Origin: Bacteroidota bacterium
Lineage (GTDB): Bacteria > Bacteroidota > Ignavibacteria > Kapaibacteriales > UBA2268
Length of the DNA: 64,000 nucleotides
Assembly (NCBI GenBank): GCA_021780815.1
Contig: JAJXYC010000018.1
Location: 1 to 64,000 of the forward strand
Reading direction: 5' to 3'
Under the pieces are notes generated by a model. That model ran no database searches, had not been told where the DNA came from, and was given only the letters and a program-made list of their open reading frames with translations. Positions 1 through 64,000 of the stretch are shown piece by piece (the stretch's first letter is position 1; the number at the start of each line of letters is the position of its first letter). The position numbers and the translations under genes are program-made.

Positions 1-54
1 CGTGTTACTTACAATGGAACTTCGGTTACGAAACAAGTAGTTGTAACTAAGTAA
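1..54 (+). CDS. C-terminal tail of a protein, probably a T9SS type A sorting domain (partial)
   Basis: Frame 1 is open from the window edge to a TAA at 52-54 and encodes 17 residues, RVTYNGTSVTKQVVVTK. The pattern of short beta strands, a polar turn (YNG) and a final K-x-V-V-V-T-K is typical of the last strands of Por/type IX secretion sorting domains in Bacteroidota and relatives. A good terminator follows 28 bp later, which supports a real gene end. The body of the protein lies outside the window, so its function cannot be told; only the secretion route is suggested. Confidence 0.5.
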   Translation, partial: RVTYNGTSVTKQVVVTK

Positions 55-82
55 TTTAATTCTTTTTGTAAAATAACAAATT

Positions 83-118
83 GAGGCTGTCTTCAAAAGA
101 CAGCCTCTTCTTTTTTTA
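83..118 (+). terminator. Rho-independent terminator
   Basis: A perfect 10-bp inverted repeat (GAGGCTGTCT at 83-92, AGACAGCCTC at 98-107) encloses a 5-nt loop and is followed by a T-rich tract at 108-118. It ends the partial gene at the left edge. The same AGGCTGTC core recurs in hairpins near 19.4 and 47.2 kb. Confidence 0.85.
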
Positions 119-229
119 TTAAAGCAAATTGTTATCAAAACTTAATATTAAAAAGAAAATTGTTAATTTTACTTTATTGAAATTAACAAAATAGAAAAAA
201 CAATCTCAAAATATTGGAGAAAAAAAATT

Positions 230-1474
230 ATGTCAAGGAAAATATTTGATTTTTTAGCAAAAGAATTGACTAACCTTGAAAGTCAAAAGCTTTATAAGCA
301 TGAGAGAATAATTGAAAGTCCACAAGGCGCAGAGATTACAGTAAAAGGACAAAAAGTATTAAACTTTTGTGCTAACAATTATTTAGGTCTATCCTCACAT
401 CCCGTATTAATAGAAGCGGCACATCAAGGAATTGACCATCGTGGATTTGGTTTATCGTCAGTAAGATTTATTTGTGGAACACAAGATAGACACAAATTAT
501 TAGAAAAGAAGATAGCCGAATTTGTAGGATTAGAAGATGCAATTTTGTTTTCATCGTGTTTTGATGCAAATGGAGCAGTGTTTGAACCATTATTTACAGA
601 AGAAGATGCTATAATTACAGATGCTTTGAACCATGCTTCAATCATTGATGGCATTCGTCTTGCCAAAGCTCAACGTTGGATTTACAAACATAACGATATG
701 AGAGATGTAGAAGAAGAAGATGCTTCTACTGGGAAAATGGCAAAAGGTTTGGAACGTTGTTTAAAAGAAGCAAATGCGGCAGGAATTCGATTTAAAGTTA
801 TTGCAACTGATGGAGTATTTTCAATGGACGGCGATATAGCTAATTTAAAAGCAATTTGCGATTTAGCCGATAAATACGACGCTCTTGTAATGGTTGATGA
901 CAGCCATGCAACGGGATTCATTGGGAAAACTGGTCGTGGTACTCACGAATATAATGATGTTATGGGCAGAATTGATATTATCACAACTACATTCGGTAAA
1001 GCATTAGGCGGTGCTTCTGGTGGTGCTGTTATTTCCCGTAAGGAAGTTGTAGAGTGGCTCAGAAATAAAGGAAGACCTTATTTATTCTCTAACACTGTAG
1101 CACCGGCAGTTGTTGAAGCCACAATTCAAGCTATTGATTTATTAACTTCTACCACCGAATTAAGAGATAAATTAGAAAACAATACTCGTATTTTCCGTAA
1201 AGCATTAACCGATGCAGGTTTTGATATTTTGCCGGGCGAACATCCAATCACTCCTATTATGTTCCGTAAATATGAAAATAGTTCTAAAGTTGCTGTTGAT
1301 TTTGCAGATAAATTATTAGAAAATGGTATATATGTTATTGCATTTTCTTTCCCTGTTGTTCCAAAGGGCAAAGATAGAATTCGTGTGCAACTTTCTGCCG
1401 CTCATGAATTAGAACATATTGATAAAGCAATTAATGCCTTTATTAAAGTTGGGAAGGAGATGAATCTAATCTAA
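230..1474 (+). CDS. kbl: Glycine C-acetyltransferase (2-amino-3-ketobutyrate CoA ligase)
   Basis: PLP-dependent enzyme of the alpha-oxoamine synthase family, which cleaves 2-amino-3-oxobutyrate with CoA to glycine and acetyl-CoA in threonine breakdown. The 414 residues are slightly longer than the usual ~398. The PLP lysine is K257 in TTTFGKALGGASGG, and the cofactor aspartate and histidine lie in VDDSHATG (about 223-227). The N-terminal NFCANNYLGLSSHP motif and FGKALGG favour Kbl over the related BioF. GGAGA lies about 10 nt before the ATG. No threonine dehydrogenase gene is adjacent. The stop overlaps the convergent TPR gene by 4 bp. Confidence 0.9.
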   Translation: MSRKIFDFLAKELTNLESQKLYKHERIIESPQGAEITVKGQKVLNFCANNYLGLSSHPVLIEAAHQGIDHRGFGLSSVRFICGTQDRHKLLEKKIAEFVGLEDAILFSSCFDANGAVFEPLFTEEDAIITDALNHASIIDGIRLAKAQRWIYKHNDMRDVEEEDASTGKMAKGLERCLKEANAAGIRFKVIATDGVFSMDGDIANLKAICDLADKYDALVMVDDSHATGFIGKTGRGTHEYNDVMGRIDIITTTFGKALGGASGGAVISRKEVVEWLRNKGRPYLFSNTVAPAVVEATIQAIDLLTSTTELRDKLENNTRIFRKALTDAGFDILPGEHPITPIMFRKYENSSKVAVDFADKLLENGIYVIAFSFPVVPKGKDRIRVQLSAAHELEHIDKAINAFIKVGKEMNLI

Positions 1475-2532
1475 TGTTTGTCTAATGTATCATTTTTCTT
1501 ATGGAAGAAATCAATTTGTTTTTGTGCATCTAACCTGAGATTATCTAAATCTTTACGGTCTTTTGTCTTATCTAAAAACAATTGAAAATCTGAAAGTGCA
1601 TTATCAATCTTTTTGTTTTTCAAATTAGCAACTCCGGAATTAAAGACACTTTCTATTAATTCTGGATTTGTTTTATATGATTGAATAAATAAATCGCTTG
1701 CTTTTTGATAATTAGTTTGTTGAAAATAGCAATTGGCAATACCTTGCAGTACTTCACCCTTCGCATCTATTAATGAATTCTGCTTCTCAAATAATGTTTC
1801 TGCTTCGTCGCATTTTTGCTGTGAAAGCAAAATATCCAAATTAATACCTATAATATTACTATTTACTATCTTCTTGTCGTAAGCTTTTGAAATGTAAATT
1901 AAAGTTTGTGTATAATCTTTGGTTTCGTATAATAAACCTATTAGATTTATTATTAATTCATTGTTGGAATTTCCTAATTTTTCTGCTTTTAAATAATTGT
2001 CAATTGCTTTGGCTTTATTTCCTACCGATTGATAGCAATATCCTAAATTTAAAAAATAATTATCTGAATTTGGATTTAATTTAATTAAATCTTCGTAATC
2101 ATTTATTGCACTTTTGTATTCATTTTGCTGTTGATAAATAGCAGCTCGCAAAGACAAAGCCTTCTCATCATTTTTATCGAGTTTTAATGTTTTATTTAAA
2201 TCTTTTAACGCTTCATTTTTTTTGCCTAATTCATAATAAACAGTAGCCCGCCCATAAAGAGCAAAAATATTTTTTGAATTAATTGCAATTGCTTTTGTGA
2301 ATTCATCAATTGCTTCATCATAATTTTTATTTTCGGCAGCAAGCACACCTTTATTATAGTACAAATTATCCTCTTTTGATTCTTCTGTTTTTTCTACTTT
2401 TGGTTTTGCTACTGATTCTGCTTCTGTAATATCTTCTGGTTTATTTGCTAATTGCTGAGAACTTATCTTTATAGGATTAGGTATTGCTATTAAAGCAAAT
2501 AAGGCTAAAACAGTTATTATTTTATTTTTCAT
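1471..2532 (-). CDS. TPR-repeat protein, probably exported
   Basis: From the preferred ATG at 2532 the protein has 353 residues. It begins with a basic stretch and a hydrophobic segment (KNKIITVLALFALIAI), so it is probably exported or membrane-anchored; no lipobox cysteine is visible. An acidic, low-complexity linker follows, then at least seven tetratricopeptide repeats filling the rest, with typical pairs such as YYNKGVLAAENKNYDEAIDEF and ALYGRATVYYELGKKNEAL. TPR arrays are protein-binding scaffolds; the partner is unknown. An ATG five codons upstream (2547) is possible but puts charged residues before the signal. A short C-terminal coiled-like tail ends the protein. Monocistronic, facing kbl. 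Confidence 0.8.
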   Translation of the reverse strand: MKNKIITVLALFALIAIPNPIKISSQQLANKPEDITEAESVAKPKVEKTEESKEDNLYYNKGVLAAENKNYDEAIDEFTKAIAINSKNIFALYGRATVYYELGKKNEALKDLNKTLKLDKNDEKALSLRAAIYQQQNEYKSAINDYEDLIKLNPNSDNYFLNLGYCYQSVGNKAKAIDNYLKAEKLGNSNNELIINLIGLLYETKDYTQTLIYISKAYDKKIVNSNIIGINLDILLSQQKCDEAETLFEKQNSLIDAKGEVLQGIANCYFQQTNYQKASDLFIQSYKTNPELIESVFNSGVANLKNKKIDNALSDFQLFLDKTKDRKDLDNLRLDAQKQIDFFHKKNDTLDKH

Positions 2533-2751
2533 AATTCGCACACACAAATAAACAATAATTTTTAATATATTTTAAATATTAAATTACAAACACAAATTTA
2601 TGTAATAAAAAATACAATATCAAATATTATACCATAAAATCTAAAAAACAAATTATTTTAATGTTTTTAAAAGGATTAAAGGAAAATTTATTTTTTTTCG
2701 TCTTAAAGAGTAAATTTTTAATATTTATGTTTGACATATTTAGGTTAAATT

Positions 2752-3411
2752 ATGCAGAAAGGGTTAAAAAAATCAGGAAACATTGCAAAGGATATTTACA
2801 ATACTTATGTTAAGCAGAATAAAGAAAAAAAAGAACAGACAATAAACAAAGATGGAGATAATATGATTGATGTTCAAATTAACCAAGAAAATACAGAAGA
2901 TACAAAACAAGAAAGCAAATTAAATTTAAATGAAGAAGATTGGAATGAGCTTGTAAAAAGGATTGAAGAATTAGTCAAAGAAAGAGATGATTTGAAAGAC
3001 CAGTTACTTCGGAAAGTAGCAGAATTTGAAAATTATAAGCGTCGCACTCAAAAAGAAAAAGAAGATTTAATAGAATTTGCAAATGCCGATTTATTATATA
3101 AGCTTTTAAATTTATACGATAATATTGAAAAAGCAACAGAATCGGCAAAGAAGAGCAAAGATTTAGAATCGCTTTTAACTGGTTTAGATTTGATTCAACA
3201 ACAAGCTAAAAGATTATTAGAAGACGAGGGTGTAAAAGAAATAGGCGATGAAATCGGCAATGATTTTGATGTAAATTTACACGATGCTTTAATGGTTTTG
3301 GACAGTGAATTACCAGCAGGTAAAATAGTCCAGGTTTTTCAAAAAGGATATAGACACAAAGATAAAATTTTAAGACATTCAAAAGTAGCTACATCAAAAG
3401 AAACAGAATAA
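2752..3411 (+). CDS. grpE: GrpE nucleotide exchange factor
   Basis: Co-chaperone that releases ADP from DnaK. The centre has the long coiled coil ([20 protein letters not shown]) followed by the signature region [13 protein letters not shown] and the C-terminal beta domain ending in the conserved [18 protein letters not shown]. The open frame gives 219 aa, but an internal ATG at 2863 has GGAG five bases upstream (2854-2857) and gives 182 aa, closer to the family's usual length; the lysine-rich extra 37 residues resemble nothing known, so 2863 may be the true start. dnaJ follows after 34 bp, the usual heat-shock pair; dnaK is not in the window. A TATGTTTG box at 2726-2733 may be a -7 element. 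Confidence 0.93.
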
Positions 3412-3445
3412 ATTAAAAAAGAAAAAAGAAATAAGAAAATATATT

Positions 3446-4606
3446 ATGGAAAAAAAAGATTATTATGAAGTGCTTGGAGTTTCAAGGAATGCCAGCCTTG
3501 ATGAAATTAAATCAGCATACCGTAAAATGGCAATGAAGCATCATCCTGACAGGAATCCTGATGATAAAGAAGCCGAAGAAATGTTCAAGCAAGCCGCAGA
3601 AGCTTACGAAGTTTTAAGTGATGAAGACAAAAAAGCTCGGTATGATAGATTTGGGTTTGATGGTGTCAAAGGAGCTTATGGGGGACAAGGATTTAATGAT
3701 TTTTCAGATATATTCTCTCACTTCAGCGATATTTTTTCAGGCGGAAGTATTTTTGATGATTTTTTTGGAGGAAGTCGTTCTTCAGGAAGAGGACGTAAAA
3801 GATCTATCGGAGAACAAGGTGCAGATATTAAAATGCGTATGCCTTTAACTTTAGGTGAAATTGCAACAGGTGTAACTAAAAAAGTTAAAGTTAAAGCTTT
3901 TCACGTTTGTGATACTTGCAAAGGAACAGGTTCAAAAGATGGTTCAGGTTATCAAACTTGTCCACATTGCAATGGTGCAGGTGAAATTAGACAAGTTACA
4001 AAAACTTTCCTTGGACAAATCGTTAACGTGACAGTTTGCCCTACTTGCCAAGGTAGTGGACAAATTGTTAAGGAAAAATGCCCTGCTTGCGGTGGTGAAG
4101 GTCGTGTAGAAGGTGAACATACAGTAGATGTTGATATCCCATCTGGTGTTGAGCAAGGACATTACTTGACTATCGAAGGAAAAGGTCATTCCGGAAAACG
4201 TGGTGGTAAACCCGGCAATTTGCATATTATTTTTGAAGAAAAACCGCACCCGTTTTTTAAACGAGTAGGTAATGATATTCATTATAACTTATCTATTCCA
4301 TTAACTCTTGCGACATTAGGTGGTGAAATAGAAATACCAACTATAGATGGAAGCACAAAAATTACTATTGAACAAGGTACTCAACCTAATGAACAATTTG
4401 TTCTGAAAAATTTAGGTATTCCTTATCTTAATCGCAATCAAAAAGGGAACCTTGTTGTTAATATCAATGTTGTTATTCCGAAAAAACTATCTGCTCGTGA
4501 AAAAGAACTTTTGCAAGAACTATCTGAAAGTGAAAATTTTAAATTCATTAAAAATTCAAAAAAGCACAAAGATTTTTTTGAAAAAGTCAAAGATACGTTC
4601 TTTTAA
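3446..4606 (+). CDS. dnaJ: Chaperone protein DnaJ
   Basis: Hsp40 co-chaperone that stimulates DnaK ATPase and delivers substrates. All type I domains are present in 386 aa: J domain (residues 1-70) with HPD in [11 protein letters not shown], a glycine/phenylalanine-rich stretch with repeated FSDIFS and GGS segments (about 75-120), the zinc-binding centre with four CxxCxGxG repeats ([32 protein letters not shown]; about 153-220), and two C-terminal substrate-binding domains. It lies 34 bp after grpE on the same strand, so the two are probably co-transcribed. Confidence 0.97.
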
Positions 4607-4651
4607 TTAAAAAATTTTCGTATTTTAGAGTTTCCCAAAAATATAATTTTT

Positions 4652-5167
4652 ATGGAAAATTTTAAAAATAAGATTAAGACTATTTTTAAGGTAACAAACG
4701 GAGAATTATACGTTTCTGTTTTATTTTTAATAGCACTTGTTATTGGTTCTATTGCAAGCAATTACCAAAATAATTCAACAAAAGATTTAATAATTAATAG
4801 TAGTTTTTTTACATTTCTTGATAGCATAGAATCAAAGCATAGTGTTCAATTAAATGATACTTTACGAGAATTATCCAATAATGAAGTTTCAAATGATGAG
4901 CAAATTAGTAATTTTAATAACAATAATTATTCATCATTTGCAAGTAATTCAAAGAAATTGAAGTCAGGTGAAAATGTATCAATTAACATTAATACTGCTT
5001 CTAAAACGGATTTAATGAGGTTGCCCGGTGTTGGAGATAAAACTGCTGATGCAATAATTGCTTATAGAAATAGCAATAAGTTCAAGAAAATTAATGATAT
5101 TATGAACGTAAAAGGCATAGGACCGGCCAAGTTCTCTAAAATAAAAGATTTTATTAATATAAAATAA
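4652..5167 (+). CDS. ComEA-like helix-hairpin-helix protein, membrane-anchored
   Basis: A 171-aa protein with one N-terminal membrane segment (LYVSVLFLIALVIGSIAS, about 19-36), a polar asparagine/serine-rich linker, and a C-terminal double helix-hairpin-helix domain (about 108-171) with the two hairpins LPGVGDKTAD and VKGIGPAKF. This is the layout of ComEA, which binds incoming DNA in the periplasm during natural transformation. dprA at 30.2-31.3 kb is another competence gene, but comEC and pilus genes are not in the window. It could equally be another HhH DNA-binding protein. It lies 45 bp after dnaJ. Confidence 0.75.
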   Translation: MENFKNKIKTIFKVTNGELYVSVLFLIALVIGSIASNYQNNSTKDLIINSSFFTFLDSIESKHSVQLNDTLRELSNNEVSNDEQISNFNNNNYSSFASNSKKLKSGENVSININTASKTDLMRLPGVGDKTADAIIAYRNSNKFKKINDIMNVKGIGPAKFSKIKDFINIK

Positions 5168-5252
5168 AACAAAATATATTTATAACTATTTATAAATTAA
5201 AATAAATAGAAAAATATAAAGAAAAATGACCATAAAAATAATTTCAAATAAT

Positions 5253-5283
5253 TTTGTTATTTCAAATCTTTTTTATAATTTTG
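5253..5283 (+). promoter_or_regulatory. Candidate Bacteroidota-type promoter upstream of rplU
   Basis: TTTG at 5253-5256 and TAATTTTG at 5276-5283 are separated by 19 bp. They match the -33 TTTG and -7 TAnnTTTG elements known for the primary sigma factor of Bacteroidota. Transcription would start near 5290, about 20 bp before the rplU ATG at 5312. In DNA this AT-rich the match could be chance. Confidence 0.45.
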
Positions 5284-5311
5284 TTTTCTGTAAAAATGTA
5301 AAAGTAAAAAA

Positions 5312-5623
5312 ATGTTAGCTGTAGTAGAAATCGCAGGTGGACAATTTGAAGTTGAAAAGACTAAAAAGTTAAATGTGCCACTATTGAAAGGAAATGAAGG
5401 AGATTTAGTAGAATTTTCAAACATTCTACTTGTCAAAGATGGCGAAACAGTTGAAATTGGTGAACCATATTTGTCAGGCAAGGTAACAGCAAAGATATTA
5501 AATACTTTCAAAGATAAGAAAGTATTAGTATTTCATAAGAAAAGACGTAAAGGGTACCGTAAATTAAACGGTCATCGTGAAGAATATACGAATATTGAAA
5601 TTTTAGATATACAAGTAAATTAA
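5312..5623 (+). CDS. rplU: 50S ribosomal protein bL21
   Basis: 103 aa, the family's usual length, starting [16 protein letters not shown] and carrying the conserved end region [17 protein letters not shown] that contacts 23S rRNA domain I. It is followed after 9 bp by rpmA, the standard L21-L27 pair. A promoter-like pair of boxes lies just upstream, and the pair ends at a strong terminator at 5941. Confidence 0.97.
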
Positions 5624-5632
5624 GAGGGACAA

Positions 5633-5899
5633 ATGGCACATAAAAAAGGTGGCGGTTCATCTAAAAACGGACGTGATTCTAATTCCCAACGTCGTGGTGT
5701 TAAAAAGTTTGGCGGAGAATTTGTCCAATCTGGCAATATAATTGTTCGTCAATTAGGTACACAATTCCATCCAGGTGAAAATGTTGGTCTCGGTAGAGAT
5801 TTTACTATTTTTTCATTGATTGATGGTTATGTTAAGTTTGAATGGAAAGACAAAAAGACTAAAAGAATATCAGTCTATCCTTCAGAAAATGTAAACTAA
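5633..5899 (+). CDS. rpmA: 50S ribosomal protein bL27
   Basis: 88 aa with the canonical N-terminus [16 protein letters not shown], whose tail reaches the peptidyl-transferase centre, and the core [19 protein letters not shown] and [12 protein letters not shown]. There is no N-terminal propeptide of the kind removed by Prp protease in Firmicutes. A possible SD, AGAGGGA, precedes the ATG. Second gene of the rplU-rpmA operon. Confidence 0.97.
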
Positions 5900-5940
5900 C
5901 GGAAAAAATTATTTTTTTCATAAAACCCTCCTATTTTTTT

Positions 5941-5972
5941 CCTCCGCATTGTATAAGTGCGGGGGTTTTTAT
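5941..5972 (+). terminator. Rho-independent terminator of rplU-rpmA
   Basis: CCTCCGCA at 5941-5948 pairs (one G-T) with TGCGGGGG at 5958-5965 around a 9-nt loop and runs into TTTTTATTTTAT. It lies 42 bp after the rpmA stop. Confidence 0.85.
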
Positions 5973-6024
5973 TTTATATGGCTCGCTAATAAAAAGAAAA
6001 CAGTATATAACTTCAATCACCTTG

Positions 6025-6046
6025 AATCATCGATAAATCATCGATA
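6025..6046 (+). repeat. Perfect 11-bp tandem repeat upstream of clpP
   Basis: AATCATCGATA occurs twice head to tail (6025-6035 and 6036-6046), with no gap, in the 242-bp space between rpmA and clpP. Each copy contains the palindrome ATCGAT. The 11-bp period puts both copies on one helix face, so it could be an operator for clpP-clpX; no binding protein can be named. Confidence 0.6.
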
Positions 6047-6141
6047 ACTTATAAAATTCTCTAATTTAACTTCCATAGAAAAAAAATGTAAATTACTTGT
6101 TTTCGTCTAAAAATTATTATTAAATTAAAATTAGAAAAAAA

Positions 6142-6750
6142 ATGAATAATCAATTAATTCCAATAGTAATTGAACAAACAAATCGTGGTGAGCGTTCTTA
6201 TGATATTTATTCAAGATTATTAAAAGAACGTATAATCTTTTTAGGAAGTGCAATTGATGATTATGTAGCAAATTTAATTGTTGCGCAATTATTATTTTTA
6301 GCAAGTGAAGATCCAGATAAAGATATTTCTTTGTATATAAATTCACCAGGCGGTAGCGTATCTGCCGGTCTTGCTATTTACGATACTATGCAATTTATCA
6401 AACCAGATGTAAGCACTATTTGTGTAGGTCTTGCCGCTTCTATGGGACAACTTCTTCTTACTGCCGGTGCTGATGGAAAACGCTATGCTTTACCTAATTC
6501 AAGAATTTTAATGCACCAACCTTCCGGTGGAACACAAGGTCAATCTGTGGATATAGAAATTTATACAAAAGAAATTATTCGAACAAGAGAAACTTTGTAT
6601 GAAATTATCGCAAAACATACCAAAAAGCCTATTGACCAAATTCGCAAAGATGCTGATAGAGATTATTATTTAACTTCACAAGAAGCTATGAATTATGGAA
6701 TTATTGATAATATTTTAACAAGTATTAACGATATTCCAAAAGAAAAATAG
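6142..6750 (+). CDS. clpP: ATP-dependent Clp protease proteolytic subunit
   Basis: Serine peptidase that forms the double-heptamer chamber of ClpXP. 202 aa. The catalytic triad is visible: S100 in GLAASMGQ, H125 in LMHQPSGG and D174 in ADRDYYLT. The oxyanion and handle region [17 protein letters not shown] is intact. It is followed after 23 bp by clpX, the usual operon. A tandem 11-bp repeat lies about 100 bp upstream. Confidence 0.97.
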
Positions 6751-6773
6751 TTATTTGATAAGGAAATTTATTT

Positions 6774-8018
6774 ATGCCAAAATCGACAAAAAATGTGCAG
6801 TGTTCTTTTTGTGGTAGAACTCATAACGAAGTTGAAAGCTTTATAAAAGGAGCCGATGGAGTTTTAATTTGTAATATTTGCATTGAGAACGCCTCAGAAA
6901 TCTTAAAAAAACAAAAACCTATAAAAGAAGAGAAAAAAATAAATAATATAGAATTGCCTAAACCTTCCGAAATTAAGCGAAAATTGGACCAATACGTAAT
7001 TGGACAAGATGAGGCAAAAATTATATTATCAGTTGCAGTATATAACCATTACAAAAGAATTTTGACAAAGAAAAATTTCAATGATGTAGAAATTGAAAAA
7101 AGCAATATTTTGCTTATGGGACCAACAGGAACAGGAAAAACATTGCTCGCAAGGACATTATCTAATATTTTGAAAGTACCTTTTGCAATTGCCGATGCAA
7201 CAACTATTACTGAAGCAGGTTATGTAGGAGATGATGTAGAAACTGTCCTTTTAAATTTAGTCCAAAATGCTGAATATGATATAGAATCCGCAGAAAAAGG
7301 AATAATTTTTATAGATGAGATTGATAAAATTGCAAGGAAAAGCGAATCTACAAGTATTACCCGAGATGTATCCGGTGAAGGGGTGCAACAAGCCCTTTTG
7401 AAAATATTAGAAGGAACTCGTTCAGGAGTTCCTCCAAAAGGCGGCAGAAAACACCCCGAACAAAGCTTGCTTTATGTTAATACAAAAGATATTTTGTTTA
7501 TAGTTGGTGGTGCTTTTGAAGGATTAGAAAAAATTATAGCAAATCGCTTACGCAAATCTGCAATTGGTTTTACTGCTGAACCCGTTCAAAAATTAGATGA
7601 AACTTATTTGCTCTTGAAACAAGCAGAACCAGACGATTTAGTTAAATATGGATTTATCCCTGAAATAGTTGGCAGATTGCCCATAATCACTTCTTTACAC
7701 GACCTTGACGAAAACACTTTAATTAATATTTTACTAACTCCCAAAAACGCTTTAATTAAGCAATATGAAAGATTGTTTGAACTCGATAATGTTAAATTGA
7801 TTGTAAAAGATGATGCACTCAGTGCAATTGCAAAAGAAGCAAAAAAACGCAAAACAGGCGCTCGTGCTTTAAGAAGTATTGTTGAACAATTGTTAATTCC
7901 TATAATGTTCCGAATTCCTGACGAAAAAGATATAAAATCTGTTATAATTACAAAAGAATGCGTTGAAAATCAATCTGAACCAATTTTAGAATCACATACT
8001 AATAAAATTTTAGCATAA
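6774..8018 (+). CDS. clpX: ATP-dependent Clp protease ATP-binding subunit ClpX
   Basis: AAA+ unfoldase that feeds substrates into ClpP. 414 aa. The N-terminal zinc-binding domain has C10, C13, C33 and C36 (CSFCGRT and [10 protein letters not shown]). Walker A is GPTGTGKT at 116-123 and Walker B is [12 protein letters not shown]; the [19 protein letters not shown] segment and the pore motif GYVGDDVE follow the family. AAGGAA lies 10 bp before the ATG. Co-transcribed with clpP. Confidence 0.97.
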
Positions 8019-8047
8019 AATTTTATTTTAAAATATATTGAATTAGA

Positions 8048-9370
8048 TTGGATAATTTATTCCTCAACAAATCGCCAGCAATGAGAAGCAATCAAGCTCC
8101 TCTTGCTGAAAGAATGAGACCCCAGTTCTTACGAGATATCGTAGGTCAGGAACATATCATCGGCTTACAATCGCCTCTTTCATCTTTAATCAAAGAAGGA
8201 ACAATACCTTCATTAATTTTTTGGGGTCCACCCGGTTGTGGCAAAACAACACTTGCTTTTTGTCTTGCTAATGAAGTAAATGCAGATTTTATAAGAATAT
8301 CTGCCGTTGAATCTGGTGTAAAAGAAATTCGGGAGGTAATCCAAAAAGCAGACCATAACACACAATTTAACTCAAGAACAATTTTGTTTATAGATGAAAT
8401 TCACAGATTTAATAAAGGACAGCAAGATGCACTTTTGCATTCAGTGGAAACAGGAACATTAGTTTTAATTGGTGCTACAACTGAAAATCCAAGTTTTGAA
8501 ATTAATCCTGCTTTAATTAGCAGAACACAAGTTTACCATTTACAGCCATTATCAGAAGAAAATATTGTTTTCTTAATAGATAAAGCATTGAAAGCAGACA
8601 AAATTTTATCAGCATATAAAATTAAAGTAGAAGATTATAGATTATTTTATGAATTATCGGCTGGTGATGCTCGTATTGCTTTTAATATTCTTGAAAGTGC
8701 TTTCAATATAACAAAAAAAAATATAGAAGAAGAAATTTTAATCGACAAAGAAATTATAAAAAAAGCATCTCAAAGGAAAGTAATTAGCTACGATAAAAAA
8801 GGAGAAAATCATTATGACAATATATCCGCGTTCATAAAATCGTTAAGAGGTTCAGACCCAGATGCGGCAATGCTTTGGATGGTAAAAATGCTTGAAGCAG
8901 GTGAAGACCCACTGTTTATTGCCCGCCGTATGGTTATTTTTGCAAGCGAAGATATTGGCAATGCCGAACCTTTAGCCTTAACAGTTGCTGTTTCTGTTTT
9001 TAATGCAGTACAATTAATTGGTATGCCCGAAGCATCTATTAATTTAGCAAATGGCGTTACTTTCTTAGCCAGTTGTGCCAAATCTAATGCTTCTTATCTT
9101 GCTTTAGAAAAAGCTCGTACTGAATTGCAAAATAATCCAAATTTGTTGCCTCCTTTACATCTTCGTAATGCCCCAACAAAATTAATGAAACAAGAAGGTT
9201 ATGCAAAAGATTACAAATATCCTCACGATTTCCCGAACCATTTTGTCTCCGAAAATTATTTCCCAATTAATTTTAAACCAAAACAATTCTACTTCCCTTC
9301 CAATCAAGGAAAAGAAATAAAAGTATTAGAAAGGTTAAAATCGCTTTGGAAAAATCTCAAAAATTACTAA
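8048..9370 (+). CDS. rarA: Replication-associated recombination protein A (RarA/MgsA)
   Basis: AAA+ clamp-loader-like ATPase acting at stalled replication forks. Walker A is GPPGCGKTT, Walker B ILFIDEIHRFNKGQQDALL, sensor 1 IGATTENPSFEIN, and the C-terminal tetramerisation region contains MLEAGEDPLFIARRMVIFASEDIGNA. The start used is TTG at 8048, giving MDNLF before the conserved PLAERMRP, similar to N-termini of relatives; an ATG at 8081 is the alternative and removes 11 residues. It lies 29 bp after clpX on the same strand. Confidence 0.93.
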   Translation: MDNLFLNKSPAMRSNQAPLAERMRPQFLRDIVGQEHIIGLQSPLSSLIKEGTIPSLIFWGPPGCGKTTLAFCLANEVNADFIRISAVESGVKEIREVIQKADHNTQFNSRTILFIDEIHRFNKGQQDALLHSVETGTLVLIGATTENPSFEINPALISRTQVYHLQPLSEENIVFLIDKALKADKILSAYKIKVEDYRLFYELSAGDARIAFNILESAFNITKKNIEEEILIDKEIIKKASQRKVISYDKKGENHYDNISAFIKSLRGSDPDAAMLWMVKMLEAGEDPLFIARRMVIFASEDIGNAEPLALTVAVSVFNAVQLIGMPEASINLANGVTFLASCAKSNASYLALEKARTELQNNPNLLPPLHLRNAPTKLMKQEGYAKDYKYPHDFPNHFVSENYFPINFKPKQFYFPSNQGKEIKVLERLKSLWKNLKNY

Positions 9371-9453
9371 TTAATTATATTTTTATAAAATATTTTACTT
9401 CTTAAAACTAATTATATTATTAGTTCGTCCTAACAGCAAAAAGGACTTAATTT

Positions 9454-10107
9454 ATGCAAAATTTCATCGATGATTTAAAAAATGTTTATTTAAAAGCTGG
9501 TTACATAAGAATATTTGACCCACATGCTTTGAAAATAGGTATTAGGCAAAATGAAAATATTATACAAATTTCATTATCTGATGTAGCTAAAATTACTGGG
9601 CACATTTGTCCTACAGTTGTTTCTTCATTTTATATCGTTAAAGAAGCCCTTAAATCTTTATACAGCGATGAAATTCCCACCCGTGAAAATTTCTTAGTAG
9701 CAGTTCCTAAATATGATGATGCTGCATTAGTTTTTTCAGTTGTTTTAGATGCTTTCCCTCGTGCCGCTGACGACACTACTGGAACTGGAAAAATGTTCTT
9801 AGACAATAATTTAGGTGTTGATGATTCAAAATTAAAATTTATCTTTAAACGCATTGATACTGGAAAAACAATTTCTGTTACTTGGGATAAAAACATTGCA
9901 ATACCGCCAGAAGTTGCAAGTAAAATGGAAGAATACCAAACAAAAGGAATTAGAGAAAGATATAATTTTGTTGACCACCAAAGATGGAACTCTTTTGTTA
10001 ATGCGCAAGTTGAAAAAATAATATTAACTTTGAATCCAAAGATGTTAACAGTGCAAGATGAACCTGATTACACATTCCCAGGAGAAATGAAATATTCGTT
10101 ACTGTAA
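9454..10107 (+). CDS. FmdE-like domain protein
   Basis: 217 aa. A central motif TGHICPTVVSSFYIVKEAL matches the GHxCPg segment of the FmdE/FwdE family (subunit E of formylmethanofuran dehydrogenase and many stand-alone bacterial relatives that bind a metal). The later TGTGKMF and IFKRIDTGKTISVTW correspond to the family's second conserved block, but the cysteine normally found in that block (TGC) is absent, and no C-terminal zinc ribbon is visible. The reaction is not known. AAAGGA lies 11 bp before the ATG. It stands between rarA and gatB without obvious partners, and a possible terminator follows. Confidence 0.6.
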   Translation: MQNFIDDLKNVYLKAGYIRIFDPHALKIGIRQNENIIQISLSDVAKITGHICPTVVSSFYIVKEALKSLYSDEIPTRENFLVAVPKYDDAALVFSVVLDAFPRAADDTTGTGKMFLDNNLGVDDSKLKFIFKRIDTGKTISVTWDKNIAIPPEVASKMEEYQTKGIRERYNFVDHQRWNSFVNAQVEKIILTLNPKMLTVQDEPDYTFPGEMKYSLL

Positions 10108-10183
10108 CTTACCATTTCTACATAGTTCTAGAATATCAAGTAATATATGTAATAAATCTTTCATATTATTTTGTTTTTCTTAA

Positions 10184-10236
10184 TTTTTCCTAAAAATAAT
10201 ATTTTAAAAATATTTGTTTGGGAAAAGTTTTTCTTT
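10184..10236 (+). terminator. Possible terminator after the FmdE-like gene
   Basis: TTTTTCC at 10184-10190 can pair with GGAAAAG at 10221-10227, enclosing an AT-only hairpin (AATATTTT-A-AAAATATT); a pyrimidine/T tract follows at 10228-10239. The stem is weak apart from the two G-C pairs. Confidence 0.35.
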
Positions 10237-10247
10237 TTCTTGACATA

Positions 10248-10269
10248 TTTACATATAATTTACATATAA
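10248..10269 (+). repeat. Perfect 11-bp tandem repeat upstream of gatB
   Basis: TTTACATATAA occurs twice without gap (10248-10258 and 10259-10269), just after a TTGACA at 10240-10245 and 50 bp before the gatB start. A TAATTTTG box (possible -7 element) lies at 10285-10292. The repeat could be an operator overlapping the promoter. The related half-site TTTACATATA appears in the palindrome at 34086. Confidence 0.55.
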
Positions 10270-10319
10270 ATAATTGAGTTTCCTTAATTTTGTAGTATAA
10301 AATAAAGAATAAACAAAAA

Positions 10320-11774
10320 ATGTACAATCAAGATAAATATGAAGCCATAATTGGATTAGAAGTTCACTCGCAATTATTAACGGAATCTAAGGCATTTTGC
10401 ACTTGCTCAACCAAATTTGGAGATACGCCAAACACAAATACTTGTCCAGTTTGTTTAGGGCATCCAGGAGCATTACCGACTTTAAATGAAAAATTAGTAG
10501 AATATGCCATCAAAATGGGATTAGCAACAAATTGCCATATTAGACAATCTTCAATATTTGCCCGAAAAAATTATTTTTATGAAGATTTACCTAAAGGATA
10601 CCAAATTTCTCAATATGATCAGCCAATATGTTATGATGGATTTATAGAAATTGAACTTGATGAATTTTCAACAAAAAAGATTGGTATTACACGTATCCAT
10701 ATGGAAGAAGATACTGGAAAATCAATTCACGATATTGATATTGATACTTTATTAGACTTTAACCGATGTGGAATTCCTTTAATTGAAATTGTAAGTGAAC
10801 CAGATATCCGTTCAGCCGATGAAGCATATAAATATCTTGAACAACTAAGGCAAATATTGCTTTATCTTGGAATTTCTACTGCTAATATGGAAGAAGGTGC
10901 TTTACGTTGCGATGCTAATATTTCTGTTCGATTACGTGGAGAAAAAAATTTTGGGACTAAAACTGAAGTCAAAAATTTAAATAGTTTTCGGAATGTACAA
11001 AAAGCAATTGAATACGAAATTCAAAGGCAAATTGAAGAAATTGAATCAGGGAATATAATTCATCAAGAAACACGTCTTTGGGATGCGGCAAAGCATCAAA
11101 CACGAGTTATGAGAACCAAAGAAATGGCACACGATTATCGTTATTTCCCTGAACCTGATTTAGTCGAAGTATTTGTAGAAGATAAATTTCAAAATGAAAT
11201 TTTAAATACTTTGCCTGAATTACCTTTACAAAAGAAAAAAAGATTTATTAAAGATTACTCAATCAATAATTATGATGCTACAATTTTAGTAAATGATTAT
11301 GATCTAGCCAATTTTTATGAAAATACCATAAAATGCTTCTCTCAACCTGATAAAAACAAGAACAAATTAGTAAGTAATTGGATACAAACAGAAGTTTTAA
11401 GAATTTTATCAGAACAGAACATTTCTATAAATGAATTAAATTTATCTGCTAATAATTTATCTGAATTAATTGAATTGTTAGCTTCGGACAAAATTTCCAG
11501 CAGAATCGCAAAAGACATTTTCCCTGAAATTATATCAACAGGAAAAAACCCAAATGCAATAATTAAAGAAAAGAACTTAGTCCAAGTTTCAGATGATGCT
11601 TTAATCGAAAGCATTGTAAAAAAAATCATTGACGAAAATCCAGATAATGTCCAAAAATACAAAAATGGGAAAAATAATTTATTCGGCTTCTTTGTTGGAC
11701 AAGTAATGAAAGAAACACAAGGAAAAGCAAATCCTAAAATAATTAATAAATTTTTAGAAAAATATTTAAGTTAA
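10320..11774 (+). CDS. gatB: Aspartyl/glutamyl-tRNA amidotransferase subunit B
   Basis: tRNA-binding kinase subunit of GatCAB, which converts Glu-tRNA(Gln) or Asp-tRNA(Asn) to the amidated form. 484 aa. The N-terminal catalytic domain shows IGLEVHSQLLTESKAFCTC and NTCPVCLGHPGALPTLN, whose cysteines bind zinc, plus FFARKNYFYEDLPKGYQIS-type block (here IFARKNYFYEDLPKG) and MEEDTGKS. The C-terminal YqeY-like tail domain ends in GFFVGQVMKETQGKANP. gatC lies far away at 48.2 kb and gatA is not in the window. It is convergent with the next gene, 14 bp apart. Confidence 0.97.
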   Translation: MYNQDKYEAIIGLEVHSQLLTESKAFCTCSTKFGDTPNTNTCPVCLGHPGALPTLNEKLVEYAIKMGLATNCHIRQSSIFARKNYFYEDLPKGYQISQYDQPICYDGFIEIELDEFSTKKIGITRIHMEEDTGKSIHDIDIDTLLDFNRCGIPLIEIVSEPDIRSADEAYKYLEQLRQILLYLGISTANMEEGALRCDANISVRLRGEKNFGTKTEVKNLNSFRNVQKAIEYEIQRQIEEIESGNIIHQETRLWDAAKHQTRVMRTKEMAHDYRYFPEPDLVEVFVEDKFQNEILNTLPELPLQKKKRFIKDYSINNYDATILVNDYDLANFYENTIKCFSQPDKNKNKLVSNWIQTEVLRILSEQNISINELNLSANNLSELIELLASDKISSRIAKDIFPEIISTGKNPNAIIKEKNLVQVSDDALIESIVKKIIDENPDNVQKYKNGKNNLFGFFVGQVMKETQGKANPKIINKFLEKYLS

Positions 11775-11788
11775 TTTATTGGTAAATT

Positions 11789-14140
11789 TTATTTTTCTTT
11801 CCTAAAAGTCACAATTAAAATAATGGCTGAAAGCAATGACAATGAAGAAGCAATTGCTCCAAAGTTAAATTGCTTCGTTGAGTATTTCATAAACACTTGG
11901 TGTTTTCCCACAGGCATTTCTATAGCTCTCAAAGAATGATTGACTAAAATTATTGGAACTTGATTGCCATCAATTGTTGCTTCCCATTCTGGATAGTAAA
12001 TTTCTGAAAATACCATAATCGTTGGCTTCGGAGAATTCACATTAAATTTTTGCTCATTCTCTGTATATTCAATACATTGTACTAAATTCAGAGGCAAGGA
12101 ATCGACAGAATTGTATCTTGAAAGATTAATATCATTTTGATTAACGAGAACTTCCTTCGAAAAATCAGTTGGATTTTGATAAAAATAATCAGCACAGCTG
12201 TCGTCGGGAACATACTTGGCAGACGAAACTAACCAAGCAGGTCCTAACATATTTGTCCTTTGGTAAAATGACACACTACCACGGAGAGAATCTATTTTTA
12301 AATCATATTTTACATTTTGTAATTGCAATGAGTTATCCCAAGGGAAAGGAACTGTTGCTAATTTTAAAACTAACGGATTGTATCCTTCTAACATATAAAG
12401 TTCATCAATCATCCCTTGATTACGTTTAACCGCCATATATGATGGGCTATAAATTCTTGTTTTCACTCTAAAAATATCTTTTGTGGGTTGTGCTTTCAAT
12501 AAATCTTTTAATTGTGGATTAATTATATATTGTGCTTCTATATTATTTTTGCTCTGAGTAAATGATGCTCCTTGTGAATACAAATCAAAAAATAAAAGTA
12601 TGGCAAATAATACCCCTGCAATATGAACATTTAATATTTTTTGGATATACATCCAGCCCAAAAGTATTAAAAATAGAGTAATAATCAAAGGTGTAATTGT
12701 CATTGATGAAGATATACTTGCAAATTCACTGGGAACAGATACAATTGATTGTAAAATGCCAATTTGCGACAAAAAAGCAATAATTAGAACACTGCCAGAA
12801 ATTATAAGGAAGTTTTTAAGGACAATTTTATTCTTAAAATTTTCAGATATAAAATCAAAAGCAAATCCAGCAAACAAACTTAATCCGAATACAGAAAAAG
12901 TAAACATTCTTACAGGATTGCGGAATGTTCCAAAATATGGCAAATAATAAAATAGTTTATGCAATGGGAAATATTTTCCTAAAGCATACAAAAAACCAAA
13001 TATTATAATCGTAATTAAATACCATTTAAAGTTATCTTTTTTAGAAACAAAAATTCCAAGTAACCCAAAAACAAGTGGGAATATACCAAAATACATAGCA
13101 GTTTCCCAATAGAAATAATTTTTTACTGGGGCTTCTTTGCCATCATATTCATCAGTTAAAGAAATTGGATAATTTGTTTGATTATCTGCTTCATAATAAC
13201 CAAAGAGTTTCGGATGAATCAAAGTGAATACTTGTTTAAATTGCAAAGAGTTTTCACTGGATTTTTCATAAGAAGTAACGGAACGAACGGAATATTTGGC
13301 TAATTCATTTGTTGGTAAAAATTGAATCATAAAAATACCAACAGCAAGAATAAAAGTCAAAATTCCAGCGAGTAACGTTTTATTTAAAAATTGATTATTT
13401 AAGTTACGTTTAAAAATAAGAGGGATAATCACCCATAAGAAATAAATCCCAAGGATAAAAGCAAAATAAAAAGTTACTTGCGGATGACCAGAAAGCATAG
13501 TTATGCCAAAAATTAATCCCGCAATAGCACCATTTTTAATGCTATGATTATCTAATGCTTTTTTGAAGAAATAAAAGATCAAAGGAAACCACGCTAAATG
13601 GAAAACTATCATCGGGTGAATTACATGGAGCACAATTGTAAATGCGAAAGAATACGAAATTGCCCCAAGAATTGCTCCCCAAAAACTAATTTTCAGATAA
13701 CGTGCAAAAATATAATAATTTATTTGAGCAATAAAAAAATGCATAATGGCAATAAATTGCACAACCCAAATTGGCAACATACCATTTGAATTCAAAAACA
13801 AGCCCATTATCCTATTAAATGGATAAAAAAAGCCAACTTGAATGTCTGCTAAAAATGGCATACCACTTAAAGTATAAGGATTCCAAAAGGGAATTATTCC
13901 TTTTGCAAATTCCTTAGCTGCTAATGTTTGTGTTGGATAAATATATTCCAAAAAATCTTCCCAAAAATAAGCATTTCCGAAAAGTTGCGGAGCAAAAAAA
14001 ATCATTGTGGTTAAAAGAAATACTGCAATTGCAAGATAAGGAGAACTTGTCCAAGATTTTTGCTCTTCTAATCTTATTCTGGGAGTAGTTTTTTCTGCTT
14101 CTACAACTTTCTTGTGTTGATTTTTTAAATCTTTTGTCAT
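11789..14140 (-). CDS. YfhO-family multi-pass membrane protein
   Basis: About 783 aa from the preferred ATG at 14140 (the frame extends to 14191, but that would overlap the upstream gene). A cytoplasmic lysine-rich N-terminus precedes roughly 11-13 hydrophobic helices spread over residues 35-520, with the luminal loop FWEDFLEYIYPTQTLAAKEF and FWNPYTLSGMPFLADIQ that marks YfhO-like GT-C-fold proteins. A large periplasmic C-terminal domain follows (about 530-755, with YYPEWEATIDG) and a last helix. Family members are thought to act in glycosylation of surface polymers. It follows a methyltransferase gene by 34 bp, so the pair may work on a cell-envelope glycan or lipid. Confidence 0.8.
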   Translation of the reverse strand: MTKDLKNQHKKVVEAEKTTPRIRLEEQKSWTSSPYLAIAVFLLTTMIFFAPQLFGNAYFWEDFLEYIYPTQTLAAKEFAKGIIPFWNPYTLSGMPFLADIQVGFFYPFNRIMGLFLNSNGMLPIWVVQFIAIMHFFIAQINYYIFARYLKISFWGAILGAISYSFAFTIVLHVIHPMIVFHLAWFPLIFYFFKKALDNHSIKNGAIAGLIFGITMLSGHPQVTFYFAFILGIYFLWVIIPLIFKRNLNNQFLNKTLLAGILTFILAVGIFMIQFLPTNELAKYSVRSVTSYEKSSENSLQFKQVFTLIHPKLFGYYEADNQTNYPISLTDEYDGKEAPVKNYFYWETAMYFGIFPLVFGLLGIFVSKKDNFKWYLITIIIFGFLYALGKYFPLHKLFYYLPYFGTFRNPVRMFTFSVFGLSLFAGFAFDFISENFKNKIVLKNFLIISGSVLIIAFLSQIGILQSIVSVPSEFASISSSMTITPLIITLFLILLGWMYIQKILNVHIAGVLFAILLFFDLYSQGASFTQSKNNIEAQYIINPQLKDLLKAQPTKDIFRVKTRIYSPSYMAVKRNQGMIDELYMLEGYNPLVLKLATVPFPWDNSLQLQNVKYDLKIDSLRGSVSFYQRTNMLGPAWLVSSAKYVPDDSCADYFYQNPTDFSKEVLVNQNDINLSRYNSVDSLPLNLVQCIEYTENEQKFNVNSPKPTIMVFSEIYYPEWEATIDGNQVPIILVNHSLRAIEMPVGKHQVFMKYSTKQFNFGAIASSLSLLSAIILIVTFRKEK

Positions 14141-14174
14141 TGTAATCAAAATTATTAAAACAAAATTAACTAAA

Positions 14175-14909
14175 TTACTTTTTCTTTGCAATAACTAAAA
14201 TTGATAAACCAAAAGGAAAAGGAATATTTGGAATAAAGTATTTTTCCAATTCAAATACCTTTTGAAATATGTAATTTATTGGCTTTGGAAGAATCTCAAC
14301 AGCAAATTCTTGATTTTTAAATGGTTTAATATATTTATCTACCAATCTTTTAAGTAACCCTGGTAAGAACAAAAACGTGTTGAAGTAAGTTGAAAATTGG
14401 ACTTCAAATCCAGCATTCTCAATAATTTTCACAATATCTTTTTTTTTATATCTTCGAAAATGTTTGTGGACTTCGTCGTGAATACTCCAAAGAAATTTAT
14501 AAGCAGGCACTGTTGCGAACAATGTCCCATCTTTGGGTAATACGTTGAAAATATCCTTTACAAAATCATTATCATCTTCAATATGCTCTATAACATCTAG
14601 AACTGTAACAATTCTAATGTTTAATTCATCTTTTGGCAAATCTTTCAGCAAAGATAGATAAAGTTTGTTTAAACCTCTTTTTTTACAGTATTCCAAAGCA
14701 AGTGGCGAAGTATCCAATCCGACAACTGAAAAATATTGAGATAAAGCTTTGGCAAAGCCACAAGTACCACAACCAACATCTAAAATTTGCTCTTGCTCAT
14801 TGATTTTCCCATATTTGCGTATTAAATCTACAATAATTTTGTTTCTTGCTTGAAACCACCAATATGTTTCTTCTAATTTATAATTTGTATGGTAAACTAT
14901 TTCTTTCAT
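14175..14909 (-). CDS. Class I SAM-dependent methyltransferase
   Basis: 244 aa. The SAM-binding motif I is ILDVGCGTCGFAKAL (about 41-55), the acidic loop follows in VVGLDTSPLAL, and motif IV is VLDVIEHIEDDNDF, as in UbiE/Coq5-like Methyltransf_11/23 enzymes. The later VPAYKFLWSIHDEVHKHFRRY block is typical of methyltransferases found beside glycosyltransferases in surface-polymer loci. The substrate cannot be told. It is the first gene of a minus-strand pair with the YfhO-like protein. Confidence 0.85.
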   Translation of the reverse strand: MKEIVYHTNYKLEETYWWFQARNKIIVDLIRKYGKINEQEQILDVGCGTCGFAKALSQYFSVVGLDTSPLALEYCKKRGLNKLYLSLLKDLPKDELNIRIVTVLDVIEHIEDDNDFVKDIFNVLPKDGTLFATVPAYKFLWSIHDEVHKHFRRYKKKDIVKIIENAGFEVQFSTYFNTFLFLPGLLKRLVDKYIKPFKNQEFAVEILPKPINYIFQKVFELEKYFIPNIPFPFGLSILVIAKKK

Positions 14910-15063
14910 TTAACTTTTTCAAAGAAATGCAAATTAAAATCTTTTTTCAAATAAATAAACAATTTTTATCCGATTAATTAAAATTTTAAATTTTATAAAA
15001 TAGAATTATATCTTAATTGTCATAATATAAATGTTAAAATAAATATTTGGCAAAGTAAAAAAA

Positions 15064-18000
15064 ATGATTAGTCCAAACGAAGCTTTTGAATATGAATTGT
15101 ATTTTGAATACTTAAAAGATCCTCAAAGTGTTTCTAAAACTTGGAGAGATTACTTCTCACAAAAATATGGTTACAATAATCTTTTAAATCAAGATATAAA
15201 AAAAGGAACTGTGGGAACAGACCAATTTTATCAAGAAACTGCTAAACAACAAGATATAAAGAATAAAGATTTCGCAATAAAATCAGAAATAAATTATAAA
15301 GTTAAAAAATACGAAATTGCTGAACCGCTAACAACAGTTCTTGCACGGGTAGCAGAAAATATGGACGAAAGCGTGTCTGTTCCAACAGCAACTTCATATA
15401 GAACAATTCCTGTTAAAGCACTTGAAGAAAACCGTAGAACAATAAACAACCACCTTGATAGAAATCACAGAAAAAAAGTTTCTTTTACCCATATCATTTC
15501 TTGGGCTATTGTTCGTGCCTTAATTCGTTTCCCAAATATGAACTCTGCTTATGTTGTTATAAATCAAAAGCCACACAGATTAATACGAAAATCTGTTAAT
15601 TATGGTGTTGCTGTTGATATAACCCGCCGTGATGGAACAAGAATTTTACTTGTCCCAAATATAAAAGATGCAGATAAAATTACTTTTGCTCAATTTGTTG
15701 AAGAATACGATATTTTAGTAGAAAAAACAAGGAACAACAAATTAGATGTTGCTGATTTAATGGATACAACCGTTTCCCTCACCAATCCTGGTATGATTGG
15801 AACAACTTATTCAGCACCAAGATTAATGAAAGGACAAGGATTAATTGTAGGTATTGGTGCAATTGAATACCCGCCTGAGCTACAATCACTCAATCCTGCT
15901 GCATTAAGTAATTTAGCAGTATCCAAAGTTGTTACTTTATCAAGTACTTATGACCATAGAATTATTCAAGGAGCGGAATCTGCTGAATTTTTAGCATATT
16001 TACACAAATTAATTACTGGTGGAGATAAATTTTATGAACAAATATTTTACTCAATGGATGTTCCTTATGAGCCTTTCTATTGGTCAATAGACAACTCTAC
16101 ATTTTTCTCAAATAAAGATGACTATCCAGAAAAAACCTCGCATGTAATGCAATTGATTAATGCTTTTAGAGTTCGTGGGCATCTGCTTGCTTCTACTAAC
16201 CCTTTAGGTCGTGCTGTATATTTTTATCCTGAATTAGACCCATCTTATTACGGCTTTACTATTTGGGATTTAGACAGGGTTTTTCACGTCGATGATGTTT
16301 GGGAAAAGAACGAGATGAAACTTCGTGATATTCTTGAATTACTTAAAGATTCCTATTGTAATCAAAGCAGTATCGAGTTTATGCATATCCAAGATTTTGA
16401 ACGGAAAGAATGGATAAAGAAATATTTCGAAAACACTCGTAGTAATTACAATATCCCAAAAGATGAGCAAATTGAACTTTTTAAGAAAATAGCAAAATCC
16501 GAAATATTTGAAAATTTCTTACACACTAAATTTATTGGAACAAAGCGATTTTCATTAGAAGGAGGTGAAACACTTGTTACATTAATAGATAAATTGTTAA
16601 ATAATTCTACCGAAAATGATATTTCGCAAGTTGTATTGGGAATGGCACATCGGGGACGATTAAATGTTGTAGCAAATAATTTAGGAAAAGGATTAATCAA
16701 AATATTTAAAGAATTTGAAGGCGATTTAGAACATGATGCCTATGTTGGGTCAGGTGATGTGAAGTATCATCTTGGTTATTCTGGTAAATTTCAATCTAAA
16801 TCAAATAAAGAACTTGATGTTTTGCTTGCCGCTAATCCAAGTCATTTGGAAATTGTTAATCCTGTTGTTGAAGGAATGGCAAAAGCATTCATAGATAAAT
16901 TTTATAATGGTGATCTCAATAAAGTATTACCAATACTTATCCACGGTGATTCCTCATTTTCAGGGCAAGGTATCGTGATGGAAACCTTGAACTTATCTGA
17001 ATTAGAAGGTTATAGAACTGGTGGAACCATTCATATTGTTGTGAATAATCAAATTGGTTTTACAACCACTTCCGAAGAATCCCGCTCAACATATTATTCA
17101 ACAGATATTGCAAAGATGGTACAAGCACCTATTTTGCATGTCAATGGCAACAACCCCGAAGCTGTTGTTTGGGTGGCTGATTTTGCTTTTAAATATAGAC
17201 AAACTTTCCATAGCGATATTGTTATTGATTTGCTATGTTATAGGAAGTATGGGCATAATGAATCTGATGAACCTACTTACACACAACCTCTTTTATATAA
17301 AAAAATCCGTGCAATGCAACCCATTAGCAGAGTTTATGCTCAACAATTATTGCAAGCAAAAGTTATTACTAATAATGAAATTGAAAATACTTATTCTTCT
17401 ATTTTAAAAGAGATTGAAGATACTTTTGATAATTATAAATCAAATAAACAAGAATCAAACATTCAAATTTTCCCTGTAAAAAAAGAAGTCCTTTTGTCAG
17501 GCAATATTATTTCTTCATCTAACAAAGAGATATTACAAGAAATAACAGATAAAATAACCAAATATCCAAATAGATTTAATATAAATCCAAAGATAAAAAC
17601 TTTATTAGAAAAGCGTAGGCAAATGGTTTTCAACGATAGAACTGCAATAGATTGGTCAATGGCCGAAGCATTAGCTTTCGGAGCAATATTATTAGAAAAT
17701 AAAGATGTGCGATTATCTGGGCAAGATTCCCGACGTGGCACTTTCAGCCAAAGACATTCAGTTCTCATTGATTCCACTAATGAAGATATTTTTATACCTT
17801 TAAATCATATTCGTGAAAATCAAGGGAAATTCAAAGTATTTGATAGTCCTTTATCCGAATATTCTGTATTAGGATTTGAATATGGATACAGTGTAATAGC
17901 GACAAATGGACTAACATTGTGGGAAGCACAATTTGGCGATTTTGCAAATAATGCTGTCCCTATTGTTGACCAATATTTATCTTGTGGCGAATCTAAATGG

Positions 18001-18672
18001 GGACAATTTTCCAATTTAGTTCTGTTGCTTCCTCATAGCTATGATGGACAAGGTCCAGAGCATTCAAGCGCAAGACCTGAAAGGTATTTGCAACTTTGTT
18101 CTGAAGAAAATATGCTCGTCGCAAATCTTTCAACTCCTGCAAATTATTTCCATGCCTTACGCAGACAATTATATTTAAAGAAACAAACCCCTTTAATTAT
18201 TATCACTCCGAAAGGTTTGTTAAGACACCCACTGGCTATATCTAAATTGGAAGATTTTACTGATGAACAATTTAAGCCAATTATCGATGATTTGACTATT
18301 AATGAACCTAATAATATCAAAAAAATCATCTTCCATACAGGCAAAATATATTATGAATTATTAACAGAACGAAATAAAAAGCAAATTATCGACACTGCTT
18401 TAATACGAATTGAGCAACTTTATCCATTAGATAAAGAAGCAATCAGTAAAATTTTAAAGAAATATAGCAATGCTATTGAATTGGTTTGGTTCCAAGAAGA
18501 ACCTAAAAATCAAGGTTATTGGAATTATATTGTACAAGAATTTATTGAAATAACAGGAATAAATAAACAAATTAAGTATTTCGGAAGACCTGCAAGTCCT
18601 GCGACTGCAACTGGTTCTTCAAAAATTCATATAGCAGAACAATCATTTATTTTAGAAAATGTATTTAAATAA
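15064..18672 (+). CDS. kgd: Multifunctional 2-oxoglutarate dehydrogenase/decarboxylase with fused E2-like domain
   Basis: 1202 aa with the order of mycobacterial Kgd/corynebacterial OdhA. A short E1 N-terminal helix (residues 1-40) is followed by an acyltransferase (E2o) catalytic domain at about 80-325, with the active-site histidine in TYDHRIIQGAESAEF near 297 and no lipoyl domain, then a full thiamine-diphosphate E1o (about 355-1200). E1 motifs include MAHRGRLNVVANNLGK, GSGDVKYHLG, HGDSSFSGQG with NNQIGFTT, and GQDSRRGTFSQRH. It would feed 2-oxoglutarate to succinyl-CoA in the TCA cycle, borrowing the lipoyl arm of another E2, or make succinic semialdehyde. No sucB or lpd is adjacent. It starts divergently from the methyltransferase and is followed by ferritin. 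Confidence 0.92.
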   Translation: MISPNEAFEYELYFEYLKDPQSVSKTWRDYFSQKYGYNNLLNQDIKKGTVGTDQFYQETAKQQDIKNKDFAIKSEINYKVKKYEIAEPLTTVLARVAENMDESVSVPTATSYRTIPVKALEENRRTINNHLDRNHRKKVSFTHIISWAIVRALIRFPNMNSAYVVINQKPHRLIRKSVNYGVAVDITRRDGTRILLVPNIKDADKITFAQFVEEYDILVEKTRNNKLDVADLMDTTVSLTNPGMIGTTYSAPRLMKGQGLIVGIGAIEYPPELQSLNPAALSNLAVSKVVTLSSTYDHRIIQGAESAEFLAYLHKLITGGDKFYEQIFYSMDVPYEPFYWSIDNSTFFSNKDDYPEKTSHVMQLINAFRVRGHLLASTNPLGRAVYFYPELDPSYYGFTIWDLDRVFHVDDVWEKNEMKLRDILELLKDSYCNQSSIEFMHIQDFERKEWIKKYFENTRSNYNIPKDEQIELFKKIAKSEIFENFLHTKFIGTKRFSLEGGETLVTLIDKLLNNSTENDISQVVLGMAHRGRLNVVANNLGKGLIKIFKEFEGDLEHDAYVGSGDVKYHLGYSGKFQSKSNKELDVLLAANPSHLEIVNPVVEGMAKAFIDKFYNGDLNKVLPILIHGDSSFSGQGIVMETLNLSELEGYRTGGTIHIVVNNQIGFTTTSEESRSTYYSTDIAKMVQAPILHVNGNNPEAVVWVADFAFKYRQTFHSDIVIDLLCYRKYGHNESDEPTYTQPLLYKKIRAMQPISRVYAQQLLQAKVITNNEIENTYSSILKEIEDTFDNYKSNKQESNIQIFPVKKEVLLSGNIISSSNKEILQEITDKITKYPNRFNINPKIKTLLEKRRQMVFNDRTAIDWSMAEALAFGAILLENKDVRLSGQDSRRGTFSQRHSVLIDSTNEDIFIPLNHIRENQGKFKVFDSPLSEYSVLGFEYGYSVIATNGLTLWEAQFGDFANNAVPIVDQYLSCGESKWGQFSNLVLLLPHSYDGQGPEHSSARPERYLQLCSEENMLVANLSTPANYFHALRRQLYLKKQTPLIIITPKGLLRHPLAISKLEDFTDEQFKPIIDDLTINEPNNIKKIIFHTGKIYYELLTERNKKQIIDTALIRIEQLYPLDKEAISKILKKYSNAIELVWFQEEPKNQGYWNYIVQEFIEITGINKQIKYFGRPASPATATGSSKIHIAEQSFILENVFK

Positions 18673-18741
18673 ACAAATTATAAGAATATTTTAAATAAAA
18701 TTACGTTCATATTTTATGTTTAATTTAATTCGAGGTACAAA

Positions 18742-19266
18742 ATGATAAAGGAAAGTTTGCAAAAAGCCATTAATGAACAAATCGTTCGTGAAATGTATTC
18801 TTCCAATTTATATTTATCTATGGCTGCATATTATGCCGCTACTAACTTAAACGGATTTTCTAATTGGATGAGAGTGCAAGCAGAAGAAGAACTTACTCAC
18901 GCTCTTAAATTCTTTGATTACGTTATTGACCGTGGCGGAAAAGTTGAATTAGGAGCAATTCCAGCTCCCGAAATAAAATGGAATAATTCTATTAAGCCTT
19001 TTGAAGATGCTTATGAACATGAACAAAAAGTAACAGGTTGGATTAACGGGTTACTTGACCTTGCTTATCAAGAAAAAGATTATGCTACAATTAGCTTTTT
19101 AAACTGGTTCATTGATGAACAAGTTGAAGAAGAAAAAAATACAAGTGAAATATTGGATAAATTGCATTTAGCTGGGGAATCAAAAGCGAGCTTGTTTTTA
19201 CTCGACAATGAATTAAAAACCAGGACAGTTTCTCCTGCGGCAACTTCATCTGCCGCTGCTAACTAA
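18742..19266 (+). CDS. ftnA: Non-haem ferritin
   Basis: 174 aa, a four-helix iron-storage protein that oxidises Fe(II) at a di-iron centre. Ligands are visible in NEQIVREMYSSNLYLSMA (helix A glutamate), QAEEELTHALKFFDYV (EExxH), and FIDEQVEEEKN (helix D). GAGG precedes the ATG. The C-terminus has a short alanine/serine tail. It ends at a clear terminator. Confidence 0.95.
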   Translation: MIKESLQKAINEQIVREMYSSNLYLSMAAYYAATNLNGFSNWMRVQAEEELTHALKFFDYVIDRGGKVELGAIPAPEIKWNNSIKPFEDAYEHEQKVTGWINGLLDLAYQEKDYATISFLNWFIDEQVEEEKNTSEILDKLHLAGESKASLFLLDNELKTRTVSPAATSSAAAN

Positions 19267-19343
19267 TTTACAATATTTTTGTAATTAAGTAAAATTTCAT
19301 TAATAACAAAATCTTTAACCTTCCGATAGCTTTTCCTTTTCAA

Positions 19344-19383
19344 ATGGACTTCACCTTGCGAGGTGGCGTCCATCTTTTTTTAT
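19344..19383 (+). terminator. Rho-independent terminator after ferritin
   Basis: ATGGAC (19344-19349) and CACCT pair with AGGTG and GTCCAT (19368-19373), with a 2x2 internal mismatch and a 4-nt loop, followed by CTTTTTTTATT. Confidence 0.8.
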
Positions 19384-19415
19384 TGATTTTTCAACTTTGC
19401 TCAAAATAACAAGGA

Positions 19416-19449
19416 ATAAAAAAAGGCTGTCTTTTTAGAACAGCCTTTT
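19416..19449 (-). terminator. Rho-independent terminator of the OmpA-like gene
   Basis: AAAAGGCTGT (19421-19430) pairs with ACAGCCTTTT (19440-19449). Read on the minus strand it lies 20 bp after the OmpA-like stop and ends in a run of seven T. It shares the AGGCTGT core with the hairpins at 83 and 47202. Confidence 0.85.
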
Positions 19450-19468
19450 AAGTTAATAGATGGGAATT

Positions 19469-21379
19469 TTATTTTTTCGGAGTAACAACATAAATTTGAA
19501 CTGTTCTCGAAAGTTGTCTTCCAGTTGTTAAGTTATTATTGAAAATTAATACACTTTCACCAACTCCAAATATTTGATATTGAACATTTTTAACCTTGCT
19601 TTCCAAATACTTATGAACACTTTCAGCTCTTTTTGTTGCTAATGTTTTGTTATAATCGGGGTCGCCGATTATATCAGTATAACCATAAATTTGTATTGTT
19701 GAATTTGCTGAAATAGCAGGAATAATGTATTTATCAATAATAGATTTGTCTTGTTCACTCAAAACAGGGCTATCAAAGTCAAAAAGTACTAAACTAAATT
19801 TAGAGATGATTTTATCAGGTAAATTTTCAGTTTTCTTCCGTGAAAAAGAGAAATAATCAACAGGAATAGAACCATCAATAGATTTGCTTAAACCATTCTT
19901 AGATTTTGCAGTAAATTCCCAGTCAACAGGAGTTTGAGAATCTTCTAATTGATTTGGTCCGATTTGCCAAGAAATATTTTTGGGCATACCTTCGCCATCA
20001 AATCTTGAAATTTCATTGCCTGCTTGATAATATTTTAAGTCCCAAGAAGTAATAGTATCATTTGTGCTAATTCCAACATTAAAGTTAATTATTTGTGGAG
20101 TTGTAACTCTTTCTTTATCAGCACTAATAATAATTGGTTTTAATATTTCAGGGTCTTTTGAAGTTATTTCAGCACGGCTGTTTTCTATATCACCCATAGC
20201 ATCATTTTTATTAGATGGCTTTGTTGGGAAACCTCCTCCAATAGAATTGATTTTACTTGCATCTACTCCATAATTACCAACTAAATAGTTCTTCACAAAA
20301 TCAGCTCTTTCTTTTGCTAATTTTTTATTAGTTTTTAATTCTTTTGAATTCAAAGTACCAGTAACTGTAATATCTGAATATTTATTATCCTTCATTCTTG
20401 ACCCAATGATATCCAATGTGTAAGAATTAATTTTCATAGCATCTGGTGGAAGTTTTGAAATGCTAAATTCACCTGTTTCATTTTGAGCGGAAAGAACTTG
20501 AGTATCTGTTGCTGGAACAGATGCGCCATTTGGGAAGAAAATATAAGGGATAAGTGGAAAAAGCTCAGTATATTGAACTTCTTCAACTTTAATTTTATTT
20601 ACTGGTTGTGGGTTCATTTTTTCGTCGTAGTAGCTAATTTGTGGATTTTCTACATTCATATAGTAATTTTCTTTTGTTTCTGTAACAGGTTCTTCGTATT
20701 TTGAAAGTCCAAATGTTAAATTTACACCAAGTCGCAGTTGACTAATATTCCAATCAGGAAAATCAGCATTATTAGAAACTTTTGATAAAGGTAAGCGATA
20801 CGATACTTCTGGCATAAGAAATATGTTCTTTGTCAAATCGACTATATACCCTGCGCCGAGTGCGATTGCAATTCTTGTTAATTTTTGGTCAGGTACGTCA
20901 ACATTTGTTAAAGTTGTAATTTGCAGAGGATTTGTTACGGTCAAATCATATTTCATATTCATTGGTACACCTAATTCTAAACCAGCCAAGAAATATACAG
21001 GCACATTTGAAATTAGATTATGAAGTTGTAAAATAGGGCTAATTTCAATATAATCGTAATGTGCATCAACAGTTGATGTAGATTGATTCGATGTACTACT
21101 AATCTGTCCATAAAGGCTATTATAACCAAGCCTACCAGATATTGTGTAAGTTTCATTAATTGGGAAGTTGCCAATTATTCCGAAAAATCCACCGAGAGAA
21201 GTAGCACTAATGTTATACGGGGGAAAATCTACTGAACCTGCAAAGCTGGTAGAGTGCATATTCAAGCCCAGACCACCAAACAGTCCAATATTCGTTGGCA
21301 TCTCTTTTGCTTGAGAAAAAGCAATGCCGTTAAACAAAAAGGCAAACAAAATCGTAATTACACTTAAACGTTTTAACAT
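19469..21379 (-). CDS. OmpA-family outer-membrane protein with two OmpA-like modules
   Basis: 636 aa. A signal peptide (MLKRLSVITILFAFLFNGIAFSQ, shown here for its first 20 residues only: MLKRLSVITILFAFLFNGIA) is followed by an N-terminal beta-barrel-like domain (about 28-232), a linker, a first OmpA_C-like segment (about 320-410, with LAKERADFVKNYLVG and NSRAEI), an extracellular-type insert, and a C-terminal OmpA peptidoglycan-binding domain (about 525-636) with FDFDSPVLSEQD, YTDIIGDPDYNKTLATKRAE and GRQLSRTVQI. GGAG lies 9 bp before the ATG. It probably tethers the outer membrane to the wall. It is divergent from a second barrel gene. Confidence 0.85.
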   Translation of the reverse strand: MLKRLSVITILFAFLFNGIAFSQAKEMPTNIGLFGGLGLNMHSTSFAGSVDFPPYNISATSLGGFFGIIGNFPINETYTISGRLGYNSLYGQISSTSNQSTSTVDAHYDYIEISPILQLHNLISNVPVYFLAGLELGVPMNMKYDLTVTNPLQITTLTNVDVPDQKLTRIAIALGAGYIVDLTKNIFLMPEVSYRLPLSKVSNNADFPDWNISQLRLGVNLTFGLSKYEEPVTETKENYYMNVENPQISYYDEKMNPQPVNKIKVEEVQYTELFPLIPYIFFPNGASVPATDTQVLSAQNETGEFSISKLPPDAMKINSYTLDIIGSRMKDNKYSDITVTGTLNSKELKTNKKLAKERADFVKNYLVGNYGVDASKINSIGGGFPTKPSNKNDAMGDIENSRAEITSKDPEILKPIIISADKERVTTPQIINFNVGISTNDTITSWDLKYYQAGNEISRFDGEGMPKNISWQIGPNQLEDSQTPVDWEFTAKSKNGLSKSIDGSIPVDYFSFSRKKTENLPDKIISKFSLVLFDFDSPVLSEQDKSIIDKYIIPAISANSTIQIYGYTDIIGDPDYNKTLATKRAESVHKYLESKVKNVQYQIFGVGESVLIFNNNLTTGRQLSRTVQIYVVTPKK

Positions 21380-21433
21380 AATAGCTCCAAAAAATAGAAA
21401 ATTAAGAAAAAATTTTTAATAAATGAGGAAAAA

Positions 21434-22093
21434 ATGAAAAAATTATTGTTTATTGCCATTACAATAACATTGTTAAACATTTTTAACGCAAAAGCAGGAA
21501 CTTTGCATTTTGGTTTTAATGCAGGTATTGCAACACCAGATAGCAAAATGAACCAAGTATATAACCAAAATACAATGCAATGGTCAACAAATTCATTAGC
21601 AAATTTAGTTTCTCAAGGACTTTCAACTGGGTACCATGTAGGTATCAAACTTTCTATGCCTTTAAACTCAAACTTTTCATTTGTTGGAAATTTAGGCTAT
21701 AATAGCTTCCCACAAAGTGAAATTCAAGTCCTTGACCCGCAAACAGGCAAGCAACTTGCAACTCTTTCAACTGCTACCAAAGTAATCCCAATTGCGGCTG
21801 GATTAAATTTATATCCCTTTAAATCGCTTATTAGCCCTTATGTTACTGGCGAAATTGCTTATAATTATATTTATACTTCTGTAGAATCAAAAATTGCAGG
21901 TCAATCAATTCCAATTTCAACAACTCCAACAGATAGCCGTTTTGGATTTGGATTAGGTGTTGGAACTGACATAAGTCTTGGACTTTTAGACTTAAATGTT
22001 GAAGGAAAATATAATTATATGAATTTAATAGGTAAAACAACAGATGAAAATCAAAAGTTTTATTTTACTCTTTTAGTTGGAGTTACTTTTTAA
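21434..22093 (+). CDS. Outer-membrane beta-barrel protein
   Basis: 219 aa with a signal peptide (KKLLFIAITITLLNIFNAKA) and alternating amphipathic strands rich in glycine and aromatic residues, ending in FYFTLLVGVTF with the terminal phenylalanine typical of BAM substrates. It resembles the small 8-strand OmpW/OmpX-like or PorT-like barrels; the exact family is not clear. GAGG lies 7 bp before the ATG. It is divergent from the OmpA-like gene by 54 bp and lies 14 bp before pyk. Confidence 0.75.
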   Translation: MKKLLFIAITITLLNIFNAKAGTLHFGFNAGIATPDSKMNQVYNQNTMQWSTNSLANLVSQGLSTGYHVGIKLSMPLNSNFSFVGNLGYNSFPQSEIQVLDPQTGKQLATLSTATKVIPIAAGLNLYPFKSLISPYVTGEIAYNYIYTSVESKIAGQSIPISTTPTDSRFGFGLGVGTDISLGLLDLNVEGKYNYMNLIGKTTDENQKFYFTLLVGVTF

Positions 22094-22107
22094 TTATTAA
22101 ATAATAA

Positions 22108-23556
22108 ATGAATACAGCAAAAACAAAAATTGTTTGTACCATCGGTCCCGCAAGTTCAGATAAGGACACATTAAAAGCATTTGCCAAAAGAGGAATGGAT
22201 GTTGCAAGGTTGAATTTTTCGCATGGCGAAAAATCTGTTCACAAACAAGTAATAGACACAATTAAAGAAATCGAAAAGGAAGAAGGTATTGAAATTGCAA
22301 TTATGCAAGATTTGCAAGGTCCTAAAATACGAACAGCACAAGTCGAAAACGGTGGTGTTGAACTTATAGAAAACACTGAATTTATCATCACTACAGACGA
22401 AATTGAATTTGGAAACAGTAAAATCGTTTCGACACATTACAAGAATTTACCTTCCGAAGTAAAAAAAGGTAATACTATTTTACTTGATGATGGTTATATT
22501 ATTTTAAAGTGTACGAGCGTACAAGGGAACAAAATCATAACCCAAGTTGTAAAAGGGGGATTATTAAAAGATAATAAAGGAATTATAGTCCCCGGTTCCA
22601 AAAGTTATGCCCCATCGATGAGCGAAAAAGATTTGCAGGATTTGAAATTCGGGTTAGAAAACGGAGTAGATATTGTAGCTTTATCGTTTGTAAAAAAAGC
22701 AGAAGATATATTTGAACTTAAAACTGCGATGAAAATATTTGGAAGACAAGTTCCTATAATAGCAAAAATAGAACGTGCTGAATCCTTTAAACATATTGAC
22801 CAGATAATTAAAGAAAGCGATGGGATTATGGTGGCACGTGGCGATTTAGGATTAGAAATGCCTTTGGAAGAGCTTCCTTTACTGCAAAAAGAATTAATAA
22901 GAAAGGCAAATTTTGCAGGGAAACCTGTAATTACCGCTACACAAATGCTTGAATCAATGATTAATAACCCAATCCCAACGAGAGCAGAAACAAGCGACGT
23001 TGCTAATGCTGTCCTTGATGGTACTGATGCCGTTATGTTAAGTGGCGAAACAAGTGTTGGAAAATATCCTATTGAAACTGTTGAATTTATGCACAAAATA
23101 ATATTCAACACGGAAATCAATGCTTTAAAAAAATTAAACTACTTAAATTTAAGACATAATTTTCAAAGCCACACTAATAATATATCTGATTCTATTGCTA
23201 TATCAACTGTTTTACTTGCTTCTAATATTGATGCAAAAGCTATTATTACTGCAACTAAATGGGATTTTACTGCAAGAAAAATTGCAAAAAATCGCCCAAA
23301 TATTCCAATTATTGCTTTAACAACTGATGAAACCAATTTAGCCTATTTAAATTTAATTTGGGGAGTAATTCCTGTTAAATTAAGTGATGAATTAGAATAT
23401 ATCCGAGACAAATTTGATGCTGATGCTCATAATTTTTTGTTGAAATTATTAAAACGTAAAGATATTGCAAAAGAAGGTGATTTGATTGTCTTTGTTACAG
23501 GGTTATCCGACGACAATGTAAACGAAAGTAATTATATAAAAGTTATAGAGTTATAG
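22108..23556 (+). CDS. pyk: Pyruvate kinase
   Basis: Last step of glycolysis, phosphoenolpyruvate plus ADP to pyruvate and ATP. 482 aa. Conserved blocks are KIVCTIGPASSD, DLQGPKIRT, the active-site segment IIAKIERAES, MVARGDLGLEMPLEELP, and ITATQMLESMINNPIPTRAE followed by DAVMLSGETSVGKYP. The C-terminal allosteric domain is complete. The gene starts 14 bp after the beta-barrel gene; an AT-rich hairpin lies downstream. Confidence 0.97.
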   Translation: MNTAKTKIVCTIGPASSDKDTLKAFAKRGMDVARLNFSHGEKSVHKQVIDTIKEIEKEEGIEIAIMQDLQGPKIRTAQVENGGVELIENTEFIITTDEIEFGNSKIVSTHYKNLPSEVKKGNTILLDDGYIILKCTSVQGNKIITQVVKGGLLKDNKGIIVPGSKSYAPSMSEKDLQDLKFGLENGVDIVALSFVKKAEDIFELKTAMKIFGRQVPIIAKIERAESFKHIDQIIKESDGIMVARGDLGLEMPLEELPLLQKELIRKANFAGKPVITATQMLESMINNPIPTRAETSDVANAVLDGTDAVMLSGETSVGKYPIETVEFMHKIIFNTEINALKKLNYLNLRHNFQSHTNNISDSIAISTVLLASNIDAKAIITATKWDFTARKIAKNRPNIPIIALTTDETNLAYLNLIWGVIPVKLSDELEYIRDKFDADAHNFLLKLLKRKDIAKEGDLIVFVTGLSDDNVNESNYIKVIEL

Positions 23557-23620
23557 CATGTCTTAATTAAAAATTGCTTTGATTAATTTTTATCCCATTC
23601 ACAATTTACTTTTTCTTACG

Positions 23621-23660
23621 ATAAATAACCATATATAAATATGGTTATTTATATTTATTC
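23621..23660 (+). terminator. AT-rich hairpin after pyk
   Basis: A perfect 14-bp inverted repeat, ATAAATAACCATAT (23621-23634) and ATATGGTTATTTAT (23639-23652), with a 4-nt loop, then ATTTATTCTGTTT. It lies 65 bp after the pyk stop and most likely ends its transcript. Confidence 0.5.
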
Positions 23661-23733
23661 TGTTTGTAACTTAATTTAAAATAATTTATAGTCTTTTAAG
23701 TTAATATTAAAAGGAATGAATAAAGAATAAAAA

Positions 23734-25689
23734 ATGAAACTCAACAAACAGTTAGATGTTGAATTAATGTATGATGAGAACGACTCGTTCGGGAAATCTC
23801 CAAGAGAGGATTTTGAATATTTTAAATATATATTATCGAAGTACAAACCTGATGCTGATTTTAGGTTTTTGTTTAAAGCCTTTGCTTTTTTAGTCTTTTA
23901 TCATAGAAGAGACAAAAGAAAGTCAGGAAAGCCGTATTATACACATCCACTTTGGGTAGCATTATTTTTAATTGAAAAATTCAATATTTATGATGAAATT
24001 TATCTGGCAGCAGCTTTTTTACACGATACAATCGAAGATACAGCAGGCAAAAACGATAGAGTTACAAAAGCAATGATTGTAGAAAAATTTAATAGTTCTG
24101 AACTTGCCGAAATAGTTGAAGCATTAACAAAAATTTCACATGAAAGGCTAATTGAGGAAAATGAAAATTTCAAATTTGAACTAAGTAAAAAATATAACCC
24201 AAAAGATGTAGATGCAATTTTAAAAAGCAAAGAAATTCAAAAATGTTTTACTCATAGGAAATTATTCCAAACATTTGTAAAAAATCAAAATATCATTATC
24301 ATAAAACTTGCGGATAGACTGCATAATATGAAAACCTTGCATTATATTGGCGAAGATGAAAAAGCGGTAATAAAGCAAAAAAATGTTTCTGATGAAACAT
24401 TGCAATTTTATGTGGGATTTGCATTTAGATTAGGTTTTAATAAAATTGCACTTGAATTGCAAGATTTATCATTTTATTTCAAAGACAAAGAATTATTTAA
24501 AAAAATCCGTGAAATTATTGAAAGTAAAGAAAGTTATATTTTAGAAAGATTAACGCAATATCAAAATGATATAGATACAGCTCTTCAAGCGGGAAATATT
24601 TCCGGGACATTAATAAATCTTTACCACAGGCGAGAATATGAAATATACAATTTAACAAACAATTTTAAGAATATAGAACAATTAACAGATTATGTGATTT
24701 GTATTATTTCAGTACCAACAGATAATTTGTCAGACCTTGCCAAGGTAACATCATTATTAATTACCCATTTCCAACATAGCAATGTATCTAATTATCAAGA
24801 AGGAAAGCAAAGTTTAGGAGAATATGATTTTGACACGGTGCAAATCCGTGTAAAAAAAGAAAATTACGATAGTCTGGATATAACTATTATGCGGGAAAAA
24901 GACCATGATATTTTACAAAATTTTATACAAATACCAATTAAGGAAAAGCGTGTAAAGAAAAAAATATTAGATATTTCAGATAATGAACTAGAATTATGGT
25001 CAAATTGGATGGAATATGCAATTTTAGAAAAAGGTGAAATTGCAATTAAAGATATATGGGATTCACTTGATAAGAACTTATTTAACGACAAAATTGTATG
25101 CTACTCAGTGAACCAAAATCAAGTTTTCCTCCCAAAAGATGCGACAGCCATTGATTTTGCATTTGCTATTTCAGAAGAGACCGGCTATTATTTTGGGGGT
25201 GCTCGTATTCACGATAAAATTTATGATTTCGATTATAAACTATCAGGAAATGAAACAATACAGATATTGCGTTCACCAACACCAACTTTAAAGATGCTTT
25301 GGAAAAATTATATTTCAGATTATCGCTCTATTGGTTATTTTTATGATTGGGTAGCAAGAACTAATACAATTGAAATAAGTTCTGAATTCCAAAATACTCA
25401 AATTGAACAGCCAACAAAAGAAACTTTAGCAGTATTTAATAATGGATTTTATGCAAAAATTTTAATTAAAGGATACAACCGCACTCATATTTTAAAAGAT
25501 ATTACTTTGGCAATCGGCGATTCGGATATTAAACAAACAAAAATTGATACAAATGAGCAAGAAGATACTTTTGAAGGAGTGTTTGAAGTTTTTATTAATG
25601 ATATTAAAAGTTTAAATATGATGATTATGAATTTATTAAATATCAGGAAAGTCAAATCAGTACAAGTTTTAAATGTTTGGCGCCAATAA
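23734..25689 (+). CDS. RelA/SpoT-homologue (RSH), probably hydrolase-only
   Basis: 651 aa. The N-terminal HD (p)ppGpp-hydrolase domain keeps all metal ligands and catalytic acids: H71 (YTHPLW), H97-D98 and E101-D102 (FLHDTIEDT), and D194 (KLADRLHNM). The region that should hold the synthetase (about 245-400) keeps the length but none of the family's catalytic motifs. A TGS domain follows (about 458-517; VFLPKDATAIDFAFAISEETG) and a C-terminal ACT-like domain (about 565-651). So it probably degrades (p)ppGpp, with the dead synthetase and TGS/ACT parts used for sensing. Monocistronic, convergent with the AddB-like gene by 19 bp. Confidence 0.85.
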   Translation: MKLNKQLDVELMYDENDSFGKSPREDFEYFKYILSKYKPDADFRFLFKAFAFLVFYHRRDKRKSGKPYYTHPLWVALFLIEKFNIYDEIYLAAAFLHDTIEDTAGKNDRVTKAMIVEKFNSSELAEIVEALTKISHERLIEENENFKFELSKKYNPKDVDAILKSKEIQKCFTHRKLFQTFVKNQNIIIIKLADRLHNMKTLHYIGEDEKAVIKQKNVSDETLQFYVGFAFRLGFNKIALELQDLSFYFKDKELFKKIREIIESKESYILERLTQYQNDIDTALQAGNISGTLINLYHRREYEIYNLTNNFKNIEQLTDYVICIISVPTDNLSDLAKVTSLLITHFQHSNVSNYQEGKQSLGEYDFDTVQIRVKKENYDSLDITIMREKDHDILQNFIQIPIKEKRVKKKILDISDNELELWSNWMEYAILEKGEIAIKDIWDSLDKNLFNDKIVCYSVNQNQVFLPKDATAIDFAFAISEETGYYFGGARIHDKIYDFDYKLSGNETIQILRSPTPTLKMLWKNYISDYRSIGYFYDWVARTNTIEISSEFQNTQIEQPTKETLAVFNNGFYAKILIKGYNRTHILKDITLAIGDSDIKQTKIDTNEQEDTFEGVFEVFINDIKSLNMMIMNLLNIRKVKSVQVLNVWRQ

Positions 25690-25708
25690 ATAATACTCGG
25701 TTATTCTT

Positions 25709-28700
25709 TTATATTTCAACACGTCTTCTGCAAAGGATGTCATTAACACAGTATTTGCAAATATTTTGCAAATCTGGCTTAATAGGGAATACTCCTTGAA
25801 TAATTTTTTCACGTATCCCAAAAATTTCTTTTAAAGTATTGTCTAAAATTTCATCAATTGTTGTATTATCTAACAGCAACAAATCTTTGGTTTTTCGTTT
25901 GGGTCTAAAATTATCAGGGACTAAATCAGGAATAGTAAGCAAAACAAAGGCAAAGTTTTTTGTCGACTTGTCCACGTTGTATTCTTCGTTCATTTTATAA
26001 TAAACAGCAAAGGCTGGCTTTAAATCTACATTGTTTGTTTCAGAAAATTTCTTTATTATTGCTTTTAAATATACGGGCATCTGAAATGAATTTTTTTTCT
26101 CAATAATATCTATATTGTTTGAAATACTTGATGAAGAAAGCTTATAATCTGTAATTGCCACATAATAATCCGGCAAGTCATTGCTTGTACAATTTGAGAT
26201 TTCAATTTTATCAGGTTTTGCTAATATTTTAATTGGTTTGTAAGATGCCGATATTTCAGGATTTGCCTCTAAACAAGTTGTTGTAAAATCATCTTTATCG
26301 AATTCTGTAAATATTTGCTCTTCAAAAGCAAAAGGTAAAAAATTCCAACCAGATGATATTTTCTGCAATTCAGCTTCTAACCATCGAATTATTTTATTTT
26401 TTGCAGGACTTGCTTCTAAATAATTTTTCAATTGCAACGAAATAAAGGGATGGTCATAAATTGGATTTTTTAACTCTTCTTTTATCATTTCCAGTATTAT
26501 TGTTGAATACTGGTTTAATTTGGAAGGCACAAGTGAAACTGCCGGCAAAGTAATTTGTTGTTTATTTTTGGTATTTAATGTTAAATTGATTACTGATTCG
26601 TTATTCTTTAAACAATAAGAGTAAAATTTAAAAAGAATATTATGTAACAAACTACCTTCTTCTAAATAACTGATTTTTAAATCTTTTACTTCTGGTGCGG
26701 TAATTTTTAAAATATTTTCACTAAAATATTTATATGGGCATTTTGCATATTTTTCTAATTCACTTATTGAAAAATAATGACCATAGAGTTCATCTATTTG
26801 CTCACTATCCATTACAATTTTTGAGCTGTTCTCCCTTTGAATGATTTGCAACAACCTGTCTATTTCTTTTATCGTGATAATTTCATTATTAGCATTAAAT
26901 TTTGATAATAATTCACTAATTTCAACATTTTTTAATTTCAAATTGATTATATAATCAATAAATTCAGTTCTGTTTGTAATTGCATTTAGCCAAGGATATT
27001 GTTTTAATATATCTTGGTCATCTTTTGCATTGCTAATGCTAATAATTTTATTTTTCTTTTTTAAATCTGAAATTTTAATAATACTTTCTAAAAAAGGCGA
27101 AGGAGAAAGGAATTCACTACCTTTTGTTTGAGGATAAAATATAAAGACTCGCTGTTTTGCTGAAAGGTTTAATAAATTATTATTAGATAAAAATTGATAG
27201 AAAGTCATTCTTTCACTCTGCAAATGAGTAATTCGGGAATGGAGCAATTCTTTCCCGAGCATATTTTCTGTGGCATACGCTAACGGGAAAATGCCATCAT
27301 TTGCGCCACAAAGTATTTTTACTTGTATAGGTAACATCCTAATTTGCTCAATTGAAGTAATAGTAACTCCATAGCCTATTTTTTCCTGAATTTGGTATCT
27401 TTCATCGGCAATGGCTATCTTTAATCTTTCTAACCAATCTTCTATTTTTGCTCCAACTCCGGTAAATCTTGCTTCAAAAGTAGTTACCATATCTTTGAGC
27501 ATTTCAACAAATTTATCAAGTTCTGTTGTTTCTTTTTCAATTTCGTCTAATGCTAAAAAATAATCAAATTGATAAGTTAAGTTTTTTACTTTTAATGACT
27601 TTTTGACTTTTTCTTTTAATGCATCTTTAATTTTAAATTGATTAATAATATTAAGAACAATATCTTGAAATTCTTTAATATTCATATTCTTGGGTATATA
27701 ATCAAAAAGTTGGGCTAATTTTTTATAATCTTCGTTAAATATTTTAATTTTTTGTTTCCAATTTTCATAATTTTTCTTTTGATGATAATCTAATCTATTA
27801 CTTAATAATAAAGAAGAAATATGCTTTTCAAAATTTGCAACTCGGTCGGGAATATATTTTTTCTTGAATGAATAATAAAATTTGCTAATTTTTAGACCTT
27901 GTAATACATCAGCAAAATTTTGAAAATCAATATCAAAATCAATTTTAATATTACTGCTTTTCAAAACCTTTTCTAATTGCTCAATTTTGAAATTACTTGT
28001 AAATAAATTAATAATTTCTATTATCAAATTAACAATATGCGAATCTTTCAAAATAAATCGGTCTGATATATTTGCGGGTATTCGTTCTTTCCTGAAAATA
28101 TCACGGAACATTTCTGAATATTCTTTTGGGTTTCGGCTTACAATCGCAATTTTATCTAATGGAATATTTTCTTTTAGATTTAAATATTTAACAAGTTTAG
28201 CAATGTATTTTACTTCATCTTCAATATTTGTAGATTTGAAGATGGTTATGTAATCTGAGAAATTTGGATTTACAGCATTAACATTATAATTAAATAAATT
28301 TTTTCTTAAAAAATAATTATCACTATCATTATTATTCTCATCTGAAAAATCAACAAAATCATCATCTGACAAAGATTTATAACCAATATCGATGAAATTT
28401 CTAATAATATCTTGGAAATTCCCAAATAAAGGACCATTTGCTTCTGAATAATCAAAGAAAAAAGAAACTGGAATAATTGTTGGACTAATTAAAGAAAAAA
28501 ACTCTGCTTCTGGATTTTTAAACTCACTAAAACCTATCGCAGTAATAATCGCTTCTTTTGAAAATAGTTGGCAAAATGCTTCATTGAACAGATCTATGCT
28601 ATTTAAGTTTGCTTTTAAAAAATTATTAAGCAAGCGATACATAATAGGTTTATCTATGAGTTTATCGCCAAGCAATTCTTCGTAAGTTATTAATAATTTG

Positions 28701-29218
28701 ATAATATCATTATTTTTCCTTTTATCAAAAATATGATAATTTTCTACTTCATCTAATTCAAGTTCTTTTTGTGCTTGTTCACTTGAATAGCCATCTTGAC
28801 GAATTCCATATATTAAATCGGAAAGTTTTCTTATCAATTCAAGTTTTATTCTATTCTTAGAAAACTTATAATATTTTAAATCTGCATTTTTTAATGCTTC
28901 TTCAATTAAAACAAGTCTCAGAGCATCACTAACAAATCTATATTTTTCTGCACCAAATAATTTTTCGAAAATTAATGTTACAAAATCATCAAGATTGTAA
29001 ATGTGAAGTTTCGCAATTGGTTTTTTGTGTAAATTAAAGTATATATTTATTATTTCGTTTTCTAAATAACGAACAATTCTTTTTGTAGGAACGATTATTA
29101 TTAAATTTTCAATTGCTTGTTCTGATATAGAACTTTTAATCAAATCACCAATATTCCCAAAATTTTTATTTTGAGATAATAAATTGCTATAAGGTGTATT
29201 GTAGATAAGAAAAGACAT
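25709..29218 (-). CDS. AddB-like PD-(D/E)XK nuclease/inactive helicase
   Basis: 1169 aa. The N-terminal part resembles the helicase-like region of AddB/RexB (IVPTKRIVRYLENEI; ITSIEQIRMLPIQVKILCGANDGIFP), but no Walker A P-loop is visible. The C-terminal RecB-type nuclease has YFSISELEKYAKCPYKYF, the histidine in EEGSLLHNILFKF, and the catalytic ITDYKLSS. Cysteines in CPYKYF and in the final CKYCVNDILC can form the AddB-type iron-sulphur cluster. It would act in double-strand-break end resection with an AddA-like helicase, not found here. The start follows the polyprenyl synthase gene by 22 bp in a minus-strand series that also includes dprA. Confidence 0.8.
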   Translation of the reverse strand: MSFLIYNTPYSNLLSQNKNFGNIGDLIKSSISEQAIENLIIIVPTKRIVRYLENEIINIYFNLHKKPIAKLHIYNLDDFVTLIFEKLFGAEKYRFVSDALRLVLIEEALKNADLKYYKFSKNRIKLELIRKLSDLIYGIRQDGYSSEQAQKELELDEVENYHIFDKRKNNDIIKLLITYEELLGDKLIDKPIMYRLLNNFLKANLNSIDLFNEAFCQLFSKEAIITAIGFSEFKNPEAEFFSLISPTIIPVSFFFDYSEANGPLFGNFQDIIRNFIDIGYKSLSDDDFVDFSDENNNDSDNYFLRKNLFNYNVNAVNPNFSDYITIFKSTNIEDEVKYIAKLVKYLNLKENIPLDKIAIVSRNPKEYSEMFRDIFRKERIPANISDRFILKDSHIVNLIIEIINLFTSNFKIEQLEKVLKSSNIKIDFDIDFQNFADVLQGLKISKFYYSFKKKYIPDRVANFEKHISSLLLSNRLDYHQKKNYENWKQKIKIFNEDYKKLAQLFDYIPKNMNIKEFQDIVLNIINQFKIKDALKEKVKKSLKVKNLTYQFDYFLALDEIEKETTELDKFVEMLKDMVTTFEARFTGVGAKIEDWLERLKIAIADERYQIQEKIGYGVTITSIEQIRMLPIQVKILCGANDGIFPLAYATENMLGKELLHSRITHLQSERMTFYQFLSNNNLLNLSAKQRVFIFYPQTKGSEFLSPSPFLESIIKISDLKKKNKIISISNAKDDQDILKQYPWLNAITNRTEFIDYIINLKLKNVEISELLSKFNANNEIITIKEIDRLLQIIQRENSSKIVMDSEQIDELYGHYFSISELEKYAKCPYKYFSENILKITAPEVKDLKISYLEEGSLLHNILFKFYSYCLKNNESVINLTLNTKNKQQITLPAVSLVPSKLNQYSTIILEMIKEELKNPIYDHPFISLQLKNYLEASPAKNKIIRWLEAELQKISSGWNFLPFAFEEQIFTEFDKDDFTTTCLEANPEISASYKPIKILAKPDKIEISNCTSNDLPDYYVAITDYKLSSSSISNNIDIIEKKNSFQMPVYLKAIIKKFSETNNVDLKPAFAVYYKMNEEYNVDKSTKNFAFVLLTIPDLVPDNFRPKRKTKDLLLLDNTTIDEILDNTLKEIFGIREKIIQGVFPIKPDLQNICKYCVNDILCRRRVEI

Positions 29219-29240
29219 ATTTTACATTTTTGTAAACTTA

Positions 29241-30230
29241 TTAATATTCCCGTTGCAATATTTTTTCAATAACATAACGCAACAAATCTTTGTATTCATT
29301 ATTGGGTAGTTTTTCTAAATTTGTCATTGCTTTTTTAAAATAATAATTAATTTGCTCTTTTGCTTTTGCCATAACCCCATAAGATGCCATATAATTAATT
29401 AGTTCAAAAACTTCTTCATCTTGCAATCCTTTATTAGCAAAAAATTTATTAAGCAAATTAATTGACAAATCATCTTTAAAAAGCTCTTTGGATTGTAAAA
29501 TTAAAAAAGTTTTTTTCCCTTCCCGAATATCCTTCCCAATTTCTTTCCCGAATTTATCTACTGATGCAGTTAAATCCAATAAATCATCTTGCAATTGGAA
29601 GCCAATCCCTAAACTTTGTCCGATAATTTTCAAAGCCTCAATTTGATTAGGAGTTGCATTGCCAATATATCCACCAACAAGCATTGCTTTTTCAATTAAT
29701 TTAGCAGTTTTCTTTTCAATCATTAACAAATATTGTTCGAAAGATACATCAGTTCTATTTTCAAAATCAATATCAAACCCTTGTCCTTCGCAAACTTCTA
29801 CAAAAGCATCAGTAAAAGTAAGCAAAACTTCTTTGTAATAATCCGATGGAACATCTTCTATAATTTTACGAAAAGCAATACCAAGCAAAAGGTCCCCTGA
29901 AAGGATTGCCACCGATTCGTCCCATTTTGTATGGACAGTTGGGCGACCTCTTCTGATTGGAGATTTGTCCATTATATCGTCATGAATTAAAGTAAAATTA
30001 TGTAAAAATTCAAGAGAAACAGCGGCTTGTAAAGCTTTCATTATTTCGCCACCAACCACTCCAGTTGCTATTAAAGTTAATACTGGACGTAACCTCTTGC
30101 CTTTGGCTTCTAAAAAATAACGAATTGGGATATACAAATTGTCAGGTTGTTCAATATTAAGGAAAGAGTTTGCAATTTGATTCTCTATTAACTCTTGCAA
30201 TTCACTATACTTTTGTTTGTAATCAGTCAT
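29241..30230 (-). CDS. Polyprenyl diphosphate synthase (trans-isoprenyl)
   Basis: 329 aa. The first aspartate-rich motif is IHDDIMD (D84-D88) followed by RRGRPTVH, the second is FQLQDDLLD (D215-D219). A phenylalanine five residues before the first DDxxD (F79) would normally shorten the product, suggesting C15-C20 rather than a long quinone side chain; this is an inference from known synthases. It makes isoprenoid precursors for quinones, undecaprenyl or carotenoids. The ATG is 1 bp after the dprA stop, so the genes are tightly coupled. Confidence 0.9.
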   Translation of the reverse strand: MTDYKQKYSELQELIENQIANSFLNIEQPDNLYIPIRYFLEAKGKRLRPVLTLIATGVVGGEIMKALQAAVSLEFLHNFTLIHDDIMDKSPIRRGRPTVHTKWDESVAILSGDLLLGIAFRKIIEDVPSDYYKEVLLTFTDAFVEVCEGQGFDIDFENRTDVSFEQYLLMIEKKTAKLIEKAMLVGGYIGNATPNQIEALKIIGQSLGIGFQLQDDLLDLTASVDKFGKEIGKDIREGKKTFLILQSKELFKDDLSINLLNKFFANKGLQDEEVFELINYMASYGVMAKAKEQINYYFKKAMTNLEKLPNNEYKDLLRYVIEKILQREY

Positions 30231-30231
30231 T

Positions 30232-31326
30232 TTATACCTTTATAAATAATTTTCCCGGCAATTGCTTTATGTACCCTTTGAATTCTAAATTTAAGAGAGT
30301 AACTAAAATTTGAGAAATATCGAAATTACTTTTTTCAATTAAATCATCTATTGGGATAGGTTCAAAATCAATTAAATCATAAAGTACTTTTTCAAATTCA
30401 TTTTCAAATTTATGTTCAATTGTATTGTTTTCAGAAAAATCAAGTTTATCCCAGCCTAAATCTTGCATAATTTGTTCAGGGCTTGTACAAATTTGAGCAA
30501 TATTGTTCTTAATTAAATCATTTGCCCCTTTGCTTTTTTCTGCGGAAATATTCCCAGGAATAGCAAATACTGCTCTATCTTGTTCAAAAGCAAATTTTGC
30601 AGTAATTAATGTTCCGCTTTTAACGCCGCTTTCTATTACTAATGTTGCGGTACTTATGCCACTAATAATCCTATTGCGAACAGGAAAATAATTGGGTTTT
30701 GCCACTACACCACAAGGATATTCTGAAATAATTGCTCCACCAGATTGCACAATTTCATTAGATAATTTATTCTGATATTCAGTACTAATCTTATCAATTC
30801 CAGAAGCAATTATTGCATAAGTAATACCATGATTTGAAACCATAGTCTTATGTGCTATGCTATCAATGCCGTTTGCTAAACCACTTACTACAATCACATC
30901 TTGATTGGCGAAATAAGAAGCAAATCTTTCGGCAGTTAATTTTCCATATAAAGTGTTTTGCCTCGTTCCAACAATTGAAATTGCTCTTTTGGTGTTACTC
31001 AAATCCCCTTTTACAAATAAAATTAAAGGAGGAAGAGTAATATTTCGTAACAACGGCGGGTAATTTTCATCCCAAATTGAAATTATTTTTATATTATTTA
31101 ACTTGCAATCTTCCAATAATTTCTCAATATGATTAACAGGGAGATAAGTCCTTTGTACTTTTTTCCCATTCAAATCTAATGGGAGTAAATTTGACATTGG
31201 CTTGCTTAGAAAGTCTTCGTAATCGTTGTACCTTTCAGCAATAAAACGAATTTTGAGTGAATTAAATCTTTTATCATTAAACAAACTAAAAAAATCTTGA
31301 ATATTCCAATGATTAGGCAGTTTCAT
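30232..31326 (-). CDS. dprA: DNA-processing protein DprA
   Basis: 364 aa. It loads RecA on incoming single-stranded DNA during transformation. The Rossmann-like core shows SIVGTRQNTLYG, VVSGLANGIDSIAHK, ISEYPCGVVAKPNYFPVRNRIISG and VIESGVKSGTLITAKFA, and a winged-helix domain closes the C-terminus (about 300-364, IDDLIEKSNFDISQILVTLL). Its neighbour downstream is the polyprenyl synthase, 1 bp away. Together with the ComEA-like gene it suggests competence. Confidence 0.95.
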   Translation of the reverse strand: MKLPNHWNIQDFFSLFNDKRFNSLKIRFIAERYNDYEDFLSKPMSNLLPLDLNGKKVQRTYLPVNHIEKLLEDCKLNNIKIISIWDENYPPLLRNITLPPLILFVKGDLSNTKRAISIVGTRQNTLYGKLTAERFASYFANQDVIVVSGLANGIDSIAHKTMVSNHGITYAIIASGIDKISTEYQNKLSNEIVQSGGAIISEYPCGVVAKPNYFPVRNRIISGISTATLVIESGVKSGTLITAKFAFEQDRAVFAIPGNISAEKSKGANDLIKNNIAQICTSPEQIMQDLGWDKLDFSENNTIEHKFENEFEKVLYDLIDFEPIPIDDLIEKSNFDISQILVTLLNLEFKGYIKQLPGKLFIKV

Positions 31327-31414
31327 AACAAATGCAATAAATAAAAATGAAATTTAAGAAAAAAAAATGAAATAGTATAATATTTAGCAGTTTTTTTTGG
31401 TAAAATAATACTTG

Positions 31415-32698
31415 TTATTTCCTCGATACAGGGAATTTAATAATAAACTCAGTAAATTCGCCTTTTTTACTTTTTATATCATAAAGACAGCCGTGAATAT
31501 TAAGGATTTTTAAAGCAATAGTCAACCCCATTCCAGAACCTTGTTGTTCATATAAATGTCTATCAAATTGAACGAAAGGACCGATATTTGATATTTCTTC
31601 TTCTGTCATTCCAATTCCGGAATCTTTGATAGAAAGAACGTAATAATTGCTTTCGTTATAAGATGAAAGAATTATTTTTGAAGAAGTAGGTGAAAATCTA
31701 CAAGCATTATCAGTAATTTCTTCAATCACTTTTATAAAAAAACTTTCATTTAAAGCAATGTCCGCATCTACCAAATTAATTACAAAATCTTCTTGTCTGT
31801 TGTATGAATAAGCTTTCGTCATTGCTGTATCATAAATAACAGAAGAAGCACTTATAGTTACATCATTTCTTAATTTCTCAATTTCATTTAAATTGGTAGA
31901 AATTACTACTAAATTTGAATAAAAAATATAATTTTCGGTTAATCTTTTTAATCTTGCTGTTGATTTATCTATATCATCTAAAATTTCTTGAACATCTTCT
32001 ACATCTTCAATTTCAAGCATTGAAATAAATTTTTTTAGATAATTTGTCGAACCTAAAATTTGATTTATTGGCGTACGAATTTCGTGAGGTATTAGCATTG
32101 ACAAATTTGAGGTTAAGTCTTTAATCTTTTCTCCCAGTTTTGTATGGCTTTCTTTTAGTTCTAAAGTTTTTAATGCTACAACTTGTCCCAATATTTCTTG
32201 TGATTTTTTCTCGTTGTCTTTGACAATAAATGTATTAATACTATTCGCTAAATATGACGCAAAAAACCTTACAAATCTAAATGTTAAAATATCAATTTCT
32301 TCGGGAACTAAAGAAGATTCCAGCAGAACTATACCCAAAACACCATCTATAGAAATTAATGGAATGTATAATATATACTTTTCTAATTTTTCATTATAAG
32401 ATGATTGGATTTTGCCTAATGTTAACACTAAATTTAGCACTTCTTCTTTTCCTGCAATGTCAAGGAGATTCTTCTCTTCTATAAATTCAGGTTCGCTTAT
32501 ATAGTATTCAAATTCATAAGAATCTTGATTTAATAAATAAAAACGAGCACATTTGAAAAAGTACAGCGAGGTAAATACAGAAAGACCTGTTTTTAACAAA
32601 TCTCTAAACGTTGCAAAAGAAACATTCTTTTTAGCAAATTCCTCTATTCCCTGTAAAAAAATTACGGTGTTGTTTGATATTGAATAATTATTTTCCAC
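31415..32698 (-). CDS. Soluble sensor histidine kinase with GAF-like domain
   Basis: 427 aa without any membrane segment. The N-terminal half (about 15-155) looks like a GAF sensor; a coiled linker leads to the dimerisation domain with the phosphorylated H205 in IPHEIRTPINQI, and an HATPase_c domain with N box EITDNACRFSP, G1 DSGIGM and G2 GSGMGLTIA. Its start is GTG at 32698, sharing the G of the upstream TAG stop (TAGTG), so it is translationally coupled to the HDOD gene. No response regulator is adjacent. Confidence 0.88.
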   Translation of the reverse strand: MENNYSISNNTVIFLQGIEEFAKKNVSFATFRDLLKTGLSVFTSLYFFKCARFYLLNQDSYEFEYYISEPEFIEEKNLLDIAGKEEVLNLVLTLGKIQSSYNEKLEKYILYIPLISIDGVLGIVLLESSLVPEEIDILTFRFVRFFASYLANSINTFIVKDNEKKSQEILGQVVALKTLELKESHTKLGEKIKDLTSNLSMLIPHEIRTPINQILGSTNYLKKFISMLEIEDVEDVQEILDDIDKSTARLKRLTENYIFYSNLVVISTNLNEIEKLRNDVTISASSVIYDTAMTKAYSYNRQEDFVINLVDADIALNESFFIKVIEEITDNACRFSPTSSKIILSSYNESNYYVLSIKDSGIGMTEEEISNIGPFVQFDRHLYEQQGSGMGLTIALKILNIHGCLYDIKSKKGEFTEFIIKFPVSRK

Positions 32699-33552
32699 TA
32701 ATTACTAACAGTTAAAATTTCAATAGATTTACTAAAAGTATCAGTAATTTCATCGAACAAATTAAGAAAAGTACCTGGCTGAATTTTAATATAGTTCCAT
32801 ATTTCATAATTTGGTTGAGAAATTGCTTGGGAACCACTATTCCCTAATTGCATAATATCTGCGATAATATTTGCTAAATGTACACACGCTAACATATAAT
32901 TGTTTTGTTCCTTAGTGCGAAATGTATTATGGTTATGTATAATATGAGATAAATTTTGTGGCAATTTCCACTGTGCCGCTATCATCTCGCCTGCTGTTTC
33001 GTGTGTAATACCAAAATTTTGTCTTTCAGTTTCAAGTAAATTTAAATTGTTATCAAAATTGTAACGTAAAATTTTTGCATAATCTTCTCCAATTAATTTA
33101 TAGAAAACTAATTTGCCAATATCGTGCAACAGCCCTGAAATGAAGTAGTTTTCAATATTTTTTTGACCAATTGTTTGTCCTAACATTCGTGAAATAATTC
33201 CAACAGCAATTGCATGTTTCCACAAATCAATTATATTGAAATAATTAAAGGTATGTGTATTGCCAAAAATCTTTAAAACGGATAAAGCTAAAATTAAATT
33301 TTTAACTTCATTAAACCCTAAATAAAAAATTGCTTGAGTAACAGTATCAATTTTAGAACTGATTCCATATACAGGCGAATTAACAACTTTAATTAATTTC
33401 ACTGTTGCCGCTTGATCTTTTGAAATAATATTAGCAACATCTTGCACAGTAGATAATGGATTAGATATAGCTTCCAACAACGAACTATATATAGTTGGTA
33501 GTGTTGGAAAATCCCTGATTTGCGATATCAATTGCTGATAATCTTTCATCAT
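32698..33552 (-). CDS. HDOD domain protein
   Basis: 284 aa, almost entirely one HDOD domain: IRDFPTLPTIYSSLLEAI at the start, ISKDQAATVKLIKVVNSPVYG, and later GLLHDIGKLVFYK and AEMIAAQ-like helix (here AGEMIAAQWKLP). HDOD is a degenerate HD fold found in signalling proteins, sometimes controlling two-component or c-di-GMP output; catalysis is not expected for most. It overlaps the upstream gene by ATGA and the downstream kinase by one base. A second ATG is the next codon. Confidence 0.9.
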   Translation of the reverse strand: MMKDYQQLISQIRDFPTLPTIYSSLLEAISNPLSTVQDVANIISKDQAATVKLIKVVNSPVYGISSKIDTVTQAIFYLGFNEVKNLILALSVLKIFGNTHTFNYFNIIDLWKHAIAVGIISRMLGQTIGQKNIENYFISGLLHDIGKLVFYKLIGEDYAKILRYNFDNNLNLLETERQNFGITHETAGEMIAAQWKLPQNLSHIIHNHNTFRTKEQNNYMLACVHLANIIADIMQLGNSGSQAISQPNYEIWNYIKIQPGTFLNLFDEITDTFSKSIEILTVSN

Positions 33553-33875
33553 TTTTCTTTTTGAATTATTAAAGCATTAGTAATTATTCCTAATTCAATC
33601 AATTCTTCTTCTAATTTATTCCTTGGTTCCCAATTAATTGTTCTAAAAAATTTACTTTTAGCAAGAGCATAAATTTCGTCATTAAATATATATTCATTAT
33701 TAGATTCTTCAGATTCTATTACAATATGTTCAACTCCCCACATTCTTAGCATTTTTTTATGTGTTTCTTTGACACTTGCTCCTGAGCCAAGTAGAATTTG
33801 ACCAAACTTATTCATAATAGGAGATTTGAGTATCATCCCATCTTGTATTTCATCAATATGAATTGATTTTGGCAT
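33549..33875 (-). CDS. Small protein resembling the N-terminal domain of HD-GYP regulators
   Basis: 108 aa from ATG 33875 (frame open to 33911). The segment SIHIDEIQDGMILKSPIMNKFGQILLGSG followed by a helix and WGVEHIVIES has the pattern of the DUF3391-like module that precedes HD-GYP domains (cited in part: QDGMILKSPIMNKFGQILLG). Here it stands alone. The stop codon overlaps the HDOD start (ATGA). It may be the input or partner piece of the HDOD protein. No catalytic motif is seen. Assignment is by pattern only. Confidence 0.55.
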   Translation of the reverse strand: MPKSIHIDEIQDGMILKSPIMNKFGQILLGSGASVKETHKKMLRMWGVEHIVIESEESNNEYIFNDEIYALAKSKFFRTINWEPRNKLEEELIELGIITNALIIQKEK

Positions 33876-34085
33876 AAATCGTTTGTTGAATTTAACAATA
33901 CTTATTAACAAATATTAGCAAAATTACTAAAAAAACAATTCAAAAAAACAAGCAAATATTTTTATTTTTAAGGGACAATAATTCCAATAAAATTTTTTTG
34001 ACTATTATGTTGTCAATACTGGAAATGATTGCTATTATAATAAAGAACTTATGATGGGAAAATTATACATATCTATTAATATAAA

Positions 34086-34118
34086 TTTACATATATTTTT
34101 CAAGAAAATATATGTAAA
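34086..34118. repeat. 14-bp perfect inverted repeat between divergent genes
   Basis: TTTACATATATTTT (34086-34099) and AAAATATATGTAAA (34105-34118) around TCAAG, in the 314-bp space between the small regulator gene (minus) and the nitrilase gene (plus). A-run and T-run follow on the plus strand (34119-34130). It could be an operator or a weak terminator. The rest of this space is AT-rich with nothing else recognisable except a TAATTTTG box at 34162-34169. Confidence 0.5.
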
Positions 34119-34189
34119 AAAAATTTTTTTGTAATTGTAATTACTACAAGATATAATTTGTTAATTTTGAATAAAAAAAAGAGGATAAA

Positions 34190-34987
34190 ATGAAAGTATC
34201 GGCAGTACAATTTCACCCTATATTATTTGACAAAGACAAAAACTTAGAAAAAATTGTTAATTTCATTAAAGAATCAAAAGAAGATTTAATTGTTTTCCCT
34301 GAACTTGCAACCACAGGTTATTTCTTTTTAAAGAAAGATGAACTTGGTCGTTTTGCAGAACCTTTTGAAGGAGATACTTATAATTTAATTCAAAAGCTTT
34401 CCACACAACTAAATAAAATAATTGTCTATGGATTTGCCGAAGTAAAAAACGATAAATTTTATAATTCAGCCGCAATTGTTTTCCCAGATAAAAAATATTC
34501 CAAAGTGTATAGAAAAACACATTTATTTTATAAAGAAAAATTTGTCTTTTCCCCTGGAGATACAGGTTTTTTTACTATTTATTATCCAGATTTTGATTTA
34601 AAGTTGGGAACAATGATATGTTACGATTGGCGATTCCCAGAAGCTGCACGTACTCTTGCTTTAAATGGCGCTGATTTGATAGTTTCACCTTCAAATTTAG
34701 TTACAAGAATTTGGCATCATGCTATGCCTGCCCGAGCATTAGATAACCACGTTTATTTAGTAGTCGCTAATAGAGTTGGTTCGGAAGAGCGAAGAGACGA
34801 AATTTTGCTCTTTAATGGTATGTCGGTTATTTTTGATTATAATGGGGAAGTCCTTAATTTAGCAACGCCATCAGAAGAAACCATTATTTCGGCAGAAATA
34901 AATCCGAAAGAAAGTAGAGATAAAGCAATTAATGCTTTTAACGATATTTTTTCTGACAGAAATACCAACTATTATTTTTTAAGTTAA
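34190..34987 (+). CDS. Carbon-nitrogen hydrolase (nitrilase superfamily amidase)
   Basis: 265 aa. The catalytic triad is E38 (FPELATTGY), K109 (YRKTHLF) and C144 (MICYDWRFPE). Length and core suit omega-amidase/NIT-like or related amidases acting on small amides; the substrate cannot be told. GAGGA lies 5 bp before the ATG. It is followed by murC after 69 bp. Confidence 0.88.
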   Translation: MKVSAVQFHPILFDKDKNLEKIVNFIKESKEDLIVFPELATTGYFFLKKDELGRFAEPFEGDTYNLIQKLSTQLNKIIVYGFAEVKNDKFYNSAAIVFPDKKYSKVYRKTHLFYKEKFVFSPGDTGFFTIYYPDFDLKLGTMICYDWRFPEAARTLALNGADLIVSPSNLVTRIWHHAMPARALDNHVYLVVANRVGSEERRDEILLFNGMSVIFDYNGEVLNLATPSEETIISAEINPKESRDKAINAFNDIFSDRNTNYYFLS

Positions 34988-35056
34988 TTTTGTAATTATA
35001 TAATTGTCAATAATTATAATAATTATTTTATTAATTACTTAAAATTTTATACTTAT

Positions 35057-36439
35057 ATGTTTTCAACTATAAAGAACATTCATTTCGTTGGAATTGGCGG
35101 AATAGGAATGAGTGGAATTGCTGAAATATTGATTAATCAAGGATTTGCTGTTTCGGGGTCTGATTTAAACGACAATGAGAACACACAATACCTATCAAAA
35201 TTAGGTGCAAAAATTCTTTTAGGTCATAAAGCAGAAAATATTGAAGGTGCGGAAGCCGTTGTTTATTCAAGTGCAGTAAAAGTAAATGAAAATCCTGAAA
35301 CTCTGCGAGCCAAAGAACTTGGTATTCCTGTAATAAGAAGAGCAGAGATGTTAGCAGAAGTTACACGTTTAAATTATTGTATTGCAGTTTCCGGGACTCA
35401 TGGTAAAACGACGACCACTTCAATGATTGGACTTATTTTAATTAAAGCAGGCTTTGACCCAACTGTAATTGTGGGTGGAAGATTAAAAGACTTCGGTGGT
35501 ACTAATGCACGTTTGGGGAAAGGTGAATGGACAATTGTAGAAGCGGACGAATATGACCGCTCTTTTTTGCAATTACTTCCAACAATTGCGGTAATTAATA
35601 ATATTGAAGCCGAACATCTGGATATATATAAAGATATTGATGATTTGTTGCAAACATTTTCGCAATTTGCTTCAAAAGTACCTTTCTATGGCTTTGTCGC
35701 ATTAGGTACTGATGATAAAGGTGTCAAAGAAGTCGTCCCATCTTTAAATAAGAAATTTTATACTTATGGTCTATCTAGAAATAATGATTTCACTGCACAA
35801 AATATTGTCAATAATAGCATTTATAATTCTTTTGATTTATATGAAAATGGTAATTTAGTTGCTAAAATTAATTTATGTGTACCGGGACTTCATAATATTA
35901 AAAATGCACTTGCCTCTATTACTGTTGCAAGGAAATTGGGAATTGACTATGAAATAATTAGTTCAGCTCTATCTGAATTTACAGGAGTTTATCGTAGATT
36001 TGATATAAAAGGCGAAGTCAAAGGAATTATGGTCGTTGATGACTATGCACACCATCCCACAGAAATTTCATCTACTCTTGAAGCGGCAAGGAAAGGTTGG
36101 GATAGAAGAATTATTGCTGTATTTCAACCGCATACTTATACTCGTACCCAATCCTTTTACAAAGACTTTGCTAAGTCCTTCGATAATGCTGATATTGTAA
36201 TTATAACTGACATTTATCCAGCCCGTGAAAAACCAATAGAAGGTGTTACGGGAGAAATGATTGCTAATCAAGCAAAGAACTATGGGCATAAAAACGTCCT
36301 TTATGTCCCTTCAATTGATGATTTACCTGATGTCCTAATGAATTTGTTGAAACCTAATGATTTATTGATTACAATCGGCGCAGGAAGTATTTATAGAATT
36401 GCTAACCAAATTTTTAGTCTTTTAAGTAATAAAGATTAG
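35057..36439 (+). CDS. murC: UDP-N-acetylmuramate-L-alanine ligase
   Basis: 460 aa, adds L-alanine to UDP-MurNAc in peptidoglycan synthesis. N-terminal Rossmann motif HFVGIGGIGMSGIAEIL, ATP loop VSGTHGKTTTTSMIG, central EADEYDRSFLQL, and C-terminal DDYAHHPTEI and FQPHTYTR. It is outside the usual dcw cluster here: no other mur genes flank it. Confidence 0.97.
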   Translation: MFSTIKNIHFVGIGGIGMSGIAEILINQGFAVSGSDLNDNENTQYLSKLGAKILLGHKAENIEGAEAVVYSSAVKVNENPETLRAKELGIPVIRRAEMLAEVTRLNYCIAVSGTHGKTTTTSMIGLILIKAGFDPTVIVGGRLKDFGGTNARLGKGEWTIVEADEYDRSFLQLLPTIAVINNIEAEHLDIYKDIDDLLQTFSQFASKVPFYGFVALGTDDKGVKEVVPSLNKKFYTYGLSRNNDFTAQNIVNNSIYNSFDLYENGNLVAKINLCVPGLHNIKNALASITVARKLGIDYEIISSALSEFTGVYRRFDIKGEVKGIMVVDDYAHHPTEISSTLEAARKGWDRRIIAVFQPHTYTRTQSFYKDFAKSFDNADIVIITDIYPAREKPIEGVTGEMIANQAKNYGHKNVLYVPSIDDLPDVLMNLLKPNDLLITIGAGSIYRIANQIFSLLSNKD

Positions 36440-36527
36440 TTTTAAACGACTTAATAATTTTGTTGTCATAATTTTGTTTAAATAACAATTGTTTAATTTT
36501 ATTTTAATTAAAAATTTTAAAGAAAAA

Positions 36528-38615
36528 ATGAAAAATTTCAGAATGTACAAAGCATTGCTCCCTTTGCTATTGTTTAGTTTGATGTGGGTTAACGCCTATT
36601 CACAAGAAGATATAAGTAAAATTAAGAACTTACCAATCTTAACAGTTGGAAAAGACCAAATCACTTACGAGCAACTTGATAAAGCATATCAAAAAAATGT
36701 AACAAAACAAAAACAACATCTTTATATGTTAGATAAAGATAGTTTGATGGATTTTATCAATTTATATGCTGATTATAAATTGAAAGTTTTAGATGCTTTA
36801 TCAAAAGGGTTAGATAAAGATAGCTCAATTAAATCTGAAAGTGAACAAAACCGTAAAGTATTAGCAGAATCCTTTTTGTTTGAAAAAGTTTTAACTGAAC
36901 CGAATGTTAATTTAATGCTTGAAAGAAGAAAATTTGAAAATAAAATTGCAATTATTTTTACAACATTCACCCAAGGACCAACAAAAGATACATCGGCGGC
37001 ATTTAAGAAAATCAATGAAGCGATGGCAAAGATAAAATCTGGTGAAGATTTTGCAAATGTGGCAAAAGATTATTGTGATGATAAAAATATCGCTGAAAAA
37101 GGTGGAGTTGTTGACCAATGGATTACATCAGGTAAAATTTATAGAGAATTAGAAAATGCAATTTATTCCATTAAACCGGGTGAAGTTTATCCTAAAATTA
37201 TTTCTACCCCTTATGGATATTTTATTGTTAAATTATTAGATAAGCAACCCAGATACCTTGTTATGGGTGGACAAATCCTTTTCAAAAACGAAAAGAATAG
37301 TGCGGACTCTGTTGCCACCGCTTCTAAATCTGCTAACAATCAAGAAAAAGCAATCGTAGTGTTAAAAGATATTAGACAAGGTAAAATTACTTTTGAAGAA
37401 GCGGCTAAAAAATATTCCGATGATAAATATTCTGCTCAAAATGGCGGTAGCTTTGATGACTGGTATTCTCGTTCAACTGGTTTTGAGAAAAATAAAGGAC
37501 TTCTAAATCCAAACTTTGCTGATGCTTTGTTTGCTTTAAAAGATGGTGAAGTCTCGGATATAATTAATACTGATTTTGGCGAACATATTGTTAAAAGATT
37601 TGCTCATAAAGATATTGATTTAGAAAAAGAAAAAGATGACGTTAGAAAGATTTATAAAAGCCAATATTTTGATTCAGATAAAATTGCTTATTTAGATTCT
37701 CTTGCAAAAGTTATGAACTTTAAAATCATTAGCGATAACTACAACAAATTTATGAAATCCCTTGATACAAACAGAAGCAATATTACTAAAAGTTGGGCAG
37801 ACAGCCTCCCTCCATCTCTTTTAGATAAGGAACTTTTTGAAATTAGCAATAAAAAATATTCTATCGGCAATTTTGTGCAAGAAATGACCACTAACCCACA
37901 ATTTCGTGGCTATTCAACTAATCCAGAAGGAATTAAAAGAGCAATTGATAAAATTATTGAACCAACAGAAGTTGATTATGCAACAAAAAATTTAGAACAA
38001 GAATACCCCGATTTCAAAGAGTTGCTTTCTGAATTTAATGATGGTATATTGTTATTTAAGGTAGAAACAATGGAAGTATGGGATAAATTATCTTTTGACT
38101 CAACAAAAGCTAAAACTTATTACGATTCAACTAAATCGAAATATTTTACTGACCCGATGTATGATATTACTGAAATTTACGTGCTTTCTGATTCCGTAGC
38201 AAATCATATCTATTCAAGGGCTATAAAAGGTGAAAACTTCGATACATTAGCTCATGAATATACTCAACGTTCAGGTTATCGTGAAAAAGGCGGTAAATGG
38301 GGACTTGTTAGCGCTTTCAATAATAAAGTTGCAAAATTGGTTTATGATAAAAATGTAAAAGAACCTATGATTTTAAAGCCCGAAGGAATTGATAATGGTT
38401 TCTCTGTAATTAAAGTTAATAAATATATTGCTCCTCGACAAAAAACCTTTGAAGAAGCAATCCCTGATTTTGCTTCAAAAATGCAAGACCAAATCCAGAA
38501 ACAATTATTAAATAATTGGTTGGAATCTTTAAAAAAACGTTTTCCCGTTAAAATTAACAAAAAGAACGTTGATGAAATTTTGAAATTCAATAAAAAAGAA
38601 TTAAATGGAAAATAA
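36528..38615 (+). CDS. Peptidyl-prolyl isomerase with three PpiC-like domains
   Basis: 695 aa from ATG 36528; the frame opens at a TTG (36489) that would put charged residues before the signal. The signal peptide is MYKALLPLLLFSLMWVNAYS. A SurA_N-like helical region (about 20-125) precedes parvulin-type modules at about 135-245 (with GGVVDQWITSGKI), 250-370 (GGSFDDWYSRSTGF) and a third, more diverged, near the C-terminus (GGKWGLVSAFNNKV). It should assist folding of outer-membrane proteins in the periplasm. It overlaps the SurA start by 11 bp. Confidence 0.9.
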   Translation: MKNFRMYKALLPLLLFSLMWVNAYSQEDISKIKNLPILTVGKDQITYEQLDKAYQKNVTKQKQHLYMLDKDSLMDFINLYADYKLKVLDALSKGLDKDSSIKSESEQNRKVLAESFLFEKVLTEPNVNLMLERRKFENKIAIIFTTFTQGPTKDTSAAFKKINEAMAKIKSGEDFANVAKDYCDDKNIAEKGGVVDQWITSGKIYRELENAIYSIKPGEVYPKIISTPYGYFIVKLLDKQPRYLVMGGQILFKNEKNSADSVATASKSANNQEKAIVVLKDIRQGKITFEEAAKKYSDDKYSAQNGGSFDDWYSRSTGFEKNKGLLNPNFADALFALKDGEVSDIINTDFGEHIVKRFAHKDIDLEKEKDDVRKIYKSQYFDSDKIAYLDSLAKVMNFKIISDNYNKFMKSLDTNRSNITKSWADSLPPSLLDKELFEISNKKYSIGNFVQEMTTNPQFRGYSTNPEGIKRAIDKIIEPTEVDYATKNLEQEYPDFKELLSEFNDGILLFKVETMEVWDKLSFDSTKAKTYYDSTKSKYFTDPMYDITEIYVLSDSVANHIYSRAIKGENFDTLAHEYTQRSGYREKGGKWGLVSAFNNKVAKLVYDKNVKEPMILKPEGIDNGFSVIKVNKYIAPRQKTFEEAIPDFASKMQDQIQKQLLNNWLESLKKRFPVKINKKNVDEILKFNKKELNGK

Positions 38616-39906
38616 AAAAATAATCTTATTAATAGTTTTATCTTTGACTTTTACCTTTTTTGCAACTGCACAAATGTTAAAAAAAGGCGATACAGTTGAT
38701 AGAATTGTTGCAATTGTTGGTGATGAACCTATTACTGATTCCGAAGTAAAAGGTAGAATAGTTTTTATGATGCAACAGAACCCTTCAATTAAACTTGACG
38801 ATAAAGTTCTATATAAAAATGTTTTAAGCAATATTATAGACGAAAAATTAGTTGTAGCAAAGGCAAAATTAGATTCAATAGAAGTAACTGATGACGAAAT
38901 AGACCAACGCTGGCAAATGTTTTTAGAACAAAGTATTGCTCAACTTGGTTCAGAACAACGTGTTGAACAAGTTTATGGTATGTCAATCCCTAAAATGAAG
39001 AACGAATTCCGAGATGAAATCCGTAATAAATTACTTTCATCAAAAATTATTGATAAAGAATTTGCTCAATTAAGTGTATCAAACAAAGATGTAGAAGATT
39101 TTTATAATCAATTCAAAGATTCTTTACAAGAAGTACCTGAAACTTATTCACTTTATAGAATTACAAAAAAAGTAAGTTTAAAATTACAAAAGCAAGAAGA
39201 AGTTTATAAATTGGCAATGAAAGTGCGAGATTCAATTATTGCTGGTGGAAGCTTTAAAGATTTTGCCCAAAGATATAGCGATGATGCCTCAACAGCAAAA
39301 GATGGTGGCGATTTAGGATGGATACAAAAAGGTAAATTCCTCCCTGAATTAGAAAAAGCAGGATTTAATCTTATGGTCGGAGAAGTATCTTTGCCTATTT
39401 TAACTCCTCTTGGTTTCCATATTTTAAAGCTTAGAGACAAAAAAAATGACCAAATTCTTATTAGTCATATTTTATTTAAACTTGGTCAAAGCGAACAAGA
39501 CAAAGAAATTGCAAAACGTTTTTTGGATTCTTTAAAGAAAGATGTTCATTCATTAGATGATTTCAAGCGGTTAGCTAAGAAATATTCCGATGACGATGAA
39601 ACAAAAGGTTTTGGTGGTTATATAGGCAATCTTCCTCTTGATGCACTTGCTTATCAAGTTCGTGATGCTATAACAAAAATTAGTGATGGTCAAGTTACCG
39701 AAACTATCCCTTTTAATACTGATGCAAACAATTTTTCTTACCAAATTTTGTTCCGTGAAAAACTTATTCCAAAACACAAACCATCTTTAAAAGATGATTT
39801 TGCTTTACTTCAACAACAAGCAACACAATATAAAAGAGTATCTAAATATAACGAATGGATTGCTAAATTAAGAAAAGAAATGTACTGGGAAATCATTCCG
39901 CAATAA
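38605..39906 (+). CDS. surA: Periplasmic chaperone SurA
   Basis: 433 aa. Signal peptide (KKIILLIVLSLTFTFFATAQ), SurA N-terminal chaperone domain starting VDRIVAIVGDEPITDSEV, two PpiC-type parvulin domains (GGDLGWIQKGKFLPELEKA; GFGGYIGNLPLDALA), and the C-terminal helix. It is the standard chaperone for beta-barrel precursors. The start lies inside the end of the preceding PpiC gene, so the two are coupled. A terminator hairpin follows at 39955. Confidence 0.93.
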   Translation: MENKKIILLIVLSLTFTFFATAQMLKKGDTVDRIVAIVGDEPITDSEVKGRIVFMMQQNPSIKLDDKVLYKNVLSNIIDEKLVVAKAKLDSIEVTDDEIDQRWQMFLEQSIAQLGSEQRVEQVYGMSIPKMKNEFRDEIRNKLLSSKIIDKEFAQLSVSNKDVEDFYNQFKDSLQEVPETYSLYRITKKVSLKLQKQEEVYKLAMKVRDSIIAGGSFKDFAQRYSDDASTAKDGGDLGWIQKGKFLPELEKAGFNLMVGEVSLPILTPLGFHILKLRDKKNDQILISHILFKLGQSEQDKEIAKRFLDSLKKDVHSLDDFKRLAKKYSDDDETKGFGGYIGNLPLDALAYQVRDAITKISDGQVTETIPFNTDANNFSYQILFREKLIPKHKPSLKDDFALLQQQATQYKRVSKYNEWIAKLRKEMYWEIIPQ

Positions 39907-40798
39907 ATACCAACTTTAATTTAATTGACCTAAAACTAAACGGTTTTTCCGATGAAAAAGGAGCAAAAGATTGCTCCTTTTTTATTTCATAAATTATATA
40001 CGAAAGCAAAGTTTTATAAATAAATTTATATATGTAATAATTCTTCCCTGATTTTTCAAAGAAATACCCATCAAATGGATCGCTCCATCTATTAATTATA
40101 TTCTCAATCAAAAACGACGACACCCATTTTGAAAAATCAAAATTTGGATAAATTAACGAATTTTCTTGATTTAATTCAATATGGAAAAAACTTAACAACG
40201 GCAAAGTTAAAGATGTTGAATAATCACAGCCAAATTTATATTGGATATCATACGGCTTAAATTTATATAATAAAGCAGAATCTTGGGGGTATTGCTCAAA
40301 ATCAAATCTATTCCACGAAAACGTAGATTTATTTGAAAAATCTATATTCATTAAATTGTTTTCATTACCTATTCCATCAAACATTGAGAAACCAAATTTC
40401 CACCCATCAATTGTATATCCTGAATAGCCTAATGATTTTGGCTTTAAATGGGAACTTACATTTTCTAAAAAAGCTGTTTCTCCATCAATTAAATACAATT
40501 TATCTAAAGAGTGGTCGTATTTGTACCTGGTAAATCCATATTCAAAACCCACATCAAACATTGGAGAAAAAAAATTATTTCCGTTTTTATCAGAAACTAT
40601 TAATGAATTATCGGCTTTGCTCTCACCATACCAAAAATTAATAAAAGGATGATTCTTTAATTTCTCAGTTTCTATACTATTTAAAAATGATAACAATGAA
40701 TTGTCCCAACTTGAATATAACTTAGTAATTGGGAAAAATATACACATCATAGACAAAATAAAAAAATGGGTAACCTTTATTGTCTTATAATTTTTCAT
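39893..40798 (-). CDS. Exported protein of unknown function
   Basis: 301 aa, not recognised. The N-terminus has a hydrophobic signal-like segment (FFILSMMCIFFPITKLYSS). The remainder is rich in aromatic residues and serine/asparagine with alternating patterns (FDVGFEYGFTRYKY; DIQYKFGCDYS), which fits a beta-rich envelope protein. Its start overlaps the uvrA stop as ATGA, so it is translationally coupled to uvrA. Its 3' end overlaps surA by 14 bp and contains the surA terminator. Confidence 0.65.
   Translation of the reverse strand: MKNYKTIKVTHFFILSMMCIFFPITKLYSSWDNSLLSFLNSIETEKLKNHPFINFWYGESKADNSLIVSDKNGNNFFSPMFDVGFEYGFTRYKYDHSLDKLYLIDGETAFLENVSSHLKPKSLGYSGYTIDGWKFGFSMFDGIGNENNLMNIDFSNKSTFSWNRFDFEQYPQDSALLYKFKPYDIQYKFGCDYSTSLTLPLLSFFHIELNQENSLIYPNFDFSKWVSSFLIENIINRWSDPFDGYFFEKSGKNYYIYKFIYKTLLSYIIYEIKKEQSFAPFSSEKPFSFRSIKLKLVFIAE
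39955..39985 (+). terminator. surA terminator inside an opposing coding region
   Basis: AAAAAGGAGCAA (39955-39966) pairs fully with TTGCTCCTTTTT (39971-39982) around AAGA, followed by TATTT. It lies 48 bp after the surA stop and within the last 30 codons of the minus-strand unknown gene. Confidence 0.8.
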
Positions 40799-43596
40799 TT
40801 CATATTTTCAAGATAATTTCTTAAATAAACACCAGTAGGAGTTTGTGTTTTAATTAAATTTTCCGTAGTTCCAGCAAAAAGCAAATTGCCCCCTTGCTTT
40901 CCAGCACCTGGTCCTAAATCAATTACCCAATCTGCATTTTTAATAATTTCTAAATTATGTTCAACAATAATTAAAGAATGACCTTCACTTACAAGTCTTT
41001 GGAAAGCGTTAAATAGTTTTGCAATATCATCTAAATGCAACCCTGTTGTGGGTTCATCAAAAATCAGTAAATTATTTGATGATGTCCGAGAATTCAAAAA
41101 TTCTGCAATTTTCAATCTCTGAGCTTCACCGCCCGAAAGAACTGTTGCTGGTTGCCCTAACTTCAAATAACCTAATCCTATCTCTTGTAAAACTGATAGT
41201 TTCTTCGTTACAGCTGGCTCATCGTCAAAAAATTCCATTGCCTCATCAACCGACATATTTAACACATCTACAATTGATTTATTTTTATACTTGAAATTTA
41301 ATGTATCTTTTTTATAACGAGTACCTCCACAAGATTCACATACAAGTTTAACATCAGCTAAAAATTGCATATCAATATTAACATATCCATCTCCTTCACA
41401 TACTTCACAACGACCACCCGGAACATTGAACGAGAAATAACCTGGTTTTAATCCAAATTGCTTTGCTAATTGGGTATTTGCAAAAATCTCACGTATCGCA
41501 TCAAATGCTTTCAAATATGTTGCAGGTGTTGAGCGTGAGGATTTTCCAATAGAAGATTGATCCACTATCTCAATTGAATTAATAAATTCTGTCCCTGTAA
41601 TTTTTTCAAAATGGCTAATAAAACCTGTATTTTCACCCCTTAATTTTTTCACTCCTGAATAAAGCACATCAAAAACAAGAGAACTTTTTCCTGAACCTGA
41701 TACTCCTGTTACAGCGGTAATACAATTTAACGGAAATTCTACATAAGGCATCTTTAAATTATTTTCTCTTGGATTATGTATAATAATTTTTCTGCTACTT
41801 GGAATTTGCTTACTAAAAGATTGAATCCTTTTTCTGCCATTTAAATAATCACTTGTAATTGATTGGTTACTCTTCCAGAGTTCATCAACTGTCCCAGAAA
41901 ATATTACTTCGCCACCTTCAAATCCAGATTTTGGACCTAATTCAATTATATAATCAGCGGCGCTAATTATATCTAAATCGTGTTCTACAACTACTATTGT
42001 ATTGCCAATATCCCGCATCTTCTTTAAAATTGAAATAAGTTTACCTGTATCTTGTGGGTGCAAACCTATACTTGGTTCGTCCAGAACATAAAGTGTCCCG
42101 ACAAGTGATGAACCTAATGCCGCCGCTAGATTAATCCGCTGGTATTCTCCACCTGAAATTGTTTGCGTCATTCGTGAAAGTGTCAGATAACCTAAACCTA
42201 TTTGCACAAGTAAATTTAATCTACGTATAATTTCTTGGACAACTTGTGTGGCAATTTTACTTTCATATTCATTTAATTTTAGCTCTTGGAAAAACTGTAA
42301 TACCTCATCTATTGGTAATTCTATTAATTTGGGAATATTCATCCCTTGAATATATACTTGTCTGGCAGAAGTTCTTATTCTTGAACCACCGCATATTTTA
42401 CACGTTGTATAACCTCTATACCGTGCCGCCATTATTCTATATTGAACTTTATGATTGTTGTCATTTACATATTGAATAAATCCATTAATCCCTTTAAATT
42501 TACCTTTGCCGTCCCAAGCAATTTTCTTTTCATCTTCACTTAATTGCATATACGGCTTATTTGTTGGTATTCCTAATTTTTTTAAATTTCCTAGTATATC
42601 AAAAAGAATACTTTGCATCGAATCTGTTCTTAAAGGATGAATTGCTCCTTCTTCAAAACTTTTAGAAGTGTCGGGGATAACTAAACCTTCATCCCAACCA
42701 ATTGTTCGCCCAAAACCTTGACAATGAGGACATGCTCCAAGCGGATTATTGAAACTAAATAATTGTGGTGAAGGCTCTTGATAGACTATTTCGCAATCAG
42801 AACATTCATATATTGAACTAAACTTGTAATCTTTATTATTTGTTATGTCCCGAATAATCACTCGTCCATTACCCATTCCAAAAGCAGTTTCTACTGAATC
42901 TGCTATTCTGCTGATTGTGTCGTCATTATTTTGAAATACAACTCTATCCGAAAGAATATATAATTCTTCATTTAATAAGTTGCTATGTATTTCTTGTTGC
43001 TCAAAATCTATTATTTCATTTGAACCTTTTTTTAATGCACGGAAAAAACCTGATTCTTTTAATCGCTTTAATTCCTCTTTTAAACTTTTTGTCTGAGGTG
43101 AAATTGGAAATAAAATATATAACTTACTACCTCCGGGAAATGTTTTTATTTTATTTACAATATCTTGGGGCGAATCTTTTTTTACTTCTTTTCCACAACT
43201 ATAACAAAATGTATGACCTGTCCTTGCATAAAGCACTCGTAAGTAATCGTATATTTCTGTACTGGTCCCAACAGTAGAACGAGGGTTACGGGCTGGTGGT
43301 CTTTGTTGTATTGCCACCGCCGGCGGCAATCCTGAAATATATTCTACATCCGGTTTTTCCATCCTCTCCAAAAATTGTCGTGTATATGCCGACAAAGATT
43401 CCACAAATCGCCGCTGACCTTCTGCATAAAGTGTATCAAAAGCTAACGAAGATTTACCTGAACCGCTCAATCCTGTGATTACTGTTATTTTATTCCTTGG
43501 TATTTCTACTGTTATATTTTTTAAATTATTATGCTTCGCTTTTTTTATTTCTATAAACGCTTTTTTTATTTCTATTTTTTTGCTCTTTTTTGCCAT
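40795..43596 (-). CDS. uvrA: Excinuclease ABC subunit A
   Basis: 933 aa damage-recognition ATPase of nucleotide excision repair. Two ABC modules with Walker A TGLSGSGKSS and TGVSGSGKSS, ABC signatures TISGGEYQRINLAAAL and VLSGGEAQRLKIAEFL, and zinc-binding CPHCQGFGRT and CEVCEGDGYV plus CESCGG. The RNPRSTVGTSTEIYDYLRVLYAR block is typical. The downstream unknown gene overlaps its stop. Confidence 0.98.
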   Translation of the reverse strand: MAKKSKKIEIKKAFIEIKKAKHNNLKNITVEIPRNKITVITGLSGSGKSSLAFDTLYAEGQRRFVESLSAYTRQFLERMEKPDVEYISGLPPAVAIQQRPPARNPRSTVGTSTEIYDYLRVLYARTGHTFCYSCGKEVKKDSPQDIVNKIKTFPGGSKLYILFPISPQTKSLKEELKRLKESGFFRALKKGSNEIIDFEQQEIHSNLLNEELYILSDRVVFQNNDDTISRIADSVETAFGMGNGRVIIRDITNNKDYKFSSIYECSDCEIVYQEPSPQLFSFNNPLGACPHCQGFGRTIGWDEGLVIPDTSKSFEEGAIHPLRTDSMQSILFDILGNLKKLGIPTNKPYMQLSEDEKKIAWDGKGKFKGINGFIQYVNDNNHKVQYRIMAARYRGYTTCKICGGSRIRTSARQVYIQGMNIPKLIELPIDEVLQFFQELKLNEYESKIATQVVQEIIRRLNLLVQIGLGYLTLSRMTQTISGGEYQRINLAAALGSSLVGTLYVLDEPSIGLHPQDTGKLISILKKMRDIGNTIVVVEHDLDIISAADYIIELGPKSGFEGGEVIFSGTVDELWKSNQSITSDYLNGRKRIQSFSKQIPSSRKIIIHNPRENNLKMPYVEFPLNCITAVTGVSGSGKSSLVFDVLYSGVKKLRGENTGFISHFEKITGTEFINSIEIVDQSSIGKSSRSTPATYLKAFDAIREIFANTQLAKQFGLKPGYFSFNVPGGRCEVCEGDGYVNIDMQFLADVKLVCESCGGTRYKKDTLNFKYKNKSIVDVLNMSVDEAMEFFDDEPAVTKKLSVLQEIGLGYLKLGQPATVLSGGEAQRLKIAEFLNSRTSSNNLLIFDEPTTGLHLDDIAKLFNAFQRLVSEGHSLIIVEHNLEIIKNADWVIDLGPGAGKQGGNLLFAGTTENLIKTQTPTGVYLRNYLENMK

Positions 43597-43737
43597 TTCC
43601 TAAAATTTTATTTTAAAAGACGATTATAATTATATTTTTTTTCTTAAATTAACAAATTATTTTTTAACATTTTTATTTAACTTTTTTTCTGAATTGGAAT
43701 TAAATAATTTTATATCTAAATTTTGTGGGAAAATGCT

Positions 43738-44220
43738 ATGAAAGAAATATTTCAAGAAAACGAATGGAACTTGCTTTGCGAGACTCCTGCTATTGTTTTA
43801 AATTCTGTCGGCGGTGCTGATGGCAAATTAGATAAAAAAGAAATTGAGGCTTTTATCCAATTTGCTAAAAGAAAAAATGCTTTTAAAAGCATTTTGATGA
43901 ATAATATTCTGCCCGATAACCCTGATGAATACATTAATTCTGTATCTTCTAAAAAATATAATACGCAAGAACTTAAAGAAAAACTCCGACTTACCGATAA
44001 TATCCTTGTAAATAATTTAAATGAATTTGAAGTGAAACAATTTAAACATCATCTTGTTGCTCTCGGAATGTATATTGCTAATGCTTCCGGGAAATTGTTT
44101 AGTGATAAAATCAGCGACGAAGAAAATGATGCTTTGGTCCAATTTGCTAAATTCATTAATATAGACATTAACCATTTGCTTCGCTCAACCGAAGTCGATG
44201 AAATTTTAAAACATTTATAA
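43738..44220 (+). CDS. TerB-like helical protein next to a chemoreceptor
   Basis: 160 aa from ATG 43738 (a TTG start at 43723 is possible). Two similar segments, SVGGADGKLDKKEIEAFIQFAK near the start and NASGKLFSDKISDEENDALVQFA near the end (given in part), look like the paired acidic helix-turn-helix repeats of TerB-like domains: small residue, A/S-D-G, acidic, E, helix. No enzyme motif. It lies 43 bp before the chemoreceptor gene and probably shares its transcript, so it may be a signalling partner. Assignment is tentative. Confidence 0.5.
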   Translation: MKEIFQENEWNLLCETPAIVLNSVGGADGKLDKKEIEAFIQFAKRKNAFKSILMNNILPDNPDEYINSVSSKKYNTQELKEKLRLTDNILVNNLNEFEVKQFKHHLVALGMYIANASGKLFSDKISDEENDALVQFAKFINIDINHLLRSTEVDEILKHL

Positions 44221-44263
44221 CTTGGGATAAGTTGAATATTTATAATTTTAAGGAGATAAATTA

Positions 44264-47179
44264 ATGAAAATTAGAACAAAACTAATTATCTTTGGGATAA
44301 TAATGGTAGCCATTGTGGCTTTCTTTACCTACCAAATGAATACCTTGCTTTCCAATGCTAACCAAAATATGAAAGATTTGGTTACCGAAAGATTAGTAAA
44401 AATTGAAAATTTTAATGCTACCGCTACTTTTAAAAGCCAAAATGCAATTGATATGCTTTTTGCAATTACGGAAAAAAATCCGGTTTCTACTAAAGAGCAT
44501 TTAAAGATTATTAATTTACGTAGAGATAGCACTAAAAAAGCAATTGATAAATTAAAAGGTGTAAAATGGAATGCAGAAGGACAAAAAAAATTAGAACAAT
44601 TGCTTGCAATTGATGAAAAATGGGCACCTATTTTTAATACTGTTCTGTATTATTTAGAAAATAATAGCTATGACGATGCTTACGAAACTGTTGAAAATGA
44701 TTTAAAGCCAATTTTGAAAGAATACACTGAATTTATGAATAGTGAAATTAAAAGACAAATTAAAAGAACCCAAGACGATTACGCCCAAAGCGAGGCGGAT
44801 TTCCATTCAGCAGTTACTTTATCATTTGTTCTTGCGGGAGGTGCTTTATTAATCGTACTCTTCTTTACTTTCTATATTACTATTTCCATTGGCAAATCTA
44901 TTAACGAAGCGGCAAAACAAAGCAATGATATGGCTAATGGTAATTTAAACATTCAATCCAATACTAAAATTAAAGATGAAACAAAACAAATTCTTGATGC
45001 AAGCGAAACTCTTACAAAAACTTTGAAAGAAATCACTGGGGAAATCGGTGTACTCACAAACAATATGCTTGATGGCAAACTTGACTATCGTGCTAATGCC
45101 CAAAAATTCAAAGGTGAATATAAAAATTTGGTTGAAGGGTTAAACTCTATTGTAGATGCTTTAATCAAACCAATGAATATGACGGCAGAATATGTAGATA
45201 GGATAAGCAAAGGCGATATTCCTCCAAAAATAACAGATAAATACAATGGTGATTTCAATGAAATCAAGAATAATATCAATTTATTAATTGAATCTACTGA
45301 AAAAATTGCGAATGATATTCTTTCTCTTTCAAAAGGTGATTTAAATGTATCATTAACTGTACGTTCTGAAAATGATGTATTAATTAAATCAGTTAAAATT
45401 ATTGTTGAAAGCTTATCTGCATTAGTTCAAGATGCCACGATGTTGGCTAATGCCGCAAAAGAAGGCAAATTAGATGTGCGGGCAGATGCAAGCAAACATC
45501 AAGGCGATTTCCGTGCTATTGTCCAAGGTGTGAATAGCACATTAGACAATGTAATAGGACCATTAAATGTGGCAGCAGAGTATGTAGATAGAATAAGCAA
45601 AGGTGATATTCCTCCAATCATCACAGAAGAGTATAAAGGCGATTTCAACGAAATAAAAAACAACTTGAATGGTTGTATAAATGTAATGAACGGATTATTA
45701 GTAGAAACAGATGGACTAATAAAAGCAACAAAAGAAGGTAGATTAGATACACGAGGTAATGCCAGCGCTTTTGTCGGTGGTTGGGGTACACTTGTAAGTG
45801 GAGTAAATGATCTGATAGACGCTTTTGTTGGACCAATTAATGTTACTGCAGAATATGTAGATAGAATAAGCAAAGGTGATATTCCTCCAATCATCACAGA
45901 TACGTACTATGGCGATTTCAATGAAATAAAAAACAACTTGAATGGTTGTATAACAGCAGTAAATCTTTTAGTAAAAGATGCAGCAATGTTAGCAGAAGCA
46001 GCCCGAGAAGGCCGATTAGATACAAGAGCAGATGCAAGCAAACATCAAGGCGATTTCCGAGCAATAGTACAAGGAGTAAATGATACATTAGATAATGTAA
46101 TAAGACCAATAACTAAAGAAATAGAAGTAATGCAAAAATTGGCAGGTGGAGATTTAACTGAACAAATGGATGGTGATTTCAAAGGTGAATTAAAAAAATT
46201 GCAAGAAGCAACAAACAATTCATTAACAAGTTTGAACGATTTAATTAGCGAAGTTAAGCGGACCGTTGATGAGGTATCCCGAGGCGCAATGCAAGTAAGC
46301 GATGCATCCTCTGCACTTTCACAAGGTGCAACCGAACAAGCGGCATCACTTGAAGAAATAACATCATCAATGGGGGAAATTGCATCACAAGTAAACACAA
46401 ATGCAGACAATGCCCATCAAGCAAGTTTGCTAACAAACGAAGCAAAAGAATATTCCGAACGAGGTAATCGCCAAATGGAACATCTTGTAAAAGCAATGAA
46501 TGATATAAGTTCAGCAAGTGAAAATATTTCAAAAATTATTAGAGTAATAGATGAAATAGCCTTCCAAACCAACTTACTTGCCCTTAATGCGGCAGTAGAA
46601 GCAGCACGTGCTGGGCGGCATGGCAAAGGATTTGCTGTTGTTGCGGAAGAAGTCCGGAATCTTGCGGCAAGAAGCGCAACAGCGGCAAAAGAGACTGCTG
46701 AATTAATTGACAATACCAGAAAAGCAGTTGATAATGGTATATTAATTGTAAATCGTACAAGCGAAGCATTAGAAGAAATTCGCAATGGTGCTATTAAATC
46801 TGCTGATATTGTTTCCGAAATTGCAACTTCATCGAATGAGCAAGCCCAGGCAATTGCTCAAATTAATGAAGGATTATCTCAAATTGATAAAGTTACTCAA
46901 ACTAATACCGCAAGCGCAGAAGAAAGTGCTTCCGCAAGCGAAGAGCTTTCCGGTCAAGCTGGTTTACTTAAAGAAATCGTCCAAAGATTCAAAACAAAAG
47001 ATACAAAACTGGCTGATGACGAAGATTTTATTCCAAAACATAAAACTTTTGCTCATAAACCAAATAAAGGTTTGCCAGAACATAAATTAACAAATGTAAA
47101 TCCCGAAGATGATTATGATTTCAACATAAAACCAACTGATGTAATTAAACTTGATGAAGATGATTTCGGCAAATTCTAA
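44264..47179 (+). CDS. Methyl-accepting chemotaxis protein with tandem HAMP-like modules
   Basis: 971 aa, much longer than common MCPs. TM1 (about 7-24), a periplasmic four-helix-bundle-like sensor (25-185), TM2 (about 186-206), HAMP, then alternating modules: type B (EGRLDTRADASKHQGDF pattern) near 265, 397, 490 and 572, and type A (AEYVDRISKGDIPP) near 305, 439 and 529. The signalling domain has the hairpin tip EIAFQTNLLALNAAVEAARA. There is no CheR/CheB pentapeptide at the end. AAGGAG precedes the ATG. No che genes lie in the window. A terminator follows. Confidence 0.93.
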   Translation: MKIRTKLIIFGIIMVAIVAFFTYQMNTLLSNANQNMKDLVTERLVKIENFNATATFKSQNAIDMLFAITEKNPVSTKEHLKIINLRRDSTKKAIDKLKGVKWNAEGQKKLEQLLAIDEKWAPIFNTVLYYLENNSYDDAYETVENDLKPILKEYTEFMNSEIKRQIKRTQDDYAQSEADFHSAVTLSFVLAGGALLIVLFFTFYITISIGKSINEAAKQSNDMANGNLNIQSNTKIKDETKQILDASETLTKTLKEITGEIGVLTNNMLDGKLDYRANAQKFKGEYKNLVEGLNSIVDALIKPMNMTAEYVDRISKGDIPPKITDKYNGDFNEIKNNINLLIESTEKIANDILSLSKGDLNVSLTVRSENDVLIKSVKIIVESLSALVQDATMLANAAKEGKLDVRADASKHQGDFRAIVQGVNSTLDNVIGPLNVAAEYVDRISKGDIPPIITEEYKGDFNEIKNNLNGCINVMNGLLVETDGLIKATKEGRLDTRGNASAFVGGWGTLVSGVNDLIDAFVGPINVTAEYVDRISKGDIPPIITDTYYGDFNEIKNNLNGCITAVNLLVKDAAMLAEAAREGRLDTRADASKHQGDFRAIVQGVNDTLDNVIRPITKEIEVMQKLAGGDLTEQMDGDFKGELKKLQEATNNSLTSLNDLISEVKRTVDEVSRGAMQVSDASSALSQGATEQAASLEEITSSMGEIASQVNTNADNAHQASLLTNEAKEYSERGNRQMEHLVKAMNDISSASENISKIIRVIDEIAFQTNLLALNAAVEAARAGRHGKGFAVVAEEVRNLAARSATAAKETAELIDNTRKAVDNGILIVNRTSEALEEIRNGAIKSADIVSEIATSSNEQAQAIAQINEGLSQIDKVTQTNTASAEESASASEELSGQAGLLKEIVQRFKTKDTKLADDEDFIPKHKTFAHKPNKGLPEHKLTNVNPEDDYDFNIKPTDVIKLDEDDFGKF
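45482..46059 (+). repeat. Near-identical internal repeats in the chemoreceptor gene
   Basis: 47 bp at 45581-45627 are identical to 45854-45900 (273 bp apart), followed in both by a second 40-bp block (45641-45680 and 45914-45953) differing by one base. A 32-bp block at 45482-45513 recurs at 46028-46059. Identity extends to third codon positions, which points to recent duplication or conversion of the module. Confidence 0.85.
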
Positions 47180-47201
47180 GTCTCCTTATCTCAAATAAAG
47201 C

Positions 47202-47233
47202 AAGAGGCTGTCCCGCAAGGCAGCCTCTTTTAT
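47202..47233 (+). terminator. Rho-independent terminator after the chemoreceptor
   Basis: AAGAGGCTG (47202-47210) pairs with CAGCCTCTT (47221-47229) around a 10-nt loop and is followed by TTATTTTG. It may also serve kdsB on the other strand. The rest of the 47180-47405 gap shows no recognisable feature. Confidence 0.8.
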
Positions 47234-47405
47234 TTTGCTATTCACCAATTCGTGCAAAAGTTCAAGATAAAAACAATTTTGTTTTATTAAATATAAAGTT
47301 CTTACCGTCCATATTTCTTCGGCGATGTTATCCACGTTTACCTTGTCCTTACTTTGTTCAGAACAACAAAAGAATAAGCGATACAGTTAAAAATAAAGAG
47401 GTTGC

Positions 47406-48155
47406 TTATTGCCGGGCAAATAATTTCCTTGCTTTTTCTAAATCTTCGTAAGTGTCGATTGAAAATAAATCTTGCGTAGTTTCAAAACATAAATACTTAG
47501 AACCATTTTCTAAAAGTCGCAATTGTTCCAACTTTTCATTTTTTTCCAAATAGGATATTCCTAAATTTACAAATTGGGATAAAGATTGTTCTTGATAAGC
47601 ATAAATACCGATGTGTTTATAAAATACGGCATTTGATAACCATTGCTCTTTTGGTATGTCTCTTAAAAAGGGAATTGCGGAGCGAGAAAAATAAAGTGCA
47701 TAATTTAGAGGGTTTATAACAACTTTGACAACAGATGGATTTTCAATTTCCTCATTATTTGAAATTCGTTTTATTATTGTTCCTACATCAAATTTTTGAT
47801 TTTCTAGAAATAGAATAAAGTCATCGATTAATTGAGCGGTAATAAAAGGTTCATCGCCTTGGATATTAATAATCACGTCGGCTTTTTCATTAAAATGTTT
47901 ATAAGCTTGATAAATTCTATCTGTCCCACTTGGCAATTCAGGGTCAGTTATAACAAAATTAGCATTAATTTCTTTGCATAATTTCGCAATTTCATAGCTG
48001 TCGGTAGCAATAATTACATTAGAAAGCAATTTAGCAGAATTAACAGCAAGGAAAACACGTTCAAGCATAGTTTTACCTGATAAATCCGCCAATGGCTTAC
48101 GAGGTAATCGTGTTGATTGTAGCCTTGCAGGAATTATTGCAATATACTTTTGCAT
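47406..48155 (-). CDS. kdsB: 3-deoxy-manno-octulosonate cytidylyltransferase
   Basis: 249 aa; activates Kdo with CTP for lipopolysaccharide core synthesis, so the cell makes LPS. N-terminal nucleotide-binding motif IIPARLQSTRLPRKPLADL, then ATDSYEIAKLC, ELPSGTDRIYQAY, INIQGDEPFI and YFSRSAIPF with HIGIYAY. It follows gatC by 36 bp on the minus strand. Confidence 0.96.
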   Translation of the reverse strand: MQKYIAIIPARLQSTRLPRKPLADLSGKTMLERVFLAVNSAKLLSNVIIATDSYEIAKLCKEINANFVITDPELPSGTDRIYQAYKHFNEKADVIINIQGDEPFITAQLIDDFILFLENQKFDVGTIIKRISNNEEIENPSVVKVVINPLNYALYFSRSAIPFLRDIPKEQWLSNAVFYKHIGIYAYQEQSLSQFVNLGISYLEKNEKLEQLRLLENGSKYLCFETTQDLFSIDTYEDLEKARKLFARQ

Positions 48156-48191
48156 AATTTTATTAATTAAAAAATTAATTGTTTAAGTTTG

Positions 48192-48473
48192 CTATTCAAT
48201 TACTTTTGGAACTTTAAAGAACATTTCATTTCTTTTTGGAGCATTCAAAAGTGCATCTTCTTTTGGTATTGAAGATTGAGCCATATCTTGTCTAACGACA
48301 TTTTGTGCTTCAAAAGGACGTGTTAAAGGTTCTATCCTTTCTAAACTCAATTTTTCAACAGAAGAAACATAATTAATAATACCAGAAAATTGAATAGCAA
48401 AGCTTTCAATTTCTTCATCTTTAAACTTCAAATGTGCAAGTTCTGCAATATGTTTAATTGCTTTTGTATCCAT
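48192..48473 (-). CDS. gatC: Aspartyl/glutamyl-tRNA amidotransferase subunit C
   Basis: 93 aa from ATG 48473 (frame open to 48494, but the family starts here with MDTKAIKHIAELAHLKF). The helix, the middle segment SSVEKLSLERIEPLTRP and the ending APKRNEMFFKVPKVIE are characteristic. It stabilises GatA in GatCAB. gatB is 38 kb away. It lies in a minus-strand series DUF3108-gatC-kdsB. Confidence 0.95.
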   Translation of the reverse strand: MDTKAIKHIAELAHLKFKDEEIESFAIQFSGIINYVSSVEKLSLERIEPLTRPFEAQNVVRQDMAQSSIPKEDALLNAPKRNEMFFKVPKVIE

Positions 48474-48523
48474 TTTATTCACAAATTTTATCAAATTATA
48501 AAAAGTTATAAATTAAATATCAA

Positions 48524-49309
48524 TTAATTGCCTTTTGGTGGCACCCATCCATCTCTTTTGTATTTAATTAATTCTATTTTGATTTTACCAACATAAACGT
48601 TCATATAAGCTCTAATTGGTATTCTTGCATCATCATCAGAGAACCAACCTTCAAATTTACCGCTCATGCCATAAATCCCTTTCCAATCGGCTTTACCGTC
48701 AAAATAAATTGTTCTCACTGGATAAGGTATAGCATTAATTTTTACAGATTCAATCTTGCCTGAAAAGTTTAACCTTGTATAAAACACACCATCAATAAAA
48801 GTAGGCACATAAACTGTTTTCTTTAAATTTGTATATTGACGTGCAAAGAAGTATAAAGAGCAACCATCATTAATTTTTTTATCAAATGATACTTCTTGAT
48901 TTGTAACTAAACTATCATTTAACCAGTGTCGATTAATAATTTTGTTATTAAGATAATCAAAAATTATTTTATTGTAATCCCAACCGTCAGAAACTTTGCT
49001 ATTTGAAACGAATTGATAGGAGAAACCGAGTGATGGGTCCATCCATGATTTAAAAACACTATGTAAATCTACAAATGGAATTCCCGGATAAGTATCCATA
49101 GTAACTTTTGCATGGTAAGTTGTTTTGCCGTTAAGTTGCTCTGTTTTGATAGTTTCTACTGTTATTTTCCCTAAGCCAATTCCCAAAAAGGAAACTTCAT
49201 ATTCACAATATTCACCCGGTACAAAAATTGATTTATTATTATCATCGGAAAACAGAACAGAGTTAAATACAATAAAAAAAAGAATAAATAGTGAAAGTTT
49301 TAATTTCAT
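48524..49309 (-). CDS. DUF3108 family exported protein
   Basis: 261 aa with a signal peptide (KLKLSLFILFFIVFNSVLFS). The body has the beta-rich pattern of DUF3108: FVPGEYCEYEVSFLGIGLGKI, HSVFKSWMDPSLGFSYQFVS, and a C-terminal AWFSDDDARIPIRAYM-type block (here GWFSDDDARIPIRAYMNVYV). Members are periplasmic or outer-membrane proteins of unknown role. It is the first gene of the series with gatC (50 bp) and kdsB. Confidence 0.8.
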   Translation of the reverse strand: MKLKLSLFILFFIVFNSVLFSDDNNKSIFVPGEYCEYEVSFLGIGLGKITVETIKTEQLNGKTTYHAKVTMDTYPGIPFVDLHSVFKSWMDPSLGFSYQFVSNSKVSDGWDYNKIIFDYLNNKIINRHWLNDSLVTNQEVSFDKKINDGCSLYFFARQYTNLKKTVYVPTFIDGVFYTRLNFSGKIESVKINAIPYPVRTIYFDGKADWKGIYGMSGKFEGWFSDDDARIPIRAYMNVYVGKIKIELIKYKRDGWVPPKGN

Positions 49310-49443
49310 AAATGTTTTCTCAAAATGTAAAATTTATAAATGTTTTGACACTTTGACTAAAATTAAATTGTAAATTAACCAAAAAGATTAAAATTAAATA
49401 TTATTTTTGTAAATTATTAAATAGTTAAAAAAATAAAAAAGAA

Positions 49444-50715
49444 ATGAAAATATTATTAATTGGCTCAGGTGGTCGTGAAAACTGTTTAGCCGACAAATTG
49501 GTAAATTCAGGCGACGTAGAATTATATGCGGCACCGGGTAATCCCGGAATATTAAATTTTGCTAAACTTGCAGAAATAGACATAAATAATTTTATAGAAG
49601 TGTCAACATTTTGTAAAAATGAAAGAATAGATTTTGTTGTTATAGGTCCAGAGCAACCTTTGGCAATGGGCATTGTTGATTTTTTGGAAGAGCAAGGTAT
49701 AATAGTCTTTGGTCCAAGTAAAAAAGCATCTGAAATTGAATCATCAAAAAGTTTTGCTAAAAACTTAATGCGAGACAACAATATTCCAACGGCAAATTTT
49801 TCGGTTTTTAATAAAAAAGATATGGATTCTGCAATAAGTTACATTACAGATTTAACTTATCCAATCGTTATTAAAGCAGATGGTCTAGCCGCCGGTAAAG
49901 GGGTTGTTATTGTAGGAGATTTTGAAGAAGCAAAGCAAACAATAGAGGAAATTTTTTATGGTGCTTTTGCAGAAGCGGGGGACACAATTATAATTGAAGA
50001 ATATTTACAAGGAGAGGAAGCCAGTATTTTTGTTTTAACTGATGGCGATGACTATGTTATTTTGCCATCATCACAAGACCATAAAAGAATTGGTGAAGGT
50101 GATACAGGGAAAAATACTGGTGGTATGGGTGCATATTCTCCTGCACCGATTGTTAATTCTAATGTATTGCAAAAAATTGAGATAGAGATTATTAAACCTA
50201 CTTTACAGGCAATGAAACAATCTGGTCGCAAATTTAAAGGTTGCTTATATGCTGGGTTAATGATAGCCGATGATTCGCCAAAAGTAATTGAATTTAATTG
50301 TCGATTTGGAGACCCAGAAACCCAAGCAGTGTTGCAATTAATTGAAGGGAATTTTGCCCAATTACTTTTTTCAATAGCAAAAGGGAACATAAAAAAAGAA
50401 GAAATCACGTTAATAGAAAATAAATTTGCCAGTTGTGTCGTTATAGCATCAAAAGGATATCCTGATAAATTCAATAAAGGATACGAAATATCTGGGATAG
50501 ATAATTTGCAAAGTGATTCAATAATATACCACTCGGGAACGAAAAAAGAAGGAAATAAGATATTGACAAACGGCGGTAGAGTTCTTTGTGTTGTTTCAGT
50601 TGCAGATAATCTTGCCGAATCTTTAGAGAAAAATTATAGAACAATAGAAAAAATTGATTTTGAAGGAAAGTATTTCCGCAAAGATATTGGTAAAAAAGGA
50701 TTGTTAAAACTGTAA
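49444..50715 (+). CDS. purD: Phosphoribosylamine-glycine ligase
   Basis: 423 aa ATP-grasp enzyme of purine synthesis joining glycine to phosphoribosylamine. N-terminal KILLIGSGGRENCLADKL, glycine-rich IVIKADGLAAGKGVVIV, HKRIGEGDTGKNTGGMGAYSP and EFNCRFGDPETQAVL. The ptsH-like gene starts 4 bp after its stop, so purine and phosphotransfer genes share a transcript. Confidence 0.97.
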   Translation: MKILLIGSGGRENCLADKLVNSGDVELYAAPGNPGILNFAKLAEIDINNFIEVSTFCKNERIDFVVIGPEQPLAMGIVDFLEEQGIIVFGPSKKASEIESSKSFAKNLMRDNNIPTANFSVFNKKDMDSAISYITDLTYPIVIKADGLAAGKGVVIVGDFEEAKQTIEEIFYGAFAEAGDTIIIEEYLQGEEASIFVLTDGDDYVILPSSQDHKRIGEGDTGKNTGGMGAYSPAPIVNSNVLQKIEIEIIKPTLQAMKQSGRKFKGCLYAGLMIADDSPKVIEFNCRFGDPETQAVLQLIEGNFAQLLFSIAKGNIKKEEITLIENKFASCVVIASKGYPDKFNKGYEISGIDNLQSDSIIYHSGTKKEGNKILTNGGRVLCVVSVADNLAESLEKNYRTIEKIDFEGKYFRKDIGKKGLLKL

Positions 50716-50719
50716 GCTT

Positions 50720-50989
50720 ATGTTTGAACAAGAAGTAGAAATAAAAAATAGAGCAGGGATGCATACCAGACCTGCTTCAATGATTGTAAAAGTTGCGGCA
50801 AAATTTAAAAGTGAAGTATATATTGAAAAGGAAGGAATAAACGTGAATGCTAAAAGTATAATTGGAGTGATGACATTGGCAGCTTCAAAAGGGACGAAAC
50901 TTACAATAAAGGCAGAAGGGAATGATGAGCAAGATGCTGTAAATGCGATTTGTGAATTAATTAATGACGGTTTTGGTGAACCATTGTAA
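50720..50989 (+). CDS. ptsH: HPr phosphocarrier protein
   Basis: 89 aa. The phosphorylated H15 is in NRAGMHTRPAS and the regulatory serine S46 in NAKSIIGVMTL, the site used by HPr kinase/phosphorylase. It passes phosphate from EI to PTS permeases or regulators. ptsI follows after 9 bp; no sugar-specific EII gene is in the window. Confidence 0.96.
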   Translation: MFEQEVEIKNRAGMHTRPASMIVKVAAKFKSEVYIEKEGINVNAKSIIGVMTLAASKGTKLTIKAEGNDEQDAVNAICELINDGFGEPL

Positions 50990-50998
50990 GGATTTAAT

Positions 50999-52735
50999 TT
51001 GGACCTTAACGAACATATTACAGGAACTTATAAACTTTCTTTAGTTGGGATACCAGCGTCGAGTGGTATTGTTATTGCCAAATCGCATATCTTAAAAACT
51101 GAAGTATTCTATAATACTCAAAAATTTATTGAACCATCTGAAATCGAAAAAGAAATAGGCAAATTTATCAATGCTCAACAATTATTAATTGATGAGCTAA
51201 ACGAGACATTGGAGAAAGTTCCAAAAAATGCGCTAGATTTAATTGGTATTTTGCAAGCAGATTTGATGATTTTGCAAGACCCAATTTTTTCAGATGAAAT
51301 AATCAATTTTATTAAAAATAAATTTTCCGTAGAATCTGCAATTGTCAAGCAATTTGAGACCAATAAAGGATTTTTACGGCGATCAAATGATGAAATTTTT
51401 AAAGAAAGAATCGTTGAATTGGATAATATTGAGAAAAAATTTATTCAAATATTAACACAAAAAGAAAAAATATTAGATATTCCTGAACATTCTATTATTA
51501 TTGCCCAAAGTCTTTCACCGTCGGATTTAGTAAAATTACTTGAAAAGAAAATCGTTGGCTTTATTCTTGAAAGTGGAGGTATTACTTCCCATATATCAAT
51601 TTTAGCAAGGTCATATAATTTACCTGCTATAGTAAGCACAAACTATGCTGCCAGATTAATCAATAACAACGAGAATATTATATTAGATGCGTATTCGGGG
51701 AAAATATTTGTAAATCCAGATATTGATTTATTGAAGTTTTATCAAGAAAAAATAAATCAAATTCGGACATACAAAGAAAAATTAGGCGAGATAATTGATT
51801 TGCCTGCTGTTACAAAAGATGGCAAAGAAATTACTTTATGGGGAAATGTAAATACATTTGATGATGTTAAACAAGCCATTTTAGATGGGGCAAAAGGTTT
51901 AGGACTTGTTAGGACCGAATCGCTGGTGATTGAAAAAGGGCGATTTCCTTCTGAAAACGAGCAATATGAGTTTTACAAAAAAATATGTGAGACAGTTTTT
52001 CCTTTAATCGTTACTTTGAGAGCTTTTGATGTAGGAAGTGATAAATATACAGATGAATTAATCTTAAAAGAATCTAATCCCGCACTTGGCTTTCGTGGAA
52101 TACGTTTTTTAATTTCCAGACCGGAAATTTTTAAAAATCAAATAAGGGCTATTCTGAGATCTTCAAAATTTAAGAATGTGCGTTTTATGCTTCCAATGAT
52201 TACTTCAGTAGACGAAGTAATGAAGACCAAAAATTTAATTGAAGAATGCAAAGCAGAACTTGCCGCAAAAGGTTATTCTTATGATGACAATATGCCTATG
52301 GGCGTTATGATTGAAACTCCGGCAGCGGCATTAATTTCCGATGAACTTTCAAGAATAGTTGATTTCTTTAGTATTGGTACTAATGATTTAACTCAATATG
52401 TGCTTGCCGCTGATAGAACAAATGAATTGCTTTCCGAATTTTTTAATAATTTTCACCCTGGTATTTTACGATTAATTGATTTTACCATTTCTGCCGCTCA
52501 TAAAAATAAAATTCCTGTTGCTGTTTGTGGTGAGATGGCAGGACACCCTTTGGCTACTGAACTTCTTGTAGGCATGGATGTAGATGAACTTTCTATGGCT
52601 CCATCTTTATTGTTGGAGATTAAAAATAAAATTTTATCTCTGGATTATAAAACCACAAGACAATATGTTATGCGAACAATTAAATCTAATGTGGTAAGAG
52701 ATATTTTTCAAAATGTTGATTCTAACTCGTTTTAA
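50999..52735 (+). CDS. ptsI: Phosphoenolpyruvate-protein phosphotransferase (enzyme I)
   Basis: 578 aa. The phosphorylated histidine is H198 in GGITSHISILARS. The PEP-binding barrel shows TLRAFDVGSDK, NPALGFRGIRF, FMLPMI and IGTNDLTQY followed by CGEMAGHP. No ATG exists near the conserved start; TTG at 50999 has AGGA six bases upstream (50989-50992), so TTG is the start. It ends the purD-ptsH-ptsI operon. Confidence 0.96.
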   Translation: MDLNEHITGTYKLSLVGIPASSGIVIAKSHILKTEVFYNTQKFIEPSEIEKEIGKFINAQQLLIDELNETLEKVPKNALDLIGILQADLMILQDPIFSDEIINFIKNKFSVESAIVKQFETNKGFLRRSNDEIFKERIVELDNIEKKFIQILTQKEKILDIPEHSIIIAQSLSPSDLVKLLEKKIVGFILESGGITSHISILARSYNLPAIVSTNYAARLINNNENIILDAYSGKIFVNPDIDLLKFYQEKINQIRTYKEKLGEIIDLPAVTKDGKEITLWGNVNTFDDVKQAILDGAKGLGLVRTESLVIEKGRFPSENEQYEFYKKICETVFPLIVTLRAFDVGSDKYTDELILKESNPALGFRGIRFLISRPEIFKNQIRAILRSSKFKNVRFMLPMITSVDEVMKTKNLIEECKAELAAKGYSYDDNMPMGVMIETPAAALISDELSRIVDFFSIGTNDLTQYVLAADRTNELLSEFFNNFHPGILRLIDFTISAAHKNKIPVAVCGEMAGHPLATELLVGMDVDELSMAPSLLLEIKNKILSLDYKTTRQYVMRTIKSNVVRDIFQNVDSNSF

Positions 52736-52762
52736 TGTTTTTTCTATATTCTAATATTTTAT

Positions 52763-54835
52763 ATGATGGACAAAAATAATTTGATTGCGAAATTATATAA
52801 TCTTCGCAAAGAAATTACAGAATATGACCGACAATATTATATTCAAAATACTTCGATTGTATCAGATTTTGAATATGATAAAAAATACCATGAATTGTTA
52901 GATTTAGAAGCACAATTCCCTGAACTTTACGACCCAGATTCGCCGACCCAACGTGTCCCGAGCGATAAAATTTTATCTTTTAAGAAATCTGCTCATAATT
53001 ACCCTATGCTTTCTTTGCAAAATACTTATACCATCGAAGAAATTATTGCTTTTGACCAACGTTGCAGACAACTTTTACCTAATCAAGAAATTAAGTACTT
53101 TGTTGAATTAAAATTTGACGGCGTTTCGCTAAGTTTAAGATATATCAACAATAAACTTAACATTGCTTTAACTCGTGGCGATGGACTTACTGGCGACGAT
53201 GTTACTTTAAATGCTTTGCAAATCAAAGATATTCCAAAATTAATACATTTACCAAAAGATTTTCAAGTAAATGAATTTGAAGTCCGTGGCGAAGTTTTTA
53301 TGACTCGGCATAATTTTACTTTATTGAATAACAAACAACTTGAAGCAAATTTAAAGCCTTTCTCTAACCCTCGCAATTTAACCTCTGGAACTTTGAAATT
53401 ACTTGATTCAAATGAAGTTGCTAAAAGACCTTTGAATTTTTTTGCTTATTATTTGCTGACCAATGATACTCAATTAATTTCATTGCAAAGTAATGCACAT
53501 CTGTTGGAAACAATGGGTTTTCCTGTTAATGAATATTCCAAACTATGTAATTCTGTTAATGAAATTAAGCAATATATTGATGAATGGCAAGAAAGACGAG
53601 ATACATTGCCGTATAATATTGATGGATTAGTTATAAAGATAAATTCAATAGAACAACAACAGAAATTGGGTTATATTTCACGTTTCCCAAGATGGGCAAT
53701 CGCATTTAAATACTCTGCGGAACAAGCAGAAACGAAATTGTTGGATATAACATATCAAGTTGGAAGAACAGGCATTGTCTCTCCTGTTGCTGAACTTGAA
53801 CCTGTAGAATTAGCTGAAACTATTGTGAAACGTGCTACACTGAACAATGAAGATTTTATTAAAGAGAATGATTTCCGGATAGGAGATTACGTGTATGTCG
53901 AAAAAGGTGGTGAAATTATTCCTAAACTTGTCGGAGTTAATTTTGAAAAGCGTTCACCTGCTTCTAAACCTTTTGAATTTATTAAAATTTGTCCTTGTGA
54001 AAAACAAACTCCTTTAACAAAATATCCAGAAGAATCTGCTTATTATTGCTTAAATCCTGAATGTCCTTGGCAAATCAGAAAAAGAATAGAGCATTTTGCT
54101 TCAAGAAATGCTATGAATATTGAATTTTTAGGAGAAAAATCTATTGATGAACTTGTTTCATTAGGGTTTTTGAGTAATATTGCTGATATTTATGAACTTC
54201 ATAAACATAAAGCTTCGCTTTTAAAATTAGATGGCTGGCAAGAAAAAAGTATAAATAATTTGTTAAATGCAATTGAGAAATCAAAAACAAAACCTTTCAT
54301 CAATGTTTTATTTGGTTTAGGAATACGTTATGTGGGTGAAACTGCCGCAAAAATTCTTGCAAAAGAAGTTCGCTCCATCAACAATCTTATGGAATTAAGT
54401 ACAGATGATTTACGAAAAATAAACCAAATTGGTGATAAAATTGCCGAATCTATTGTTAATTTTTTTGCAAATCCTTTAAATATTGAAATTATTAATAGAT
54501 TAAAATCGTATAATTTGATATTTCATGCTGAAAAGGATACAGATAATAATAGCATCAGTTTCTTAGATGGTAAAACTTTTCTTTTTACGGGCGAGTTATC
54601 TTCTTTAACCCGAAATGAAGCATCAAATTTAGTTGAAGCCAATGGCGGAAAAGTTTTTTCTTCTGTTTCAAAGAAATTAGATTTTTTGGTTGTTGGTGAA
54701 AATCCCGGCTCAAAATTACAAAAAGCTTTGGAATTGAATATTTCCGTTTTATCAGAAAAGGATTTTCTAGATTTAATGAATAGTCAAAATATTAAAGAAT
54801 TAAACGAACAGCATTTTGATTCAGCAACAAAATAA
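52763..54835 (+). CDS. ligA: NAD-dependent DNA ligase LigA
   Basis: 690 aa. The adenylated lysine is K117 in VELKFDGVSLS, with the NMN-binding DFEYDKKYHELLDLE domain before it. OB fold, helix-hairpin-helix (VLFGLGIRYVGETAAKILA) and a C-terminal BRCT domain (LDGKTFLFTGELSSLTRNEA) are complete. The zinc finger has CPC rather than the usual CPxC in its first half (near residue 409), then CLNPEC. Two ATGs in a row offer starts at 52763 or 52766. A GH13-like gene overlaps its last 20 bp. Confidence 0.96.
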   Translation: MMDKNNLIAKLYNLRKEITEYDRQYYIQNTSIVSDFEYDKKYHELLDLEAQFPELYDPDSPTQRVPSDKILSFKKSAHNYPMLSLQNTYTIEEIIAFDQRCRQLLPNQEIKYFVELKFDGVSLSLRYINNKLNIALTRGDGLTGDDVTLNALQIKDIPKLIHLPKDFQVNEFEVRGEVFMTRHNFTLLNNKQLEANLKPFSNPRNLTSGTLKLLDSNEVAKRPLNFFAYYLLTNDTQLISLQSNAHLLETMGFPVNEYSKLCNSVNEIKQYIDEWQERRDTLPYNIDGLVIKINSIEQQQKLGYISRFPRWAIAFKYSAEQAETKLLDITYQVGRTGIVSPVAELEPVELAETIVKRATLNNEDFIKENDFRIGDYVYVEKGGEIIPKLVGVNFEKRSPASKPFEFIKICPCEKQTPLTKYPEESAYYCLNPECPWQIRKRIEHFASRNAMNIEFLGEKSIDELVSLGFLSNIADIYELHKHKASLLKLDGWQEKSINNLLNAIEKSKTKPFINVLFGLGIRYVGETAAKILAKEVRSINNLMELSTDDLRKINQIGDKIAESIVNFFANPLNIEIINRLKSYNLIFHAEKDTDNNSISFLDGKTFLFTGELSSLTRNEASNLVEANGGKVFSSVSKKLDFLVVGENPGSKLQKALELNISVLSEKDFLDLMNSQNIKELNEQHFDSATK

Positions 54836-56753
54836 AAACCTTAATTTAGTCAAAGAAAAACTTGTTAATTTGCAAGATAAATTCAAAGACTGCGGATATT
54901 CTGTTCCTGCTTTATGGCTTAATTTTGCTTTAAGCAAAACGGGAAACAACGTAGTCAAAGTCAACCCAATTGATTTTTTTTTAAACCAAATTAATACAAT
55001 TGAAACATTTGCTATAAAAAATTCTCCTATACAAAAGGATTTTGAAATAGCAGATGCCATAATTTATAACTCATTTATACGCTTAAATACAGCTTTCGAT
55101 TACACTAAATTTTTATCAATCAAAGAAAGAGCAAATCCACAGAACTCTCTTTTTAAAAAGACAGGAACATTTTTAAAAACTATATCTATATTGCCTTACT
55201 TAAAATCTCTTGGTGTTAATGTTTTATACTTACTCCCAATAACAAAGATAGGAATAGATCGGAAAAAAGGGAATTTAGGTTCATGCTATGCAATTAAAAA
55301 TCATTATCAATTAGATGAAAATTTATCAGAACCATTTCTTGGTTTATCAGCAGACATTGAATTTGCGGCACTGGTAGAATCTTGCCGTTTGATGGGTATT
55401 AAAGTAATATTGGAATTCGTTTTTAGGACAGCAAGTATTGATAATGATTTAATCCCAGAACATCCCGATTGGTTTTATTGGGTTGATGAACAAAAACTTT
55501 TGCAAACTTCAAATAAATTATTGCCCCCAACTTTTGAAACAGAAACATTACAAAAAATTAAAGCAAAAGTAGAAATTGATAAAGACTTTTCCAATTTATC
55601 GGTTCCAAATCAAAATTATATTGCTTTATTTAGGGATTTACCTGAAAAAGTAATTTTGAATAAAGGGAAATTTATTGGGCAATATGCAGATAAGACAACA
55701 GCAATTGTTCCAAATGCGTTTGCCGATTGGCCACCTGACGACAAACAACCTATTTGGGATGATGTTACATACTTAAAACTTTATAATAATCCCGAATTTA
55801 ATTACATTGCTTATAACACTGTAAGAATGTATGATAATGAGTTAATTAAAAATGGAGAAGTTCAACAACATCTTTGGGATTATCTTGAAGGGATTGTACC
55901 TTTTTATATTGATAAATTTAGTATCAATGGGGTGATGGTAGATATGGGGCATGCTTTACCCAAAAAACTTTTGGAAAATATTATAAATAAAGCAAAGGAA
56001 AAATCAAAAGATTTTCTTTTCTTTGAAGAAAATTTTTCTGTGGAACAAAAATCCAAAGAAAAAGGGTTTAATGCTGTTGTCGGATATTTACCTTTTGATA
56101 TTTATAATTATTCCAAGATGAAAGCAATTGTGCAACACTTTGAAAACGAGGATTTTGCTATCTCTTTCTTTGGTACGCCCGAAAATCACAATACTCCCCG
56201 CACAACAAAGCGATTCCAAAACAATGCGAACAATAGCGACAATAAGAACACCCGATATAATAAAAATTATAATAGTAATTTCTCAAAATTCTGTTTTGCA
56301 ATGATTGCTCTAATGCCTGTAATCCCTTTTGTCCATAATGGCTTTGAACTTTTTGAACAAATACCTGTCAATACAGGATTAGATTTTACTTCTGCCGAAC
56401 AAAACCAATTTACTCCTTCTGATTTAGCACTTTTTTCTGAAAGCTATTTAAATTGGCTTAATACAGAAAATTTAAATGAGTTTATTAGATATTTTGTTGA
56501 AATTAGAAAATCGCTTTTAGGCAAAAAAAACATAGAACTTATAGATTTAGGAGAAAATGTATTATCTTTTTCTTCGCAAAATAAATATGTGAAATATTTG
56601 TTTGTTGGAAATTATGCAGAAAAGCAAACAATAGATTTATCAAACTATATCTTTGCAAATAATCTTATGCTCTTAAATGAAGGCTCTTATATACAAAGTG
56701 AAAAGAAAATTATATTACAGAAATTAGGTTTTGCTGTTTTTGCTGTGGATTAA
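54816..56753 (+). CDS. GH13-family (alpha-amylase-like) protein
   Basis: About 645 aa with a TIM-barrel of the alpha-amylase clan. Likely strand motifs are LKSLGVNVLYLLPITKIG, MGIKVILEFVFR, the nucleophile aspartate in INGVMVDMGHALP (about residue 376), the acid/base glutamate in FLFFEENFS (about 404) and FGTPENHNTPRTT (about 456), where the common DNHD is ENHN. The C-terminus has a small beta domain. The substrate is uncertain; relatives act on alpha-glucans. No ATG occurs in the first 180 codons; TTG 54816 (overlapping ligA by 20 bp) or TTG 54870 must be used. Confidence 0.75.
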   Translation: MIQQQNKNLNLVKEKLVNLQDKFKDCGYSVPALWLNFALSKTGNNVVKVNPIDFFLNQINTIETFAIKNSPIQKDFEIADAIIYNSFIRLNTAFDYTKFLSIKERANPQNSLFKKTGTFLKTISILPYLKSLGVNVLYLLPITKIGIDRKKGNLGSCYAIKNHYQLDENLSEPFLGLSADIEFAALVESCRLMGIKVILEFVFRTASIDNDLIPEHPDWFYWVDEQKLLQTSNKLLPPTFETETLQKIKAKVEIDKDFSNLSVPNQNYIALFRDLPEKVILNKGKFIGQYADKTTAIVPNAFADWPPDDKQPIWDDVTYLKLYNNPEFNYIAYNTVRMYDNELIKNGEVQQHLWDYLEGIVPFYIDKFSINGVMVDMGHALPKKLLENIINKAKEKSKDFLFFEENFSVEQKSKEKGFNAVVGYLPFDIYNYSKMKAIVQHFENEDFAISFFGTPENHNTPRTTKRFQNNANNSDNKNTRYNKNYNSNFSKFCFAMIALMPVIPFVHNGFELFEQIPVNTGLDFTSAEQNQFTPSDLALFSESYLNWLNTENLNEFIRYFVEIRKSLLGKKNIELIDLGENVLSFSSQNKYVKYLFVGNYAEKQTIDLSNYIFANNLMLLNEGSYIQSEKKIILQKLGFAVFAVD

Positions 56754-57668
56754 AGCAAAGGCGTTCCTTTTTAATCCTTCTAATTTTGTTCTTTTAATAG
56801 GCGAATCTTTGAATTTTAATGAAAACTCCTCTTGTTCCATTTGGATAATATCAGTTAAACTAATTAAGGAATTATTTGGATTAATAAAGTCTTGAATTTG
56901 TGTTACTTTGGCAAATTTTTTATTCCAAGGACAAACTTCTTGACAAATATCGCAACCGAAAAGCCAATCTTGATTTTTATCGGCAATTGTAGAAGGAATC
57001 TCTTGGTATGGCTTGGCTTCAATAGTCCAAAATGCAATACATTTGTTAGAATCAATAATTTTAGGAGATACAATTGCTTGCGTTGGACAAATTTGCAAAC
57101 ATAAATTACATGTACCACAATGATTTTTAATAGGTAAATCCGTTTCAAATTCTACGTCCGTGATAATAATTCCAATAAAGAAGTAAGAGCCAATTTTGGG
57201 AGAAATAATATTCCCATTTTTACCTTGCCAACCAATTCCTGCTTTTTCTGCAAAATATCGTTCAAATATAGCACCTGTGTCCACATAAACTTTGGAGTTG
57301 GAATTGGGCGATATTTCTTGTAAAAATTCTGCCAGTAATGCAAGCTTATTTTTAAAAGTAATATGGTAATCTTTTCCTTGCGCATACCGAGAAACTTTGC
57401 CGAAATCTTTATTATTTGTTGAATAATCTCCGGGATAATAGTTTAAAGCACAAACAATCACAGTTTTTGCTTGTTCCAAAATTAACTGCACATTTGTTCG
57501 TTTTTCAAAGTTATTCTCTAAATAGTGCATTGATGAATGGAATTTGCTATCTATCCAATGTTGATAACGAGTTATAGCCGCTTGCTCAATTTCAATGCTT
57601 GTGAATTTAATATCGCTTATTCCAAGTTCAATTGATTTTTTTATTATTTCGTCTTTAATGTTTTTCAT
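56724..57668 (-). CDS. queG: Epoxyqueuosine reductase QueG
   Basis: 314 aa cobalamin/iron-sulphur enzyme making queuosine in tRNA. The N-terminal cobalamin-binding domain has VIVCALNYYPGDY and GKVSRYAQGKDYH, then VDTGAIFERYFAEKAGIGW with the catalytic region. Two 4Fe-4S clusters are formed by CGTCNLCLQICPTQAI and FGCDICQEVCPWN. It is shorter than the E. coli form and lacks a HEAT-like tail. The start is 6 bp from the divergent ruvX ATG, and the end overlaps the GH13-like gene by 30 bp. Confidence 0.95.
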   Translation of the reverse strand: MKNIKDEIIKKSIELGISDIKFTSIEIEQAAITRYQHWIDSKFHSSMHYLENNFEKRTNVQLILEQAKTVIVCALNYYPGDYSTNNKDFGKVSRYAQGKDYHITFKNKLALLAEFLQEISPNSNSKVYVDTGAIFERYFAEKAGIGWQGKNGNIISPKIGSYFFIGIIITDVEFETDLPIKNHCGTCNLCLQICPTQAIVSPKIIDSNKCIAFWTIEAKPYQEIPSTIADKNQDWLFGCDICQEVCPWNKKFAKVTQIQDFINPNNSLISLTDIIQMEQEEFSLKFKDSPIKRTKLEGLKRNAFALIHSKNSKT

Positions 57669-57674
57669 AAAAGT

Positions 57675-58151
57675 ATGATTGAAGAATTACAATTTAACAA
57701 AGAACAAATTAATTTACAAATAAAAGATAAAAAAATTTTAGCAATTGATTATGGAATGCGAAGGATTGGCTTAGCTACTACTGACAAATACCATATTTCT
57801 TTAAATCCATTGATTACTTTGCAAAACGAAGGTGAAAAAACTTTAGAAAATTTAAAAAGAATAATAATAAATGAAAATTGCGATTTTATAATATTAGGCT
57901 ATCCTGTTGGTAAAAAAGAAATTCAATCCGATTTGCAGAAGGAAATAATTGCATTTAAAGAAAGTATAGAAAAAAAAATAAATTTACCAATTATATTATT
58001 TGATGAAAGTTATTCGTCAAAGAAAGCAACGGAAAATATTGTGCAAACTGGTATCAAAAAGAGTAAAAGAAAGACGAAAGAAACATTAGACCGATTTGCC
58101 GCTCTTACAATTTTAAAGTTATTTTTAGAAGAAGTTGAAGGAGTTATTTAA
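57675..58151 (+). CDS. ruvX: Pre-16S rRNA nuclease / YqgF-family resolvase-like protein
   Basis: 158 aa RNase H-fold protein. The family blocks are ILAIDYGMRRIGLATTD, FIILGYPVGKK, LFDESYSSKKAT and the C-terminal LDRFAALTILKLFL, which give the acidic metal ligands. Its ATG lies 6 bp from that of queG on the opposite strand, so each promoter must lie in the other gene. The GWxTD gene starts directly after its stop codon. Confidence 0.92.
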   Translation: MIEELQFNKEQINLQIKDKKILAIDYGMRRIGLATTDKYHISLNPLITLQNEGEKTLENLKRIIINENCDFIILGYPVGKKEIQSDLQKEIIAFKESIEKKINLPIILFDESYSSKKATENIVQTGIKKSKRKTKETLDRFAALTILKLFLEEVEGVI

Positions 58152-59510
58152 ATGAAATTTAAAGTATTATTTTTAATATCTGTTTTTCTAATATTGAAAA
58201 GTGGATTAAATGCGGCTTCGCCAAAAGATGTTCTGAATGTGTCAAATTCATTTTATTCGAATAAACTTTGTTTGTATTCAACTTTTGTTTCTCAAAACAA
58301 AGACAACGATTCTTTAAAACTTTATGTTTTCTACAAACTTCCTTTAAATAATTACTTATTCGTTCAAAACAATAAAGGTAGTTATTTTGCAAGTTATACA
58401 TTAGAAGTTTCTTTTGCTGATGTTGACGGAGTTGTTCGTTTACATAAAATTATTACAGATACAATTTCATCACCAAAACCACAAGAAAATACATATAATT
58501 TTAATTTCCGTGAAGGTTTTTTTGAGTTTGATATTCCAAACCTAAATTACAATTTATCAGTACGCGCTATTGATAATAACACTAAAAATCAAGAGAAAAC
58601 TAATTTAATTTATCTTAATAAAACTACTACACAGAACAAAGTTAATGAATTCTCGTATTTGTTTACAGAAAAAGATGCTAATAACAATTATTCGCCAATT
58701 ATTTTAAATAATGCTTTGAATTTTTCTGCCAATCCAATACGGATATATTTTTCTTTAAATCCGAAGTTTGTTACAACGGCAAATAAAATACAAATCAAAA
58801 AAATTCAAAAAGAAGAATCAAATTATTGGGCAAATAATTCCAATTATGACGGCAATTTAATTCCTGCTGAAAATAATTCTTTATCGGTTATTGATAAAGG
58901 AAATAATCAAATTACTGTTGATATTGCCGAAAATGCAGAGACAAAGGTCTCTGCTGGAAGCAATTTTAATGAAAATCCCACTTTATTTTATTTAGATTTT
59001 CCAAATAATAATTTTGTGCCTGGTGAATATGAAGTTAAAATCACGAATAACTGGAAAGATACACTTGTTGCTAACATTAATTGTGTCTGGGACGACGAAC
59101 CTTTAAGTTTGAAAAATATAAGATTTGCCCAACAAATCTCCCGTATTTTCTTAAATGAAGATGAAATGGATAAAATCACTTCTGGGGATAATGTTGAATC
59201 TTTTCAAAATTTAATTAAAGTATGGGAAAAGTTTAATCCTAATCCAAAAGTAGTATATAACGATGCAATGGTTCAATTTTACAAAAGGGTAGATTACGCA
59301 TATTTCAATTATGGTACTTTCTCTGAAAGAAATGGATCTGCATCCGATAAAGGAAAAATTTACATTCTTTATGGAAAGCCTGATAATATAAAACAAACTT
59401 TTCGTAATGGCAAATTATATGAAATTTGGACATACGAAAAGCTTATTAAAGAATTTTCTTTTGAATCTGTTGATTCTGGAATTTTTAAATTGGTCGATTT
59501 AAAACAATAA
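58152..59510 (+). CDS. GWxTD-type domain protein, exported
   Basis: 452 aa with a signal peptide (KFKVLFLISVFLILKSGLNA). The first 320 residues look beta-rich and unremarkable. The C-terminal domain (about 335-452) has the layout of GWxTD domains found in Ignavibacteria and relatives: FYKRVDYAYFNYG, then RNGSASDKGKIYILYGKPDN, IYEIW-like end (YEIWTYEK). The name-giving GWxTD is GSASD here. The function of the family is unknown. No gap separates it from ruvX. Confidence 0.75.
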   Translation: MKFKVLFLISVFLILKSGLNAASPKDVLNVSNSFYSNKLCLYSTFVSQNKDNDSLKLYVFYKLPLNNYLFVQNNKGSYFASYTLEVSFADVDGVVRLHKIITDTISSPKPQENTYNFNFREGFFEFDIPNLNYNLSVRAIDNNTKNQEKTNLIYLNKTTTQNKVNEFSYLFTEKDANNNYSPIILNNALNFSANPIRIYFSLNPKFVTTANKIQIKKIQKEESNYWANNSNYDGNLIPAENNSLSVIDKGNNQITVDIAENAETKVSAGSNFNENPTLFYLDFPNNNFVPGEYEVKITNNWKDTLVANINCVWDDEPLSLKNIRFAQQISRIFLNEDEMDKITSGDNVESFQNLIKVWEKFNPNPKVVYNDAMVQFYKRVDYAYFNYGTFSERNGSASDKGKIYILYGKPDNIKQTFRNGKLYEIWTYEKLIKEFSFESVDSGIFKLVDLKQ

Positions 59511-59524
59511 AGTTGTTTTAATTA

Positions 59525-59740
59525 TTATTTTGTATCACCTTTTGTTTTACTTGTATTTATTTTAAATGGTAAATACAAAGGGCAAAATGCAACAATAGAT
59601 GTCGTGATTAGAACAATACCCAAAATCAAAAAGATTACTGAAAGAGTAGAATTTACTCCCATAATCACTGACACAATTAATAAGATAAATCCAAGAGTGA
59701 GTCTAATGAATTTATCAATGGTTCCAACATTTTTTATCAT
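59525..59740 (-). CDS. DUF2892 (YgaP-type) small membrane protein
   Basis: 71 aa. Begins MIKNVGTIDKFIRLTLGFIL, the DUF2892 signature (N-V-G-x-x-D-R/K-x-I-R), with two hydrophobic helices (about 12-30 and 33-50) and C-P-L near the end. AAAGGAG lies 7 bp before the ATG, one of the strongest SD sites here. Family members often accompany rhodanese or redox genes; none is adjacent. Confidence 0.85.
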   Translation of the reverse strand: MIKNVGTIDKFIRLTLGFILLIVSVIMGVNSTLSVIFLILGIVLITTSIVAFCPLYLPFKINTSKTKGDTK

Positions 59741-59767
59741 AAAAACTCCTTTAATAAAAATAAAAAA

Positions 59768-60508
59768 TTATACAAGGGAAAACCCAATATTATAAAATGG
59801 ACAATCTTCTCTACCACAAGATTTGTTTCTTAAAGAGAACGTGCATTTAGGTTCAGAGATAATTAAATTAAGATTATAATTATCATTTAAAAATTTAGAT
59901 GTTACCCGCAATGAGATGTAAGTATCTCTCTTGCAACAACGAGAAAGTCCGATTTCGTCAATTTGTCTGATACTTTCATTTTTAACAAAATCTGAAAATT
60001 CATTTATTTTTTCAGTTGATTCTTCTCCTTCTAAATACATTTTTAGAAATATGCTTGAACCAATTGCTCCACCACAAGTTCCTGCAATTAACGAGCATTG
60101 ATGAGGTGCTTCTCTTTGAATTTTTTCGTCTAATTTATTTAAGGTTTCCTCTAAATTGCCAAATTTATTTGTTCTATTATTTACTATTGTCGTTAAAACA
60201 GCAGGAGTAAGAAAATGATGTTCGGCACCGTGCATCCTGATTATAGGCGTATTCATTATTTTAACTGCTAAATCAATTGCATTAACGTCTGTATAATCCA
60301 AACATACTTTTTTAATAAAACTATTTACGGGAATGGAAAGGCAAGTATCGCAAATATAATGACCATTTACGCATTGGTGTGATGCAGTGCCAACTTTTCC
60401 ACAATAATCGCATTTTGTTTCTATTGGATTTTCTAATTTCAGTAAATCTTCACCACAAAGAATACAAGTCGCTTTTTCAAAATCTTCGTATTTTTCAATT
60501 ATTGCCAT
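59768..60508 (-). CDS. DUF5714 family metal-binding protein
   Basis: 246 aa. The N-terminus carries zinc-ribbon-like cysteines: CILCGED, CDYCGKVG, CVNGHYICDTC. Later, conserved MHGAEHHFLTPAV, APHQCSLIAGTCGGAIG and LSRCCKRDTY, and a final cysteine set KSCGREDCPFY. This matches the DUF5714 layout. The cysteine-rich ends suggest bound iron-sulphur or zinc; the reaction is not known. It lies just upstream of the DUF2892 gene on the minus strand, 27 bp away. Confidence 0.72.
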   Translation of the reverse strand: MAIIEKYEDFEKATCILCGEDLLKLENPIETKCDYCGKVGTASHQCVNGHYICDTCLSIPVNSFIKKVCLDYTDVNAIDLAVKIMNTPIIRMHGAEHHFLTPAVLTTIVNNRTNKFGNLEETLNKLDEKIQREAPHQCSLIAGTCGGAIGSSIFLKMYLEGEESTEKINEFSDFVKNESIRQIDEIGLSRCCKRDTYISLRVTSKFLNDNYNLNLIISEPKCTFSLRNKSCGREDCPFYNIGFSLV

Positions 60509-60623
60509 AATTTTCTCAATTGCAAATTTTTAATTCTATAAATTATAAAAAAAATCTCAATAATCAATTTTTAGTTTAAACGAAAAATTTAAAAAATTAT
60601 TAAAAAAAATATTATATATGAAA

Positions 60624-61730
60624 TTAATTTTTGAAAATATCTTTTAAAATTAAATTTACAGCTTTAACTGGATTTATTTTTAGTTCGGATATGTCTTGCT
60701 GAATTTGTTTGATGTTACTTTGTATGGATAAATTGCTAAATAATGATAGATGAATGGCTTCATTTAAAAGAGAATTAAACCAATCAAGTAATTGCTTTTG
60801 TCTTTGTTTTTGGAAGAAATTATTTTGTTGAACTATTTGCAAAAATTTTTCAATTTCAGCCCAAGATTCGATAATTCCCAAGTTGGTTATAGCCGAAGCA
60901 ATTGAAACAGTAGGTATAAAATCGGGGACATAGTGCGAAAGTATATGTAAAGCATTTCTATACGACGCTTGTGTTATCTGAGCTTTATAAAAATTATCAC
61001 CTTCTGCTTTGTTGATAATAATACCGTCAGCAAGTTCAATAATCCCTTTTTTAATTCCTTGCAATTCATCGCCGGCACCGGGTAAAAGAAGGACTAAAAA
61101 ATAATCAACCATTGAACGCACAGTAACTTCACTTTGTCCAACGCCCACAGTTTCTATGATTATTATATTGAAACCTGCCGCTTCGCAAAGCAACATAGTT
61201 TCACGTGTTTTTCGAGCAACTCCACCTAATGTTCCCGACGACGGTGAAGGTCTGATAAAAGCATTTTTATCTCGTGCAAGTTCTTCCATTCTTGTTTTAT
61301 CTCCAAGTATAGAACCTTTGGATTTTGTGCTCGATGGGTCTATTGCTAAAACAGCAACTTTATTCCCTTGTCCAGTTAAATATTTACCTAATGCTTCAAT
61401 AAATGTACTTTTACCAACACCTGGTGAACCGGTGATGCCAATTCGTATTGATTTCCCGGTATAAGGCAAAATCTTCTCAATGAGATTTTGAGCAATTTCT
61501 GTATGTTGTGCAGAATTACTTTCAATTAACGTAATCGCTCTTGAAAGGATTACTCTATCACTAAGTAAAATTCCTTTTTCATAATCTTCTATTGAAAGGG
61601 ATACTGATTTTTGAGGTTTTTGAATAATATTCTTTTCTGTTTTGTTTTCAGATGAAGTAAGGAAAGAAGCAAATGCCTCGTTATTATTTTGAGGCACCCA
61701 CTCAGGTTTCTTTGTCTCTTCTTTCTGCAT
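60624..61730 (-). CDS. meaB: Methylmalonyl-CoA mutase-associated GTPase MeaB
   Basis: 368 aa G3E GTPase that protects and reloads cobalamin in methylmalonyl-CoA (or similar) mutases. Walker A is TGSPGVGKSTF, then AVLAIDPSSTKSKGSILGDK and the ETVGVGQSEV switch and NKAEGDN. The N-terminal lysine-rich part is longer than usual. The mutase is not in the window. It follows valS by 18 bp on the same strand. The 60509-60623 space after it is AT-rich with nothing recognisable. Confidence 0.93.
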   Translation of the reverse strand: MQKEETKKPEWVPQNNNEAFASFLTSSENKTEKNIIQKPQKSVSLSIEDYEKGILLSDRVILSRAITLIESNSAQHTEIAQNLIEKILPYTGKSIRIGITGSPGVGKSTFIEALGKYLTGQGNKVAVLAIDPSSTKSKGSILGDKTRMEELARDKNAFIRPSPSSGTLGGVARKTRETMLLCEAAGFNIIIIETVGVGQSEVTVRSMVDYFLVLLLPGAGDELQGIKKGIIELADGIIINKAEGDNFYKAQITQASYRNALHILSHYVPDFIPTVSIASAITNLGIIESWAEIEKFLQIVQQNNFFQKQRQKQLLDWFNSLLNEAIHLSLFSNLSIQSNIKQIQQDISELKINPVKAVNLILKDIFKN

Positions 61731-61748
61731 ATTGTATTGAAGATTTAC

Positions 61749-64000
61749 CTAATTAGTAATTTGTTTTATTTTTTCTAAATTATTTTGAACTTTATCCCTT
61801 GAACTTATCATATTTGTCAATTTTTCTTTTTCGTAATTAATAATTTCGGGATTTGCATTTGCTAAAAATTTATCATTAGATAGTTTTTTCTCTGTTGATT
61901 GGATATTATTACTCAATCTAGATATTTCCTTTTCCAATCGCTTTATTTCACTATCTAAATCTATCTTTGAATCTAAAACTAGACTAATTTCTATATCCCG
62001 TATAACACTTGTAATTATGTTCTTTGGGATTTGAGCGGAATTAATATTAACCTCAGAACATTTTGCTAAATCTGCAATAGGTTTTTGTATAGAACGAAAA
62101 GCTTTTTCAATATCTTTGTTATGAATATTTAAATAAACAGGCAAAGACACTGATGGCGGAATTTCTATTGATGAACGCAAACTACGGATTTCTTCTACTG
62201 TTAATTGGATTATTTCGAAAGTATTTTCTACTGTTTCTGATGTTAATATCTTATATCCTTTTGGGAAAGGTCGTTTTGAGATACTTTCAACATTCCCTTT
62301 CTGGAACAATAAATGCCAAAGTTCTTCTGAAATAAAAGGCATTACAGGATGTATTAGAGATAAAATATCTTCAAAAATTGATAAAGCAAAAGTAATATCA
62401 ATAAATTTATCTTGTTCATTAGAAGTTTCAGAAAATGCTACTTTTACAGATTCGAGATACCAGTCGCAAAAGTCTTTCCAGATAAAATCATAAATTAGTT
62501 TAGTAAATTCATTTAATTTATAATTATCCAGTGATTCATTTACTCTAATTAAAGCAGAATGTAATTTGGAGACAATCCATTTATCAGCAAAAGAAAATTT
62601 ACTTTTAGCATCAAATTTTATATTAATATTTGAAAAATCTAATTGCTCATATTTCAATTTTAAAAATCGTGCGGCATTCCAAATTTTATTTGCAAAATTA
62701 CGACCAATTTCCATAGAAGGGATATCTTGTGCTTTAACGTCCACATCCATTTTAATATCTTGTCCTAATGGAGAAAGATAAACCATAGTGAAGCGAACAG
62801 CGTCAGAACCATATTTAGCAATTATATTTAATGGGTCGGGAGAATTACCCAAAGATTTGGAAAGTTTTCTCCCTTTGCCGTCTCTTATTGTGGAAGTGAA
62901 ATAAACTTCTCTAAAAGGCAGTTCATCAACTAAATATAAAGTAGCCATAATCATTCTTGCGACCCAAAAGAATATAATGTCTGGTGCAGTAACGAGTAAA
63001 TCTGTTGGAAGAAATTTCATTACTGTTTCATTTTCATTATCATTCATTTGCCATCGCATAGTAGTTAAAGGCCAAAGCCAAGAAGAAAACCAAGTATCCA
63101 AAACATCTTCGTCTTGACGTAGCGGTACCTCTTCTTTTAAATTTAATTTATTTCTTGCTTCTGTTTCATTTTTAGCGGCAACAAAACTACCATCTTCTGT
63201 ATAATATACAGGGATACGATGTCCCCACCAAAGTTGCCTTGAAATACACCAATCTCGAATATTTTCCATCCAATGTTCGAAAGTTTTAACCCAATGATTT
63301 GGGTAAAATCTAATATATTTCCTTTTTACAATATTCAAAGCTTTTTCAGCAAGTGGTTGCATTTTAACAAACCATTGGTCACTCAAATATGGTTCAATAA
63401 CCTCGCCACCACGTTGAGAAAATCCAACATTATGAGTGTAATCATCAACTTTTGATAGCAAACCAAGTTCTTCAAGTTTTACAACAATTAATTTTCTTGC
63501 ACGAAAACGTTCTATTCCGTTATATTCACCTGTAACTTCATTTAATGTTCCGTCTGGATTAATTGAATTAATTTGAGGTAAATTATGTCTTTCGCCAATT
63601 TGGAAATCGTTCGGGTCATGTGCAGGAGTGATTTTAACGCAACCTGTTCCAAATACTGGGTCTGCATATTCATCAGCAATAATTGGTATTTCACGGTTTA
63701 CAAGAGGCACTATTACAGTTTTACCTATAAGGTGCTTGTAACGCTCATCATTAGGATTTACTGCAACAGCGACATCTCCAAAAATTGTTTCTGGACGAAC
63801 TGTTGCAACGATAAGATGTTCCTCACTATTTGGAAAATGATATTTTAAGAAATAAAGATGTTCTTTTACTTCCTTGTATTCAACTTCTTCATCTGAAAGT
63901 GCTGTTTGTGAGAGCGGCGACCAATTTATTATTCTTTTGCCTTTATAAATTAATCCTTCATCAAATAATTTAATAAAAACATCACGAACTAAATTGCTCG
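61749..64000 (-). CDS. valS: Valyl-tRNA synthetase (5' end missing)
   Basis: The reading frame continues without a stop to the window edge, so the gene is truncated there; the GTG at 63710 is internal. Upstream of it the frame reads HFPNSEEHLIVATVRPETIFGD and VAVNPNDERYKHLIGK, typical of the ValS editing domain (given in part). Then VDVLDTWFSSW-type motif (DEDVLDTWFSSWLWP), KMSKS as GRKLSKSLGNS, the anticodon-binding domain, and a C-terminal coiled coil. The HIGH motif lies outside. It is followed by meaB. Confidence 0.97.
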   Translation of the reverse strand, partial: SNLVRDVFIKLFDEGLIYKGKRIINWSPLSQTALSDEEVEYKEVKEHLYFLKYHFPNSEEHLIVATVRPETIFGDVAVAVNPNDERYKHLIGKTVIVPLVNREIPIIADEYADPVFGTGCVKITPAHDPNDFQIGERHNLPQINSINPDGTLNEVTGEYNGIERFRARKLIVVKLEELGLLSKVDDYTHNVGFSQRGGEVIEPYLSDQWFVKMQPLAEKALNIVKRKYIRFYPNHWVKTFEHWMENIRDWCISRQLWWGHRIPVYYTEDGSFVAAKNETEARNKLNLKEEVPLRQDEDVLDTWFSSWLWPLTTMRWQMNDNENETVMKFLPTDLLVTAPDIIFFWVARMIMATLYLVDELPFREVYFTSTIRDGKGRKLSKSLGNSPDPLNIIAKYGSDAVRFTMVYLSPLGQDIKMDVDVKAQDIPSMEIGRNFANKIWNAARFLKLKYEQLDFSNINIKFDAKSKFSFADKWIVSKLHSALIRVNESLDNYKLNEFTKLIYDFIWKDFCDWYLESVKVAFSETSNEQDKFIDITFALSIFEDILSLIHPVMPFISEELWHLLFQKGNVESISKRPFPKGYKILTSETVENTFEIIQLTVEEIRSLRSSIEIPPSVSLPVYLNIHNKDIEKAFRSIQKPIADLAKCSEVNINSAQIPKNIITSVIRDIEISLVLDSKIDLDSEIKRLEKEISRLSNNIQSTEKKLSNDKFLANANPEIINYEKEKLTNMISSRDKVQNNLEKIKQITN

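Follow-up and report, generated by a model that had tools for sequence, protein, structure and literature searches.

Where does a 2-oxoglutarate dehydrogenase obtain its lipoyl arm when its E1o and E2o parts are joined in one chain and that chain holds no lipoyl domain? This question is raised by an open reading frame at positions 15064-18672 on the forward strand of the window, as we call the whole 64,000-nucleotide stretch of Bacteroidota DNA analysed here. The frame begins with ATG, runs through 1202 codons with no internal stops, and encodes a 2-oxoglutarate dehydrogenase E2o-E1o fusion of the OdhA/Kgd type, 1202 amino acids in length.

Domain organization of the fusion

In the Pfam scan of the protein, the N-terminal E1o helix motif (2-oxogl_dehyd_N, PF16078; 28.7 bits, cut-off 27) occupies residues 5-33, encoded at 15076-15162; like all other parts of the fusion, it lies on the forward strand. 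To judge from the literature, this motif is likely the segment that docks the partner (PMC10415282). The E2o succinyltransferase catalytic domain (2-oxoacid_dh, PF00198; 167.7 bits, E=3.6e-49) spans residues 85-318 (15316-16017). The thiamine-diphosphate 2-oxoglutarate decarboxylase/dehydrogenase part, i.e., E1o, takes up residues 351-1201 (16114-18666), with matches to E1_dh (523-797), Transket_pyr (861-1054) and OxoGdeHyase_C (1060-1201). It scores 1150.9 bits against NF006914 (cut-off 764) and 1024.6 against TIGR00239 (cut-off 770), and the fusion as a whole passes the NCBIfam equivalog NF008907 with 1592.7 bits, relative to a cut-off of 878, in an alignment that covers residues 60-1201.

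An earlier note on this DNA had described a complete E1o preceded by an E2o domain with its DHR active site, and had seen no lipoyl domain. The NF008907 score and the motif STYDHRIIQG bear out the former, and neither the Pfam scan of the reading frame nor a whole-genome search with PF00364 places a biotin/lipoyl domain in the fusion. Because NF008907, a public annotation model, already recognises such proteins, the protein itself is not new; what is new to us is the wider pairing of OdhA with E2. We considered an assembly artefact as the origin of the fusion and rejected it, given that most relatives carry the same two halves in an open frame of similar length, about 1200 codons.

Catalytic, structural and regulatory residues

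The nearest solved structures are those of KGD from Mycobacterium smegmatis (8P5R) and OdhA from Corynebacterium glutamicum (PDB 8P5T-8P5X), which likewise combine E2o and E1o in one chain without a lipoyl domain. Published OdhA residues (PMC10415282) were mapped onto the window's protein by alignment. The active-site motif STYDHRIIQG provides H298, equivalent to OdhA His316 and encoded by the codon at 15955-15957 within the DHR motif, and Q302, equivalent to Gln320; OdhA Ser129, Thr258, Ser268 and Tyr314 correspond to S111, T240, S250 and Y296. The window's protein thereby retains every catalytic and succinyl-binding residue of E2o. The catalytic residues His316, Gln320 and Tyr314 (OdhA numbering) are kept in all 40 aligned fusions. 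A short helix that sets OdhA-type E2o domains apart, residues 296-302 in OdhA, has the same length in the window's protein, where the ungapped alignment to 8p5t places it at residues 278-284 (15895-15915); the AlphaFold model has a matching helix at model positions 194-199, that is, residues 278-283. Phe340, which in OdhA fills the trimer-trimer socket (PMC10415282), is matched by F323 in the E2o C-terminal helix (16021-16053, from the alignment and the modelled helix), and this residue is phenylalanine in 40/40 aligned fusions. The Arg298-Glu301 salt bridge is absent from the window's protein, as it is from the sampled Actinobacteria (Arg298 in 0/10).

The AlphaFold model of residues 85-1202, a single chain computed from an alignment that held actinobacterial rows, has a mean pLDDT of 81 and superimposes on full-length OdhA (8P5V) with a TM-score of 0.92. 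The window's protein thus resembles C. glutamicum OdhA in its catalytic residues, short helix, Phe340 equivalent and full-length fold, but it is only about 43% identical to it, and it lacks Arg781 and Asp795. Arg781 is present in 10/10 Actinobacteria, as against 0/14 members of the window's order, and is replaced by A765 here; Asp795, which contacts OdhI/FHA, is found in 9/10 Actinobacteria, as against one of the 14 order members, with S779 at this position in the window. Because these two residues are not conserved in the order, the actinobacterial regulation by OdhI/GarA is probably not shared, whereas the catalytic machinery is common to the window's protein and actinobacterial OdhA. Regulation aside, the fusion reads as a member of the OdhA family on every feature that could be assessed.

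Distribution and descent of the fusion

The fusion occurs in 52 of 60 sampled relatives, the window's genome included, although contig breaks split it in some. Among 248 genomes of the phylum, full-length fusions are found in the window's order, in part of the class and in several other families; other families carry a plain SucA of 910-1000 residues, so that the phylum-wide pattern is patchy. Fusion carriers with names include Kapaibacterium, Balneola, Chloroherpetonaceae, Ignavibacteriota, KSB1, Acidobacteria, Planctomycetota and many Actinobacteria. The earlier note had suspected relatives in other FCB genomes, and these indeed turn up in Balneolota, Ignavibacteria and Chlorobiota. The fusions of Kapaibacterium, Balneola, Ignavibacteriota, Chloroherpetonaceae, Acidobacteria and Planctomycetota have the same architecture as that in the window, with 43-54% identity over the E2o-E1o junction. 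Canonical SucA and SucB, as in Escherichia coli and Bacteroidia, perform the same chemistry with a homologous E1o, but as separate proteins.

To place the fusion among its homologs, we compared the E1o parts of 56 proteins in a rapidly built tree that has no bootstrap values and leaves several deep branches open. A branch with support 99 parts all fusions from SucA. The window's protein lies inside the clade of its own order (support 100), as does that of Kapaibacterium, which makes the organism most likely a Bacteroidota member akin to Kapaibacteria. The Actinobacteria form one nested clade (support 99). A single clade of FCB fusions is rejected by the AU test (p 0.001). Recent transfer from Actinobacteria was likewise rejected as the simplest reading, with the order's own clade lying outside the actinobacterial one. 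On its position in the tree and its spread, then, the OdhA/Kgd fusion is native to the window's order. The earlier note had seen an actinobacterial-type gene out of place, a view that does not survive its presence throughout the order in a lineage not nested in Actinobacteria. Vertical descent, which the note had named as the pattern that would speak against it, is what we find at the level of the order, albeit not evenly across the phylum. In one genome of the same family (L009, G005:C317), the OdhA match contains a single in-frame TGA, probably from faulty sequencing or because the gene has become a pseudogene.

As for the neighborhood, a methyltransferase gene at 14175-14909 on the reverse strand adjoins odhA and is kept there in 4 sampled congeners (52-63% identity); it was not seen at this place elsewhere among the order's sampled loci. 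The ferritin gene on the other flank (18742-19266) is not kept in the sampled relatives.

Partner enzymes in the genome

The window's genome (2.63 Mb, 99.05% complete) was examined as a whole, as the earlier note had proposed for lpd and E2, and yielded one of each besides the fusion. Two E2 catalytic domains are encoded: that of the fusion and that of a lone E2 on contig C9, a protein of 612 residues that combines a pair of lipoyl domains with a subunit-binding domain (PSBD) and an acyltransferase domain. Further PF00364 matches above the cut-off fall in short frames, 116-194 codons in length; a frame on C1, the only one to be classified, is BCCP. A single lipoamide dehydrogenase, Lpd, is found on contig C8 (TIGR01350, 576 over 409). 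The genes for OdhA and the lone E2 lie on separate contigs and form no operon. AceE was not found in the genome (best TIGR00759 score 31 bits, cut-off 859.9). A pyruvate:ferredoxin oxidoreductase (PFOR) is present (1840 over 911), as is SucD. A second E1, an alpha-beta fusion of 727 residues, is encoded on C2; it matches PDH and BCKDH E1 and passes no PDH cut-off.

Because the fusion has no lipoyl domain, and the 99%-complete genome offers one other E2 and one E3, the arm would have to be supplied in trans. We consider it probable that the organism's 2-oxoglutarate dehydrogenase is of this OdhA/Kgd type, with the lipoyl arm provided by the lone E2 in a shared complex. The E1o half of OdhA would decarboxylate 2-oxoglutarate and charge one of the C9 E2's lipoyl domains with the succinyl group; this domain would then swing to the E2o half of OdhA, where the succinyl group would be moved to CoA, and the C8 lipoamide dehydrogenase would reoxidise the arm. 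OdhA would belong to a shared oxoacid dehydrogenase complex or at least contact it, and the second E1 of this complex would be the C2 protein. We infer that the arm is used in trans, that the hexamer and the physical complex exist, and that the C2 E1 pairs with the lone E2.

The hybrid PDH-ODH complex of C. glutamicum (AceE, AceF, Lpd and OdhA) similarly comprises OdhA, a single lipoyl E2 belonging to the same clade, and one Lpd, and the window's OdhA may work like it. Unlike that system, the window's genome has no AceE, a PFOR for pyruvate, and an alpha-beta fused E1. Because this other E1 is of the alpha-beta PDH/BCKDH type, the implied complex is better described as a hybrid oxoacid dehydrogenase than as clearly PDH/ODH. 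Of the mixed PDH/ODH complex proposed in the earlier note, the arm in trans therefore stands, with one other E2 and one E3 at hand, but the PDH identity does not, with AceE missing, PFOR present and the E1 below every PDH cut-off.

Co-occurrence with OdhA, and the C-terminus of the lone E2

Among the 60 relatives, a separate E2 is found in 50 of the 52 genomes with OdhA, as against 2 of the 8 without it (Fisher p 1.5e-5, not corrected for kinship). The exceptions are G048 and G057, where OdhA occurs without a separate E2. The G048 assembly, with 20 contigs and a completeness rating of 100%, has OdhA at 3608-7180 on the reverse strand of locus L270 (G048:C7:28000-38000); here OdhA may serve as a decarboxylase only, or else an E2 was lost to a gap in the assembly.

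To compare the partners, we examined how 111 E2 proteins end at the C-terminus. A knob of proline plus hydrophobic residues closes most chains of canonical E2p, SucB and actinobacterial BCKDH E2, and a simple pattern detects it in 43/47 E2s outside the clade that contains AceF. This clade of 64, with support 99, unites AceF of Actinobacteria with the lone E2 of the order and another group of FCB proteins, and the knob is missing from it: 2/64 match a loose pattern, and neither has a real knob. Because the AU test does not reject a single clade of all actinobacterial E2s (p 0.24), the grouping of AceF with the FCB proteins rests on that one branch support and falls short of proof. The lone E2 lacks the canonical cube-forming knob, LExP..LLL. 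The order's lone E2s end in LExMNExTxxL or nearly so, without the AceF phenylalanine; that of the window's genome ends in LEAMNENTLQI, and actinobacterial AceF in LEEGAFEADLGL. Unlike C. glutamicum AceF, the window genome's E2 does not have the phenylalanine-containing insertion, and this three-residue insertion (PCI motif) was not found in any of the order's E2s.

An AceF-clade E2 was identified in 55 of the 58 OdhA genomes whose E2s were read. No E2 of this clade was found in the OdhA genomes G298 (Kribbella), G315 (Acidobacteria) and G319 (Planctomycetota). Balneola-like genomes, unlike the window's, have a canonical E2p in addition to the AceF-clade E2. Because Bacteroidia without OdhA also carry an AceF-clade E2, this E2 is not specific to OdhA.

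Recent structural studies (PMC10415282, PMC10581250) present the combination of OdhA and an E2p that bears the three-residue insertion as an actinobacterial signature. The genomes analysed here contradict this claim: in several other phyla the fusion is the norm, accompanied by no such insertion but usually by an E2 of the same clade. In a literature search that missed most subscription journals, we found no earlier reports of OdhA outside Actinobacteria. It is conceivable, at something short of an even chance, that the OdhA partnership is an old system of many phyla, in which a fused E1o-E2o works with an E2 lineage devoid of the cube-forming knob; that the AceF phenylalanine insertion is a local feature; and that the order's hybrid complex is built around a PDH/BCKDH-type E1 rather than AceE. 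Whether OdhA needs a non-cubic E2 was left open by the published work (PMC10415282, PMC10581250), and independent lineages are now on hand in which to ask this.

Alternative functions

The lone E2 might instead be a true E2o (SucB) that transfers succinyl on its own arm, leaving the E2o half of the fusion a mainly structural role. It passes the sucB model TIGR01347 (403 over 379) and also TIGR02927, SucB_Actino (464 over 423; the Balneola E2 scores 530), and a tyrosine precedes its DHR motif, as in E2o. However, actinobacterial AceF, an E2p, passes the sucB model too (447), and the match is therefore no proof of succinyl specificity. The E2o catalytic residues kept in 40/40 fusions would moreover be needless in a purely structural domain, and we regard this explanation as unlikely.

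In mycobacterial Kgd, the E1o half is able to release succinic semialdehyde. Such release, generally known from related enzymes, would allow a non-oxidative decarboxylase whose product is turned into succinate, the alternative branch of the TCA cycle raised by the earlier note, and G048, with OdhA and no other E2, would suit it. Against this, none of the three aldehyde dehydrogenases in the genome passes the succinate-semialdehyde dehydrogenase cut-offs (TIGR01780, PRK11241), while the E2o site is intact and both Lpd and SucD are encoded, so that we hold the semialdehyde branch to be highly improbable. Rather unlikely, in our judgment, is a minor or condition-limited OdhA, acting solely under aerobic conditions or on another oxoacid while a KorAB-type 2-oxoacid:ferredoxin oxidoreductase oxidises 2-oxoglutarate. 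This would fit the KorA-type match (TIGR03710, 634 over 483) with its adjacent beta subunit, from C18:157249-157878 onward (L140:6473-9366), and the PFOR; on the other side stand the retention of OdhA in 52/60 relatives and E1o equivalog scores for 2-oxoglutarate. The KorAB-type pair and OdhA may provide two routes from 2-oxoglutarate. Against the supply of the lipoyl arm in trans by the lone E2, which we prefer, stand the location of the two genes on separate contigs, a KorAB-type enzyme that could take the 2-oxoglutarate flux, the lack of a separate E2 in G048 and G057, and the occurrence of the E2 clade in Bacteroidia without OdhA.

Other features of the window

ARAGORN found no tRNA genes in the window (1-64000). 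An FmdE-domain protein, of a family named after the formylmethanofuran dehydrogenase operon, is encoded at 9454-10107 (+), and a methyl-accepting chemotaxis protein of 971 residues with four HAMP_2 stretches at 44264-47179 (+).
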